Source of the DNA: Spirochaetes bacterium GWE1_32_154
GTDB lineage: Bacteria; Spirochaetota; GWE2-31-10
DNA length: 58,270 nucleotides
Assembly: GCA_001829315.1 (NCBI GenBank)
Contig: MIAY01000009.1
Coordinates: forward strand, 1 to 58,270
Direction: 5' to 3'
Under the pieces are notes generated by a model. That model saw nothing but the letters and a program-made list of their open reading frames with translations. It was not told the origin of the DNA and did no database searches. Position numbers and translations under genes: made by a program. This document shows, in pieces, positions 1-58,270 of this stretch; positions within the stretch are counted from its first letter, which is position 1, and each line of letters begins with the position of its first letter.

Positions 1-293
1 AATTTGAGAATACAGTGCTAAATTATCAGGAGGGCAAAAAAATGGCTTATGTAAATACATTTGAAAGACTGCATGGTGCAGAATGGATGATGAAAGGTAA
101 AATCGAAGGTGAAATCAATGGAGAGAAAAAAGTACTTCTTCGACTATTAAAAATCAAATTTTTCATTTCTGAACATGATGAAGATATTATTCAAAACTGT
201 AATGATACTTCTAAAATTGAAGAGGCATCTGATATGTTGATTTTAGGAAAAGAAAAAGATGAAATTCTTGAAGTTTTGAGAAATAATCTTCAG
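1..293 (+). repeat. Direct repeat copy 1 (Rpn 3' end)
   Basis: This segment aligns without gaps to 3273-3565, an offset of 3272 bp in the same orientation. By eye there are about 15 mismatches. Ten of them fall in the first 80 bases, and the stretch from about 76 to 150 is identical. The pair brackets the AraC and 4Fe-4S genes. Confidence 0.85.
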
Positions 294-296
294 TGA
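1..296 (+). CDS. Rpn-family PD-(D/E)XK nuclease, C-terminal part (cut by window edge)
   Basis: The frame is open from position 3, so the gene enters from beyond the left edge. Only the C-terminal tail of about 97 residues is visible. It is nearly the same protein as the end of the complete Rpn copy at 2588-3565, including the stretches MMKGKIEGEINGEKKVLL and EKDEILEVLRNN. The catalytic N-terminal part lies outside the window. An internal ATG at 42 is not a start, because the homologous copy reads straight through it. The stop is one codon later than in the second copy because CAG replaces TAG. Rpn proteins (COG5464) are recombination-promoting nucleases that often occur in many copies per genome. 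The AraC gene begins 10 nt downstream. Confidence 0.85.
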   Translation, partial: FENTVLNYQEGKKMAYVNTFERLHGAEWMMKGKIEGEINGEKKVLLRLLKIKFFISEHDEDIIQNCNDTSKIEEASDMLILGKEKDEILEVLRNNLQ

Positions 297-306
297 TGGT
301 GGATGT

Positions 307-1179
307 ATGGATATTGATATTATGCAGATTAGAAATCTTGTCGGGGATGTCGATGCAGAACAGATAAAATTTGTTGACAGTTTTATTTGCGATAAACTCG
401 GGCTTTTTATACCATCAGTCGGGCCGTGCTACTATGCTATTTCAAAAGATCATACACATCCGTCGTATTCATTTATTCTTAATTTTGATGATCACTGCCA
501 GGTTGACATCGGCGGAAAATTGATAATGTCGATACCGGGAAAGCTATCTGCAATTTCACCGGATATAACACATCATGAAGTTCTGACTGGAAATTTTGCA
601 CGGTATATTGCTATTCTCATCGATAAAGAATTTTTTGAACAACAGCTTGATGAGTATTCTATACAGGTAAAGAAGGTGTTTAATGCAGAATCGTTTGATA
701 TAAAAAATGATCTTAAGGCACTTCTTAAAGATTTTATGTGTGAATATGAAAACAAAATGCCCTGTTATAAAGAGCTGCTTGACGCGATCAGTTTACGGAT
801 AACACATTCAATAATTCGTACCGTTTATGATTTCAGAACACCAAAAGAAGAAAGCAGCAACCGGATCATTATAGATAAAGTTATTGAATATATACATTCA
901 CATTATGATGAAAAACTCGATGTGAAAACCCTTTCAGATATCGCTTCACTTTCACCTTCCCATTTTTCGCGGCTCTTTAAGCAGAATACCGAGAAATCGC
1001 CGATGTCCTATCTAATCGAAACCAGGCTTGAAAAATCAAAAAAGCTCCTCATTTCCGGCGATTTTACGGTAACCGATATAGCTTACAAAACAGGTTTTTC
1101 CAGTTCATCTCATTTTGCAAATCTTTTTACGGAAAGATTTGAGGTTACTCCTTCCGAATTCAGGAAATCGCTGCAATAG
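307..1179 (+). CDS. AraC-family transcriptional regulator
   Basis: The protein has 290 residues. The C-terminal 100 residues form a typical AraC/XylS DNA-binding domain with two helix-turn-helix motifs. The first helix-turn-helix lies around LSDIASLSPSHFSRLFK, and the second contains TDIAYKTGFSSSSHFANLF followed by the usual FxxxFGVTPSEFR-like ending. The N-terminal 170 residues have the make-up of a cupin-like sensing domain, including H-rich strands such as ISPDITHHEV. A GGTGG stretch precedes the ATG. The next gene, 4Fe-4S membrane protein, is on the same strand after 99 nt, so it is a likely target. The ligand is unknown. Confidence 0.9.
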   Translation: MDIDIMQIRNLVGDVDAEQIKFVDSFICDKLGLFIPSVGPCYYAISKDHTHPSYSFILNFDDHCQVDIGGKLIMSIPGKLSAISPDITHHEVLTGNFARYIAILIDKEFFEQQLDEYSIQVKKVFNAESFDIKNDLKALLKDFMCEYENKMPCYKELLDAISLRITHSIIRTVYDFRTPKEESSNRIIIDKVIEYIHSHYDEKLDVKTLSDIASLSPSHFSRLFKQNTEKSPMSYLIETRLEKSKKLLISGDFTVTDIAYKTGFSSSSHFANLFTERFEVTPSEFRKSLQ

Positions 1180-1207
1180 CAGGATTCTGCAATAAAATGA
1201 TTGTTTG

Positions 1208-1225
1208 ATGATAGTTCATTATCAT
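1208..1225. promoter_or_regulatory. Inverted repeat, possible operator
   Basis: ATGATA and TATCAT form a perfect 6-bp inverted repeat separated by six bases, about 55 bp before the ATG of the 4Fe-4S gene. A further TATCATT occurs a few bases downstream. The position fits an operator for the adjacent AraC regulator, but this is inferred from position only. Confidence 0.3.
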
Positions 1226-1278
1226 AGTTTGGTGTAGTATCATTCGTAAACTATTATTTGAAAATCACGGAGGTCTTT

Positions 1279-2226
1279 ATGAGTCAAAACAGAAAAGCAT
1301 CATTTTTATCGTATATGGCAACACCATTTATGTCTTTAATGGGAACGGTTGTCGCTTCACTTGTGAGTATCTATATTTTAAAACTCAAGGGTGAAAATTC
1401 ACCGGTTCCGGTATTTGTATTCTTCGGTATCGTTAACCTTATATGTATGGTATTATTTGCACTTCTTCCCGAAAAACGAAAAAGAATTCCCCGATATGTT
1501 GCCATGTTTACAGTCGGTGGAATTTTACTTGTATTAGCAGGTATACTTGGAAAACAAAACTTCCAGATTGAAGGTTTTTTCTTTTTTGCATTAGCCGGTG
1601 CTTTCGGTGGTGTAATGATACATTTTTTTGTCGGTAAGATTGCCGGTCCTTTATTACATGGAAGAAACTGGTGTGGCTGGGGATGCTGGACTGTTATGAT
1701 TCTTGATTTGTTACCTTACAAAAAAGGTAACGGCTGGGTGAAGGGCGGATCAAAGTTTAAGTATATTTATTTTGTTACAGCATTAATTGGCGTTTTCATT
1801 TTGATGTACGGATTTAATTATAAAATGAGTGAGACCGGTAACTCAGTTCATGCGATTCGTGCTTTCTACTGGTTTGTAATTGGCAATATATTTTATTATA
1901 CCGCGGGAATTGTATTGGCTGTAATAATGAAAGATAATAGGGCGTTTTGTAAATACGTCTGCCCGGTAAGTGTGTTTTTGAAAGCAGGTGCAGTGTTTAC
2001 TCTATTGCGTATTAAAGGGGATGCGTCAAAATGTACAAACTGTGGTACTTGCACAAACGCCTGTCTTATGAGTATTGATATTCCGGAGTACATTCGTGAG
2101 GGCAAAAGGGTCACTTGTACAGAATGTGTTATGTGCATGAAATGTATTGCTGTTTGTCCTGAAGCTGCATTAAAAGCATCTGTTGGACTTGATATTGTTT
2201 TGAAAGACAAGGTAAAGTATAATTAA
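1279..2226 (+). CDS. Membrane-bound 4Fe-4S polyferredoxin (NapH/NosR-like)
   Basis: This 315-residue protein has about six hydrophobic membrane segments followed by a C-terminal double ferredoxin domain. The domain has two cysteine motifs, CTNCGTCTNAC near residue 252 and CTECVMCMKCIAVCP near residue 280, each expected to bind a [4Fe-4S] cluster. Between the membrane segments are the WCGWGCW and CKYVCP motifs typical of NapH/NosR/CcoG-type membrane electron carriers. I chose the ATG at 1279 because GGAGGT lies 5 nt before it. The in-frame TTG at 1258 lies upstream of that site. It probably passes electrons between the membrane and a soluble partner that is not encoded here. The AraC gene just upstream may control it. 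Confidence 0.85.
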   Translation: MSQNRKASFLSYMATPFMSLMGTVVASLVSIYILKLKGENSPVPVFVFFGIVNLICMVLFALLPEKRKRIPRYVAMFTVGGILLVLAGILGKQNFQIEGFFFFALAGAFGGVMIHFFVGKIAGPLLHGRNWCGWGCWTVMILDLLPYKKGNGWVKGGSKFKYIYFVTALIGVFILMYGFNYKMSETGNSVHAIRAFYWFVIGNIFYYTAGIVLAVIMKDNRAFCKYVCPVSVFLKAGAVFTLLRIKGDASKCTNCGTCTNACLMSIDIPEYIREGKRVTCTECVMCMKCIAVCPEAALKASVGLDIVLKDKVKYN

Positions 2227-2259
2227 ATTGATTTTCTTTTTTAATAATAAAATATATAG

Positions 2260-2307
2260 AGCCACATGCAAAAAATCGAGATAAAAAGAGTATTTTTGCA
2301 TGTGGCT
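2260..2307 (+). repeat. Dispersed palindromic repeat, copy 1
   Basis: Perfect 15-bp arms (AGCCACATGCAAAAA and its complement) enclose an 18-base loop containing TCGAG and AGAGTA. Arms and loop both recur at 35777-35822 and, inverted, at 43883-43929. It lies 34 bp after the 4Fe-4S gene and could also act as a transcription terminator. Confidence 0.8.
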
Positions 2308-2587
2308 TAAATGATATTTTATCACTGCTGTCCGCCCATCATAAAAATTATAGTTCCATTTGTTCAGATTTCTTCTCAAATCTAAACTTCTTATAAAATC
2401 CATAGAGCAGATCATGCAGATAAGAAATAGCATGAGGTTTTCAACCTTTTTTTTCAGTAGTGTTTCACGCGGAGTTTGTGAGTTCGCGGAGATGGCGAGA
2501 TAAGAAAACAGATAAATTTTCATTAATCCCCGCAGATTTTACACGTTTTTCACTTTAATAGAAGTAGAGATAAAAACGGAGAACAAT
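2308..2587. other. Gene-free leader before the Rpn gene, with CGCGGAG repeats
   Basis: No convincing gene is seen here. The segment near 2464-2500 is richer in GC than its surroundings and holds CGCGGAG twice, in a phrase that resembles the degenerate leader repeats widely scattered in bacterial genomes. A minus-strand open frame (2170-2523) crosses it but has no recognisable domain and overlaps the palindrome and the end of the 4Fe-4S gene. Confidence 0.4.
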
Positions 2588-3565
2588 GTGCAGAACCACA
2601 AAACAACACCACGAAGTGAATATGATGAAGCCTGGAAAAGTTTAATCGAAGCATTCACAGCCGATTTTTTTGATTTCTACTTCCCGGCATTATATAATCG
2701 TATTGATTTTACACTACCGGTTGAACATAAAGACAAAGAGCTTCAGAAGATATTTTCTAAATCATATCATACCCATAAAGTTGCAGACAAATTGATAGCT
2801 GTCACCCTTAAAAATGGTAAAAAAAGCATCCTCTATATCCACATTGAAGTTCAGGGAATACGCAAAAAAGACTTTGCAGAAAGAATGCTTCACTATCATA
2901 CAAGGATCAAAGACCGGTATAATCATGACATTCTAAGTGTTGCTCTTTTAACTGACGGAAGCAGTAAAAACATTAATAATGTCTATCAATTTAAGTTTGA
3001 AGAGTTTGAATATAAATTCACATTTCCATACAAGAAGATAACGGATTTTAAAGATCAGGGTGAACTACTTTTAACTTTACAAAACCCCTTTGCTTTGGTA
3101 ACATATAGCTTATTAGAATGGCATACATGCAATAAAGAGCAACAAAAGAAATTGGATTTGAAAACAAGACTTACGATACTGTTGCTTGAAAAAGGGTTTA
3201 GTGAAGAGTATATACGAGTGCTATTTAACTTCATTGATTGGGTGATTAAGTTACCGATTGATATTGATAAAAAATTTGAAAATACAGTACTGAATTATCA
3301 GGAGAACAAAAAGATGGCATATATAAATACATTTGAAAGACTACACGGTGCAGAATGGATGATGAAAGGTAAAATCGAAGGTGAAATCAATGGAGAGAAA
3401 AAAGTACTTCTTCGTCAATTAAAACTCAAATTTTTCATTTCTGAACATGATGAAGATATTATTCAAAACTGTAATGATACTTCTAAAATTGAAGAAGCAT
3501 CTGATATGTTGATTTTAGGAAAAGAAAAAGATGAAATTCTTGAAGTTTTGAGAAATAATCTTTAG
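2588..3565 (+). CDS. Rpn-family recombination-promoting nuclease / putative transposase
   Basis: This complete 325-residue member of the COG5464 Rpn group starts with GTG, with GGAGA 5 nt upstream. The nearest ATG (2586) is out of frame. The PD-(D/E)XK fold is indicated by an N-terminal DFFDFYFP segment, an acidic residue near VEHKDKELQ and the HIEVQ motif (E-x-Q form of E-x-K) around residue 92, followed by a helix with RMLHYHTRI. Known members cut DNA and stimulate RecA-independent recombination. The C-terminal 97 residues are duplicated at the left edge of the window. There are no terminal inverted repeats around it, so it is probably not a self-contained insertion sequence. Confidence 0.85.
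   Translation: MQNHKTTPRSEYDEAWKSLIEAFTADFFDFYFPALYNRIDFTLPVEHKDKELQKIFSKSYHTHKVADKLIAVTLKNGKKSILYIHIEVQGIRKKDFAERMLHYHTRIKDRYNHDILSVALLTDGSSKNINNVYQFKFEEFEYKFTFPYKKITDFKDQGELLLTLQNPFALVTYSLLEWHTCNKEQQKKLDLKTRLTILLLEKGFSEEYIRVLFNFIDWVIKLPIDIDKKFENTVLNYQENKKMAYINTFERLHGAEWMMKGKIEGEINGEKKVLLRQLKLKFFISEHDEDIIQNCNDTSKIEEASDMLILGKEKDEILEVLRNNL
3273..3565 (+). repeat. Direct repeat copy 2 (Rpn 3' end)
   Basis: Partner of 1-293. Differences cluster at the 5' side of the repeat. Recombination between the two copies would excise or duplicate the AraC/4Fe-4S segment. Confidence 0.85.
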
Positions 3566-3591
3566 GGAGCCCTTTAGTGATGTCTTTATTC

Positions 3592-3629
3592 TTTGAACAA
3601 ATCCCAGACTATTACATTATTTGTTCAAA
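3592..3629. terminator. Bidirectional hairpin between convergent genes
   Basis: TTTGAACAAAT and ATTTGTTCAAA form a perfect 11-bp stem with a 16-base loop. It lies after the Rpn gene and over the stop codon of the minus-strand gene ending at 3612. The stem is AT-rich and lacks a long U tract, so terminator activity is uncertain. Confidence 0.45.
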
Positions 3630-4352
3630 AAATGAATCTTCTCTCAGTTCGGTTCTTCCCAAGTTGAGTCTTTCAATAATATATTTAACATAACCATGAA
3701 AAGCACTTTCTGGAAATGTTTGAATATATGCTTCTTTTTTATTGAGTGAGATTGAGATTCTTTCCTCATCAAAATTAACAAAACCAAGATAGTTAAACTG
3801 AAAGTTATTTTCTAATAAAGATGACACTTCAGAACACATATTAGAATAAAAACCTACCGAGTCTTCAATGTTTTTAATATTTGATATAACAATACTAATT
3901 TTTTTATTTTCGATTTCATTATCAAGTAATTGTTTTAAAAATTTAAATAAAAAACTTATTGAATTTGATTCTTTGGTAATTATTAAAATAATTTCATCTG
4001 AACATAGTGGTAATTTAAAATTAGTAATATCGGGTTTTTCGAAAATATAAATATCATTAAATTTATTCTCAAGAGTTTGAATAGAGTTGTTTTTTTTATA
4101 AATTCCAAGATCAATTTGTAATTTATCTAATGAAATAGAAGGTATTTTGTTTTTTGAAAAATACTCTGCATTTTTTAAAAGTTTTTCTTTAGAGTTCAAT
4201 TTTATTTGTTCGGTTGTTAGCAAATTCATATTTGAATCGATTAATAATACTTCTTTTTTCATTGCTTTTTTTTGATATAATATATTTTCAATTAATAAAC
4301 CCATTTTCAAAGAATTTTCATTGCCTGTTACAAAATAGACTTTATCATCCAT
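3612..4352 (-). CDS. FlhG/MinD-like protein with degenerate P-loop
   Basis: The 246-residue protein has no signal peptide. Its pattern recalls the FlhG/MinD branch of P-loop ATPases. An N-terminal beta strand is followed by GNENSLKMG where the Walker A loop (GKGGVGKT-type) should be. A VLLIDSN strand follows, and the C-terminus has an NFQFNYLGFVNFD segment ahead of FPESA, like the FlhG stretch that precedes its Pro-rich segment. The deviant Walker lysine is missing, so ATP hydrolysis is doubtful. It is the last gene of the seven-gene run and follows the HD-GYP gene after 9 nt. A role in placing or regulating a membrane complex is inference. The family call is moderate. Confidence 0.5.
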   Translation of the reverse strand: MDDKVYFVTGNENSLKMGLLIENILYQKKAMKKEVLLIDSNMNLLTTEQIKLNSKEKLLKNAEYFSKNKIPSISLDKLQIDLGIYKKNNSIQTLENKFNDIYIFEKPDITNFKLPLCSDEIILIITKESNSISFLFKFLKQLLDNEIENKKISIVISNIKNIEDSVGFYSNMCSEVSSLLENNFQFNYLGFVNFDEERISISLNKKEAYIQTFPESAFHGYVKYIIERLNLGRTELREDSFFEQIM

Positions 4353-4361
4353 GTTACTATC

Positions 4362-6359
4362 CTATTTTTTTATTATTCCGACTTTTTTTAAATAATTTGT
4401 TAATGCATCGATGTGTTGAATATCAAATTTTTTTCTTGCACCATCTCGTATAATTGCAACTGCCTCATTAGGTGATAATTTATCTTTATGCGGTCTTGCA
4501 GATGTTATTGCAACAAATGTTTCTGCTAAACCTATGATTTTAGCAAATAATGGAATCTCTTCACCTTTTAAACCCTCAGGATATCCTGAACCATCATTTC
4601 GTTCATGATGATAAAAAATTCCGTCTTTCATTTCTTGTGGTATAATATACGATTTAAAAAAAGTTATTCCCTGACTTGTATGATCTTGAATGAATTGAAA
4701 ATCTTCTTCTGAAATATCAGTTTTATACATGATTGTTTGAAGTCTTTCTTTATCCATCATTAAATAACCAAAATCATGTGCAATAGAAGTTTTATATAAT
4801 AACTCAACGTCCCCTTTTGCCATACCAAGTGTTAATGCCATTCCTTTAGCAATTTTAGCGGTCTCCAAAGATCGTTCTTTATTACCAAATACATTTTCCA
4901 ATTCTTGCAGTGAACTTAATAAATTCTTAATATCAAGAACATTATGAGAAATAATATCTTCGATGTCGTTTTCGTGTTGTTCGTCAAGTCTTTGTTTATA
5001 GTCTAAACCTTTTGAAGAAAGTGTAAGTTGCATTTTTTCTTGATTATTCGTATTTGCTGTAGATGTTAATGCTTTTTTTACCAATGAATTTGCTTTTTCT
5101 CTAAGATAGTCATCACCTTCCGTGAGATAAGGAAATAAAATCGGTAATACATTACTACCATCAATAAGTTCTCCACTTAATATCTTCATTTCAACAATAT
5201 TCAATATTTCATTTCTTAATTCTTTTTCAGTTTCAAAAATATATTCCCGTACAGTGTTCCAATTTAGTTCACCGGATTTCATTTGAGAATGCATTCTCTT
5301 TAATCGTTCTGATCTGATTAAATCTTTATACATTTCATCTTCATTACTAGTAGAAGTTGTATCATCATTAGATGCAGGGTCAAAACCGATTCTCAATACA
5401 TCATTTGATGAAAGTTGCATTGGTTTATTATAACCCATTCCTGTTGGTGAAAAACCATTGTAATAAGAGCTGTTTTTTCTTAGTCTATTCGCTCGATTTA
5501 TGAAAAATGCGATTAATACAATAATAATGATTATTATAAATAGTATTAAACCAAAAGTAGCAGCAAATATAATGATAATAAGTTGTCTGCTTTCTTTTTT
5601 TTGTGACTCCATAAGTTCTCTTTGTTGTTTCATTTGTTCAACAAGGAAAGCCGTATTATCTTTTCCATCATTTTTATTTGCATTTTCAAGAGTGGTTTTA
5701 TAAACTTTAATGAGTTGATTTATTGTGTCTGTATCTTTTTTAGATGTGGCACTATCATTTGATTTACTCATAGATTCATAATTAATTCTCATTTTTTCTA
5801 TAAGTTTTTTCTGTTCATTAAGTTCTTTTAAAAGGTTTTGATTTTCTTTAGTAGAACTCTCATTAGAAGTAAATACTTGTTTTTTTATTTCCTCAATATT
5901 TTTTTCGGCTTCTTTTGATCTGCTAACAACTTCATTTTTAGTTGTATTGGTATGTGTATTTGATTCTTGAGTTACTTCTTCTTCTTGATTGTTACTAATC
6001 GTATATTGCTGTTGGATAGTTCCGTCAGACAGTCCGCGATTTAAATCGGCGACTTCTTTGTTAGAAGGAAAAATTCGGTATGCTTCTTTTAATAGTATAG
6101 AAGCATCGTTAAATTTTGCTTCAGAAATAAGTTTTTTAGCTTTTATTAGTAGTGCATCAACAAGTGATTTTTTTGCTTTAAAGTTTCGTTCATCTAAACT
6201 AATCGCTTCTTTTAGATTGGTTATAGCACCCTCAATATCCCCTGAATCAATTTTTTCTATTCCAATAGTATATAGTTCTAAAGATTTTTGCTTATCTTCA
6301 GGATATATAAAAAATAAACTGCTTAAAATTAGTATTATTATTATTATTTGTGTTTTCAT
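4362..6359 (-). CDS. Membrane HD-GYP protein with N-terminal TPRs (c-di-GMP phosphodiesterase)
   Basis: The 665-residue protein starts with a signal peptide, then TPR-like helices (about 25-110), a Lys/Glu-rich coiled coil, a strongly hydrophobic membrane segment (about 262-290), a linker and a C-terminal HD-GYP domain (about 470-660). The HD pair is in AHDFGYL near 527, and the signature HHERNDGSGYP is near 583. All expected metal-binding motifs look present, so it should hydrolyse c-di-GMP to pGpG/GMP on the cytoplasmic side while the TPRs sense something in the periplasm. AGAGGG precedes the ATG. It sits 18 nt after the Kelch lipoprotein gene and probably shares its transcript. Confidence 0.85.
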   Translation of the reverse strand: MKTQIIIIILILSSLFFIYPEDKQKSLELYTIGIEKIDSGDIEGAITNLKEAISLDERNFKAKKSLVDALLIKAKKLISEAKFNDASILLKEAYRIFPSNKEVADLNRGLSDGTIQQQYTISNNQEEEVTQESNTHTNTTKNEVVSRSKEAEKNIEEIKKQVFTSNESSTKENQNLLKELNEQKKLIEKMRINYESMSKSNDSATSKKDTDTINQLIKVYKTTLENANKNDGKDNTAFLVEQMKQQRELMESQKKESRQLIIIIFAATFGLILFIIIIIIVLIAFFINRANRLRKNSSYYNGFSPTGMGYNKPMQLSSNDVLRIGFDPASNDDTTSTSNEDEMYKDLIRSERLKRMHSQMKSGELNWNTVREYIFETEKELRNEILNIVEMKILSGELIDGSNVLPILFPYLTEGDDYLREKANSLVKKALTSTANTNNQEKMQLTLSSKGLDYKQRLDEQHENDIEDIISHNVLDIKNLLSSLQELENVFGNKERSLETAKIAKGMALTLGMAKGDVELLYKTSIAHDFGYLMMDKERLQTIMYKTDISEEDFQFIQDHTSQGITFFKSYIIPQEMKDGIFYHHERNDGSGYPEGLKGEEIPLFAKIIGLAETFVAITSARPHKDKLSPNEAVAIIRDGARKKFDIQHIDALTNYLKKVGIIKK

Positions 6360-6377
6360 CTAACCCTCTTTTATTTT

Positions 6378-9300
6378 TTAATTATTTATTTTAGTTATGT
6401 CAAAAGCATATCGTGGGGATAATGTTCCCCCTGTTCCAACGCTTCCCCAACCGGTGGGAAAAGTCAAAGCATCATCAACATTGATTTTTTCAACTGAATT
6501 TAGTACTACACCGGAGGGTGAAGTAATACCACAAAATGTGTAAATAGAATCACCGTAATATTCAGCTTGATTATATGCTCGTGCTGTAAGAAGTGTTTTA
6601 ACCACGGCTCCAAAATTTATCCATGTTGGTGCTGTAGCTCCTGTTGAAAGGGGAAATCGAATCATTTTGCATGTTGTTACTGCTGCTAAATTGGCCGCGA
6701 CAGCACGAATTGGTTCAGACGTTGAAGCTGTTGTTGTTCCGCCACAATGCAGAAAAAAGGCAATATCAGTACCATCGACAGCTTTTTTCTGATACATAAC
6801 ATTTCCTGCTGCAGCACTTGGAACAAATGTTCCGACAAGAGCTGCTTGAGAAATAAATGTATTCAAATTAAGTAAAAAAGCTCCCGTTCCGAGTGATAAA
6901 GCACCGGCGGTAGTATATCTTCCTGCTCCATAAAAAATATTACCTTCATAAACACCGCTACCAAAATTCATCAAGGATCCAGCCATGAGAGGGACATATT
7001 TTCTATCAACGACCCAGGTTTCAGTTTGTGGGTTATACATAGAAATTTCATTGGTAATAAAATACGTTGCAAAGTTTAAATACGTTGCCGGACTTGTAGT
7101 AGTTCCATAGAAATCAGAAGAACCGCCGAAAACATATATATTCCCATTTACATTCTCAGATCGTGCCATAAATTTAGGTGCAGGGTAATCTTGGATCGTT
7201 GACCAAACATTTGATGGCCAAATAGGGCTAGAAACAAACAGCACATCTACTTTTGCTACAAGTTTTTTATTAGAGTCTAATCCGCCAAAAATATAAATTT
7301 TTCCATTTGTAGAACTTACTGTACATCCATATCGAGGTGTTGGAAGCGTTGCAACATTATCGTAAATGATATCAGTTACCGGATCATAAGCATCTATTTG
7401 AGATACAAGATTTGTAAATGGTGCCGAGTAATTAGATGAACCGCCTATCAGGTAAAAACATCTTTGTCTTACAGTAGGTGTAAAATCAGTTCTAAATGTC
7501 TTAAATGTTCTGCTACTATATTGTGAATAAAGAGCTGAACTGTTTTTTACAAATATTGAGTAATAATATGTTGTATTATTTGTTAATCCGGTTGTATCTG
7601 AATAAGTCGTGCCATTATTTTCATAAATAGTAGTTGCTGAAGCATCATTATAAGCTGATGGATATGAATCTGCCTTTCGTTTTATCAAAACACCTGAGAA
7701 ATCAGCGGTAGGATTTATCCATGATAATTCTATACTTGAATCACTTACTACAGAGTTGAAATTAGAAACAATTTCAAGGTTAGTCGATATAATATTTGGA
7801 CTTGAAGTAATTTCTATTGATTTTCTGACACCTAAAGAATAATAGTTTTTACTCGTATTTTTTGTATAAATTGAATAGTAATATACCGTATTAACTAATG
7901 TAGTGCTGTCAGTATATGTGGTAAGACTTCCTGCATACAACGTAGTTGCAGTAGCGTCTGTAGCACTTGAAGGGAAAGCACCGGTTTTTCTTAATACAAG
8001 AACAGAGTCAAAATCACTATCAACCGGATTCGTCCACGTTAATGATGCATTTATTGTCCCGGAAGGTTGTGTGACTGTGAAAGCAGACACTTCAACAGAA
8101 TATATGGTATTAAGGGGAACTATTTCCAATACTGCCTTAGTGCCGAGAGAAAACTTATTAGCTGTGTTTTTTGTATAAACTGAATAATAATATACCGTGT
8201 TAACTAAAGCGGTACTGTCAGTGAATGTGGTAAGATTTCCTGAATACAGTGAAGTTGCAGTAGTATCTGTAGCACTTGAAGGGAAAGTACCGGCTTTTCT
8301 TAATACAAGAACAGAGTCAAAATCACTATCAACCGGATTAGTCCACGTTAATGATGCATTTATTGTCCCGGAAGGTTGTGTGACTGTGAAAGCAGACACT
8401 TCAACAGAATATATGGTATTAAGGGGAACTATTTCAAGCGTAGCTTTAGTGCCGAGAGAAAACTTATTAGTAGTGCTTTTTGTATAAACTGAATAGTAAT
8501 ATACCGTGTTAACTAAAGCGGTACTGTCAGTGAATGTGGTAAGACTTCCTGTATACAGTGAAGTTGCAGTAGTATCTGTAGCACTTGAAGGGAAAGTACC
8601 GGCTTTTCTTAATACAAGAACAGAGTCAAAATCACTATCAACCGGGTTAGTCCACGTTAATGATGCATTTATTGTACCTGAAGCTTGGGTTACAGTGAAA
8701 GCAGACACTTCAACAGAATAAATGGTATTAAGAGGTACTATTTCCAATACTGCCTTAGTGCCGAGAGAAAATTTATTAGCTGTGCTTTTTGTATAAATTG
8801 AATAATAATATACCGTATTAACTAAAGCGGTAGTGTCAGTATATGTGGTAAGATTTCCTGTATATACAGTAGTTGCAGTAGTATCTGTAGCACTTGAAGG
8901 GAAAGCACCGGTTTTTCTTAATACAAGAACAGAGTCAAAATCACTATCAACCGGATTCGTCCACGTTAATGATGCATTTATTGTCCCGGAAGGTTGTGTG
9001 ACTGTGAAAGCAGACACTTCAACAGAATATATGGTATTAAGGGGAACTATTTCCAATACTGCCTTAGTGCCGAGAGAAAACTTATTAGCTGTGTTTTTTG
9101 TATAAACTGAATAATAATATACCGTGTTAACTAAAGCTGTACTGTCAGTAAACGTGGTAAGACTTCCTGTATACATCGTAGTTGCAGTAGCGTCAGTAGC
9201 ACTTGAAGGGAAAGTACCTGTTTTTCTTAATACAAGAACAGAGTTAAAATCACTATCAACCGGGTTAGTCCATGTTAATGATGCATTTATTGTAGCCGGT

Positions 9301-10082
9301 GTTTGAGTAGCAATGAAGTTTGATACTTCATTAGGATAAATATTAATTTGCTGAATTATTTCAATATTTACTTTTTTGCCCGATGAATACTTATTGAGAA
9401 GACTTTTTGTAAACAATGTATAGTAATATATTCTATTTACATCAACTGTTGTGTCATTAAAAGACTCTGCATTTCCTTCATAAACAATGGATGATAATGG
9501 TGAATTAATACTGTTTGGAAAGTAATTTAATGATTTGACAATTGTCACTGTACTAAAACTAACAGCAGTCGGATTTGTCCATGTTATGTTTACAGAAGAA
9601 GTAGCAATAACTTGATTAATTGAAACATTGGCTACATCTTCGCTATATATTTCTGTTATAGGTATCATTTCAATAATTTTCTTAATACCCGGCGAGTACA
9701 ACCCGTTACTATTAATTGTATATATTGTATAATAATAGAGTGTATTAGCTGATAACTGAGAGTCTGTTGTTGATTCTAAGTTTCCGGAATATACAGTAGT
9801 TGCATTACTATCATTATATCCGAGGGGAAATTCATTTTGTTTTCTTACAATAAGAACACTTGAGAAATTACTTTGTGTAGGATTTTTCCATGATAAAGAA
9901 ACATCTAATGAACCGGGTATTTGCTCGCATGTGAAATCTTGAACATCATTTTTATTACCCGTATCCAGAGCTTCTATTCCTTTATCTAACGCTTTTTGTA
10001 AAACATTGGTTGAACAGGAAATAAAAATCGTGCTCAATAGCAATGAATGTATGATAAAGAGTATAATTTTGTTTTTTTTCAT
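6378..10082 (-). CDS. Giant lipoprotein: eight FN3-like repeats plus Kelch repeats
   Basis: The 1234-residue protein begins with a lipoprotein signal (IFISC lipobox, Cys near residue 23). Eight consecutive FN3-like beta-sandwich units follow, each with W-x-NP, LRK, FPSS, YTG and YYYSIYTK landmarks. Units 3-7 are 103 residues long and almost identical. The last third carries Kelch-type motifs such as KIYIFGG and NIYVFGG, expected to form a beta-propeller. It probably sits on the outer membrane surface as an adhesin or binding protein. GAGGAG precedes the ATG. The upstream gene is a paralog with the same architecture, 17 nt away. The DNA-level repeats make length variation likely. Confidence 0.85.
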   Translation of the reverse strand: MKKNKIILFIIHSLLLSTIFISCSTNVLQKALDKGIEALDTGNKNDVQDFTCEQIPGSLDVSLSWKNPTQSNFSSVLIVRKQNEFPLGYNDSNATTVYSGNLESTTDSQLSANTLYYYTIYTINSNGLYSPGIKKIIEMIPITEIYSEDVANVSINQVIATSSVNITWTNPTAVSFSTVTIVKSLNYFPNSINSPLSSIVYEGNAESFNDTTVDVNRIYYYTLFTKSLLNKYSSGKKVNIEIIQQINIYPNEVSNFIATQTPATINASLTWTNPVDSDFNSVLVLRKTGTFPSSATDATATTMYTGSLTTFTDSTALVNTVYYYSVYTKNTANKFSLGTKAVLEIVPLNTIYSVEVSAFTVTQPSGTINASLTWTNPVDSDFDSVLVLRKTGAFPSSATDTTATTVYTGNLTTYTDTTALVNTVYYYSIYTKSTANKFSLGTKAVLEIVPLNTIYSVEVSAFTVTQASGTINASLTWTNPVDSDFDSVLVLRKAGTFPSSATDTTATSLYTGSLTTFTDSTALVNTVYYYSVYTKSTTNKFSLGTKATLEIVPLNTIYSVEVSAFTVTQPSGTINASLTWTNPVDSDFDSVLVLRKAGTFPSSATDTTATSLYSGNLTTFTDSTALVNTVYYYSVYTKNTANKFSLGTKAVLEIVPLNTIYSVEVSAFTVTQPSGTINASLTWTNPVDSDFDSVLVLRKTGAFPSSATDATATTLYAGSLTTYTDSTTLVNTVYYYSIYTKNTSKNYYSLGVRKSIEITSSPNIISTNLEIVSNFNSVVSDSSIELSWINPTADFSGVLIKRKADSYPSAYNDASATTIYENNGTTYSDTTGLTNNTTYYYSIFVKNSSALYSQYSSRTFKTFRTDFTPTVRQRCFYLIGGSSNYSAPFTNLVSQIDAYDPVTDIIYDNVATLPTPRYGCTVSSTNGKIYIFGGLDSNKKLVAKVDVLFVSSPIWPSNVWSTIQDYPAPKFMARSENVNGNIYVFGGSSDFYGTTTSPATYLNFATYFITNEISMYNPQTETWVVDRKYVPLMAGSLMNFGSGVYEGNIFYGAGRYTTAGALSLGTGAFLLNLNTFISQAALVGTFVPSAAAGNVMYQKKAVDGTDIAFFLHCGGTTTASTSEPIRAVAANLAAVTTCKMIRFPLSTGATAPTWINFGAVVKTLLTARAYNQAEYYGDSIYTFCGITSPSGVVLNSVEKINVDDALTFPTGWGSVGTGGTLSPRYAFDITKINN
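7860..9320 (-). repeat. Tandem 309-bp coding repeats (about five units)
   Basis: Equivalent anchor bases fall at 8104, 8413, 8722 and 9031, exactly 309 bp apart, which equals 103 codons. The units are close to identical at DNA level, with many silent positions also conserved. That suggests recent duplication or gene conversion. Confidence 0.9.
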
Positions 10083-10099
10083 CGTTTACTCCTCGTATA

Positions 10100-13000
10100 T
10101 TAATAATTAACTTTTGTTATACCAAAACCGTATCGAGCCGTAGCGAGAAAGCCTGATGACTGCCAGGCAGAAGTAAAATCGCCATCATTAACATTAAATT
10201 TTTCTATTGAAGTCAACGCACTTCCATTTACGCCACCAAATATATAAATATAATCACCATACGATTCACCGCTGGCATACACCCGGTTTGTATTTAAACT
10301 TGCACCATCCCCGGCTATAACAACCCAATTAGGAACACCTCCATAAGATGGTAACTCCATGACATTAACTACATTTGTTGCATACGTCAGGTTTGCATGT
10401 GGAATAGCCGTACTTATAGCCCCGGCAGTACCCCCGCCAACATGAAAAACATAATTTATTTCTTTTCCATCATCAAGAAATTTGTGATAGCTTATTGAGG
10501 TTCTTCCGGTTAAAGCGGTTGAGTATGAGGGTGCTGCAGTTTCAGTGTTAGTTAATATATTATAAGAATATCCATACCCGGCTCCTGCCGGGATTGCTGT
10601 TCCTGCGGTATTTGTTCCGCCAAAGTAGAAAATAGTACCATTATTTATAGTAACACCTGCAAAAGTTCTCGCTGTTAGTATATCTTTAAAAATATTATTA
10701 GTGTCTGCTAACCATGTATCTAGTATCGGGTCATATCGACGACCGTCAATCAGTGCGCCACCTGAAATAGCTGTAGATGTTCCGCCGATAGTGTATATTT
10801 TATCTTTCCATGTAACAGTTCGTAAACCTGCTCGTAAAACGGGCATGTTTAATCCTGTTGTCCATACCAAGGTTTCAGCATCAAGAATATCAACAACATT
10901 GGTGATTGTACCAACTGCTGAGTAACCGCCAAAAATATAAATCTTACCCTTTACAGAAGCGACATCACAAAATGCCCTTGGAGTTGGTAAGGTTGCAACA
11001 TTCGAATATAAAGTATTAGTAAGAGGATCATACATATCAACATCGGCTACAAAATTTGTATATGGGTTTGCAGGGTAACTACTGGACCCTCCTATAAGAA
11101 AAAAAGATCTTTTTCGAACATTCACATCAGTACTTCCGGTTTCTGCCGGTATATTTCTAAAAGATTTCTGTCCATAAGAATAAAATCCATTATTATTAAG
11201 AGTATAAATTCCGTAATAATATGTTGTATCCGGTAATAAATTTGAGTCAACAAAACTTTCATTAGTGCCAACATATAGTTCAGTAGCTGCGCCATCATTA
11301 TATCCGGTAGGAAAATTTGTTGTACTTTTAAGAAGTTTTACTGAAACAAGATTAGAATCGATGGGATTTATCCATGAGATATTTATTTCTCTATTATTTC
11401 TTCCCTCAAGGGTAATAAAGTCAGTAACATCATTTTCATATAAAACATCACCGACTGAAACAATTTTTTCAGATACATATATCCCGGTTGAGAATAAATT
11501 GCTTATATTTTTACTGTAAATAATGTAACAATATTTTGTTCCAACGGTTAAAGCTGTATCGGTAAAGGTGATTCCTGTGCCGGTATATACAATGGTTGCT
11601 GTAGAATCTAAAACGCCTGAAGGAAAATTAGCTTCTTTTCGAAGAATAACAACTTTGCTAAAGTCAGTATCAGTCGTATTAGTCCAGTCAAGTTGAATAT
11701 TTGTATTACCAGGACTTTGTATAATAGTAACATTTGATGCATTTTTAGAGTAGATGCTGCTTACATCAATAACATCAATTGCTTGATATATTCCTGTTGA
11801 ATACAAATTACTTTTATTTTTGCTATAAATAATGTAACAATATTTTGTTCCAACGGTTAGAGCCATGTCGGTAAAGGTAGTTCCTGTGCCGGTATATACA
11901 ATGGTTGCTGTAGAATCTAAAACGCCTGAAGGAAAATTAGCTTCTTTTCGTAGAATAACAACCTTACTAAAATCAGTATCAGTCGTATTAGTCCAGTCAA
12001 GTTGAATGTTTGTATTGCTCGTACTTTGTGTAATAGTTACATTAGAAACATTTTCAGAGTAGATGCTACTTACATCAATGACATTAATAGCTTGATATAC
12101 TCCTGTTGAGTATAAGGAGCTAATATTTTTACTGTAAATAACGTAACAATATTTTGTTCCGGCAGTTAAAGCCATATCAGTAAAGGTTGTTCCTGTTCCT
12201 GTATACACAATGGTTGCTGTAGAATCTAAAACCCCGGAAGGGAAATTTGTTTCTTTTCGCAGAATAACAACCTTACTAAAATCAGTATCAGTCGTATTAG
12301 TCCAGTTAAGTTGAATGTTTGTGTTACTTGTACTTTGTGTAATAGTAACATTTGAAGCGTTTTTAGAGTAGATGCTACTTACATCAATAACATCAATTGC
12401 TTGATATATTCCTGTTGAATACAAATTACTTTTATTTTTGCTATAAACAATGTAACAATATTTTGTTCCAACGGTTAAAGCTTTATCGGTAAAGGTAGTT
12501 CCTGTTCCTGTATACACAATGGTTGCCGTAGAGTCTAAAACCCCGGAAGGAAAATTAGCTTCTTTTCGGAGAATAACAACCTTACTAAAATCAGTATCAG
12601 TCGTATTAGTCCAGTCAAGTTGAATGTTTGTAGTACCAGGACTTTGTGTAATAGTTACATTTGAAGCATTTTCATCATATACATTGTTACTGTCAAGAAC
12701 TTCATAGGTTTGATAAACGCCGGTTGAATATAAATTATTTTTATTCTTAGTATAAATAGCATAGAAATATTTATTATTGATTGTTACATCGTAATCGGTA
12801 ATGGTCTGTAAATTACCGGTATATACTAAATCAGCACTTTGATCAGTAATTCCTGATGGGAATGAATTCTGTTTCCTCATTATCGTTACCGAATTAAAAT
12901 CAGCGTCAGTAGGATTTTGCCAGTTTAAAATTGCAGTAGTATTTGGTTCACCTGAAACTATCGAAAAACTATTAATATTTGAATTATATATACTACTTGA

Positions 13001-13744
13001 AGGAATTATTTCTTTGGCTTGATAAACCCCACTTGAATATTTATTATCTATGCTTTTTGCTACTATAATATAGCAATATTTCTTGCCAACAGTGAGGTTG
13101 TAATCTATAAATGATTGTGATGTCCCTGAATATACCAGTTGCGAAAACGCATCTGCCACCCCGGATGGGAATGAATCAATTTTTCGGAGAATAACAACCT
13201 TATCAAAATTAGCATCTATGGGGTTAATCCAATTTAAACTTAAAGAATTAGTATCAGGATTTTGAATAATAGTTAGGTTTTCAATATTCTTATTATAGGT
13301 GTAATCAATATTTCCTATCGGGATAATTTTTTTTGATATATTTAAGCCTTTTGAATACCTATTATCCTTACTTTTTACGAATATTTTATAATAATATGAT
13401 ATATTTTGAGTTAACTCATTATCGATGAATGTTTCACTAAGTCCTGAGAATATTAAATCCGATGATTGATCTAATACACTTTTTGGATAATTGGTTAGAT
13501 TTCTAAGAATTATAATTTTCTCAAAGTTACCATCTTTTGGATTAACCCAATTTAGTGTTACATTAGTATTACTTAAAGATTGGTTTGCTGTTAATAAATC
13601 TACTTCAAATTCATAATTTTCAGGAATTGGTTTAATTTGATTACTTGGGTTTTTTAAAAAACCTTTTTGCAGAGTGTCCATTGAACAGCTGAAACATGTT
13701 AATATACATAGACTTATGAAAATAGTAGTGTATTTTTTTATCAT
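10100..13744 (-). CDS. Giant lipoprotein: FN3-like repeats plus Kelch repeats (paralog)
   Basis: The 1214-residue protein has a lipoprotein signal ending in CFSC (Cys near residue 20). Eight FN3-like units follow, with W-x-N, ILRK, FPSG, YTGT and YCYIIYSK landmarks. Units 4-7 are near-identical and 103 residues long, the same length as in the downstream paralog, although the sequence family differs. The C-terminal part has Kelch motifs such as KIYIFGGYS, KIYTIGG and YIYIFGG. The two proteins keep the same domain order, so they look like an old duplication whose repeats were later homogenised within each gene. AAAGGA lies before the ATG. The gap to the upstream gene is 22 nt. Confidence 0.85.
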   Translation of the reverse strand: MIKKYTTIFISLCILTCFSCSMDTLQKGFLKNPSNQIKPIPENYEFEVDLLTANQSLSNTNVTLNWVNPKDGNFEKIIILRNLTNYPKSVLDQSSDLIFSGLSETFIDNELTQNISYYYKIFVKSKDNRYSKGLNISKKIIPIGNIDYTYNKNIENLTIIQNPDTNSLSLNWINPIDANFDKVVILRKIDSFPSGVADAFSQLVYSGTSQSFIDYNLTVGKKYCYIIVAKSIDNKYSSGVYQAKEIIPSSSIYNSNINSFSIVSGEPNTTAILNWQNPTDADFNSVTIMRKQNSFPSGITDQSADLVYTGNLQTITDYDVTINNKYFYAIYTKNKNNLYSTGVYQTYEVLDSNNVYDENASNVTITQSPGTTNIQLDWTNTTDTDFSKVVILRKEANFPSGVLDSTATIVYTGTGTTFTDKALTVGTKYCYIVYSKNKSNLYSTGIYQAIDVIDVSSIYSKNASNVTITQSTSNTNIQLNWTNTTDTDFSKVVILRKETNFPSGVLDSTATIVYTGTGTTFTDMALTAGTKYCYVIYSKNISSLYSTGVYQAINVIDVSSIYSENVSNVTITQSTSNTNIQLDWTNTTDTDFSKVVILRKEANFPSGVLDSTATIVYTGTGTTFTDMALTVGTKYCYIIYSKNKSNLYSTGIYQAIDVIDVSSIYSKNASNVTIIQSPGNTNIQLDWTNTTDTDFSKVVILRKEANFPSGVLDSTATIVYTGTGITFTDTALTVGTKYCYIIYSKNISNLFSTGIYVSEKIVSVGDVLYENDVTDFITLEGRNNREINISWINPIDSNLVSVKLLKSTTNFPTGYNDGAATELYVGTNESFVDSNLLPDTTYYYGIYTLNNNGFYSYGQKSFRNIPAETGSTDVNVRKRSFFLIGGSSSYPANPYTNFVADVDMYDPLTNTLYSNVATLPTPRAFCDVASVKGKIYIFGGYSAVGTITNVVDILDAETLVWTTGLNMPVLRAGLRTVTWKDKIYTIGGTSTAISGGALIDGRRYDPILDTWLADTNNIFKDILTARTFAGVTINNGTIFYFGGTNTAGTAIPAGAGYGYSYNILTNTETAAPSYSTALTGRTSISYHKFLDDGKEINYVFHVGGGTAGAISTAIPHANLTYATNVVNVMELPSYGGVPNWVVIAGDGASLNTNRVYASGESYGDYIYIFGGVNGSALTSIEKFNVNDGDFTSAWQSSGFLATARYGFGITKVNY
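11470..12710 (-). repeat. Tandem 309-bp coding repeats (about four units)
   Basis: Anchor bases at 11753, 12062 and 12371 are 309 bp apart. The units match closely, including synonymous positions. The period equals that of the repeats at 7860-9320, but the unit sequence is different. Confidence 0.9.
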
Positions 13745-13766
13745 AAATTATCCTTTTTTGAATTAC

Positions 13767-14648
13767 TTAGAAATTGATCTCAACTCCAATTCCTGCTGAT
13801 TGCATAAAAAGCATGGTGTTTTCTTGACTCATTACTCCGGTTTTCCCGTTGATACCCAGAGCAATAAATTTTTTAATTAAATATTTAATTCCATATCCTG
13901 CTTCAGCTGAAATACCAACCGACGTTGTTGTAATGTTTTCTTCTTTTTCAAAGAGCGTGATAATTGCAACTCCCATTCCACCACTAATATGCCACAATAG
14001 ATTTCGTGACCAATGTTGAGCATCTTTATGTTTATAAAAATTATCTTCGTATTTTAAAGTAAAATGAATAGGAATAATAAAAATAAAATCATTGAAAATG
14101 TTAAATTGAGGGGTCAACATCATTAGACTTATATTAATCCCGAAAAATGCTTTTGAGAAAAAGTTAGTTTCGATATAATTTTCATAACTCCAATATGCCT
14201 GATATGATTTTGAAAAATCATTAATGATAAAGGTAGTATAAGCAACATTACCGTAATGAAATTCAAGAGTACCAATTGACGGTCTGATAAATTTTTCTAA
14301 CAAAGGATTCTTTATTTGTTTAATCATTTTCTTTTCAATAGGAGTAATACCGGCACTTGAACCAATCGTAAAGAATTCATCATCCTGGTCAACAATTGAT
14401 GCTTTCATACTTGATCCATCATTGAGTATTATTTCAAATTCATTATTTGAACTCGAAAAATCAACATTTGATACTTTTTCTCTCTCAAATTCAAATCGGC
14501 TTCCGCTAATAAGAAAAATGATTTTTGTTTCATCAAGACTAACTAAGTCAGCAGAATAAGTTTCCTTATTTTTCATTCGGATAGTTTCTGAGGCAAATGT
14601 CCCCGCAGTTATAAATAATAGTACCATTAAAATTACATTTTTTTTCAT
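13767..14648 (-). CDS. Exported protein, possible outer-membrane beta-barrel
   Basis: I place the start at 14648, where AGGGG lies 5 nt upstream and the protein begins with a clear signal peptide (MKKNVILMVLLFITAGTFA). The longer frame from 14681 would put 11 extra residues before it. After the signal comes a small beta-rich module (about 25-120) with a repeated pattern around LVSLDETKIIF and SIVDQDDEFF. The rest of the 293 residues alternates aromatic and polar residues and ends in EINF, as outer-membrane beta-barrels often do. No family was recognised. Its place between the cyclase and the surface lipoproteins suggests an envelope role, perhaps in exporting or anchoring them. Confidence 0.6.
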   Translation of the reverse strand: MKKNVILMVLLFITAGTFASETIRMKNKETYSADLVSLDETKIIFLISGSRFEFEREKVSNVDFSSSNNEFEIILNDGSSMKASIVDQDDEFFTIGSSAGITPIEKKMIKQIKNPLLEKFIRPSIGTLEFHYGNVAYTTFIINDFSKSYQAYWSYENYIETNFFSKAFFGINISLMMLTPQFNIFNDFIFIIPIHFTLKYEDNFYKHKDAQHWSRNLLWHISGGMGVAIITLFEKEENITTTSVGISAEAGYGIKYLIKKFIALGINGKTGVMSQENTMLFMQSAGIGVEINF

Positions 14649-14668
14649 AAAAACCCCTATGTATTTAA

Positions 14669-15676
14669 TTATAAATTGCACTCAATACGATTTCTTCCCT
14701 TCTGTTTTGCTGTATATAGTAGTTTATCAGCTGATATAATAACGTTTTCTATCGTAACAGTATTATCTGGTACTACATTAAAAATTCCAATGCTAAGTGA
14801 TACTCTTTTAATATCAACCTTTTCATGTGGTATGTTTATTCTTTCAATTTCATTTTGGATTTTTTTTGCTACACATGATGCACCTAAAGTATCGGTATCA
14901 GGTAGGAAAATAATGAATTCTTCTCCACCAAATCGAGCAACAATATCACGCGGACGACAGCAGGATTTCTTAAGAATAGAAGATACTAATTGAATGGCTT
15001 GATCACCCATTATGTGACCATATTGATCGTTATATAACTTGAAAAAATCAATATCTATCATCAATAATGAAAAGTTTAGTTTATTTCTGATACAATCTTT
15101 TAGTTCTCTGCTTGCAAGGTCTTTAAAACCCCGCCTATTATAAAGACCGGATAGTTCATCAGTTATCGAAAGTGCTTTTAATATAGTTTCATTATCTATA
15201 AATCGGGTAATATCATCAAATATTCCAACAATACCGGATATTTCACTTTTCTTTTGTAATATTGGAATGAAATCAACTTTCATATTAATGAGAGTATTGT
15301 TAAAATTTAATGTGTATTCGAATTTTGTATTTTCTTTATTAATAAAAACTTCTTTTTTCTTTTGTTCAAAAAATAGAGCATCATTAATAGTATATATTTC
15401 GGAACAAGATTTTCCTATAATATGCTCTTTTGAAAAACCTGTTAATATCTCAAATGCTTTATTACATTCAATAAAACCTTGTTCATTATCTTGAGCAAAA
15501 ATAGGATAGGGTACCGTATCAAGTAATGTGTGTAAAAATTTTAATCGTTCATTTGCTAATCTTCCGGTTTCAATAAGATTATTGATTAATCTGTTCGTTT
15601 TTGATGAATTCAAAATTGATTGAATAGAAAGGTTATGATTTGTAACTTCATCCCTACAAAATATTTCTTCTTCCAT
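14669..15676 (-). CDS. PAS-GGDEF diguanylate cyclase
   Basis: The 335-residue soluble protein has a PAS domain (about 45-165, with GFIECNKAFEILTGFS) and a GGDEF domain (about 170-335). The active-site signature is GGEEF at 250-254, so it should make c-di-GMP from two GTP. RPRD at 241-244 lies five residues before the signature, which is the position of the RxxD inhibitory site, so product feedback is likely. GAGGAT precedes the ATG. The same run also encodes an HD-GYP phosphodiesterase, so synthesis and breakdown of the messenger are linked. Confidence 0.92.
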   Translation of the reverse strand: MEEEIFCRDEVTNHNLSIQSILNSSKTNRLINNLIETGRLANERLKFLHTLLDTVPYPIFAQDNEQGFIECNKAFEILTGFSKEHIIGKSCSEIYTINDALFFEQKKKEVFINKENTKFEYTLNFNNTLINMKVDFIPILQKKSEISGIVGIFDDITRFIDNETILKALSITDELSGLYNRRGFKDLASRELKDCIRNKLNFSLLMIDIDFFKLYNDQYGHIMGDQAIQLVSSILKKSCCRPRDIVARFGGEEFIIFLPDTDTLGASCVAKKIQNEIERINIPHEKVDIKRVSLSIGIFNVVPDNTVTIENVIISADKLLYTAKQKGRNRIECNL

Positions 15677-15696
15677 ATATATATCCTCATATACTT

Positions 15697-17148
15697 CTAT
15701 ACGATTAGTTTGTTTTTTATTTCACTGAATTTTTTTATAACCGGTTCTATTTTTATTGCAAATAATTCTTTAGTCTCAATATTAAAAATTTTTAAAACTT
15801 TATAGTCTATATCTTTAAATTGTAGTTTACCTTCAATATAATAGGTTAATGCATCGGAGAGATAGATTAATGAAACCAGTTTAATATTTTCATCTTTTGC
15901 TTCTAGCGGTATATGATGATATTTTATCGTTTCAACAAGGAAGTCGGGGAAATTCCATTTTTCGGCAAGTTTTGAACCAATAATTGAGTGGTTATAACCA
16001 TCTGTTAGTGATTCAACCATAAAATTGTTTATTCCTTTATTAAAACAAATAGTTTGAATCTGTTGAACAAGCTCAGGTTTTATCCCTCTAACGATTATTT
16101 TACCGAGGTCATGAAGCATTGCACAAACAAAAATATTATCATGTATTGTTTTCAGATTAAATATTTTAGATAGTTCAGTAGCTATAAAAGCTACTTCAGT
16201 TGCGTGTTTCATCATTATTTTAATTTCTGTTATATTATATTTATTCATTAAAGCTCTATTAGTTGAATATGAAAAAACAAAATTTTTTATCCCTCGCACT
16301 CCTATAAGACGAACTGCCTCAGTAGCATTTTCAACTTTATTTGGTAGAGAATAAATTGCTGAATTTGCAGTTTTGAGAAGTTCTGCAATAAATGCAGGGT
16401 CTTTTTCTATAACATTTCCAATAATTTTAAATGTGCTGTCCGGATTATTGAGTACATTTATTACTTCTATAATATGTTGAGGGAATTGAGGAATAGCATT
16501 AACCTCATTAGTAATTGCCTCTGCAATTATGTCACCTTTTTGTGCATTAATAAGATTCAAAGGAATAGTTATATTCGATACGGTAATGAAATCTTTTGTG
16601 AATATTTGAATTGCTTTCTCATCTAAACCTAGTTTTCTTAAGATTAAAATTGATAAAATAATGCCAAAACCTGCACCCTCTGTTTCATCTAAACCGTGTT
16701 CAAAAACGTCTTCCATTGATTTAAATCGTGCAGCTAATTGAAATTTGCTTTTAATTCGTTCTATTTCAACAGGAAGGATTTCTGAATTATTCGATATTTC
16801 TAAAGACAGGTTGTTATTATGATTATTGATTTTAAATTCAATATAGAATTGTTCTTCTTCGGCTTTTTCTATATATTCTTCATAATAAGAAAGTATTTGC
16901 TCTCTAAATCTTTTAATGCCAATTTCATAATGAGATGGATTTTTTATATTAAGATTTGATTTCTCAAAAAAAATTCTTTTTAAATTAGCTTTTTCAGCAT
17001 TGGTAATTATTTCCTTCATTATATAATTTAATTGATCGATATACTCAGGTTTTCTTATTCTGTTTAAATAATTTGTTAATAAGGTTTCAACATACCGTCT
17101 TTCTTTTTCATAGCTTGTAAATCGAAATTTCTCTTCTAATGTATCCAT
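15697..17148 (-). CDS. HATPase-like plus HDOD signalling protein
   Basis: The 483-residue protein joins two domains. The first 205 residues resemble a GHKL ATPase, with an N-box-like EIITNAEKANLKR near residue 46 and a G-box-like ETEGAGFGIILSI near 155, but with no histidine phosphorylation domain. Residues of about 210-420 form an HDOD domain starting at IPQFPQHI, with SAIYSLP and MLHDLGK. HDOD domains are non-catalytic relatives of HD-GYP used in regulation. It is the first gene of the seven-gene run, with AGAGG before the ATG and a candidate promoter 40 bp upstream. It may act as an anti-sigma-like switch or scaffold, which is inference. Confidence 0.8.
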   Translation of the reverse strand: MDTLEEKFRFTSYEKERRYVETLLTNYLNRIRKPEYIDQLNYIMKEIITNAEKANLKRIFFEKSNLNIKNPSHYEIGIKRFREQILSYYEEYIEKAEEEQFYIEFKINNHNNNLSLEISNNSEILPVEIERIKSKFQLAARFKSMEDVFEHGLDETEGAGFGIILSILILRKLGLDEKAIQIFTKDFITVSNITIPLNLINAQKGDIIAEAITNEVNAIPQFPQHIIEVINVLNNPDSTFKIIGNVIEKDPAFIAELLKTANSAIYSLPNKVENATEAVRLIGVRGIKNFVFSYSTNRALMNKYNITEIKIMMKHATEVAFIATELSKIFNLKTIHDNIFVCAMLHDLGKIIVRGIKPELVQQIQTICFNKGINNFMVESLTDGYNHSIIGSKLAEKWNFPDFLVETIKYHHIPLEAKDENIKLVSLIYLSDALTYYIEGKLQFKDIDYKVLKIFNIETKELFAIKIEPVIKKFSEIKNKLIV

Positions 17149-17189
17149 AAAGGCCTCTAAATTCTAAAATAAAAATATAGTTATTAAAG

Positions 17190-17255
17190 ATTATAGAGAA
17201 ATTATTTAAATAATACTATTTGTCTTTTAGTGTAATTTGCTGTACTAAAGTACAG
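17190..17255 (-). promoter_or_regulatory. Operon promoter with perfect 16-bp dyad
   Basis: On the minus strand a TATAAT box (17190-17195) lies 41 bp before the HDOD start codon, with no good -35 box. Upstream, CTGTACT and AGTACAG form a perfect dyad with two central bases (17240-17255). Its centre is about 64 bp before the predicted start of transcription, a place used by class I activators. It resembles the CTGTA/TACAG form of lux-type boxes. The neighbouring gene encodes a LuxR-type regulator. Function is inferred. Confidence 0.5.
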
Positions 17256-17270
17256 TGTATCAATAGGTTA

Positions 17271-18335
17271 TTAATCATTAATCATTAAAAATTTAATCAA
17301 TTCATAACGGTTTGTCGTTTTAGTTTTTAAAAATAAAGACGATAAATTTTTCTTTATCGCAGATTCAGAAATATGTAAATTAAATGCAATCTCTTTAGTT
17401 GAAGAGCCTGTCTTTAACAAAGGAATAATGGTTTTTTCTCGTTTTGTAAAATAGGTGTTATTTATATAGTTATTTTCATTGTTCCTATTTGCAGAATGTA
17501 AAATGATTTGCATTTTTTCAATGGAATCTTTTAACTTATCAAATTCGTTAGTCAATAAACCAATATTAGCATTTTGCGTGATTTTGTAACTGATGTCTTC
17601 AATAAAACAAATTATAAAGTGAAAGAAATCATTATTTTCAATTATTTTACAATGAAATTGTACATAGACATTATAGTCAAGTTTTTCTATTAACATTGTT
17701 TTAAATCGAACAATTTCTGAGTTATGATTTATTAAAGAATCCAAAATTTCTTTAATACTATCTTTAAAGTCTTCTTTAATAATTTCATAAATACTTATTT
17801 GTAAAAGATCATCTCGCGAAATTTTTGTTATAGTTTCAAATTGATTATTTAAATCAATTATTGAACCATTTTTATTTAATAATACTAATCCGATAGGTGC
17901 GTTCCAAAACATTTTGTTTGCAAGAATTTTTTGGTTCTCCAGATCAATGTTTTTTATTACAAGAGTCGATAAATCATAAATAACAACGGTATAACCTGTA
18001 CATTCTTTTAATATATAATAAGGTTGTATCATAATACCTAAATATTTTCTTCCACTAAAATTTGTTGCATATAAATCTTCTTCAATTACTTTGTTAAAAT
18101 CGAAGTGGGTCATATAATTAATCGCATTACCTTTTTTTAGTTCAAGTAACTCATGAGGAGGAATATTAGGATCATCAAATAAATTAAATGAAAAAAGTTG
18201 ATTTTTATCAATTACACCAAATAATTTTAAGCATATTTCATTGCAGTCTAAAAACATACCGGTTTTATCATATATTTCAATTGCTATTGGAAGGTTTTCA
18301 TAAAATGTTTTAAATTGTTCAAAAGTATTTTTCAT
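17271..18335 (-). CDS. PAS-domain LuxR-type transcriptional regulator
   Basis: The 354-residue protein appears to carry two PAS-like sensor modules (about 10-125 and 130-245), the second with APIGLVLLNKNGSIIDLNNQ. After a helical linker comes a C-terminal LuxR/GerE helix-turn-helix (about 295-352) containing REKTIIPLLKTGSSTKEIA and SESAIKKNLSSLF. No receiver domain is present, so it probably senses a ligand or redox state directly. There is no clear ribosome-binding site before the ATG. It lies 122 nt upstream of the c-di-GMP/Kelch operon on the same strand and is its likely regulator. The PBP gene is divergent. Confidence 0.85.
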   Translation of the reverse strand: MKNTFEQFKTFYENLPIAIEIYDKTGMFLDCNEICLKLFGVIDKNQLFSFNLFDDPNIPPHELLELKKGNAINYMTHFDFNKVIEEDLYATNFSGRKYLGIMIQPYYILKECTGYTVVIYDLSTLVIKNIDLENQKILANKMFWNAPIGLVLLNKNGSIIDLNNQFETITKISRDDLLQISIYEIIKEDFKDSIKEILDSLINHNSEIVRFKTMLIEKLDYNVYVQFHCKIIENNDFFHFIICFIEDISYKITQNANIGLLTNEFDKLKDSIEKMQIILHSANRNNENNYINNTYFTKREKTIIPLLKTGSSTKEIAFNLHISESAIKKNLSSLFLKTKTTNRYELIKFLMIND

Positions 18336-18427
18336 GGGATAGATATGAAATTAATCATTTTTTTTGTCAATAAGAAAATAGGTGAACCCAAAATATCATC
18401 ACGTAATTCACTTAAACTATTTAACTG

Positions 18428-18456
18428 TTGATATTTTAATTAATATTGATTAAGAT
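18428..18456 (+). promoter_or_regulatory. Sigma-70-like promoter for the PBP gene
   Basis: TTGATA (5/6 of the -35 consensus), a 17-base spacer and TAAGAT (4/6 of the -10 consensus) end 37 bp before the PBP start codon. Confidence 0.45.
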
Positions 18457-18493
18457 GTTATCTAATTTGTTTTTTTAATGTACAGGTGTTTGA

Positions 18494-20695
18494 ATGATAT
18501 TGAAAAGAGTTTTAATAATCGTATGCGTATTATTTGTTCTAACTTGTGCAGGTATTTCTGCCTTTGTCGGTTTAGTATATTTTGATTATTCTAAAGACAG
18601 AGAGTTGATTTTTAGAAAACTCCAGGATTTTTCAAGAATACTTGATAATGAAAAAGAAACCAGCAAGCCATTGGATTCAGTTGGATCAAATAGTAAAAAA
18701 CCTACAATTGTATACGATCGAAGCGGTAAAATAATAACAAAGTATTACGATGAAGTTTATAAACTTTCTTCAATTAAAGAAATGCCATATTATCTTACAC
18801 GTGGTTTTGTGTATATCGAGGACCGGGAATTTTATAAACATTCAGGAATTAACTACCGGACTGTTGCTATTGCTTTAATAAAAAATATCCTGACATTAGG
18901 AAAAGCCGGCGGGGGATCAACTATTTCGCAGCAGTTAGCAAAGATTTTATTTACAAAACAGGAACGTAAAATCAAACGAAAGATTTATGAACTTTTTTGT
19001 ACATACGAACTTGAGTCACGATTTTCCAAAAATGATATACTGAAAATATATTTAAATATTAATTATATGGGACACGGAAATTATGGTGTTGCCAATGCGG
19101 CAAGTTTTTATTTTGACAAAACACCTGCTGAATTAACAATTGCAGAAGCTGCATTATTAATTGGTATGAACAGGTCTCCTGAACGGTATTCTCCAATACG
19201 GAATATTGAGAGGGCAAAGTATATTCAAAAATATGTTATGACTAAATTTGTAGAAGCTCAATTTCTCGATGAAGCAGTTGCTGACATTGAAATAAAACGA
19301 TTCTGGGATAATTTTGATAGTAGAGGGAATGTTGGAGAACAATCAATCTGGAAAACGGAAATAAATAACTCCGGATATCTGACTGAAATTGTCAGGCAGA
19401 TTTTAGAAACAGAATTTGATTATGAACAAATAACAGGTGGTGGTTTAATTGTTGAAACTCAATTTGACCTGGAAAAGCAAGCATTAGCAGAACGGATTGT
19501 AAGACAACAAGTACGAATAATCAGGGAAAAAGTAAAAGAAACTTCAGTGTCAACCGGTACTAATTATGATGATGCGATTATTAATAAAATAGAAGCAAGT
19601 TTTGCATCAGTCGATTATCGAACCGGTGCTGTATACTCTTTAGTTGGAGGATCAGGCTATACATTTGGAAATCAGCTCAATAGGGCGTTAAGGGCAAAAA
19701 GGCAAATTGGTTCATCAATAAAACCATTTATTTATGCAAACGCACTTGATATAGGACAAATAGGTGACATATCAATTCATCCGTTTACAAAATTTAAAGA
19801 CGAGATTACCACCTATACAATTAATGGACAAAATTATACCCCGAAGAATTATAATCCCAATCATAAGTACGGCACCATGATCACACTTTATGACGCGTTG
19901 AAAAGATCATTGAATACAATTGCAGTAACAGTTATGAATATATTGGATGTTAAAGAAGTTTCTACGCTGATAAAAAAAGCTGCTCAATTACCCCCGGATA
20001 CACCGAATATTCCTGAAGTTTTATCATTAGCACTTGGCACTGCCGAGATGAGCAGTTATGATTTAGCCACGGCTTATTGCATTTTTGCACGATCTGGTTT
20101 AACAGTTAAACCAGTTATGATTACTAAAATTTATGATGTTAATGGTACAATTTATTATGACAGTAAAAGAGAACGCAATCCGTATTTCAATTTTCTTCAA
20201 CCTGAATATGTTAAGGAAAATCAACAGGTCATTAAACCGGAAACAAGCTATGAAATACTTCAAATGATGAAGGCTGTTTTTGACGAAGGCGGTACCGGGT
20301 ACTGGTCGGCAAAACGAAGTGGTTTAACTAAAGTTGCGTATGGTAAGTCAGGAACTACCCAGGATTTCAAAGATGGCTGGTTTGCAGGCATAACAAATAG
20401 TGAAGCCACGGCTGTCTGGGTAGGAATAGATTCCGGTGAATCATTGTTATCATCCGGTGAAGGTGTTGCCGGTGCTATATGGGCTGAGTATAACCAGAAG
20501 GTTTCAATCGATATCTCAGGACTTATCAGGATTCCGGGAAATATGCGATTAATGAGTATTGATAGAACAACAGGTTTAAGAAGTACGCCGTATTGTCCTG
20601 ATGTTTATGATTTTTATTTTAGAGCTGATGGCCCGCTACCTGAAAAATGCTACATACATGGTACGGATTTTCCTATATTAACCGAGGATGAATAA
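18494..20695 (+). CDS. Class A penicillin-binding protein (PBP1A-type)
   Basis: The 733-residue bifunctional cell-wall enzyme has an N-terminal membrane anchor (about 5-30). The GT51 glycosyltransferase domain carries the catalytic Glu109 in EDREFYKH and GGSTISQQLAK. The penicillin-binding transpeptidase domain has Ser407 in SSIK, SLN at 472-474 and KSG at 618-620. All expected active-site motifs are present. It polymerises and cross-links peptidoglycan in the periplasm. A weak ACAGGTG site precedes the ATG. Its TAA stop shares a base with the ATG of the following lipoprotein gene, so the two are probably translated together. Confidence 0.95.
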   Translation: MILKRVLIIVCVLFVLTCAGISAFVGLVYFDYSKDRELIFRKLQDFSRILDNEKETSKPLDSVGSNSKKPTIVYDRSGKIITKYYDEVYKLSSIKEMPYYLTRGFVYIEDREFYKHSGINYRTVAIALIKNILTLGKAGGGSTISQQLAKILFTKQERKIKRKIYELFCTYELESRFSKNDILKIYLNINYMGHGNYGVANAASFYFDKTPAELTIAEAALLIGMNRSPERYSPIRNIERAKYIQKYVMTKFVEAQFLDEAVADIEIKRFWDNFDSRGNVGEQSIWKTEINNSGYLTEIVRQILETEFDYEQITGGGLIVETQFDLEKQALAERIVRQQVRIIREKVKETSVSTGTNYDDAIINKIEASFASVDYRTGAVYSLVGGSGYTFGNQLNRALRAKRQIGSSIKPFIYANALDIGQIGDISIHPFTKFKDEITTYTINGQNYTPKNYNPNHKYGTMITLYDALKRSLNTIAVTVMNILDVKEVSTLIKKAAQLPPDTPNIPEVLSLALGTAEMSSYDLATAYCIFARSGLTVKPVMITKIYDVNGTIYYDSKRERNPYFNFLQPEYVKENQQVIKPETSYEILQMMKAVFDEGGTGYWSAKRSGLTKVAYGKSGTTQDFKDGWFAGITNSEATAVWVGIDSGESLLSSGEGVAGAIWAEYNQKVSIDISGLIRIPGNMRLMSIDRTTGLRSTPYCPDVYDFYFRADGPLPEKCYIHGTDFPILTEDE

Positions 20696-21882
20696 TGAGA
20701 ACATCACGATTGTACAATATTATTTTGTTAATTATTATTATTTCGCAGCAATCCTGTTTTAAAAAAGAAAACACGTTATTGCCATATTCTGAAACGATAG
20801 ATATTGAAGATAATAATTCTTTTTTTTCCGCAAATAGTTTTATTATGAGTAATGATCCCATTGTCGGTTTTTTTAATACTATCGAAAATAACAATGATAT
20901 TGATTTTTTCAAAATCAATTTTAAGGGGAAAATAGGTGCATTTAGATTTACTTTAACCGGAGTTCCGGGAGTAAACAGCAAAGTAACAGTGTATGATCGT
21001 AATAAAAAATTATTGTATAGTATGGATGAACGGGGAATCGGTGAAGCTGAAATTGCTTGGCGTTATTATAGTGCTCATTCAGAATTGTATGTAAGCATTG
21101 AATCAACCTTTGGAAGTAATGAAGTTGTGCCATACATATTTACGATTGTTTCTGAAGATAAAGATAAATGGGTTGAAATAGAACCAAATAATTCAGTTGA
21201 AGAAGCAACATTTATTGAGCCCGGATTAAATCTTAAAGGGTATATTGTACCTGCTTCCGATATTGATTATTTCAAACTGGCTTTTGATGAAGATAGTGTC
21301 TATGATTTTAGGGTAAAAGCAGAGTCTTTATCAAGTGTTGATTTAAAACTTGAAATAGCGGATATTGATGCCGGTATGTCAGTCATAATTGATAATGCAA
21401 CCGCCGGCGGAAGTGAAATAAGCCAAAGGTTTGGTTCTGATAAAGGAAATTATATCGTAAAAGTATCGGGAGAAATAAGTGATTCCTCAAAAGAACCACT
21501 TTATTATATAACTGTTGAAACATTCTCATCATTAGTTGATAATAAAGCTGTTTATTATGAAAGGGAGTTTAATAATACAATTGATACATCAACGTTATTG
21601 ATTGCAGGTGAAGATATGATTGGAACCACTGAAAAAGATGATATTGATTATTATGCGGTAAATATAGTAAATACGATTGAAAAATTGAATATTTCTGTAG
21701 ATGGCATTCTCGATAGAAATTTTACGATTTCTATCATAGATGTCAATGCAAAAGAATATTATAAGGCAAGAGGCACGAGTAATATAACTATTAGAGATTT
21801 AGATAAAGGTCGATATTATATAGTAATAAGTCGTGATTATCCGGGAAGTTTTTTATACAAACTTTTTTATACTACGTATTGA
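20695..21882 (+). CDS. Lipoprotein with repeated PPC-like beta domains
   Basis: The 395-residue protein starts with a lipoprotein signal (SQQSC, Cys near residue 22). Three similar units of about 110 residues follow. Each contains a phrase such as NDIDFFKINF, SDIDYFKLAF or DDIDYYAVNI, after an acidic/Asn segment of the EPNNSVEEAT type. This is the pattern of bacterial pre-peptidase C-terminal (PPC) domains, which are beta-sandwiches in secreted proteins. No protease domain is attached. The gene overlaps the PBP stop by one base, so it may act with that enzyme at the cell wall, though the link is only by position. Confidence 0.7.
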   Translation: MRTSRLYNIILLIIIISQQSCFKKENTLLPYSETIDIEDNNSFFSANSFIMSNDPIVGFFNTIENNNDIDFFKINFKGKIGAFRFTLTGVPGVNSKVTVYDRNKKLLYSMDERGIGEAEIAWRYYSAHSELYVSIESTFGSNEVVPYIFTIVSEDKDKWVEIEPNNSVEEATFIEPGLNLKGYIVPASDIDYFKLAFDEDSVYDFRVKAESLSSVDLKLEIADIDAGMSVIIDNATAGGSEISQRFGSDKGNYIVKVSGEISDSSKEPLYYITVETFSSLVDNKAVYYEREFNNTIDTSTLLIAGEDMIGTTEKDDIDYYAVNIVNTIEKLNISVDGILDRNFTISIIDVNAKEYYKARGTSNITIRDLDKGRYYIVISRDYPGSFLYKLFYTTY

Positions 21883-21934
21883 TCTTCAATTGATTAATAT
21901 ATATTGAGCAATGTAAAAAAATCGGAGTTTTTGT

Positions 21935-22843
21935 ATGAATAGGAAGAATTGGTTCTTTATCGGTATGTTTTTGTTTGTTGTATTGTTATTTACAATATTA
22001 TATGCAATTGGTTTTATCAATTATTTTTTTGAAGATTCTGAGTTTTTTATACAAATGAAATTTCTTGATTTTGGCAGTAAATTACTTGCATTTTTCTATT
22101 TGATAGTTCTTTCTATATTCTTTTCGGTGGTAATTGCAATTATGGTGAAAATTGTTATTACTCCAAATGATGGCGGGGTAAGGATCATTAAAACAGAAAG
22201 TAAATCAAATTCATCTCAATCGATTTCTCCTCAACTGATAAATGATATGATTGAATTAACATCAAAGAAAATTTTTAATGAAAATGAAAAACGTTTGGTT
22301 TCACTCATTGAAGATGCATCATTGCTTGAACGTGTTGATGATATTTATTATGGAATATCACAAATGATTTCTGATTTATCCGAATCACTAACAGCTCTTG
22401 AGTTATTTGAAAAAACTCTCTATTGGGGAAGTGTCTTATCCGGTTCAAAAAGAGGGTCGATTATGATCGCTGATAAAGATTCACTTAATTTGTATAAAAC
22501 AAGTGGTTGGAAAAGTGAAGAAAAATTAAAAACCGATGAAGTATCTGTAAAATTCGGACAGCAGGTATCAGGAAAAGTTGCTGAGAAAAAACAGTTTATT
22601 TTATGTAATGACCTGTCAGATTTCCAATCGTATGATTTTCCTGAAAAAAAACGATATGAGACTGAAAGTTTTATTTCTTTTCCAATAATGAGTGGTGATA
22701 GAACAGTTGCTGTTTTTAATTTTACCAATAATAAACGGCGTGAATATTATTCTGTTGGAGAAGCTGAGATATTGCGAGTCATACAGGCGTTAACTATAAA
22801 AATATATGAATTGATTTTACTTAGAAAAAGAGCGACACGGTAG
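21935..22843 (+). CDS. Membrane-anchored GAF-domain protein
   Basis: The 302-residue protein has two membrane segments (about 8-30 and 48-72), a helical linker and a C-terminal GAF domain (about 150-295) with GSVLSGSKRGSIMIAD and a closing FNFTNNKRREYYSVGE. GAF domains bind small molecules or mediate dimers. No output domain follows, so it may signal through a partner. The gene is 52 nt after the lipoprotein gene and ends inside the stem of the terminator. Confidence 0.75.
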   Translation: MNRKNWFFIGMFLFVVLLFTILYAIGFINYFFEDSEFFIQMKFLDFGSKLLAFFYLIVLSIFFSVVIAIMVKIVITPNDGGVRIIKTESKSNSSQSISPQLINDMIELTSKKIFNENEKRLVSLIEDASLLERVDDIYYGISQMISDLSESLTALELFEKTLYWGSVLSGSKRGSIMIADKDSLNLYKTSGWKSEEKLKTDEVSVKFGQQVSGKVAEKKQFILCNDLSDFQSYDFPEKKRYETESFISFPIMSGDRTVAVFNFTNNKRREYYSVGEAEILRVIQALTIKIYELILLRKRATR

Positions 22844-22854
22844 TCGCTCTTTTT
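22825..22854. terminator. Bidirectional intrinsic terminator
   Basis: A perfect 12-bp stem (AAAAAGAGCGAC and its complement) with a 6-base loop is flanked by A and T tracts on both sides. It serves the GAF gene and the convergent FlcA-like gene. The stop codon of the GAF gene lies in the stem. Confidence 0.9.
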
Positions 22855-22857
22855 CAG

Positions 22858-25800
22858 TTATTTCATAAATTCCATTGGATTAAAATCTTCATATACGATT
22901 GGGTCATCTTTAACCGGAGTGTTAGGGTATAAAGACATTTTAAGATTTAAGTGAGGTACGGTTTTTATGTTTTTTCTGCTTATACCGGCAGTTTGGTCTT
23001 TTTCTATATCATACGAAGCAGTATCTCTTTTATCAGTAAACCGGTCATAATTCTCAATTGATATTGCATAATAATTATGTGCCTGGATAAGGTATGCTGA
23101 TTTCTTAGTCTGCTCATATTTTTTTTCTAAAGAAGCTCCAAGATTGTTTGCCGATCTGTAAACCATTTCAACAATATACTGATGATTTCTCATATCCATA
23201 TCCATCGGTGAATTAGCTTGTTTTAAAGTTGAGAACCTGTCGTATGTTTCAAGCAAAGTGCTTTGTGAAAGATCATATTTACCAAGTTTATGTAATGTTG
23301 TGCCAAGTAAAAACTTGAGATTGTTGTTATCGGGATTTTTATTAAGAAGTTTATTGATTTTAATATACGAATCATAATATCTATCAGCTTTATAATATAA
23401 CCAGCCAAGATTATAATCCTGAATATCATTGGAAAATCCTCTTTTCTCTGAATCCTCATAATTATTTAATGCTTCTTCTCTGTTTCCTTTTGTTACATAA
23501 GCAAAATTTCCAAGATTGTAATATGGTTTAGCATAATCAGGATCAGATGCTATCGAACGATTAAACATTTCTTCTGCTCTAATATTATTTTTTGATTGAT
23601 TATAATAATTTTCACCCAGATCGTTATATATTTTTGCTCGTAATCGTATAAACTCAGTATCCGGATAGTGTTTTTTTATATCAGATTTTTTTATAATATC
23701 CAGTTTTTTGGATGCGTTTTCAAGATAGAATTTTTCCTGATCGGCAATATTTAAACTTCTGTTATATCGGGCAAACTGATAATCTAATTCAGGTAATATA
23801 GTATTTCTTGAAATAGACATTGTAGCTTTTTCAAGCACTTCTTTTACTTCGCCAATCATTTTATTATCTATCATAAATGATGCTAATTTCGTGTATACAA
23901 AAGGATCAACTTTCTTCGGATAATGTAAATCAAGATATTTTTGAGTTTCCCTAACAAGTTTTTTGTTGTCTTTTTTAATATATGTTAATAATAAATAATT
24001 TATTGCCTCGAAATTTTTTTCATTAATGTCTAATGCATCTAAAAATCGGGCTTCAGCTAAATCAATTTGACTAATCTCTTCGTTACTCCAATCAAAATAG
24101 GCTTTTCCCATACCAATTCTTGCAGCAATACTTTTCGGATAATTATCAATAATATTTCTATAGGCTGAAACAGATTTTTCATATTTTTTAATTTCACGGT
24201 AAAAGTCTGCAAATTCAAGATCAGTGGTATTATTTTTTTTATATTCAACTGCAAAAGAATATTTTTTTTCTGCATCAAGATATCTTTCATATTCTCTATA
24301 CTTTCTAGCATAAGAAATAATTTCACTATAACGGGGCTGTTTCGACCATGCTTTATTAAAATTTGGCTCAACTTCAGAAAATAAGAGTTTTTCAATGTTT
24401 TGTTTACCAATCTTGTAATGTTTAGAAGCATATAAAGTCGGCTCCAGTATAAAGTAATAAAATGCTGCAAATAACATAAAAATTACGAGAATCGACGCTA
24501 TACGGGATAATGTCGGTAAAATATTTTTTTCAAAATTGTATAAAAATGATTTCTGTCGTTCCTCAAATTTACCGCCGGTATATTTTTTTAACCCGATTCT
24601 TTCAAGTGAATTATCACCGGTTAATTTCTCGTAGAGTTTGCAAATAGTGTGCTGGGATTCATGATTAATCAGCGCTTTAATCAATGATAATTTTTTAGTA
24701 TCAGCATATTCATCAGATACTATTGCTTTGGCAAGTTTTATTTCTGCATCTTTCGGAAATGTTGAAAGTGCAAGAAAGATATTTGTTCTTTCTTCATCGG
24801 TAAAGGTAATTTCAGAGCTGTCATTGTTATCTGAATTTTCATGAATATCATTAATATTGACAGGAGATTCTAATTCCGGCTGTATTTCTTCTGATGAATC
24901 GGGAATACTCTGATTTAACGGATCAAATTCTTCAAGATCAACGGGTTCTTCATGTATTGCTTCAATAGGTGTTTCAAAAGCATCCAGATCATCCAGATTA
25001 TCAAGTGAAGAAAAATCAAGAATCGGTTCTTCGGATGATTTTTCATTCATATCAGATAAAGTAAAATCATCAAGATCTGAATTCATTTGAATCGAATCTT
25101 CATCTAGTGTGTTATCTGGAAGATCGTCAAGTGATGAGAGTGAAAGTAAATCATCATCCGGTTCTGAAATCACATCGTTTGTCGGGGAGTCAATATCATC
25201 TAATGGCCCCATCATGTCAACCAAGCCATTGTCTGTTTCTTCCAAATCAGAAATTTCTTCAGATGAATCATCATTTCCAAGGTTCATATTACCTAATAAA
25301 CTGCTTAAATCATCAGGAACAGTTTGATCAAAGTCATCAAAGGTTTCATCTTGAGTTTGTGGTTCAAGAAGACTTGACAGTTCATCATCAACCGGTGTTT
25401 TTATATCAAAATTATCGAGGTTATCAAGATCCTCAAATTGGTTATTTCCTGCATCTTCCGGTTCAGGTGTAATTAATGCTGCTAAATCATTATCATTGGA
25501 ATCAGCCGGTGCTATTTCATCAAAACTATCGAGGTTTTCAAGATCATTTAATTGATTATCATCACTATCTTCCGGTTCAGAGGAAAGTAATGCTGATAAA
25601 TCATCTTCAATGGATTCAACCGGGGACATATCATCAAAATTATCGAGGTTATCAAGATCGTCAAATTGGTTATCATCAATGTTTTCAGTTTCAGAGTCTG
25701 AAAAATCCGGTATATCATCGATTAATTCAGGAGTTTGAGCACTAATTTCATTGGTAATATCATCTAATAAAGATTCATCTAGTAAATCATTATAAGAATC

Positions 25801-25932
25801 TTCAATGGTGTCAATTTTTTCGGGTAAAGGATCGATTTTTAATTCTTTACCTTTACCCGCTAATATTTCCTCTTCTTTGCCGAGTTTGATGATTTTGTTT
25901 TTTAAATACTGGAGATCTTCATATTTTGGCAT
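22858..25932 (-). CDS. flcA: TPR membrane protein, probable flagellar collar protein FlcA
   Basis: The 1024-residue protein opens with MPKYEDLQYLKNKIIKLG. A long acidic region (about 50-390) follows, with repeated LDNLDNFD-type phrases and DDLSALL segments. A single membrane segment is near 470-492, and about 500 residues of TPRs come after it (for example PDYAKPYYNLGNFAYVTKGN). Cytoplasmic acidic head, one anchor and periplasmic TPRs are the plan I associate with FlcA (BB0326) of spirochaete periplasmic flagella, where it helps build the motor collar. The assignment rests on architecture and the N-terminal pattern, so it is moderate. The acidic repeats give spurious frames on the other strand. 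Confidence 0.6.
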   Translation of the reverse strand: MPKYEDLQYLKNKIIKLGKEEEILAGKGKELKIDPLPEKIDTIEDSYNDLLDESLLDDITNEISAQTPELIDDIPDFSDSETENIDDNQFDDLDNLDNFDDMSPVESIEDDLSALLSSEPEDSDDNQLNDLENLDSFDEIAPADSNDNDLAALITPEPEDAGNNQFEDLDNLDNFDIKTPVDDELSSLLEPQTQDETFDDFDQTVPDDLSSLLGNMNLGNDDSSEEISDLEETDNGLVDMMGPLDDIDSPTNDVISEPDDDLLSLSSLDDLPDNTLDEDSIQMNSDLDDFTLSDMNEKSSEEPILDFSSLDNLDDLDAFETPIEAIHEEPVDLEEFDPLNQSIPDSSEEIQPELESPVNINDIHENSDNNDSSEITFTDEERTNIFLALSTFPKDAEIKLAKAIVSDEYADTKKLSLIKALINHESQHTICKLYEKLTGDNSLERIGLKKYTGGKFEERQKSFLYNFEKNILPTLSRIASILVIFMLFAAFYYFILEPTLYASKHYKIGKQNIEKLLFSEVEPNFNKAWSKQPRYSEIISYARKYREYERYLDAEKKYSFAVEYKKNNTTDLEFADFYREIKKYEKSVSAYRNIIDNYPKSIAARIGMGKAYFDWSNEEISQIDLAEARFLDALDINEKNFEAINYLLLTYIKKDNKKLVRETQKYLDLHYPKKVDPFVYTKLASFMIDNKMIGEVKEVLEKATMSISRNTILPELDYQFARYNRSLNIADQEKFYLENASKKLDIIKKSDIKKHYPDTEFIRLRAKIYNDLGENYYNQSKNNIRAEEMFNRSIASDPDYAKPYYNLGNFAYVTKGNREEALNNYEDSEKRGFSNDIQDYNLGWLYYKADRYYDSYIKINKLLNKNPDNNNLKFLLGTTLHKLGKYDLSQSTLLETYDRFSTLKQANSPMDMDMRNHQYIVEMVYRSANNLGASLEKKYEQTKKSAYLIQAHNYYAISIENYDRFTDKRDTASYDIEKDQTAGISRKNIKTVPHLNLKMSLYPNTPVKDDPIVYEDFNPMEFMK

Positions 25933-26072
25933 ATGATTCCCGAAAATTATTTTTATTTTTTAAAGCTTATTATACAAAAGATTAATTTAAAGTAAATAGT
26001 TCTTTTCTATAATTGATGGAATAATTCAGTTTTAAAAAAAGTATATAATGAACCGAATTATTCTTATTAAGT

Positions 26073-26093
26073 TTTTCGGAATATTTCCGAAAA
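26073..26093. promoter_or_regulatory. Perfect 9-bp dyad upstream of CBM48-like gene
   Basis: TTTTCGGAA and TTCCGAAAA are separated by three bases, 58 bp before the start at 26151. A second pair, GAATAATTC (26019) and GAATTATTC (26055), lies just upstream. These are operator or hairpin candidates in the divergent intergenic region 25933-26150. Confidence 0.35.
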
Positions 26094-26150
26094 TTTAAAC
26101 ATAAATGAACAAAAAATTATATCTTTTTTAAGGGTAAATGTATATAGATT

Positions 26151-26843
26151 ATGAAAAAAATACTATTAACTATTATTATGCTTACTAATTTCATTATGTA
26201 TCCATCAGAAAACAGGATAAATAAATATATTGATCCTGATATGATAAAAGAAGCAGGTTCGCCAATTTTCTCAAAAAACGGGGTAATTATTACGTTACCT
26301 CCTGAAGTTGGCTATCAGATTTTTATCCGTTCTGATCTCGATGGCTGGAAAAAAAATTATTATTTTAAAAGATCATTTTTCGGTATCTTTTACTGTATGT
26401 TGGATTATGATTCTGAAAAAAAAGTAATAGCGTATAAAGTAAATATTAATGGATTTTGGGATATTAATCCTATGGGTGGTCCGGTTTCAATCGATGCTCA
26501 TGGTAATCCGTTTTCTCTTCTTTATTATCCCGATGAAATTAAGTATAACCTTGATTCCCCTATAATTAAAGAAGTTGACGGACCGGGAAAGCTTGTAATA
26601 TTCAGATTTAATGCTCCGAATGCAAAGCAGGTCAGTCTGGTTTTTTCAGGCTCCAAGTACAGCCGGTTTACTAATCAAATGATTAAAAAAGAGAAGGGAT
26701 ACTGGGAAATAGAATTACTTGTTGAAAAAGGGGCATATTTTTATTATTTTCAGGTTGATGATATAAAATATATTGATAAAGAAAATAGTAATCTTATAGA
26801 TGATTCAATATTGGGGCCATTATCTACTGTTGTGGTAAAGTAA
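26151..26843 (+). CDS. Exported protein with glycogen-binding (AMPK/CBM48-like) fold
   Basis: The 230-residue protein has a signal peptide (about 1-20). Two early-set beta-sandwich units follow. The second (about 145-230) has RFNAPNAKQVSLVFSG, GYWEIELLVEKGAYFYYFQVD and a DDSILGP ending, the usual pattern of AMPK/CBM48 glycogen-binding modules. The first shows WDINPMGGP. No catalytic domain is attached, so it is probably a periplasmic carbohydrate-binding protein. Its last 20 bases overlap the convergent cyclo-ligase gene. Confidence 0.7.
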   Translation: MKKILLTIIMLTNFIMYPSENRINKYIDPDMIKEAGSPIFSKNGVIITLPPEVGYQIFIRSDLDGWKKNYYFKRSFFGIFYCMLDYDSEKKVIAYKVNINGFWDINPMGGPVSIDAHGNPFSLLYYPDEIKYNLDSPIIKEVDGPGKLVIFRFNAPNAKQVSLVFSGSKYSRFTNQMIKKEKGYWEIELLVEKGAYFYYFQVDDIKYIDKENSNLIDDSILGPLSTVVVK

Positions 26844-27381
26844 ATAATTGTGTAACAGGTAAATCATAATTATCCGGTATAAAAGTATCATCAATGAACC
26901 CGGGAAAAACTGCACTTATTGAAACCCCATTGTAACCGGATAAAAATCTATCATAATATCCGCCCCCATATCCGATTCTATATCCCGATCGATTAAAAAC
27001 AAGCCCCGGAACGACAACTAAATCAATTTGATTAATATCAATTCCAATGATTTCAACTGGTTGTTTAATATTAAAATGCCCCGAAGAAAATTGTGTTTCC
27101 TGATTCATTATTGCAGGTATCATTTGTTTGTCTTTTACAAACGGGACAGCAATTTGTTTCCCGGTTTTAAAAGCATTGAGTATTATTTCTTCTGTATTGA
27201 ATTCTTTTCCGATAGAAAGATAGATAAATAATGTATGGGATTTAAGGTATATTTCTGAATTTAAAATTTGTCGGGTAAGTTGGGATGAATATTCAGCAAC
27301 CTGTTCATTTGATAAATTATTTCGTTTATTCGTGTAATAATTACGAAGAGTTGATTTTGTCATATCGTTATTTTTATTCAT
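26824..27381 (-). CDS. 5-formyltetrahydrofolate cyclo-ligase
   Basis: The 185-residue protein matches the MTHFS/YgfA family in length and layout. The N-terminus has a basic helix with KSTLRNYYTNKRNNLS. FIYLSIGKEFNT follows, and the signature RIGYGGGYYDRFL is near residue 138. It converts 5-formyl-THF to 5,10-methenyl-THF using ATP and returns the folate to one-carbon metabolism. Neither ATG at the start has a clear ribosome-binding site, so the first six residues are uncertain. The 3' end overlaps the CBM48-like gene tail to tail. Confidence 0.92.
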   Translation of the reverse strand: MNKNNDMTKSTLRNYYTNKRNNLSNEQVAEYSSQLTRQILNSEIYLKSHTLFIYLSIGKEFNTEEIILNAFKTGKQIAVPFVKDKQMIPAIMNQETQFSSGHFNIKQPVEIIGIDINQIDLVVVPGLVFNRSGYRIGYGGGYYDRFLSGYNGVSISAVFPGFIDDTFIPDNYDLPVTQLFTLPQQ

Positions 27382-27516
27382 ATATTTAACATACTAAAAC
27401 AAATTAAAACAAATGTCGAACAATTTTAAAATATTCAAAATGTTACGGTTATAAAATCAATGTAAAATGTCGATTATATAAATATTAAAGCAAATAACTT
27501 GTTAATGGAGGGGAAA

Positions 27517-27873
27517 ATGAGTTTTTGTTATTTAGAAAAAGATAAAAAAACGTTTGAGTATTTTAAAGAGTATTTAAGACATCTTGAGTCAAGTAGTTTA
27601 AGTTGTTTTATACTGGATAATCAGATTCAGGTCAGGGAAATGTGTGATCATTTATATTCAAACGGCTATACAGTTGATGATGACGGGGCTGTTATTGAAT
27701 GGGTTAAAAACAATGCAGAAAATTTTAGAAATTATCTAAACACAATTAAATTAGTGTATGTCGTTTGGAAATGTATGGGTAATACATGGGATGATATAAA
27801 TTGGGATAACTTTATACGAATTGAGGATAATATCAATCAGTTAAAATCTACTTGTCTTGACACAATTTTTTAA
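27517..27873 (+). CDS. Small hypothetical protein
   Basis: I set the start at 27517 because GGAGGGG lies 4 nt before this ATG. The longer frame from a TTG at 27499 would place that site inside the gene. The 118-residue protein is soluble and acidic, with helical stretches and several Trp residues near the end (VWKCMGNTWDDINWDNF). No family was recognised. Its TAA stop shares the palindrome TTAA with the stop of the convergent CheW gene. Confidence 0.65.
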   Translation: MSFCYLEKDKKTFEYFKEYLRHLESSSLSCFILDNQIQVREMCDHLYSNGYTVDDDGAVIEWVKNNAENFRNYLNTIKLVYVVWKCMGNTWDDINWDNFIRIEDNINQLKSTCLDTIF

Positions 27874-28346
27874 GAAGCATTAATAGAATCCATTCTGATT
27901 ATTTCTTTGGATATTAATATTTTGTTTATATCTAAAACGATTGCTATTTCCTCATTAAATTTTACCATACCTTTTAAATATTTACTTTTATTTCCGGCAC
28001 CGATTTTAGGTGGAGTCTGAATACTTTTTTCATCAATATCATGAACTTCATACACTTCGTCAACTGCCATACCAAGAAGATAATCCGAATCATTTTCATT
28101 TATTTCTACTATAATAAAGATCGATCTGTCATCATATTCTTTTTCATCTATTCCAAACTTGATTCGTAAATCAATAATAGGTATTATTTTACCCCGAAGA
28201 TTAATGACTCCTTTAAGATATTTTTGAGCGTCACGAACAAGAGTTATTTTTTCAAAACGTATTATTTCTTTAACACTTGAAATATTGATGCCATACTTTT
28301 CTGAACCGACAGAAAAGAAAATATGTTTATCAGTTAGAACATTCAT
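27870..28346 (-). CDS. CheW-like chemotaxis coupling protein
   Basis: The start at 28346 follows a strong GGAGG, so the seven residues upstream in the open frame are not coding. The 158-residue protein is one CheW domain, with EKYGINISSVKEIIR, the hallmark LKGVINLRGKIIPIIDLR near residue 45, and LLGMAVDEVYEV. CheW links receptors to the CheA kinase. It is divergent from the PYP-like/kinase pair, which suggests a possible link between light or PAS sensing and motility. There is no CheA or receptor in the window. Confidence 0.9.
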   Translation of the reverse strand: MNVLTDKHIFFSVGSEKYGINISSVKEIIRFEKITLVRDAQKYLKGVINLRGKIIPIIDLRIKFGIDEKEYDDRSIFIIVEINENDSDYLLGMAVDEVYEVHDIDEKSIQTPPKIGAGNKSKYLKGMVKFNEEIAIVLDINKILISKEIIRMDSINAS

Positions 28347-28432
28347 AATTCCTCCGGGAATTTGCAATATAATTTATTTTAACATATAATTATTAAAAAT
28401 GCTTAATTAAATACACATTTTCAGGAGGAAAT

Positions 28433-28786
28433 ATGAATTTTTCAGATTTAGATTTATTTGAAAAATTAATTATTGCATCAGACGATGATTTAGATGCAGT
28501 CAATTTTGGCATAATTGGTATTAATAATCAAAACAATGTAGTTATTTATAATAAAGCAGAAGAAGAATATTCAAGTTATCACCGTAATTCTGTAGTTGGA
28601 AAAAACCTTTTTCTTGATATTGCACCCTGTATGAATAATTATATGGTTGCTCTCAAATTTGAAGAACGTGATAGTTTTGATGAGACAATTCCATATGTGT
28701 TGAGTTTTAAAGTAAAGCCTGCACCTGTACAACTCCGGTTAATCAAAAAAGATGGAAATGGATTTGTTTTAATTAAAAAGGGGTAA
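28433..28786 (+). CDS. Photoactive yellow protein-like PAS protein
   Basis: The 117-residue protein is a single PAS domain that aligns without gaps to Halorhodospira PYP across the chromophore pocket. Tyr39, Glu43 and Cys66 match PYP Tyr42, Glu46 and Cys69. The neighbouring phrases GKNLFLDIAPC and IYNKAEE correspond to GKNFFKDVAPC and QYNAAEG. Arg52 of PYP is Tyr here and Thr50 is Ser. In PYP the cysteine carries p-coumaric acid and makes a blue-light sensor. AGGAGGAA precedes the ATG. The histidine kinase starts one base after the stop. No chromophore-making genes are nearby, so use of another ligand or none remains possible. Confidence 0.75.
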   Translation: MNFSDLDLFEKLIIASDDDLDAVNFGIIGINNQNNVVIYNKAEEEYSSYHRNSVVGKNLFLDIAPCMNNYMVALKFEERDSFDETIPYVLSFKVKPAPVQLRLIKKDGNGFVLIKKG

Positions 28787-28787
28787 T

Positions 28788-29855
28788 ATGACGGAACTTG
28801 AGGAATTATATGAGTTTTTTTATTTAACGCCGGTAGGTTTAGCGAAGGTGTCATTCGATGGTGTTGTAGAGCAGATTAATCCTTTTATGGTTAATATATT
28901 GATGTCAATTGATAACGAATATTCAGTTCATAATAATTTTTTCAAATCTATCAGTAAGTATGATGTCAATCTGAAAGAATTATCAGAAAAGTTAATAGAA
29001 AATAAAAATGAAAGAGATATAAATAATTATATAATGACTATAAATGATAAATCAATTAAGAAGTTACGACTGAAATGCGGGAAAATAACCGGTGACCGTT
29101 TCATAATGGTTTTAGAAAACATTACAGAATTTGTAACAGCAAGTGAAGAAAAAGACGCTATAGAATTAGAACTTGATAATCAAAAAGAAAGACTGGCTAA
29201 AATTGGTCAGGTGATTAGAATGGTTGTTCACGATTTAAGAAATCCCCTATCAAACATTAAAACAATTAGCGATATGGTTGAATTAGCATCAGTCGAAGAA
29301 GCAAGAGAATTACTGCAGGAAAATATAAATGTTATTCTCGATGAAATAAATGGTATTATTGGTGATATGTTAGATTATACCAGAGCCGAGATACCAAAGT
29401 TAGTTCCTGTCAGTATAGCTGTAATAAATTATCACCTGTCAATGAAATTTGATCTTATGATGAAAGAGTCCGGTGTAACTATTGAATATTATTCAGTTGA
29501 TGATTTTGATTTACTGTGTGAAGAAAGTAAAATCGTAAGAGTATTTAATAATATTGTCGGGAATGCCATTAAAGCACTTGTCAGTCATAAAATTTCTAAT
29601 CCTGTTATCAAAGTGACAATCGAAAAGTCAAATGAAAATGCTTTAATTACAATTAAAGATAATGGTGATGGAATCCCTGATGAATTAATTGGTAAGCTTT
29701 TTGAGCCTTTTGCTTTTAAATCAGGTTATGTCGGAAATGGTATTGGTTTACCCATTGTAAAAAGCATTATTGATATGCATAATGGTTCAATCTCAGTTAC
29801 TTCGGGCAAAGATGGAACAGAATTTAAAATTATGATTCCGTTAGCAGTTTCCTGA
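28788..29855 (+). CDS. PAS sensor histidine kinase
   Basis: The 355-residue soluble kinase has a PAS-like region (about 1-120) and a HisKA helix with the phospho-acceptor in VVHDLRNPLSN near residue 147. The ATPase domain has an N box (NNIVGNAIKAL), G1 (DNGDGIP) and G2 (GNGIGLPIVK). It lacks membrane segments, so its signal is intracellular. It follows the PYP-like gene by one base and AAGGGG overlaps that gene's end, so the two are translated together and the small PAS protein is the likely input. No response regulator is adjacent. The 3' end overlaps the convergent TIM-barrel gene by 26 bases. Confidence 0.93.
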   Translation: MTELEELYEFFYLTPVGLAKVSFDGVVEQINPFMVNILMSIDNEYSVHNNFFKSISKYDVNLKELSEKLIENKNERDINNYIMTINDKSIKKLRLKCGKITGDRFIMVLENITEFVTASEEKDAIELELDNQKERLAKIGQVIRMVVHDLRNPLSNIKTISDMVELASVEEARELLQENINVILDEINGIIGDMLDYTRAEIPKLVPVSIAVINYHLSMKFDLMMKESGVTIEYYSVDDFDLLCEESKIVRVFNNIVGNAIKALVSHKISNPVIKVTIEKSNENALITIKDNGDGIPDELIGKLFEPFAFKSGYVGNGIGLPIVKSIIDMHNGSISVTSGKDGTEFKIMIPLAVS

Positions 29856-30591
29856 AATAATTGATATCTTTTTTAAAACAATCCAGATTCTCATGTGACT
29901 CTTTTTTCGCTTCATTTGTTATGATTGAACCGTCAGGAATCAATGAAAGAAGTTGTTTAATTGGATAGGTTCCTTCTCCGTAGTGGTCATGTCTGTCTTT
30001 TTCACTTGTAATTTCCCCGTCAGTTAAGTGATATAGCGAAGGTGATAACTCAAGAAACCTGTGCAAGTACGACATAAAGTTAATTTTCTTTGAATTTGCA
30101 GAACAGATTGCATGACCCATATCAAGGCAGAAACGAACACCGGTTTCATTTATAATTTTTTTAATTTCTTCGGGCGTGTGACCGACACACAATTCGCCGT
30201 TTAACCCGAATTGCGGTTTGTTCTCAATAATAATTCTTGTATCATTAAACACTTTGATCTGCCGTATTGTTTCATTGATATCTCCGCCGACGCCCGGGTG
30301 AAATATAATAATATGTGCATGAAGATCATCAGCAAATTGTTTTGCTTGCAGGTACAAATTGTGGTTAAAATCAAATTTTTCAGGAAGTGACATATTAACA
30401 CCGTCACCAAAATGGGGGGCGTGAATTTCAAACGGTATAGCAAGTGATTTCCAGAAAGAACCGTGAGACAGATATGTGTCCGGTTTAACATAGAGTTCTA
30501 TGTAATCAAATAACTTTTCATTGTAAAGTGAAATAATATGATCTTTGTAGTTTTCATTTGTTGACCAGAGTTTAAGCCCGATTTTATACAT
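29830..30591 (-). CDS. Sugar-phosphate isomerase/epimerase-like TIM barrel
   Basis: The 253-residue protein belongs to the AP endonuclease family 2 / xylose isomerase-like TIM-barrel group. It shows FEIHAPHFG, HIIIFHPGVGG, IIENKPQFG, FCLDMGHAIC, YHLTDGE and HDHYGEGTYPI, which place the His, Glu and Asp metal ligands on successive strands. The reaction cannot be told from sequence. It follows a HAD phosphatase gene by 9 nt, so both may act on a phosphorylated metabolite. Confidence 0.75.
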   Translation of the reverse strand: MYKIGLKLWSTNENYKDHIISLYNEKLFDYIELYVKPDTYLSHGSFWKSLAIPFEIHAPHFGDGVNMSLPEKFDFNHNLYLQAKQFADDLHAHIIIFHPGVGGDINETIRQIKVFNDTRIIIENKPQFGLNGELCVGHTPEEIKKIINETGVRFCLDMGHAICSANSKKINFMSYLHRFLELSPSLYHLTDGEITSEKDRHDHYGEGTYPIKQLLSLIPDGSIITNEAKKESHENLDCFKKDINYFRKLLTES

Positions 30592-30600
30592 ACTGACTTC

Positions 30601-31227
30601 TTATGTTTGCTGTGCATAAATTTTTTTAATAACCCAGCTTTTTTTATGAACAATATTAAATGTTCCTACTAACTTTGTAAACGGATAATCAGACATACTG
30701 TCTGAAAAACCAATTGAAGCGTATCTCACAATCTCTGCAGAACCGATTGAATGTTTTATGCGATTAATTTTCTCCATGCCTTTGCAATTAACACCTTTAA
30801 TTGTTCTTTTACCATTTTTTACTTCAATCTCTGTACCGAAAAAAAGGTCTGCATTGAAATGTAATGCTAAATATTTTAAGTAGAATTCAAAAGATGCTGT
30901 AGCGAAAACAATTAAATAACCGTCTTTTCTATATTGATCAATCGTTTCAGGGGCATCCTTTTTAAGAAAGGGAATAACCTCTGTCTCAACAAATTGTTTT
31001 GATAAAATATCAAGTTCATCATCATTTAGATGTTCAGTTAAAGCAAGCCATTTACTTTTATAATCAGTAAGTGGCATGAATTTCAGGAGAGTTAGTATCC
31101 CGAAAAAAATGAGACCGGGAAGTTTTACCAGATTAGCCGGTTTGTTTTTTAATAATAACAAAACAAATTTGTAAAAGCTGTCAAAAGGTATTAATGTATA
31201 ATCAATGTCGTATAGTGCTATTTTCAT
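30601..31227 (-). CDS. HAD-superfamily (IB) phosphatase
   Basis: The 208-residue protein is HAD subfamily IB (SerB/CicA-like). Motif I DIDYTLIPFD contains the Asp nucleophile (Asp8) and the second acid. Motif II is FATASFEFYL, the conserved Lys is in the VNCKG region, and motif IV is FSDSMSDYP. There is no recognisable ribosome-binding site before the ATG. It is the first gene of a two-gene unit with the TIM-barrel protein. Substrate is unknown. Confidence 0.85.
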   Translation of the reverse strand: MKIALYDIDYTLIPFDSFYKFVLLLLKNKPANLVKLPGLIFFGILTLLKFMPLTDYKSKWLALTEHLNDDELDILSKQFVETEVIPFLKKDAPETIDQYRKDGYLIVFATASFEFYLKYLALHFNADLFFGTEIEVKNGKRTIKGVNCKGMEKINRIKHSIGSAEIVRYASIGFSDSMSDYPFTKLVGTFNIVHKKSWVIKKIYAQQT

Positions 31228-31310
31228 ATAAATATAGTATAATTTTTTTGCGAATTATTCAATCTTTTTAAATAAAAAGAAGTAGAAACGGTGAATGGAA
31301 GGATGGTCGA

Positions 31311-32060
31311 ATGGATAATAACTTATTTAAGAGCATTACAGTTACCCGCTATGAAAACGGGGTTTCTTCAATACTGGAAGAAAAACTGATAAATGATCAG
31401 TTTCTTGAAGTTCATTTAAACGGTACATTTATAGAAAAAATATTGTGTGTTAATGATAAAATAGAAGAACTTGCTATTGGTAATTATTTTCAATGCACTG
31501 AATGCAGTCCTGAAGAAATTATCAAAACATTTGTTTTAAATGAAAATGTTGCAAATATTGAAAAAATAACAAAACCCTCAACGATTTGCGACTACAGAAG
31601 AAATTGCGGTTGCATGATTAATGATGATTTTATTCAGGTTCTGCAAACAAATCCCATTCAACTCGATTATTCGATAATACCAACAATATTTGAACATTTT
31701 AATAACTCATCCCATCTTTTTAAAGAAACAGCAGGTGTTCATGGTGCAGGACTGTATGATGAATCGGGAAATTGCGAGTTTTTCGCAATTGATTTAGCCC
31801 GGCATAATTGCATTACAAAAGTAACCGGGTATATTATTAAAAATAAATGGTATGGCTTTGTGAACAGTAAAATTATAATGCTTTCTTCGAGAGTGAATGC
31901 AGAACTTATCAAAATGTGTCATAGAGCGGGAATAAAAGTGGTGTTATCCCGCGGAGCACCGTCATTTATGGCATATCGGGAAGCGGTTCGACTCGATATA
32001 ACACTTGTCAGTTTTGTGAGAGACGGCCGATTTACCGTGATACATGAGAGATGTCAATAA
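31311..32060 (+). CDS. fdhD: FdhD-like formate dehydrogenase sulfurtransferase
   Basis: The 249-residue protein matches FdhD, which transfers sulfur from IscS to the molybdenum cofactor of formate dehydrogenase. The C-terminal half is typical, with GVHGAGLYDE, ARHNCITKVTG, MLSSRVNAELI and LSRGAPSFMAYREA. The sulfur-carrying loop is unusual. Instead of the common CGxCG form it reads RRNCGCM, with another Cys six residues earlier. No formate dehydrogenase or cofactor genes are in the window. AAGGATGG upstream serves as ribosome-binding site. Confidence 0.85.
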   Translation: MDNNLFKSITVTRYENGVSSILEEKLINDQFLEVHLNGTFIEKILCVNDKIEELAIGNYFQCTECSPEEIIKTFVLNENVANIEKITKPSTICDYRRNCGCMINDDFIQVLQTNPIQLDYSIIPTIFEHFNNSSHLFKETAGVHGAGLYDESGNCEFFAIDLARHNCITKVTGYIIKNKWYGFVNSKIIMLSSRVNAELIKMCHRAGIKVVLSRGAPSFMAYREAVRLDITLVSFVRDGRFTVIHERCQ

Positions 32061-32123
32061 AGAATTATACAAAAGCTTCATATTATAATTGATTTTTATT
32101 AAAATAACAGTATAATCCGGGGT

Positions 32124-32630
32124 ATGAAAAAGAAACCATTAGTTTTATTACTTTTTTTTGTTCTGACATTCGCACATTCGCAACAGATTTCATTTATTCA
32201 TGGCAGTAATATTTATGTTAAGATTTTTTTGTTTTTCTTTCCAATCGGAATGAAATATGAAACTTTTTTTCATCATACAGATGATGGTTTGTCAATTACC
32301 ATTGATATAAATCAGGATGAAATAATAAATGAGCCAATCAATGAGCAGGATAAGGCAAGGTTGTTTAACACTGATTTATCTTTTAATATTCGTGGTGTTC
32401 AAATAGGGAAAACAGGCAGATATACTCTCCCGGTAACAATTCGATGTAATAGAAAAATTATTCGTAGAGATATTGATTTTACAGTGATTACAGAACAAAA
32501 TATTATGGTTATGAAAGGCCATACTAATATTCATCTTGGTGAATTTAATGATAATCCGTTGTATAAAAATAGAAGTAATTGGAAATATCCTTTTCATTTT
32601 GATTTGAGATTTCAATTACAAAATAATTAG
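32124..32630 (+). CDS. Small exported protein of unknown function
   Basis: The 168-residue protein has a signal peptide ending near AHSQQ (about residue 20). The rest is beta-rich with alternating charged residues (IRCNRKIIRRDIDF) and an aromatic C-terminal end (FHFDLRFQLQNN). No family was recognised. Its stop codon overlaps that of the convergent phosphodiesterase gene by three bases. Confidence 0.6.
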   Translation: MKKKPLVLLLFFVLTFAHSQQISFIHGSNIYVKIFLFFFPIGMKYETFFHHTDDGLSITIDINQDEIINEPINEQDKARLFNTDLSFNIRGVQIGKTGRYTLPVTIRCNRKIIRRDIDFTVITEQNIMVMKGHTNIHLGEFNDNPLYKNRSNWKYPFHFDLRFQLQNN

Positions 32631-33250
32631 ATTGGTAAGTCAATTCTTTGTATTGTGTATTTTTCTGAATCATATACAAGAACGTTTCCGAAAAACTGAT
32701 TTTCCCGTGGTTTGCCAAGAGAACCGGAACATAGTAAATACAGCATATCTTTATTCAATTCTATTTCACCGGTAAGTTTGATTTCGGTTATTTCCGAAGT
32801 TTTTCTATTGAGCATATAGCCTTTAGGAATATGTATGTGTCCAAAAAAAAGCAGAGGTATGTGATTATCTTTTAAATATTGAAAAGATGAAATTGTATCA
32901 TTTATATCATGCATATAGACATTTTCAAAAGGAATACTTCCATGGCACATAGCAAAATGTTCATTAACAATCTGTGGCCCTTGTAGTATCGCAGTAAAAT
33001 AATCATGTAAAAACAGATTATTGATAATCGTCTGATCATGAATTAGAACGTCCGTATCACAATTACCTTTAACGGCAACGGTGTTTTTTATTGATTTGAA
33101 ATCTTTAATAAATTCTATTGGCGTCCCTTTATGACCGGCAAGATCTCCGGTGAAAACAATTGTATCGTAATCGATCGTTTTTAAAAAGTCTTTAAAAATA
33201 CGCAATGCTTTATGGTTTGCGTGTAAATCACTTATTATTATATATTTCAT
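32627..33250 (-). CDS. YfcE-like metallophosphoesterase
   Basis: The 207-residue protein carries the calcineurin-type motifs of the YfcE/MJ0936 phosphodiesterases: SDLHAN (D-x-H), FTGDLAG (GD), VKGNCD (GNxD), FAMCHGS and FFGHIHIP (GHxH). It should bind two metal ions and hydrolyse phosphodiesters in the cytosol. GGAAG precedes the ATG. Confidence 0.9.
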   Translation of the reverse strand: MKYIIISDLHANHKALRIFKDFLKTIDYDTIVFTGDLAGHKGTPIEFIKDFKSIKNTVAVKGNCDTDVLIHDQTIINNLFLHDYFTAILQGPQIVNEHFAMCHGSIPFENVYMHDINDTISSFQYLKDNHIPLLFFGHIHIPKGYMLNRKTSEITEIKLTGEIELNKDMLYLLCSGSLGKPRENQFFGNVLVYDSEKYTIQRIDLPI

Positions 33251-33326
33251 ACTACTTCCGGGTTTTGCAATAGAATTAAGTATAAGAATATAAAATTATT
33301 AATCAATAGAATCAATTTTTTTCTTG

Positions 33327-33332
33327 TATAAT
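33327..33332 (+). promoter_or_regulatory. Candidate -10 box
   Basis: A perfect TATAAT directly preceded by TTG lies 61 bp before the start of the 780-residue TPR gene, without a clear -35 box. Confidence 0.3.
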
Positions 33333-33393
33333 ATTGCAAAAGTTGTTAAATTCATAAGTCGGGCTTTTCAAAAACAATATGGTATGAGGATAT

Positions 33394-35736
33394 ATGGAAA
33401 AAAGTTATTTTACAACAGATTCATCTTGTGTCACAATAAAAAACCGTAGAGTAGATATTCGATCCGGAAAGGCGGATACTTTCTCATCACCAATTGAGAT
33501 ACGATATATTAAACAAGCAAAAAACAGTATTCTAACCCTTTCTTACAAATGTAATAAAAGTGATAAAGTTCCAAAAGAAATACACTTTTTCATACGATAT
33601 GCTGATGATGCAAATTATGCCCGGTTTTCTATGCGTAACGGGAATGAGATAAAATTTGTTCAAATTTCATCCGGTAAAATAGTTTTACAAACTGATTATA
33701 CAAAAATATCAAGCGATAATTTATTTTCAGAAAAATTCAATCTTATTATATCGGCATTTGAAGAGTCATTTACCGTCTTATTTGACGGACTTATGATAAT
33801 GAATATTGAGCATCTTAATGAACAATCAGGTGATTTTTTTATTAGAATTGAAGCCGGAGATAGCAAGGAATTAGCATTTTCATTTGATAAGTTCATTATT
33901 TCAGAAGAAATCTTATCATTTGAACCAATAATAAAAATGAATAAAAATGCAACGGCGTATTTTATGCAGGGAAATGATTTCTATGAACAGAATGCGTATG
34001 AACTTGCTCTTTATTATTATAAAAAAGGTATTCTTTATGGTGCTGGTGATGATAAAATTTATAACCGAATAGGAAATCTTCAGTTTCTTATTGAAAATTA
34101 TCCGAGCGCCGAGTTTTATTATAAACTTGCAAAAGAGCAGAGTCCCGAAAATGATGAATATTTATTTAACTATACACGATCACTGATAAAGCAGAATAAA
34201 GAAAAAGATTTTATTCCTTGTATAGAGAAGTGTATCACAGAAAAAAAGTATAATTTTGAATTATCCATCGATTATGCTGGTTTTCTGATTCAAAAAAAAG
34301 ATTGGAGTAAGGCAAAAGAAATTCTTGAATTAATCAAGTATGAAAATGAATATGACACAGCATTTAATACAAAATACGGTCGTGTTCTTGTTGAACTTGG
34401 GGATATTGATACAGGAAAAGAATTATTATATGACGCAGCGTTAAAGTTAAAAGACAATGATCCCTCATCATCAATAATTTTATTAAAATATTCGTTAGAG
34501 CGAAAACCTGATGCAAAATCCCTGAAGCTTATAACAACTATTTTATATGAAGCCGAAGAATTTAATGAGATCAACGTGTTATTATCTGCATTAAAAGATG
34601 AGGTATCCTTTGATGGTGAATTATTTCAAATATATCTTGAAGCCATGCTTTTTAATGCTTTGTATGGTACTGTATGGCAGGAAATAAGTAAACTCGAACA
34701 GAGTAAAATGACGAATGATTTGCTATTGTTACAAGCCGAATCGGGTATTCATTTAAAAAAGTTTGATGATGTCGAACGCATTATTAATATCCTGTATAAT
34801 GATGAGTCTTTTATGGAAAAACATATTAATAGACTGGCAATTGTGCTGTTTAAATTAGCAGGGTTTACGAAGAAAGTACCATTGTATATGCATGAGATTT
34901 ATACCAATGCCAACACACATTCAAAAGATTTTATTGATGTTCAAAAAGAGTATGCAAAACTTCTTGTTGATTTGACAGAGTTTGAAAAAGCACTTCCGAT
35001 TCTTCAGGATTTACTGAAAAAATCTCCTGATGATATTGAGATTCAATATAACACCGGAATTGCATTGGATGGTGTTGAAGATTGGGAAGGCGCACGAATT
35101 TATTTGCAAAAAGTATATTCAGCAACTGGTAACCCTGAAGTCGGGTTTATCTTTGCACATACTATTTATTATTTAAAAATGTTTAATGATGCGTTGCAGA
35201 TAATGACAAAACATTATGACGCATTACCGGATGACGGTAAAAAAGATAATCTGATTGGTAATATATATCTTTCCCTGGGAAATAATGCAGAAGCACAACG
35301 ATATTATTATACGGCTCTTGAGAAAGATAATGAAAATGAAGAATATGCGATTAACCTTGCTGAATCATTTTATAAACTCAAAGACTATACAAGTGCTTTT
35401 ATGATTACAAAGCAGATTGTTAAGCCGGATAACTTTGATAGAGCAATGATTCTTCACATTAAATTAAAAGAGCATTTATATTTTTCGGTAAACTGTTCAA
35501 TCTGCAATGTTCAGTGGGAAATTACAAAACAGAGTTTTAATGAGAACACTATCTTTGAGATTGACAACACTCTGCCTATGTCAAAATTACCTGCCGGAAC
35601 CTGTCCTGTGTGCAGTAAGATATACTGTCGTTCCTGCGCTCAAATTAATGAAGTGGAAGAGTATTTGTGTCCGGTTGACGGAGAAATCTTAAAAGAGAAT
35701 ATTATAAACGCTCTTGCAAAAATCAAGAGTACTTGA
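33394..35736 (+). CDS. Large TPR protein with beta-sandwich head and zinc-ribbon tail
   Basis: The 780-residue protein has no signal peptide. The first 175 residues look like a jelly-roll (LamG/DUF1080-like) module with FFIRYADDANYARFSMRNG. Residues of about 190-690 are TPR arrays, for example YYKKGILYGAGDDKIYNRIG and YYTALEKDNENEEYAINLA. The last 80 residues hold Cys pairs (CSICNVQW, CPVCSKIYCRSCAQ, CPVDG) expected to bind zinc. A cytoplasmic scaffold is likely, but no specific role could be assigned. GAGGAT lies before the ATG. Confidence 0.75.
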   Translation: MEKSYFTTDSSCVTIKNRRVDIRSGKADTFSSPIEIRYIKQAKNSILTLSYKCNKSDKVPKEIHFFIRYADDANYARFSMRNGNEIKFVQISSGKIVLQTDYTKISSDNLFSEKFNLIISAFEESFTVLFDGLMIMNIEHLNEQSGDFFIRIEAGDSKELAFSFDKFIISEEILSFEPIIKMNKNATAYFMQGNDFYEQNAYELALYYYKKGILYGAGDDKIYNRIGNLQFLIENYPSAEFYYKLAKEQSPENDEYLFNYTRSLIKQNKEKDFIPCIEKCITEKKYNFELSIDYAGFLIQKKDWSKAKEILELIKYENEYDTAFNTKYGRVLVELGDIDTGKELLYDAALKLKDNDPSSSIILLKYSLERKPDAKSLKLITTILYEAEEFNEINVLLSALKDEVSFDGELFQIYLEAMLFNALYGTVWQEISKLEQSKMTNDLLLLQAESGIHLKKFDDVERIINILYNDESFMEKHINRLAIVLFKLAGFTKKVPLYMHEIYTNANTHSKDFIDVQKEYAKLLVDLTEFEKALPILQDLLKKSPDDIEIQYNTGIALDGVEDWEGARIYLQKVYSATGNPEVGFIFAHTIYYLKMFNDALQIMTKHYDALPDDGKKDNLIGNIYLSLGNNAEAQRYYYTALEKDNENEEYAINLAESFYKLKDYTSAFMITKQIVKPDNFDRAMILHIKLKEHLYFSVNCSICNVQWEITKQSFNENTIFEIDNTLPMSKLPAGTCPVCSKIYCRSCAQINEVEEYLCPVDGEILKENIINALAKIKST

Positions 35737-35742
35737 TTTTGC
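35716..35742 (+). terminator. Hairpin at the end of the TPR gene
   Basis: AAAATCAAG and CTTGATTTT form a 9-bp stem with a 4-base loop, and the flanking GC pairs extend it. It overlaps the stop codon. A second small hairpin, ATGCGAT-AAA-ATCGCAT (35752-35768), follows. Confidence 0.5.
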
Positions 35743-35776
35743 TTCCGCAATATGCGATAAAATCGCATTAGTGGAT

Positions 35777-35822
35777 GCCTCATGCAAAAATTCGAGTTAA
35801 TAAGAGTATTTTTGCATGAGGC
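35777..35822 (+). repeat. Dispersed palindromic repeat, copy 2
   Basis: Arms GCCTCATGCAAAAA and their complement are perfect over 14 bp, with the same loop landmarks (TTCGAG and AGAGTA) as copy 1 at 2260. It lies 39 bp before the PHP gene. Confidence 0.8.
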
Positions 35823-35860
35823 TCTATTAATAAAAATCCAACAAAAAAAGGCAGGTCATA

Positions 35861-36526
35861 ATGATTATTGATTTTCACACTCATACTTTTTTATCAGATG
35901 GTGCATTATCACCGGCTGAACATATCAGACGGGCGATTGTTGCACAATATAAGGCAATTGGAATTACCGATCATGTTGATTTTTCAAATCTTGAAACAGT
36001 TTTTAATCAAATAAAGAAAATGACTGATGAGGTAAAAACATCCAATTGGGATATTATTGCAATACCCGGTGTTGAATTCACTCATGTTCCGGTTGATAAA
36101 ATAGAGAAACTAACAATCTCAGCACGAGCGTTGGGTGTGCCGTTGATTATCGTTCACGGTGAATCAATTGCAGAACCGGTTGAGCCGGGAACAAATAAAG
36201 CCGCAATTCTCGCAGGAGTGGATATTCTGGCTCACCCGGGTCTCATTTCAGAAGAAGATGTACAATTGGCAGTACAGAAAAATGTGTACCTTGAAATAAC
36301 TGCAAAGAAAGGACATTCACTTACTAATGGTCATGTTTTTAAACTTGCCAAAAAGTATGGTGCAAAACTCGTTTTGGATTCAGATGCACATATTCATAGT
36401 GACTTTTTAACAGAATCACATAGGAAAAATGTTCTATTAGGGTGCGGAATGAGTGAATCTGATATTGGTGAGCTAAACGTGAATATGGAAAGTCTATTAT
36501 CGCGGTTGTGTAAACAGGATAATTGA
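35861..36526 (+). CDS. PHP-domain phosphoesterase (histidinol-phosphatase type)
   Basis: The 221-residue protein has the PHP motifs DFHTHTFLSDG at the start, GITDHVDFS, PGVEFTH, VHGES, LAHPG and LDSDAHIHSDF. These supply the His and Asp ligands of a trinuclear metal site. It hydrolyses a phosphate ester. The family includes histidinol phosphatases, but no histidine genes are nearby. An AGGCAGG-like site precedes the ATG. Confidence 0.85.
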   Translation: MIIDFHTHTFLSDGALSPAEHIRRAIVAQYKAIGITDHVDFSNLETVFNQIKKMTDEVKTSNWDIIAIPGVEFTHVPVDKIEKLTISARALGVPLIIVHGESIAEPVEPGTNKAAILAGVDILAHPGLISEEDVQLAVQKNVYLEITAKKGHSLTNGHVFKLAKKYGAKLVLDSDAHIHSDFLTESHRKNVLLGCGMSESDIGELNVNMESLLSRLCKQDN

Positions 36527-36569
36527 TATATAATAAAAATAGCAACGTAACAGCTAATAAGGGTAAATA

Positions 36570-37808
36570 ATGATTCGACTTATATCTTTACCAATGTTTA
36601 TGACTTTCTCAATAAGTACAGTTCTTTATTTTTTTATACTTATTCTTCATTTTAAAAAAGATATCGTAACAAGAAAATCACTCAAGATTTTTTTGTTTTT
36701 ATTGACTGCTAATACAATTTATTTATTGGCTTTTGGTCTTTTTTTAAACTCAGAAAATAATCTTGAATTTTTAAATATTATAAATCGTATTTTAATAATT
36801 TCATCAATTTTCATTTTTATTTTTTTCTTTCATTTTTTAACAATATTTTTTTCTTTGCGCTTAAAAAGAATTGTCGTAGTTTTTTATGGGTTTGGTTTGT
36901 TATTTTCAATACTAGCCTGCATAAATACATCTTTATTTCTTGAAAAAGAATTTTTAAAAACAAGTATATATTATACAGGATTACAATTTGGTATATTTTT
37001 TAAATTATGGGCTGTTTTCGCAATTTCTATATTATTATCATCAGGCATTGCTCTTTTTCTTGGATATCGGAAAAATATCAAGAACAATAAATCAAAACCA
37101 ATTTTTTTTTACTTTCTTGTATTATCAACAATTACCTGGATAATTGCAGGTGTTACTGATTCTTTAACGGCTATACAAATTGTTGATTTTCCACCGTTGT
37201 CATGGTTAGGATCGTTATTATTAATTGCTAATGTTTTAATTTTAATTTTTGAAACAATTGATAATTTGAATTTTAAAATAAATAATTTGTATGATCAATT
37301 AATCCATGATCATTTAACCGGGTGTTACTCAAAAAGCTATTTTGAAATTGAACTTAATAGAATTATTCATGGACTTGAACGGGTAAATACTATTAACTGT
37401 TTAGTATTTTTTGATATTGATAATTTTAAGATTATTAATGATACTCATGGTCATTTATGCGGTGATTACATATTAAAAGAAATAATCAGGATCACGACAC
37501 ATATTTTGAGGCCTGAAGATATATTAGCCAGATATGGCGGTGATGAATTTATGATTTTATTAACCAATATTGATTCACATGAAGAAGTTAAACATGTAGT
37601 GGAAAGAATTAGAAAAAATATTGATCAGCATCATTTTATCTATCATCACAAAAATATTAATTGTACCTGTAGTTTTGGCGCTGTACATTTTGATGATTCG
37701 ATAATAGAGTTACATGTTAATAATGAACATTTGTTTGCTTTGTCTGATACTGCATTGTATAATAGTAAAAAGAATGGAAGAAATCAGATTGATGTCGTTA
37801 AGTTATAA
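36570..37808 (+). CDS. Seven-TM diguanylate cyclase
   Basis: The 412-residue protein has about seven hydrophobic segments in the first 230 residues, like a 7TM sensor. A GGDEF domain follows (about 245-412) with active site GGDEF at 323-327. RPED at 314-317 is the RxxD inhibitory site, five residues before the signature. It makes c-di-GMP in response to a membrane or external signal. This is the second cyclase in the window, outside the Kelch operon. Confidence 0.92.
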   Translation: MIRLISLPMFMTFSISTVLYFFILILHFKKDIVTRKSLKIFLFLLTANTIYLLAFGLFLNSENNLEFLNIINRILIISSIFIFIFFFHFLTIFFSLRLKRIVVVFYGFGLLFSILACINTSLFLEKEFLKTSIYYTGLQFGIFFKLWAVFAISILLSSGIALFLGYRKNIKNNKSKPIFFYFLVLSTITWIIAGVTDSLTAIQIVDFPPLSWLGSLLLIANVLILIFETIDNLNFKINNLYDQLIHDHLTGCYSKSYFEIELNRIIHGLERVNTINCLVFFDIDNFKIINDTHGHLCGDYILKEIIRITTHILRPEDILARYGGDEFMILLTNIDSHEEVKHVVERIRKNIDQHHFIYHHKNINCTCSFGAVHFDDSIIELHVNNEHLFALSDTALYNSKKNGRNQIDVVKL

Positions 37809-37832
37809 TTATTTATTAAAAAAGAGGTTAAT

Positions 37833-38441
37833 ATGCTTATATTGTTACGGTTAATTTCATATATTGCAATTGGATCATTAATTGGCTGGATAACAAATTT
37901 TATTGCAATTAAAATGTTATTCAGACCTTATAATGAGAAAAAATTTCTATTCCTGAAAATTCAGGGGTTAATTCCTAAAAGAAAAAAAGAGATTGCAGAT
38001 AATATCGCTGAAGTTATTCAGAATGAATTAATTTGTATGGAAGATATTATAATTAAACTTGAAGCAGAAGGAATGGAAGAAGGTATTATTGAAATTGTGA
38101 GTGGTATAATTGACAATAAACTTCAAGAGGAATTATTTTCAAAAATGCCTATGCTTGCTCTATTTATAAATGATTCACTAATTAGTAAGTTTAAAACAAT
38201 AATAGTTGATTCTATTATTGCAAATAAAGCTGATATTATAAAAGTATTCCTTAATGTTTTAGAAAAGAATGTCAGTTTCAAAGATATTATTTCGGAAAGG
38301 ATTAATAACTTCTCTTTGAAAGAACTTGAAGATATTACGATTAGACTGGCTAAAAAAGAGTTAAAATATATTGAAATTGTCGGTGGTGTTTTAGGTGGAA
38401 TTATTGGTTTATTTCAATTCTTTTTAAGCCTTGTTTTGTAA
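37833..38441 (+). CDS. DUF445 family membrane protein
   Basis: The 202-residue protein has the DUF445 start IAIGSLIGWITNFIAIKMLF followed by RPYNEKK and GLIPKRKKEIA. A C-terminal membrane helix with GGVLGGIIGLFQ closes it. The function of the family is not known. It lies 24 nt after the 7TM cyclase on the same strand. The 3' end overlaps the convergent amidohydrolase gene by 18 bases. Confidence 0.9.
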   Translation: MLILLRLISYIAIGSLIGWITNFIAIKMLFRPYNEKKFLFLKIQGLIPKRKKEIADNIAEVIQNELICMEDIIIKLEAEGMEEGIIEIVSGIIDNKLQEELFSKMPMLALFINDSLISKFKTIIVDSIIANKADIIKVFLNVLEKNVSFKDIISERINNFSLKELEDITIRLAKKELKYIEIVGGVLGGIIGLFQFFLSLVL

Positions 38442-39215
38442 CATTCTAAAAATATTTTTTGCATTGTTTGCAAAGACCATATTCCATTGTGCCGGAGTTA
38501 ACGATTTTTTCAAATATTCAATCATTTCCCGGTATGATGCATAGGTGTCAACCCCGTCAATTGGTGCATCAGAACCAAATATTATTTTGTTCATACCGCA
38601 TTCCTGTAGAATCCATTCTACAGTTTTTCCGTCATTTACCCATGTTGTATCGCCATATAAATTTGGAGTGTTTTTAATATACTCAACAGCTTTTTTATAG
38701 TCACTTCGTAAATCCATGTGTACAGCAATGAATTTTACCTGTGGGTATTGTAGTGCTACTTCATGTAAAAACCGGCAGTCAGACCAGCTGTCAATACATG
38801 TGTGAACAGCAAAAGGAAGATTATGAATTGAGGCAAATTCAAAATATGGTATATAACGAGAATCTGTTACTTTTAATTGAGAATGATACGGATGCGCTTT
38901 AAACCCGACAAAAATATCTTTGTTTTCAAGTATCAGTTCTTTAGATTTTTCATCCAGGGTCTCAGTAACCGGCTTTATCCAAAATAAGCCTTTTAACGTA
39001 TCAGGGTGTTTTTTACATAATTGAACTGTTTTAAGATTTGCACCATATTGATTAATAATAAAAACCGGCTTTCTATCAAAATCGTACTCGATAGCTTCAA
39101 TATTTGATACTAAACCAAAATTAATCGAATATTTTTTCATTGAAGAAAGCAACATTTCTTCAGTTAAATTAAATCGTACAACATTTCCAAAATGAAGATG
39201 TGAGTCAATTATCAT
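38424..39215 (-). CDS. Amidohydrolase-family (TIM-barrel) hydrolase
   Basis: The 263-residue protein resembles amidohydrolase 2 enzymes. It starts MIIDSHLHFGN (the H-x-H metal motif) and has VGFKAHPYH, LPFAVHTC, FIAVHMDLR and IIFGSDAPIDG, which supply the later His and the catalytic Asp. Substrate is unknown. GGGGT precedes the ATG. Confidence 0.85.
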   Translation of the reverse strand: MIIDSHLHFGNVVRFNLTEEMLLSSMKKYSINFGLVSNIEAIEYDFDRKPVFIINQYGANLKTVQLCKKHPDTLKGLFWIKPVTETLDEKSKELILENKDIFVGFKAHPYHSQLKVTDSRYIPYFEFASIHNLPFAVHTCIDSWSDCRFLHEVALQYPQVKFIAVHMDLRSDYKKAVEYIKNTPNLYGDTTWVNDGKTVEWILQECGMNKIIFGSDAPIDGVDTYASYREMIEYLKKSLTPAQWNMVFANNAKNIFRMLQNKA

Positions 39216-39297
39216 AAATACCCCGGTTTTTTTCGATTTTTATATAGAAGTTTTTATATATTTATTATATAATATTTTGTGTTGAAAGGGGTATATT

Positions 39298-39762
39298 ATG
39301 AAAAATATTACAAGTTATTTGTCTACTGATAAAATTGCTATACTTACCAATGCAAATCATGATAAAGTTATAGATACATTACTTGAGCTGCTTAAACCAT
39401 CAGAAAAAATCCAGGATCACAAGAAACTTAAAGAATTAATACTTGAGCGGGAAAATATAATTTCTACCGGTATCGGTGTCGGACTTGCTATACCCCATGC
39501 GAGAAAAGATATTATTGACGATTTTGTTGTTGCAGCTGTATTAATAAAAAATGGTTGTAACTGGAATTCTATCGATAGTAATCCTGTTCATTTTGCAATA
39601 CTTATAGCATCACCTCAGGATACTCACCGTGAATATTTAAGAATACTCGCTCAAACGGTTTTATTCTGGAAAGAGGTTGAAAACAGAAAAAAAATTCTCA
39701 ATGCAACAACTCCTGAAGAAATCATGAAAGAACTTTCCAGTATACAATTTGAATTAAATTAA
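39298..39762 (+). CDS. ptsN: PTS EIIA domain protein (PtsN/fructose type)
   Basis: The 154-residue protein is a single EIIA type 2 domain. The phospho-accepting His is in GLAIPHARKD (His64), and the usual FAILIASPQDTHREYLRILAQ follows. Being a lone domain without transporter parts, it is probably regulatory like PtsN of the nitrogen PTS. No EI, HPr or sigma-54 genes are visible here. AAAGGGG precedes the ATG. Confidence 0.85.
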   Translation: MKNITSYLSTDKIAILTNANHDKVIDTLLELLKPSEKIQDHKKLKELILERENIISTGIGVGLAIPHARKDIIDDFVVAAVLIKNGCNWNSIDSNPVHFAILIASPQDTHREYLRILAQTVLFWKEVENRKKILNATTPEEIMKELSSIQFELN

Positions 39763-39794
39763 AAAGAGCCGAAACTGCTGTTTCGACTCTTTTT
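39761..39794. terminator. Bidirectional intrinsic terminator
   Basis: AAAAAGAG..CGAAAC pairs with GTTTCG..CTCTTTTT through 14 bp with one mismatch and a TGCT loop. It separates the convergent EIIA and pullulanase genes. Confidence 0.9.
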
Positions 39795-39798
39795 AAGG

Positions 39799-41979
39799 TT
39801 ACGCATCTCCAACAAGAATGGTACCTGAAAGTGGCGGAAGGTCAATATGAGCTCCAAAAGGTTCTGCATTCTCTTTAAAGTAATGATCTGCATATAATAA
39901 TTTCTTCCAACCTTCTTCAAGTAAATCAACTTTCACATGGGTTAAATACGGATTTATTAATATCATAATTCGTTTTGCACCGTGATAATATTTCTCTTTT
40001 GAATCCAGTGTAAATGCAATAGCATGAGAGTGATCTTTAGGAAATAGATGGTTTTTAAATTCTATTGCAGGTCGTAAATCTACTTCATGACTAATCGTTA
40101 ATAATTGATTATTTTTTCTGATTTCAATAAGGTTTTTATAATAACAGAAAACATCCCAGAATTGTTTTTTTCGCTCCCAGCGGATTGCGTTAATTTTATC
40201 TCCGGAATTATAACTATTTTCAACACCGTCTTTACTGCGCATAAAATCCTGACCAAGATGAAGCACCGGAATTCCTTGACTCACCAGCAGTATGAAACCG
40301 GCTAATTTATGCATCCCTCTGATTTTATCAAGTAATTCACCTTCAGGGTTTTCAAAGTGCGAGTGACCTGATAGAGAAAAATATAATTTATCAAATAGAG
40401 TATTATTATCGTGAACTTCAACATAGTTGAGTGATTCAAACGGATTTGAGGCAAAAGTATTTATACTGCCAAGAATACCTTGAATAACTCTGTCGTGATG
40501 ATTATACCCTTTTGTCTGAATATACCCTTTTTCTTTATGATCAAAGACTGCCCCTTTAATTGCATCACGAAAGTCATCATTAAAAACTGAAAAACCTTTT
40601 TGTTTTTGCATTCCTTTATATGTAGGTTGAATTGGAGTTAAACCTCCGGTCCATGGTTCACCGTAAATGAAAATATCGGGTTTGTACATTTTTAAGACAT
40701 TGACCATTTCAACAATCGTATCAAGATCAATTAATCCCATTAAATCAAATCGGAAACCATCAAAATCATAGAATAACGTTAGGAAAACTAAGCTGTCGAT
40801 AATAAATTTTCTTACCATGTAGCCTTCAGAACGCAATTCATTGCCACATCCTGATCCGTTTGAGATATACCCGTTTCCAAATCTATAATAATAATAAGGA
40901 ACAAATGCATTAAATGAATAGACACCTTCCCCATAAAAACCTTCTGCGGTATGATTATAAACGACATCAAGCATCACCCGTATATTGTTTGTATGAAAAG
41001 CTGCAACCATATTTTTTAATTCTGATACTTTACTGTCATTTTTCCAGTTTGATGCAAAACAGCCATCAGGTGAATTGAAATATCGTGGCATGTAACCCCA
41101 TGCATAAAAATCCGGATCAGCTTCATTATTATCAAACTCCTGCACCGGCATAATTTGAACTGTATTGACTCCAAGTTCTTTTATATGTGACATGAGTGTT
41201 GTAATCCCGGTTGAAGGATCGTTATTTAAAAACGTTTGGTCATTATTGAGTGCTGAATATTTACCATTGTTTGAACAGCCTGAACTGCTGTGTTTTGAAA
41301 TATCCCTGATGCTTATTTCATATACTATAGATTTCTCATTACGGAATTCACCTTGTAATGGAACGTTTTTAGTATATTTTGATTCGTCAATTACCATCGC
41401 TTTATGAGTTCTGTCAATTACACATTTTGCGTAAGGGTCAACAACATCTATATCACCCCGAAACTCAGGATATCTTCCATACACATTAAATGCATAATAT
41501 TTGCCACATAAATCACCTTGAATGGTAACCGACCAGACTCCATGTTCAGCTTCGGTAAGTGTAAAAGATTTTTTTCCCATACCATCTAAATTGTCGTAAA
41601 GGTTTAACCGGATATCCAGGGCGGTTGGCGCAAATACCTTAAACACACTGTGAGATTTTGAATAGGTTAAACCAAGATCATTTGCATTATAATGAAAATT
41701 TCTTGTGTCTAAAACTTCATGAGGGATAACAATTAGTCTATCATGTTCAAACCCGACATAATAAAGGTTTTTTACACACATATAATCAACAGTAATAACT
41801 AATTTTGTATCATGTACAAATTTAATTGTATAATCTGCTATTTTATGGTCTTTAAAAAAAGAAATCTGACTGGCTTCCAAATGAGAAACAGGTGATTCAA
41901 AATAAATTGAAATTGTATCAAATGAATCCATTAATGCTCTGAAAATCCTGTTAGGCTTTTTTTCGATACTATTCTCCAT
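39799..41979 (-). CDS. pulA: Type I pullulanase (GH13 debranching enzyme)
   Basis: The 726-residue protein has an early-set (CBM48-like) domain (about 115-205) and a GH13 catalytic barrel. Region I is DVVYNHTAEG. The nucleophile Asp is in DGFRFDLMG (about 410), the acid/base Glu in YGEPW (about 441), and the third Asp in VEVHDN. It cleaves alpha-1,6 branches of glycogen or pullulan. There is no signal peptide, so it probably acts on stored glycogen in the cytosol. GAGAGGG precedes the ATG. Confidence 0.93.
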   Translation of the reverse strand: MENSIEKKPNRIFRALMDSFDTISIYFESPVSHLEASQISFFKDHKIADYTIKFVHDTKLVITVDYMCVKNLYYVGFEHDRLIVIPHEVLDTRNFHYNANDLGLTYSKSHSVFKVFAPTALDIRLNLYDNLDGMGKKSFTLTEAEHGVWSVTIQGDLCGKYYAFNVYGRYPEFRGDIDVVDPYAKCVIDRTHKAMVIDESKYTKNVPLQGEFRNEKSIVYEISIRDISKHSSSGCSNNGKYSALNNDQTFLNNDPSTGITTLMSHIKELGVNTVQIMPVQEFDNNEADPDFYAWGYMPRYFNSPDGCFASNWKNDSKVSELKNMVAAFHTNNIRVMLDVVYNHTAEGFYGEGVYSFNAFVPYYYYRFGNGYISNGSGCGNELRSEGYMVRKFIIDSLVFLTLFYDFDGFRFDLMGLIDLDTIVEMVNVLKMYKPDIFIYGEPWTGGLTPIQPTYKGMQKQKGFSVFNDDFRDAIKGAVFDHKEKGYIQTKGYNHHDRVIQGILGSINTFASNPFESLNYVEVHDNNTLFDKLYFSLSGHSHFENPEGELLDKIRGMHKLAGFILLVSQGIPVLHLGQDFMRSKDGVENSYNSGDKINAIRWERKKQFWDVFCYYKNLIEIRKNNQLLTISHEVDLRPAIEFKNHLFPKDHSHAIAFTLDSKEKYYHGAKRIMILINPYLTHVKVDLLEEGWKKLLYADHYFKENAEPFGAHIDLPPLSGTILVGDA

Positions 41980-42152
41980 ATACCCTCTCTGTAAGAATTA
42001 TTACCCTTTATTAATAATGTGCAAGAAAAGATAATTTTTTTAGTAATTTTTGTAAATAGTTAAATCGTATTTTTTATAGATAAATAAAAATATTTATTGT
42101 ACCATGATTTGATGATTCTGAATTATTTTATAAAATCAAAAAAGGTAATAAA

Positions 42153-42998
42153 ATGAAAATCTATCCTGTTATTGATACTGAAGAATGTACGCGATGTGGT
42201 CTTTGCCGTAAGGATTGTGTTGCTAATGCAATTGAAGAAGCTACAATGACTGTTAATAATGATTTATGTATTCGTTGCAGTCATTGTTCCGCAATTTGCC
42301 CTGTTGGAGCTGTTGCATTTAATGGTGAAACGGGAACGTTACTTAACAAACTACCGGAAAACATGGATTTATATTTTGAAACTCTCATTAAACGGCGACG
42401 TAGTATCAGGCATTATAAGAATAAAATTCTTGATGATTCAACGATTAAACGAATTTTAGAAATAGTTAATCATGCACCAACCGGGACTAATTCACAAAAA
42501 GTTTCCGTTACCGTTGTAAATAGCTTTGAAAAAATGCATGAATTATCAGATATTGCAATGCGTTTTTTTCGTTTTCTTATGAGTGTTTTAATCAATCCCT
42601 TTACTTACCCGATAATTGTTTTGCTTTCCGGTTTTAAAGGTTTAAAACGACTTGTATATTACAAAAAGAATATTAACCGGTATTTTGAAGGTGAAAATAT
42701 ATTAACACACGATGCACCGGCACTTTTTGTTTTTCATGTTTCAAAAAGATCCTCATGTCCTTCTGAGGATGGTGTAATCTGGGCAACAACTGCTGCGTTG
42801 TATGCAGAGAGTTTAGGACTTGGAACGTGTTATAACGGATTTTTAGTTCGTGGGATAAACTCAAGCGATCGATTAAGAAGGTTTTTAAATATCCCGAAAA
42901 CGAACAAAGTGTATGAAGTGTTTACTGCGGGTTATCCTGATGTAAAATATGTCCGGAGTGCTTATAAAAGTGAGCTAAAGAGTACTGTCATAATCTGA
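42153..42998 (+). CDS. Ferredoxin-nitroreductase fusion
   Basis: The 281-residue protein starts with two [4Fe-4S] motifs (CTRCGLCRKDC and CIRCSHCSAICP, residues 12-51). A nitroreductase domain follows, with RRRSIRHYKNK, NHAPTGTNSQ and LGLGTCYNG. The nitroreductase part binds FMN. The fusion is common in anaerobes and should reduce an unknown substrate with electrons from ferredoxin. AAAGGTAA precedes the ATG. Confidence 0.92.
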   Translation: MKIYPVIDTEECTRCGLCRKDCVANAIEEATMTVNNDLCIRCSHCSAICPVGAVAFNGETGTLLNKLPENMDLYFETLIKRRRSIRHYKNKILDDSTIKRILEIVNHAPTGTNSQKVSVTVVNSFEKMHELSDIAMRFFRFLMSVLINPFTYPIIVLLSGFKGLKRLVYYKKNINRYFEGENILTHDAPALFVFHVSKRSSCPSEDGVIWATTAALYAESLGLGTCYNGFLVRGINSSDRLRRFLNIPKTNKVYEVFTAGYPDVKYVRSAYKSELKSTVII

Positions 42999-43007
42999 TA
43001 AGAACGT

Positions 43008-43043
43008 TAACCACCTTTGGTTTTTTAAAATCAAAGGTGGTTA
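43008..43043. terminator. Bidirectional intrinsic terminator
   Basis: TAACCACCTTTG and its exact complement form a 12-bp stem around a loop with a T tract. It lies between the nitroreductase gene and the convergent membrane protein gene. Confidence 0.85.
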
Positions 43044-43051
43044 TTTGACTA

Positions 43052-43708
43052 TTAATCAATTGTTGGTTTTTCGCATTTTTTCAGATATTTTTTTTGGATG
43101 TTTGAAAGGTATTTGAATGATCGAACTAAATAATACATATAATAAATCATGCAAAATGATAATACAATAACAACGGGTAGTAATCTGATAAAAACCGTGC
43201 CATCAATATTAATAAGATTAAGTGTTACATAACCTAAATTTTTAAGAGTTAAGAAAGTAAATGCAGGTAAAGAAAACCCGAAAAAAATGATTGAAGCAAA
43301 ACTCGACCATTTTCGTGCTAATTCAGTCGAACCGAAATGACGTAGTCCGTCTTGCATAAGTTTTGAAATAAAAACAAGCATTATCGATGTAAAGAAAACA
43401 GAATATTCCTGAAATGCCCGGTAGCCAAAGTTTTCATAGAGAATAAAATCGAGAATGTTTATGATAAAAATAAAAACAATATACATCGAAGAAACTAATG
43501 AATAAGCAAAAGGGTAAGATCTGAAAATTATCATGACGCCAATAAGAACTAAAATTGTTCCAATAATTTCAAAGCCAAACATATTGAAAAAATTATTATT
43601 TGAAAGAAATAGAATTGTTAGATAACGTGGTTTAAGTACCCAGAAAAAAATTCCTACAATGATAATTTTTAAAGAAACTAAAAGTTCTTTAGTTTGTTCT
43701 TTATCCAC
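43052..43708 (-). CDS. Multi-pass membrane protein of unknown function
   Basis: The 218-residue protein has about six hydrophobic segments and a basic C-terminal tail. It uses a GTG start with AGGAGG seven bases upstream, so the start is well supported. No family was recognised. Confidence 0.65.
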   Translation of the reverse strand: MDKEQTKELLVSLKIIIVGIFFWVLKPRYLTILFLSNNNFFNMFGFEIIGTILVLIGVMIIFRSYPFAYSLVSSMYIVFIFIINILDFILYENFGYRAFQEYSVFFTSIMLVFISKLMQDGLRHFGSTELARKWSSFASIIFFGFSLPAFTFLTLKNLGYVTLNLINIDGTVFIRLLPVVIVLSFCMIYYMYYLVRSFKYLSNIQKKYLKKCEKPTID

Positions 43709-43882
43709 GATAACCCTCCTGAAAGTGTCTTGTAAAAATTTATATAAAAAGATTCTTTTTACAAGAAAGTCATAGTATTACAATTATGAGAAAATGTAAA
43801 TAAGCTCTTTTTCAACTAATATTTCTTGTAGAAAGTTGCCGATTTAAATAATTTTTTGTATATTGTAATTACTTTTCTGTTG

Positions 43883-43929
43883 AGCCTCATGCAAAGATAC
43901 TTTTTTAATCTCGAATTTTTGCAAGAGCC
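43883..43929 (-). repeat. Dispersed palindromic repeat, copy 3 (inverted)
   Basis: Read on the minus strand it matches copies 1 and 2: a GGCTCTTGCAAAAATTCGAG arm, then AGTATCTTTGCATGAGGCT. The arms have several mismatches. It lies 36 bp before mcsA, in the 257-bp gap 43709-43965, which otherwise holds nothing recognisable. Confidence 0.7.
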
Positions 43930-43965
43930 TATCTCTCGATAAATAATGATCTAAGGAAGTGTTGT

Positions 43966-44514
43966 ATGATTTGTGAAGTTTGTAAAAAGAAAGAAGCTCT
44001 TATTCATTTACAAGAACATTCTCTCAATGGAGTTAGAACAGTTCGGTTATGTCTTGAATGTGCTGCAGTTAAAGGATTAAATATTAGATCGCAAGATGTT
44101 GAGTCATTATTTACTAATTTTGTTTCTAACTTATTTAATGGTGAGAATAATAACAAAACAATTAATATACCGTCTTTAAAACTTCTCAATCTTCATTGTC
44201 CAACATGCGGAACGCCTCTTAATTCAATAATTGAAGATAATTTAGCCGGTTGTCAATACTGTTTTTCCGAATTCGGAAAGGTAATCGATTCTATTATTTT
44301 CAGTAATAATAATTCAATTGAATATAAAGGTTCTTTACCCGAAGATATTGATAGAGATAGAAATTATAAAAGAACCATTTTTAAGTTAAAAAGACAATTA
44401 CGGGAAAACATTGAAAAAAATGATTTTAAAGAAGCTGTTATTCTACGGGATAAAATTAAATCATTAAAAAAATCATTTAGACAAGGTCAAATACGCAATG
44501 AACAAAATAGATAA
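43966..44514 (+). CDS. mcsA: McsA, zinc-finger activator of the McsB/ClpC system
   Basis: The 182-residue protein has two pairs of zinc-binding cysteine motifs (CEVC..CLEC and CPTC..CQYC). A C-terminal UVR motif with NDFKEAVILRDKIKSLKK follows. In Firmicutes McsA activates the arginine kinase McsB and works with ClpC. AAGGAAG precedes the ATG. It overlaps the mcsB-like gene by 17 bases. There is no ctsR upstream, and the space before it holds palindromic repeat copy 3. Confidence 0.9.
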   Translation: MICEVCKKKEALIHLQEHSLNGVRTVRLCLECAAVKGLNIRSQDVESLFTNFVSNLFNGENNNKTINIPSLKLLNLHCPTCGTPLNSIIEDNLAGCQYCFSEFGKVIDSIIFSNNNSIEYKGSLPEDIDRDRNYKRTIFKLKRQLRENIEKNDFKEAVILRDKIKSLKKSFRQGQIRNEQNR

Positions 44515-45487
44515 TATAGTAGAAATAAAAACAGATAGTAATTTAAAAAATCATGTGCTTAATTACAAAATTACCATTTTTAGAAATTTTGATTCTATTC
44601 CATTTGTGAATAAATTAACATCTGAACAAAAAGATATGCTCGATGGAGAACTGTCTTCATTTTTAGAGAAACGAAAAAAGATTTTTAAAACAGATAAATT
44701 ATCAAATATTCCGTCTTCAGAAGTAGATTTAATGAGAAATAATGGTTTATTAGATCTCGCTATTCAGGATGGCAAAACAAGAATAAGCTATACAAATGAC
44801 ACAGTTATTGTTTTTAATCATATAAACCATGTTACGATTACAGGAATAGGAACAGATATATTAAAAATATTCAAACGGATTGTTGAACTAGAACAAAAAT
44901 TTATTGATTTTTCACCCTATCTGGTTAATACCCGATATGGCTATATGTCACCGGGCATTAATAATTGCGGACTTGGTATAAAGTTATGCGTTTTAGTACA
45001 TTTATCAGGTATTGCTAAATCCGGTAAATTTGATGCAATGAAATCTATTGCATACGAAAGGGGATATGGGATAGACAGATGGTATTCTGATTCAGAAAAT
45101 GCAGATTTTTATGCAGTTTCTTCAAGATTAAACTATGGTTTAACCGAGAATGAACTGATTGAAAGATTTATTGCCGGAATAAAAGATATTCTTACAATGG
45201 AAAAAGAAATTCTTAACGATTATTATTATGATAATTCAGATATTGACGATGAAATATACAGGAGTATCGGCATCCTGAAATATGCAAGGAAATTAAGTAA
45301 CGGTGAAATGATTTCACATCTTTCCATGATAAGAACGGGACTAAAACTTAACAGAAAGTTACCGGTGTCATTAAAAAAGATTAATCAGATTCATTCGTCG
45401 ATGCTCGAAACCTGTTTTTTAAAAGAAAATGAATTGGTTGAAAGAGCTTCAATTGTCAGGTTGTTAATGGAGGATAGTAATGTATAA
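44498..45487 (+). CDS. mcsB: McsB-like protein arginine kinase homolog, probably inactive
   Basis: The 329-residue protein is recognisably McsB by position and overall pattern, for example RNFDSIPF near residue 29, a Gly-rich ATP-loop region and YGLTENELIERF. The key phosphagen-kinase motifs are altered, judged against McsB motifs from memory. The SSRIRLARN-type motif reads NYKITIFRN, the NEEDH motif reads NHINH, and the GTGLRASVM-type loop reads CGLGIKLCV. The C-terminal RDxxRA phosphoarginine site reads NELVERA. So it is likely a pseudokinase, perhaps a scaffold for McsA and ClpC. It overlaps clpC by 8 bases. Confidence 0.75.
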   Translation: MNKIDNIVEIKTDSNLKNHVLNYKITIFRNFDSIPFVNKLTSEQKDMLDGELSSFLEKRKKIFKTDKLSNIPSSEVDLMRNNGLLDLAIQDGKTRISYTNDTVIVFNHINHVTITGIGTDILKIFKRIVELEQKFIDFSPYLVNTRYGYMSPGINNCGLGIKLCVLVHLSGIAKSGKFDAMKSIAYERGYGIDRWYSDSENADFYAVSSRLNYGLTENELIERFIAGIKDILTMEKEILNDYYYDNSDIDDEIYRSIGILKYARKLSNGEMISHLSMIRTGLKLNRKLPVSLKKINQIHSSMLETCFLKENELVERASIVRLLMEDSNV

Positions 45488-47954
45488 TCGAGGGTTTACA
45501 TCACGGGCAAATAAGATAATAAATACCGATGGGCAAACAGAAGCAAAACGGTTTAATTCAGATAAACTTCAACCGGAACATATAGTTCTTGCTATTTTAA
45601 AAGATGAAGACGGTGCTGCCGTAAAAATATTAAGAAATCTTGGTGTCGATATTTTTGAAGTAATTGATGATCTTGAAGAAATTGTTGAAAAAAATGACGG
45701 ACCTCCATATCTTGGTAATGTAGTTCAATCTCAAGAAACAAAAAGAATGCTGGAAGTCAGTTCAATAGAAGCAAATAACATGGGGTATTCTTTTATTGGT
45801 ACTGAACACTTAATGCTTGCTGCTATGCTTGATAATCTTTCTTTATTCAGTCATGTTATGGAAGAATACGGGATTTTCGCAGATATTTTTAAAGATGGTA
45901 TTGTTCGTCTTATTGGTTTTGGGAAATCAGAGGTGAAATCGAAAGAGGTTAAAAAAACACCGATTCTTGATGAATTTACCAGGGACTTAACGGCATTAGC
46001 ATCAAAAAATGCACTTGATAAAGTAGTGGGACGTGAAAATGAAATTAAAAGGCTTGTTCAGATACTTACCCGGAGAATAAAAAATAACCCGGTTTTAGTC
46101 GGTAGTCCCGGTGTAGGTAAAACTGCGATAGTTGAAGGTCTTGCTCAAAGGATTATTTCTAAAAACATACCGGATGTGTTGCTTGGAAAAAGGGTTGTAA
46201 CCCTCGATATCGGGCAGTTAATAGCAGGAACAAAATATCGTGGTGAATTTGAAGAACGATTGAAGCGATTAATGAAAGAAATTCGGGAAGTTGGTAATAT
46301 TATTCTTTTTATCGATGAGTTACATACAATTATTGGAGCAGGAGCGGCAGAGGGGTCAGTAGATGCATCAAATATGATAAAACCTGCATTATCCCGGGGT
46401 GAAATACAATGTATTGGAGCAACCACTATTGATGAATATAGAAAATATATTGAAAAAGATGCTGCACTTGAAAGAAGATTTCAAACAATTCTTATTGATG
46501 AACCAAGTATAAGTGAAACAATTGAAATTATTAAAGGTAATAAAGCTCTTTATGAAGAACATCATAATGTAATTTATACCGATAAAGCTATTGAACAAGC
46601 TGTAATATTAAGTAAACGTTATATTACAGATAGATTTATGCCGGATAAAGCAATTGATATTATTGATGAGGCAGGCTCAAGGTTAAGACTTAAAACATCA
46701 TCAAAACCAATTGAAATATACAATTTTGAGAAGAAAATATCTGATTTGGAAATCAGAAAAAATAAATTGGCAAAAGAACAATTATTTGAAGAGTGTATTC
46801 TTATTCAGGATGAAATAAGAAATCTAATGATTGATAAAGAAACACTTATGCTTAACTGGCAAAAATCAATTACAAAAGAAAAACAGGAAGTTACCGAAGC
46901 TGAAATTTGTCAGGTAATTTCAGATATTACAAAAATTCCATTGTCTGAGATTGAAGAAGAGGAAACTGAAAAATTATTGCACCTTGAGGAAGAACTTCAT
47001 AAAAGAATTATCGGTCAGAATGAAGCGATCAGTTCTGTGTCTGCAGCAGTCAGACGGTCAAGACTTGGTTTGGCATCAAGAAAAAGACCGATGGGTTCAT
47101 TTATTTTTTTAGGTCCTACCGGTGTTGGTAAAACAGAACTTGCGAAGGCACTTGCAAAAATTCTGCTTGGTAATGAAAATGCAATGATCAGACTTGATAT
47201 GTCAGACTATATGGAAAAGCATAATGCCTCAAGATTAGTCGGAGCTCCTCCCGGATATGTCGGCTATGAGAATGGGGGGATATTAACTGAGAAAATCAGA
47301 AAGAATCCTTATTCAATTGTACTTTTTGATGAGATAGAAAAAGCCCATCCTGATATATTTAATATGTTACTTCAGATACTTGAAGAGGGTGAATTGCATG
47401 ATAATCTTGGACATAAAGTTTCATTTAAAAATTGTATTATAATTATGACTTCTAATCTTGGTGCCAGGGAAATCAATAAAGAGAATACACTTGGTTTTGC
47501 AATGAGTGATGCTAATCAAATATTCAAAGATATAAAAGGTGCTGCTTTAAATGAACTAAAACGATATTTCAGTCCTGAATTTATCAATAGAATAGATGAT
47601 ATGATTGTTTTTCATCCATTAACAAAAGAAGAATTATATCAGGTTATTGATATTGCATTTAAAGAAACATCAGACAATCTGATTGATGATCGAAAAATAA
47701 ATATTACACTTGATGATTCAGTAAAAGACTTTATCATTGAAAAGTATTATGATAAAAAATATGGAGCAAGACCACTTAGAAGGGCTTTGCAGAAAGAAAT
47801 TATTGATCGTTTGTCGATTGAATTGTTGAGTAAAAAGATTAATATGGATGATGATATTTGTGCTGTTTATATTGATGAGCAGGTTCAATTTAATAGAATA
47901 AATAAAGAGATTTATAGTAAAAAAGTAAAAAAGGTTGAAGCTCTTGTTGAATAG
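45480..47954 (+). CDS. clpC: ClpC AAA+ unfoldase
   Basis: The 824-residue protein has a Clp N-terminal domain (about 1-145), D1 with Walker A GSPGVGKTA (near residue 207), a middle domain with a UVR-like EQLFEECILIQDEIRNL, and D2 with GPTGVGKTEL (near 545). The ClpP-binding LGF loop is in NTLGFAMS. All ATPase motifs appear intact. It unfolds proteins for ClpP, which is not encoded nearby. GGAGG lies 6 nt before the ATG, inside mcsB. Confidence 0.95.
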   Translation: MYNRGFTSRANKIINTDGQTEAKRFNSDKLQPEHIVLAILKDEDGAAVKILRNLGVDIFEVIDDLEEIVEKNDGPPYLGNVVQSQETKRMLEVSSIEANNMGYSFIGTEHLMLAAMLDNLSLFSHVMEEYGIFADIFKDGIVRLIGFGKSEVKSKEVKKTPILDEFTRDLTALASKNALDKVVGRENEIKRLVQILTRRIKNNPVLVGSPGVGKTAIVEGLAQRIISKNIPDVLLGKRVVTLDIGQLIAGTKYRGEFEERLKRLMKEIREVGNIILFIDELHTIIGAGAAEGSVDASNMIKPALSRGEIQCIGATTIDEYRKYIEKDAALERRFQTILIDEPSISETIEIIKGNKALYEEHHNVIYTDKAIEQAVILSKRYITDRFMPDKAIDIIDEAGSRLRLKTSSKPIEIYNFEKKISDLEIRKNKLAKEQLFEECILIQDEIRNLMIDKETLMLNWQKSITKEKQEVTEAEICQVISDITKIPLSEIEEEETEKLLHLEEELHKRIIGQNEAISSVSAAVRRSRLGLASRKRPMGSFIFLGPTGVGKTELAKALAKILLGNENAMIRLDMSDYMEKHNASRLVGAPPGYVGYENGGILTEKIRKNPYSIVLFDEIEKAHPDIFNMLLQILEEGELHDNLGHKVSFKNCIIIMTSNLGAREINKENTLGFAMSDANQIFKDIKGAALNELKRYFSPEFINRIDDMIVFHPLTKEELYQVIDIAFKETSDNLIDDRKINITLDDSVKDFIIEKYYDKKYGARPLRRALQKEIIDRLSIELLSKKINMDDDICAVYIDEQVQFNRINKEIYSKKVKKVEALVE

Positions 47955-50652
47955 AAGCAGATTGTTTATTATTCTTTATTTTTCAATAACACTATTCATG
48001 TATTGCGATGTCAACTTTGATTATAGAGCCTCATATTCATTGTATCGTGATGGGTTTTACGATATCGCAGAAAGATCATTTACAGAATTTCTTGAAAAAT
48101 ATCCCGATTCAATATACCGGGAAAAGGCATTATATTTTGTTTCGTTATCAATGATGAAACAAAATAATTTGAAAGGATCAATTCAATCGCTAACAGAATT
48201 AGCAAAAAATCCTGCATTTGAATATAGAGATGCAGTTGTCTATAATCTTACACTCAATTATCATGAGGCAGGAGATTATAGTAAATCCCTGGAATATTAT
48301 ACAATTGCTCGAACACTTAATCTGTCTTCTGAATGGCAGGAAAATATACTATTTACAGCGATAAAAAATTATATTTTTTTAAATAATGAGCCAAAAGCAA
48401 TTGAATTAGCAGATCAATACATTACCAAACAACAATATGAAATTCACAAAATGGATATTCTTAAATTCATGTCGGATTATTATTTAGCTAATAAGAATTA
48501 TCAGAAAGCAATTATACACATTGATTTGATGATTACTGAAAAGAATTTATTGCCGTCAGATAGAGAAATTGTATCTTATAATTATTTATATTCATTATTT
48601 ATGCTTGGAAGAGATCGGGATGTTGTTTCTTTTTTTGAAAGAAACGAACTGCAATATACATCGGAATTATATGAAATTGTAGCTGATTGTTACTATAGAC
48701 TGGGGGATAAAGAAAAGTCTTTTGCTATTCTAGATACATTGTATATGAATACAAAAGATCATGAGATAGCCTATAAGCAATCAGTTATTCTTTCGGAAGC
48801 AAAAAATTATCGTAAAGCTTTAGAATTATTAGAATCCCGTAGTAATCCGGTTGATTATATTTTAGAAAAGGCACAATTCGCCATGTTGATTCCTGATGCT
48901 TCCAAAAGTTTGCAAATATTCAAAAGGAAAAAAATAACAGATTATAGTAGAGAGGAAATTATTGCGTTTACTGATATCGTGAATTTTCTTAATGATACCC
49001 GGTCATATAAAAATATTGCTGATAACATTATAATTTGTGATTCACTTTTAAATACTGAAAGAAATCTAATTTTATATAATACCGGAGTTGCATTGTATAA
49101 TGCCGGAGAGTATAAAAGTTCATCAACTGTAATGAATCGCTGGATAAAAGAATTCACCGATGATCTTTTATATGATCGTGTTTTATATATGAACGGGGTT
49201 GCTCAAAAGAATCTGAAACAATACCAGAATGCCATCAGTGAATTTTCTAAAGTACAAAGGATCAAAAAGGAAGATAAAATCTATTATGAATCTTTTGTTG
49301 AAAAAGGAGAGTGTTTTTTTTATTTAAAAGAATATGCTCAGGCCATCAAAATGTATGAATTGTATTTAGCAAATAAAATAACTGATGTTAGAAAAAATGA
49401 ATGTATGCTTCAACTTGGTAATGCCCATTATAATATAAAAAAATATACCAATGCGTATAAAGTGTATGATAATTATAAAAAGCTCTATGGTAATAAAAAT
49501 AACATTTATGTGAAGATAGCTGATACATTTCTTAAAAGTGCTAATTATAAAGAAGCCCAGGAGTATTTTGCTAATCAATCAAATATTGGAGATTATCCAT
49601 TTTTTGTTTTTTTATTCTCCACATTTAAAAATGAAGACTTTGCAACAGTTTTTAATAATAAACAAAACATATACGCCTATGAGAAAACTGAATATTTTAA
49701 AGAAATGCTTTATCTTGTCGTTTTATCCGGCCAGAAAATGAAAAAGAATGAAGAACTCATTGTCGTTTCTGAGAAAAACAAACAATTAATAGTAAGTGAA
49801 CATTCAGGAAAAATCCGAAGAGCATTGCTATACTCTTTTCTTAAAATTAGAAGAGATGACCTTGCTGTTTCGCTTTTTGAAAAACCGGATAATACAATGT
49901 ACTATTTTCTCGGTGAATCATTTTGTGATTTTTTATACCCTGAAATTGCAACAAAATGGTTTAACAATGTCATTAATAATAAAATTACACTGGAATACCG
50001 GGAAATATTAAAAGTCTTTAAGTTTTATATTGAAACAAATAATTATACAATGGCAGAAAAGACAGCAGAGTTTATGAGTATATTATTTCCGGTATCTTTT
50101 GAGCCTTTATTATTTAAATATATAATTTATATAAATACCGGGAATTTTGAAGAACTAAAAAAGCTTTCGACTCATTCTAGAATAAAAGAAAATAAAATTT
50201 TTGAAACACTTGTAAAATTTTCACTTGAGTATTTAACAGATATGAATAAAGAGAAATATTTGAATCATCTTTCAAATCTTCTAGATGATGCGGATATTGA
50301 TACTGCAGTAATTAAACAAGTAATAAAACAGATTTTTTTACTATCAATTGATCTTGCTGATTATAAGAAAGCAATAGTTGTTATTAATAAAATTCCATCA
50401 GCAAAAATGAATTCAATTGACGCAGACATACGAATTCTTGAGGCTTTGATCTATGAGAAAACAGGAAATATTGAGAAAGCAATAGATTTATATTTAAAAA
50501 TATACTACATTTACCCTACTGATATATTTGTTGTTTACACCTCAATACTTCGGGTTATTAACATATACAAAGTAACAAATGAAATTCAGAGGATTAAAAA
50601 AATTAAAGAAATGTTCGAAGACAAGTATTTTATTATTGAAGGAAAAATATGA
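47935..50652 (+). CDS. Large exported TPR protein
   Basis: The 905-residue protein has a short hydrophobic leader (LFIILYFSITLFMYC). The Cys there could make it a lipoprotein, although the lipobox is imperfect. TPR-like helices run through the rest, for example SLYRDGFYDIAERSFTEFLEKY and KYTNAYKVYDNYKK. The start is a TTG inside the end of clpC (20-base overlap). TTG codons at 47944 and 47947 are alternatives. The overlap ties it to clpC, and a scaffold or envelope role is likely. No precise family was recognised. Confidence 0.75.
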   Translation: MKLLLNRSRLFIILYFSITLFMYCDVNFDYRASYSLYRDGFYDIAERSFTEFLEKYPDSIYREKALYFVSLSMMKQNNLKGSIQSLTELAKNPAFEYRDAVVYNLTLNYHEAGDYSKSLEYYTIARTLNLSSEWQENILFTAIKNYIFLNNEPKAIELADQYITKQQYEIHKMDILKFMSDYYLANKNYQKAIIHIDLMITEKNLLPSDREIVSYNYLYSLFMLGRDRDVVSFFERNELQYTSELYEIVADCYYRLGDKEKSFAILDTLYMNTKDHEIAYKQSVILSEAKNYRKALELLESRSNPVDYILEKAQFAMLIPDASKSLQIFKRKKITDYSREEIIAFTDIVNFLNDTRSYKNIADNIIICDSLLNTERNLILYNTGVALYNAGEYKSSSTVMNRWIKEFTDDLLYDRVLYMNGVAQKNLKQYQNAISEFSKVQRIKKEDKIYYESFVEKGECFFYLKEYAQAIKMYELYLANKITDVRKNECMLQLGNAHYNIKKYTNAYKVYDNYKKLYGNKNNIYVKIADTFLKSANYKEAQEYFANQSNIGDYPFFVFLFSTFKNEDFATVFNNKQNIYAYEKTEYFKEMLYLVVLSGQKMKKNEELIVVSEKNKQLIVSEHSGKIRRALLYSFLKIRRDDLAVSLFEKPDNTMYYFLGESFCDFLYPEIATKWFNNVINNKITLEYREILKVFKFYIETNNYTMAEKTAEFMSILFPVSFEPLLFKYIIYINTGNFEELKKLSTHSRIKENKIFETLVKFSLEYLTDMNKEKYLNHLSNLLDDADIDTAVIKQVIKQIFLLSIDLADYKKAIVVINKIPSAKMNSIDADIRILEALIYEKTGNIEKAIDLYLKIYYIYPTDIFVVYTSILRVINIYKVTNEIQRIKKIKEMFEDKYFIIEGKI

Positions 50653-52163
50653 CAGTAACTAAATATCTGAAATTGCTGATATTTTTTTTTATTCTTTTTT
50701 TTATTCTTATTTTTACTTTTCAAAGTTGTAAGAAAAAAAATGAACAGATTTCAAGTGATTTCTTTTTATCGGAAAATTTGTATACTTTTGATCAGTCTAT
50801 TTCAAGTAATGACGAAAGACTTCCTGTATCTGTAATTAAATTAAGACAGTATATTGGCAGTGACTTTGAACCGGTAGGTTATAAAGTTTTTAACTCGAAG
50901 AAGTCTAATTACGAAGATTTGATTTTTTGTTATAAAGAAAATCAAGCATCGAATGTTAAAATAATAATATTTTCTGTATTACCAAATGAAATATTAAGAA
51001 AACAGTTTGAATTTCAAACAACTATTTCTGAAAAAAAAGATTTTTCTATTCAAGTGTCGAATCTTTTCTTTGAAGATGATTCTTATATTCTTATAGAGGG
51101 TATAGATGATCAAAATAATAGAGCTCTCTATATATTCAGTAATAACATGGCTGATAACTTTTCATTATTACAAAACTTTTCAGCAACTTATTCAATATTT
51201 TATGATTTTACTGAAAAAGATTATGAAGGGGCTAAATATTTTGTTTTGAAAAATATTGTTTTGCTTAATAATGCATTAAGTGCAACCAACACCACTATTC
51301 AGAGAAAAGATATTTTTATATGGGATTATTCTTTAAAATCTTTTATTTTGTCAGAAAGTTCGCAGATAATACCTCAAAGTATTTCTGATATTTCATCAGA
51401 GATTTTATATTCAAGTGAAAATTATTTTTATTTTATTCGTGGTTTCTGGTACTCTGAAAAATATAAAAAGATGATTGATAAAAATAGTATAAATCCGGAT
51501 GATTTTGAAAGAGATGCAATTAAATATGCTTATTTTAGCGAAAATAATGGTATAAAACAAGTTCATATAAATTATGGTGATTATGCCGATATTTATAATA
51601 TTGATAAAATAATCAAAATGGGTGGTCAAAAACCCGGTTTGCGGTTGACTCTGAAAGATCCTGTTTCATTAAATATTGTTGACTATCGATATGTCGATCT
51701 TTTTTTATTTGATAATTCTTTGATAAAAGTTAAAGGTCCGGAAGATTATGATTATGAAAGTTATGTGAGACTTCCTAAGCCCTTTATTGAATATATCAAT
51801 GAAGTTCGTAGTACAAACAAGGATTCAGAAATTGAGAAGTTTAAGCAATCACTTAACGGAACATATTCAAATAGTGAGTTTGTTATTGAATTTATGCACA
51901 ATCAATTTAGAATATCTAAAGATGCTATTACAGATACAGGAGAAATAAAACTAGAGAAAAAAGATGAAAATTTCATTTTATTTTTCTTATTTACAACTCA
52001 AAATAGGATTCTGGGTAAAAAATATTATTTTATAGATAAAATTAATGAAGAAAGAGTTATATTAATCTCAGTTAATCCGACTCTTAATGGATATGTTATC
52101 GAAAATAATCGACCTGTAACATTGACAAGAAAAAATATTGCTAATTCAACAAGTGGGATTTAA
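50649..52163 (+). CDS. Putative lipoprotein of unknown function
   Basis: The 504-residue protein has a long hydrophobic signal ending in FQSC (Cys near residue 27). Beta-rich sequence follows, with a C-terminal unit near residue 400 (LNGTYSNSEFVIEF). It overlaps the TPR gene by ATGA, with GAAGGA upstream. There is a faint resemblance to pallilysin-related lipoproteins of treponemes, but no zinc-protease HExxH motif was found, so I leave it unassigned. Confidence 0.6.
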   Translation: MTVTKYLKLLIFFFILFFILIFTFQSCKKKNEQISSDFFLSENLYTFDQSISSNDERLPVSVIKLRQYIGSDFEPVGYKVFNSKKSNYEDLIFCYKENQASNVKIIIFSVLPNEILRKQFEFQTTISEKKDFSIQVSNLFFEDDSYILIEGIDDQNNRALYIFSNNMADNFSLLQNFSATYSIFYDFTEKDYEGAKYFVLKNIVLLNNALSATNTTIQRKDIFIWDYSLKSFILSESSQIIPQSISDISSEILYSSENYFYFIRGFWYSEKYKKMIDKNSINPDDFERDAIKYAYFSENNGIKQVHINYGDYADIYNIDKIIKMGGQKPGLRLTLKDPVSLNIVDYRYVDLFLFDNSLIKVKGPEDYDYESYVRLPKPFIEYINEVRSTNKDSEIEKFKQSLNGTYSNSEFVIEFMHNQFRISKDAITDTGEIKLEKKDENFILFFLFTTQNRILGKKYYFIDKINEERVILISVNPTLNGYVIENNRPVTLTRKNIANSTSGI

Positions 52164-52165
52164 AA

Positions 52166-53359
52166 ATGAATGTTAGAGTTAAACATTATAAAAAAGGTTC
52201 CTATATTTATCTTGAACAAAATAATGCTCTTGATGATTTTTTTATTTTACAAAAGGGTGAGATAAAAATTACTAAATTCAATGCTTTAAAAGGTGATGTT
52301 GAAGAAGTAAAAACAAATGGTTATATTTTCGGAATAAAACAATGTATTACACAAATACCTGAGGGTGAAAGAGTTGAGGCATATACTGACTGTGATGTAA
52401 TAATTATCAATAAAAATCAGATTGAACAATTATACACTGATTCTCCAAAAGTGATTTTAAAGATATTATCCGAATATAGTGAAATATTACGAAATCTTGA
52501 TATGGCACTGCTTGAAAAAGACCTTTTACTCAATTTCATGCGAAGGGATGAAGTCATACTTGATATTGCTGATCAGTATATTTCAATAAATGAACCGGGA
52601 ATTGCTGCACATTTATTGCAAAGTTATGTTAATGAGAAACCGGAGAATATTACAAACTTAGATAAAGCTAAAGAAAAATTAAAAGATTTACCGGAAACAA
52701 AGGTTTATAAAACAGATCAAGCGTTTGATAATAAACTTTTTACTCCTAATCAGGTAATATTTGTTGAAATGGAACAGGGTGATTCATTTTATATGATAAG
52801 AACCGGTAAAGTTAAAATAACAAATATTAGAAAAGGGAAACAAGTTCTTATTGCAGTATTAAACGAAGGTTCAATTTTTGGCGAAATGGCTATTTTAAAT
52901 AATAAACCACGAAATGCTACAGCAATCGCAGATTCTCTGTGCGAGGTTTCTATTATTAACAAAAAAAGTATCGGTAATTTACCTGCTTCATTGTTCTATA
53001 ATATATTAGAACATCTAACCCATCGTATTTGGATGACTGAAAAAATATTATTCTGTATGGATCTCCATAATCCTGTGGCGAGGGCATATTATTTACTCGC
53101 TGCAAAGGTTAAGCAGAATGTGAAAAAAAACGATATGATTAATTCCGGGTATGTTTTTCATTATAAATCAACTCTCGAAGAATTGTATAACATGGCAAAT
53201 ATTACTGATGCTCAAAAAGATTTAATGTATGAATTTGAAAAAGATGAGAATATACAAATTTATGATAATACAATTAAGATTCGTAACATTAAGGTTCTTT
53301 TTGATAAAAGCAGTTTTTATTTATCGCGATCAACAATAAAACAGAAGTCACATAAATAG
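52166..53359 (+). CDS. Protein with two cyclic-nucleotide-binding domains
   Basis: The 397-residue protein has two CNB modules (about 1-115 and 185-300). The second is more canonical, with GSIFGEMAILNNKPRNATAIA, which matches the phosphate-binding cassette including its Glu and Arg. The first has the beta-barrel pattern but a poor cassette. A C-terminal helical region lacks a clear DNA-binding motif. It may bind cAMP or another nucleotide as a regulator or adaptor. It starts 2 nt after the lipoprotein gene and ends the overlapping clpC operon. Confidence 0.8.
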   Translation: MNVRVKHYKKGSYIYLEQNNALDDFFILQKGEIKITKFNALKGDVEEVKTNGYIFGIKQCITQIPEGERVEAYTDCDVIIINKNQIEQLYTDSPKVILKILSEYSEILRNLDMALLEKDLLLNFMRRDEVILDIADQYISINEPGIAAHLLQSYVNEKPENITNLDKAKEKLKDLPETKVYKTDQAFDNKLFTPNQVIFVEMEQGDSFYMIRTGKVKITNIRKGKQVLIAVLNEGSIFGEMAILNNKPRNATAIADSLCEVSIINKKSIGNLPASLFYNILEHLTHRIWMTEKILFCMDLHNPVARAYYLLAAKVKQNVKKNDMINSGYVFHYKSTLEELYNMANITDAQKDLMYEFEKDENIQIYDNTIKIRNIKVLFDKSSFYLSRSTIKQKSHK

Positions 53360-53411
53360 AGTTAGAATAATTTAATATTCCTTGATTACCACATGGTTAA
53401 TTATATATAAA

Positions 53412-53634
53412 ATGGTTGACCTCTTACTAAAAAAGGATGAATATTTCGGAAGAGCTGTTCTTTTAGCCGATAAATTACTTTTTTTTGAGCAACAAAAAAT
53501 ACTAATTACTTTCATGGAAGCATGTTCTCATTGATAAATCAAAAGAAAAAAATGAATCTACGGAATTTGGTACATATAATTTTGGAAAAAAATTGGACTC
53601 TATTAATATTCGAGAGTATGCACATGAAGATTGA
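53412..53634 (+). pseudogene. Decayed antitoxin-like gene
   Basis: A 40-codon frame (MVDLLLKKDEYFGRAVLLAD) stops at 53532. The neighbouring frame then continues without an ATG to a stop at 53632, ending FGKKLDSINIREYAHED, which looks like an antitoxin C-terminus. The break suggests a frameshifted gene of about 75 codons. The last 11 bases overlap the PIN-like gene start at 53624, as in VapBC pairs. The assignment is tentative. Confidence 0.4.
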
Positions 53635-54036
53635 TGAAAAAATTGTTATTATACAAATATCCTCATATACTTTTTTAGTGCAGATTCAGAATTTCATTCA
53701 TTTGCAGGATCAATAATAACTGATAATAGAGATACAATTTTTATAACTCATAAATCAATTACAGAATTTGTCTGTGTTCTATCTAAAATAAAAATGTATG
53801 AAATAATCGATAAAGAATTACCTGAAATAATTAATAATTTCAATATACTTTTCCCGGATAACACAAGTTTACTCATTTTTAATAAACTGGTATTTGAACA
53901 CAAACCAAACGGAAATAAAGCTTATGATTATGACATAGCGTCTGTCATGCTTGCAAATAATATTAATAAGATTGTTACAATAAATGGAGATGATTTTAAA
54001 AAAATAAAAGAGATTTCTGTTATCTCAAACAAATAG
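53624..54036 (+). pseudogene. Frameshifted PIN-domain (VapC-like) toxin
   Basis: Joining two frames gives MKIDEKIV, then TNILIYFFSADSEFHS, then TEFVCVLSKI and finally AYDYDIASVMLANNINKIVT with GDDFKKIKEISVIS. This is the order of a PIN nuclease: the D-x-N-x-L start, a central Glu and a C-terminal Asp pair. At about 53643-53647 the bases ATTAT stand where a GAT codon is expected, which adds two bases. That shifts the frame and removes the first catalytic Asp. The product should be inactive. Confidence 0.6.
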
Positions 54037-54222
54037 CTTTGTTCAGCGAATGACATAGCTTCGATTCTATTAACAAGTCACTCTGAGATAAAATGATAAT
54101 AAGCGATTTCTAAAAACATATATAACAAGAAGATGAACCAGACGTATCCGTCAAATAACACCATACTAACATAAAATAATAAATATGATACACCTCATTT
54201 AAACAAAATTGAGGAGTAAAGA

Positions 54223-54525
54223 ATGCGACAGGATGCACTACATAAATGGACACAGATCATGAACACTTGGAAGAAGTCGGCGCTATCGATTGCTGATTTC
54301 TGTAAAGAACATAACCTTGATAAAAGCAATTTTTATCAATGGCGAAGACGATTAGAATCTGATGAAAAAGAAGAATTTGTTAAAGTAATCCCCGTGCCTC
54401 CCACTACGACTGCCATAACAGCAATCATCGTTCACCTTCCGGGGAATGTAAAAATTGAAGTTACTCAGGCAACAGACTTAAAACTTCTTCACAGAATTAT
54501 TAACAGTCTTGGCGGTGCTCTATGA
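54223..54525 (+). CDS. tnpA: IS66 TnpA
   Basis: The 100-residue protein has the IS66 TnpA helix-turn-helix (SIADFCKEHNLDKSNFYQWRR), a short Lys/Glu-rich linker and a conserved C-terminus. GAGGAG precedes the ATG. It overlaps tnpB by ATGA. It is an accessory protein needed for transposition. Confidence 0.92.
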   Translation: MRQDALHKWTQIMNTWKKSALSIADFCKEHNLDKSNFYQWRRRLESDEKEEFVKVIPVPPTTTAITAIIVHLPGNVKIEVTQATDLKLLHRIINSLGGAL

Positions 54526-54869
54526 CCATAGATTTGTCACAAGTCACCATCATGCTTAAACCAGGCAGAACTGACTTCAGAAAACAGGTAAACGGACTTG
54601 CGCTGATCATTGAAAATGAGCTGAAGCAGAATATATTTTCAAACACCATATTCATATTCTGCTCCGGTGACCGAACAAAAATCAAGATACTCTACTGGGA
54701 TAAAAACGGATTTTGTCTCTGGCAGAAACGTCTTGAAGAAGCGAAATTTCCGTGGCCTGAAAATACCAGTCAGGCACGGACAATATCTCATTCAGAACTG
54801 CTGATGCTACTGTCCGGCATAGACTTTTTTCATGCACATAAAATATTGCATTATTCATCAGTAAATTGA
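54522..54869 (+). CDS. tnpB: IS66 TnpB
   Basis: The 115-residue protein is the IS66 Orf2 type, with GRTDFRKQVNGLALIIE, FCSGDRTKIKILYWDKNGFCLW and FPWP. It is full length. Its start overlaps the end of tnpA, so the two are translationally coupled. Confidence 0.95.
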   Translation: MTIDLSQVTIMLKPGRTDFRKQVNGLALIIENELKQNIFSNTIFIFCSGDRTKIKILYWDKNGFCLWQKRLEEAKFPWPENTSQARTISHSELLMLLSGIDFFHAHKILHYSSVN

Positions 54870-54924
54870 ATTTTTTCTGTAAAAAAACACCACTGACAGA
54901 TCTTAAAATGATATATAAAGTACT

Positions 54925-56397
54925 ATGAGTACTGATCCAACTATTGATTTACAAAAGCAAATAACTCTTCTTGAAAGTGAAATCACCAGTCTGAAAAATC
55001 AGAATACAGAGCTTGCATCCAAATTATTAATGACAAAAGAAACGCTTGAAATATATAAACAGCGATTATTCGGAGCAAAAACAGAGCGTTTTACTGAAGA
55101 CACTCCGTCACTATTCAATGAAGCAGAACTTGAGGTAGAAACTCCTGAGGAGAATGAGCCGCCTGAAACGACAACAGTCACCTATGAACGTGACAAAAAA
55201 CCAGGCAGAAAACCTCTACCTTCCGATCTTCCCCGGATTGATAAAGTGATAGATTTGACACCTGAACAAAAGGCAGATCTTGAAGTATCAGGCACACTTA
55301 TCAAAATCGGTGAGGAAATCAGTGAGAAACTCGAAATTATCCCCCAACAGATACATGTCCTGAAAATCATACGATATAAATATGCATTAAAATCAGCAGA
55401 CGGTTTTTCAACGGTAATTACCGCAAACGATAGCACACCTCATATTATTCCTCATGGTATTGCCACTGCTTCCAGTCTAGCGTATGTTTTAAGCAGTAAA
55501 TTTGTGGATGGATTACCATATTACCGGCAGGAAACGATTTTTGAACGGCTTGGTATTGAACTTTCACGGCAAACAATGAGCAATTGGCAGATATATCTGT
55601 ACAATAATTATCTTGTTCGTCTCATAGATCTTATGAAAGCTGATCTCACTAACAGCTATTGTATCGGTGCGGATGAAACGTCACTTACTGTAATCCAAAA
55701 GGATGGTCAAATACTTGACGGCAAAGGATATATGTGGGTATACCGCGGTTATCAGGATAATCGGACAATTCAGCTGTTTGACTATCAGGCAAACAGGCGG
55801 GGTGAAAATCCGGATAATTATCTTGAAGGGTATTCCGGGTATCTGCAGACGGACGGGTACGCGGGGTACAATGCGGTAGTGGATTCGGGAGGCTTAACCC
55901 ATATGGCTTGCTGGGCACATGTCCGGCGTAAGTTTATGGATGTGAATAAGGACAAATACAATGCATCTGACGCTTCTCGAAAAATAGTCAGGCTTATCGG
56001 TAAGCTCTACGATGTGGAGAGGGTGATACGTGAAAAGAAACTTCATCCGGGTGCTGCATATGCATTACGACTGAAGGACTCTGAACCTGTACTCAATGAA
56101 ATACATGAGTGGCTTATTGCAAATCAGGCTAAATATCCGCCTTCTCTTAATATGGGTAAAGCTATCAATTACGCATTGAACCAGTGGTCGGGACTGACGG
56201 TGTATCTGCAGGACGCGAGACTTCACATTGATAACAATCTCGTCGAAGGTGCAATTCGTCCGTTTGTGATTGGTAGAAAGAACTGGCTGTTTGCGTATTC
56301 ACCTAAAGGTGCAACATCAAGTGCTGCATTGTATAGTCTTGTTGAAACAGCGAAATGTAACGGTCGTGAACCGTATGCGTATCTCAGAGAGTTGTAG
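54925..56397 (+). CDS. tnpC: IS66 TnpC transposase
   Basis: The 490-residue DDE transposase begins with a leucine-zipper-like coiled coil and a zinc-finger-less linker. The catalytic core has IGADETSL, LQTDGYAGYN and IDNNLVEGAIRP, which give the D, D and E. The ending EPYAYLREL is typical. No frameshift is visible, so the element may be active. It lies 55 nt after tnpB. Confidence 0.95.
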   Translation: MSTDPTIDLQKQITLLESEITSLKNQNTELASKLLMTKETLEIYKQRLFGAKTERFTEDTPSLFNEAELEVETPEENEPPETTTVTYERDKKPGRKPLPSDLPRIDKVIDLTPEQKADLEVSGTLIKIGEEISEKLEIIPQQIHVLKIIRYKYALKSADGFSTVITANDSTPHIIPHGIATASSLAYVLSSKFVDGLPYYRQETIFERLGIELSRQTMSNWQIYLYNNYLVRLIDLMKADLTNSYCIGADETSLTVIQKDGQILDGKGYMWVYRGYQDNRTIQLFDYQANRRGENPDNYLEGYSGYLQTDGYAGYNAVVDSGGLTHMACWAHVRRKFMDVNKDKYNASDASRKIVRLIGKLYDVERVIREKKLHPGAAYALRLKDSEPVLNEIHEWLIANQAKYPPSLNMGKAINYALNQWSGLTVYLQDARLHIDNNLVEGAIRPFVIGRKNWLFAYSPKGATSSAALYSLVETAKCNGREPYAYLREL

Positions 56398-56439
56398 TGC
56401 AATAAATCATGTATTGATTTTGTTAGTGTTTGTGATATA

Positions 56440-56519
56440 GTGTCCATGAGAGTAGCTCCTTTATGATTTTTTTGTTTTTTGTCGAATAAATATTATCATA
56501 ATTGACTACTCTCAGACAC
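56440..56519 (-). other. Long imperfect hairpin at the right flank of IS66, with an orphan start codon
   Basis: GTGTC-CA-TGAGAGTAG (56440-56455) pairs with CTACTCTCA-GACAC (56506-56519). Inside it TTATGAT (56461) pairs with ATCATAA (56495). On the minus strand an ATG at 56447 follows AAAGGAG and lies in the stem. Its frame gives MDTISQTLTKSIHDLLH and then runs into DNA antisense to tnpC. This could be the start of an interrupted gene or a terminator region after the gene ending at 56550. Confidence 0.5.
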
Positions 56520-56549
56520 AATTATTTATACACTACCTATTTTTATTAA

Positions 56550-58270
56550 CTATTGTGGATACGCAATGTACCGTGCTAAAGCAATACTTCCATTACTGTC
56601 TCCGCCAAGTACAATTTTACCGTCAGGCTGGATTAGCATACTACTGCAATAGTCATTTCCAATCCCAAGATCTGTAGAAATAATGGCATCAGCTTGAAGT
56701 ATACCATTGCTTGTATATCTTGCTATAGCAAACTCAGCATATGACCCCTGTGATGTGGTATTAAAACTATATCCGCCAACAACAATATTACTATTACTGT
56801 CAACTTCTACAGCATAAGCTCTATTTGTTTCAACACTAATATCTGTAATAGTAATACCGTTAGTTCCAAAACTTGTATCTAAAGAACCATCATTATTATA
56901 ACGTAATAAAGTAAAATCTTCATTTGTATTTGTGCTGATTCCTGCAACAAGGATTTTAGTATTTGAAAGAATTTCAATACTTTTTGCGTAGCTTCCACCG
57001 GATCCAACAGAGGTTGTAACCTTGCCATTTGTTCCAAAATTTGTATCTATAGTTCCATTAGATCCATATCTTGCTAAAAAGATATTACTATTACTGGTAC
57101 CTATAACCACAATTTTCCCATCAGTTTGTATTGCAACTTTGGATGCCTGGCCATAATCTCCGACTATTTTTCCATCAGTTCCAAAACTTGTGTCTATAGT
57201 TCCATTTGAGTTATACCTTGATAATGCGATACGCTTTTTTGATAATACTTCAGCAAAACCAACAGCTATAATTTTGCCGTCTGTTTGAATAGCAACATCC
57301 TCTATTCCATCTCGATCAGTTCCAAAAGAAGTGATGGCAAAACCATCTGTACCAAAATTAGTGTCTAAAGATCCATTTGTATTGTATCTTGCTATAACAA
57401 AATTTTCATCACCATTACCTGGATGAAGATCCACAATACCTCCAGCTATAATTTTACCATCTGACTGTATAGAGATTGCTTTTATTTTTTCACTAGTATA
57501 CCCGCCAATATCGGTACTTACTCCTCCATCTGTACCAAAAGTTGTATCAATAACTCCATTTACATCAAATCTTGCTATTGCAAAATTACCATTGTTATAA
57601 ATTGCATACCCTGCAATAAGAATCTTTCCATCAGATTGTATTTCTATGTCATTGGAATAGCAGCTTGAATTGATAACATTTGTAGTGGCTATACCATTTT
57701 TTCCAAATGAGAAATCAAGCGGTCCAATGCTGCTCCATTTTGCATAAAGAGTGTGGTCAGAGTAAGTATAACATATTGTATCAGATGTTATCTTAGTTCC
57801 TGCTCCAGCGGCATCGGTCCACCATCCCGCAAATGAATAACCATTTTTTGTTGGAATAGGTAGAGTTCCGTAAGTTGATGTAAAAGTCACAATTTTAGAA
57901 GACGTAGATGAGTTGCCTCCTTGAGAATTGAATGACACAGTATATTGATTAGGACTCCAACTTGCATATAGGTAATGGTCCGAAGATGTACTCATGATTG
58001 TTGATGAGTCAACATGTATACCTGTACCTTGGTAACCTGTCCACCATCCAGTAAAAGTATAACCAATACGACTTGTTGTAGGTAAAGAACCATAAGATGA
58101 ATCAAATGCTATTATTTTAGATGATGGAGTGGGCGTAGATCCCCCACTAGCAGAAAAAGAAACAGTATATTGCTCTGCACTCCACTTTGCATAAAGAGTT
58201 ACATTTTTAGATCCCATTGTATAACTAGCTTGATTTGTATATTCAACATTTCCCGTTGGAGTAGTTGACC
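56550..58270 (-). CDS. Surface protein: InlB-type repeats plus delta-60 repeats (cut by window edge)
   Basis: The frame is open to the right edge, so the N-terminus lies outside the window. The ATG at 58217 is internal to a repeat. The visible 573 residues start with two full InlB B-repeats (Listeria-Bacteroides repeats) and part of a third, each ending in a KW or SW phrase such as TLYAKWS and containing GYTFTGWW. About seven delta-60 beta-propeller-type repeats follow, with the pattern FAIARFDVNGVIDTTFGTDG and IQSDGKIL. Such combinations occur in large secreted or surface proteins. No anchor is visible. Confidence 0.85.
   Translation of the reverse strand, partial: STTPTGNVEYTNQASYTMGSKNVTLYAKWSAEQYTVSFSASGGSTPTPSSKIIAFDSSYGSLPTTSRIGYTFTGWWTGYQGTGIHVDSSTIMSTSSDHYLYASWSPNQYTVSFNSQGGNSSTSSKIVTFTSTYGTLPIPTKNGYSFAGWWTDAAGAGTKITSDTICYTYSDHTLYAKWSSIGPLDFSFGKNGIATTNVINSSCYSNDIEIQSDGKILIAGYAIYNNGNFAIARFDVNGVIDTTFGTDGGVSTDIGGYTSEKIKAISIQSDGKIIAGGIVDLHPGNGDENFVIARYNTNGSLDTNFGTDGFAITSFGTDRDGIEDVAIQTDGKIIAVGFAEVLSKKRIALSRYNSNGTIDTSFGTDGKIVGDYGQASKVAIQTDGKIVVIGTSNSNIFLARYGSNGTIDTNFGTNGKVTTSVGSGGSYAKSIEILSNTKILVAGISTNTNEDFTLLRYNNDGSLDTSFGTNGITITDISVETNRAYAVEVDSNSNIVVGGYSFNTTSQGSYAEFAIARYTSNGILQADAIISTDLGIGNDYCSSMLIQPDGKIVLGGDSNGSIALARYIAYPQ

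Follow-up and report, generated by a model that had tools for sequence, protein, structure and literature searches.

Our computations show that photoactive yellow proteins (PYPs) fitting the published clade C are paired near-exclusively, and across phyla, with one PAS-like domain that opens the signaling protein encoded downstream. This docking-like N-terminal domain, which is fused to varied outputs (histidine kinase, GGDEF, EAL, and HD), is apparently undescribed. One such pair occurs in Spirochaetes bacterium GWE1_32_154 (Spirochaetota; 4.03 Mb in 43 contigs) within the window, i.e., the whole 58,270-nucleotide stretch of contig C9 that was analyzed here. Based on sequence and modeled structure, we consider this pair to be a two-component sensor for blue light whose parts are distributed over two polypeptides, with a probability of roughly 0.6; the light response, the chromophore, and the contact between the two proteins are the presumptive elements of this reading.

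The coordinates of the pair and of its divergent neighbor are collected in Table 1. The kinase ORF starts one base past the PYP stop codon and the CheW gene lies divergently upstream, both as originally described. Within the kinase, HisKA spans residues 140–201 and HATPase_c residues 246–353, and the motifs are complete (H148, NxxGNA, DNGDGIP, and GNGIGL). Among the window ORFs, no response regulator gene adjoins the kinase. The proposed coupling of PYP and kinase gains support from a second genus of the family (G067, Spirochaetes bacterium isolate MAG.183, the nearest relative with the pair), where the same gene pair is present and the PYP, at 43% identity, keeps the Tyr, Glu, and Cys residues discussed below. 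Elsewhere in the window (14669–18335, minus strand), three neighboring signaling genes encode a PAS-GGDEF protein, one that is HDOD-like behind an ATPase-like N-terminus, and one that joins two PAS-like parts to a LuxR-type C-terminus, as judged from the translations by eye and, for PAS, by search.

Table 1 Features of the PYP–kinase pair and the adjacent CheW gene (window coordinates).
Feature	Position	Strand	Basis
Single-domain PYP, clade-C type, 117 aa	28433..28786	+	homology, fold model, tree
Shine-Dalgarno AGGAGGA of the PYP gene	28423..28429	+	direct reading
Tyr39 codon (PYP Tyr42)	28547..28549	+	alignment
Glu43 codon (PYP Glu46)	28559..28561	+	alignment
Cys66 codon (PYP Cys69, chromophore thioester position)	28628..28630	+	alignment
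Soluble histidine kinase, 355 aa, without a transmembrane stretch	28788..29855	+	ORF and domain search
Clade-specific partner PAS-like domain at the kinase N-terminus	28794..29171	+	profile E 2.8e-33; model; no Pfam match
Putative phospho-acceptor His148 in HDLRNPL (H-box)	29229..29231	+	role inferred from the HisKA family
CheW gene, divergent, probably outside the system	27870..28346	-	ORF, ATG start

Sequence comparison and modeling both indicate that the small ORF is a genuine PYP relative with the full PYP fold. It matched PYPs in the PDB, including Halorhodospira halophila variants, with phmmer E-values of 3e-11 to 2e-10, and NCBIfam TIGR02373 with an E-value of 5e-14 (52 bits). The latter score falls below the equivalog cut-off of 143, which we did not treat as defining because, according to PMC9664959, only about 20% of PYPs are recovered by this model. 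The alignment bore out the predicted correspondence of Tyr39, Glu43, and Cys66 with PYP Tyr42, Glu46, and Cys69, and a homolog carrying the Cys69 equivalent is what Xing et al. 2022 count as a member of the PYP family. A gapless alignment over the whole pocket had also been proposed; this held to about residue 78 but not beyond, where three residues are deleted before beta-4. In the part of the pocket past this gap, Phe92, Tyr94, Phe96, and Met100 are represented by Ile86, Tyr88, Leu90, and Val94, while Phe62 and Trp119 are replaced by Leu59 and Phe111, respectively. Several pocket residues (Leu59, Leu90, Val94, and Glu44) therefore deviate from PYP, which speaks against the proposed light sensing.

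The AlphaFold2 model of the window PYP (pLDDT 95) had only PYPs as its best PDB matches (TM 0.93 and rmsd 1.5 to 2phy), compared with a TM of 0.63 for the best-ranked non-PYP PAS structure, which marks the fold as that of PYP specifically and not of PAS domains at large. The original prediction had named two outcomes that would count against it, namely a model placing Cys66 outside a PYP-like pocket and close homologs that lose the three residues. Neither was seen: the modeled fold is that of PYP, and all 30 Burkholderiaceae homologs chosen by profile keep the equivalents of Tyr42, Glu46, and Cys69. The profile-selected set was used for this purpose because the first 29 relatives had been found by search patterns, one of which includes the Cys, so that its presence in them is no evidence. 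In common with H. halophila PYP, the window PYP has the fold, the single domain, and the three residue equivalents; it differs in its 26% identity in the structural alignment, the three-residue deletion, the loss of Phe92, Phe96, and Trp119, the lack of a linked tyrosine ammonia-lyase (TAL) or ligase, and its kinase neighbor.

In a tree of 87 PYP rows (81 different), the window PYP was placed inside a 61-row group that was split (100/99) from clade A, which contains H. halophila PYP, and from clade B-like spirochaete PYPs. Within this group it joined sequences from G067, a Geobacteraceae bacterium, Desulforhopalus, and Desulfamplus (99/77; identities 40–53%). The published clade C is found mostly in Burkholderiales, beside GGDEF genes, and has lost Phe92, Phe96, and Trp119; it comes with no wet-lab datum (PMC9664959). 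Our 61-row group fits this description, by which, rather than by the authors' data set, the name was assigned. The window PYP resembles clade C in its tree position, in the loss of the same three residues (here Ile86, Leu90, and Phe111), and in having a signaling gene downstream in the same operon, and differs in its spirochaete host, in a kinase instead of a cyclase, and in Val94 at the highly conserved Met100 position. G067 and 30/30 Burkholderiaceae have Met there; since some other group members also have Val, we regard Val94 as a deviation at the level of individual members. The spread of the clade is patchy (spirochaetes, desulfobacteria, and alpha-, beta-, and gammaproteobacteria). Among the 393 Spirochaetota genomes searched, the other PYPs that were placed in the tree fall outside clade C, and most of those for which a wider flank was fetched adjoin an aromatic lyase and a ligase. 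We found no earlier report of a clade-C PYP in a spirochaete in the open-access literature.

The domain shared by the downstream genes is a stretch of ~130 amino acids with the pattern 'E.LL.FLY.aPvGl....dG.i.m.NP...qLl.pl'. Of the 29 loci of window-PYP relatives, 26 had a readable downstream ORF, which in every case starts with this domain, and so do the kinases of the window and of G067. Two of the three other loci end at or just past the PYP gene; the third (L074) shows no partner gene, and its genome has a different PYP with a partner. The partner gene starts close past the PYP stop codon or overlaps it, with stop and start codons often overlapping. Pfam matched the stretch in only 1/27 members, the window kinase not being among them; the model of the domain in the kinase (pLDDT 90) has a predicted PAS/LOV-like fold with a long helix at its end. 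What follows the domain varies: among 25 proteins, the outputs were GGDEF (14), histidine kinase (8), EAL (3), and HD (2).

To quantify the pairing, a partner profile trained on PYP neighbors was run on whole genomes. Across the 393 Spirochaetota it matched only in the window genome and G067, each time directly behind a clade-C PYP. Counting the best 14 candidates per genome in 295 Burkholderiaceae, the partner occurred in 59 genomes and PYP in 58, all of them within the 59 (Fisher p 3e-61), and the partner lay directly downstream of 61/61 readable clade-C PYPs vs. 0/15 clade-A PYPs. The 16 Burkholderiaceae PYPs without a downstream partner comprise these 15, which were typed by clade profiles or tree because PYP score alone failed to separate clades A and C, and one clade-C PYP at a contig end. 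Seen from the other side, 107 of the 114 Burkholderiaceae partner domains are inside a PYP operon (61 directly behind PYP and 46 as tandem second copies), and 7 are elsewhere. PYP and partner distances were correlated (r = 0.81; 0/5000 permutations), a result that joint inheritance of adjacent genes could also produce.

In the signal chain that we infer for the window pair, from chromophore and light response through physical contact and direction of effect to the response regulator, the PYP would bind p-coumaric acid through a thioester at Cys66, and light would isomerize this ligand and change the shape of the PYP. The PYP would then dock on, or leave, the PAS-like domain of the kinase, and the change could pass along the helix behind this domain into the HisKA/HATPase core, altering phosphorylation of His148 and, in turn, that of a response regulator presumably encoded elsewhere. 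More generally, clade-C PYPs probably constitute a modular split photoreceptor, in which a stand-alone PYP acts on a dedicated, as yet unnamed PAS-like receiver attached to kinases, diguanylate cyclases, and EAL- or HD-type phosphodiesterases. The spirochaete pair would be the kinase version outside Proteobacteria, and in many Burkholderiaceae a single PYP would control two tandem outputs.

With regard to the ligand, the original prediction had pointed out that the window holds neither TAL nor coumaroyl ligase, which is correct, and had taken this to mean that Cys66 may hold another ligand, which loses its force with a lyase of the PYP-linked sub-family elsewhere in the genome. The genome-wide check for TAL returned one aromatic lyase only (C17:108260-109831). 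It has the motif of PYP-linked lyases ([YF]HGxGxG / GxFYGGHI) and forms one sub-family (100/99) with lyases adjoining PYP genes in other spirochaetes, Glaciimonas, and an Oxalobacteraceae bacterium. As a TAL dedicated to PYP it was rejected: its orthologs (61–68% identity) occur in 9/9 members of the order, only two of which have a PYP, and also in another spirochaete family that lacks PYP; its principal function is therefore a different or a wider one. A histidine ammonia-lyase is also unlikely, since no urocanase was found in the genome and the motif is unlike that of the separate SH/GNFHGQP-type group. Response regulator and receiver-PAS-kinase genes are located directly upstream of this lyase (L009, L078). 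Eight AMP-binding matches were obtained for the ligase step in the window genome, none clearly orthologous to PYP-linked ligases (closest candidate about 25–27% identity). Nonetheless, p-coumarate appears to be the likeliest ligand, because the genome's lyase shares motif and sub-family with the PYP-linked ones and because two clade-C relatives adjoin both enzymes: in Oxalobacteraceae IMCC9480 (L058), ligase, lyase, and clade-C PYP genes stand in a row, and a lyase and ligase cluster also adjoins the Glaciimonas locus L161 described below. The lyase gene of L058 (1919–3490) contains one in-frame TAA and may be a pseudogene or reflect an assembly error.

These observations bear on the alternatives in different ways. 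It is possible, if unlikely, that the receptor is split as proposed but that Cys66 holds a different ligand or senses redox state or thiols instead of light. The missing lyase and ligase near the pair, the lack of a clear p-coumaroyl ligase and of a PYP-dedicated lyase in the genome, and the several deviating pocket positions would all agree with such a role; however, 30/30 homologs retain the Cys along with Tyr39 and Glu43, the equivalents of the residues in contact with the p-coumarate phenolate, whereas the redox-type PYPs of methylobacteria lose Cys69 and change Tyr42 (PMC9664959), and there are the two relatives with adjoining enzymes. A quite unlikely variant is that the PYP is charged by p-coumaroyl-type acids of plant or algal origin taken up from its surroundings and senses light only when this ligand is supplied. 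Uptake has been proposed for published pyp operons, only 5% of which contain TAL (PMC12826048), and would suit a pair without linked enzymes, but the lyase in the window genome has the PYP-linked motif and, with no urocanase in the genome, is not a standard lyase of histidine utilization.

The pairing itself could be one of inheritance only, the PYP and its downstream gene having been transferred together without working together. Clade C is patchily spread and neighbors can stay linked after transfer, yet output domains were swapped on many occasions without separating PYP from the N-terminal domain, and the stop and start codons of the two genes often overlap. Because chance linkage would not conserve only the partner domain, we view this explanation as highly improbable. 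Least likely of all is phototaxis, with the PYP acting through the divergent CheW instead of, or besides, the kinase. CheW is about 85 bases away, and Leptospira clade-B PYPs do adjoin chemoreceptors (PMC9664959), but the link to motility that had originally been suggested found no support in our data. The window CheW is one of eight CheW-domain matches in the genome, its closest outside relatives (53–54% identical) belong to genomes without PYP, and a search around the 29 related PYP loci turned up no CheW relative; CheW is probably not a part of the system.

Our preferred reading, a stand-alone PYP that signals to the PAS-like domain of a separate kinase, can be compared with several known systems. 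The claim of a new form of PYP signaling does not hold as such: PYPs of Spirochaetota and histidine kinase genes in pyp operons have been published (PMC9664959 and PMC12826048), the latter source giving HisKA/HATPase genes in 17/113 operons, and GGDEF neighbors of clade-C PYPs are also on record (PMC9664959). The operons with HisKA/HATPase, like the window, combine PYP and kinase, but the kinase is mostly upstream there and downstream here, and the available part of PMC12826048 makes no mention of the partner domain. Ppr of Rhodospirillum centenum (PYP-phytochrome-histidine kinase) likewise uses PYP as the input to a histidine kinase, in one fused chain with phytochrome, whereas the window has two chains and no phytochrome. 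A stand-alone PAS-type sensor with a separate transducer has been proposed for CetA/CetB and for Leptospira PYP with a sensorless chemoreceptor (PMC9664959); the transducer is a chemoreceptor there, whereas in the window it is a kinase that is soluble and itself carries a PAS-like domain.

No published description of the partner domain as the common factor of these operons was found in the open-access literature, though a partial one, for example in older PYP-diversity surveys, is conceivable. For H. halophila PYP, the search for a partner has had no success (Xing et al. 2022), and the PYP signal chain is considered an important gap (Dohmen et al. 2025). The pairing suggests an answer to how stand-alone PYPs pass on their signal, and a partner domain that is both clade-wide and clade-specific provides a named candidate receiver for single-domain PYPs. 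Its naturally swappable outputs could serve as small light switches.

Some individual loci deserve description. The 46 tandem second partner genes in the 295 Burkholderiaceae indicate that one PYP may serve two outputs; in the one tandem locus scanned (L161), one output is a cyclase and the other a GGDEF-EAL protein. In this Glaciimonas locus (G408:C19:267000-277000, positions 2780–9856), the clade-C operon (PYP, PAS-GGDEF, and GGDEF-EAL) has the partner domain at the start of both outputs and is divergent from a cluster of lyase, clade-A PYP, and ligase genes, so that two PYP types stand side by side. In G463:C42, a clade-A and a clade-C PYP are separated by ~2 kb and lie on opposite strands. 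One Geobacteraceae genome (G393; L155–L158) has three clade-C PYP/partner pairs together with two partner-domain genes that have no PYP in their vicinity.
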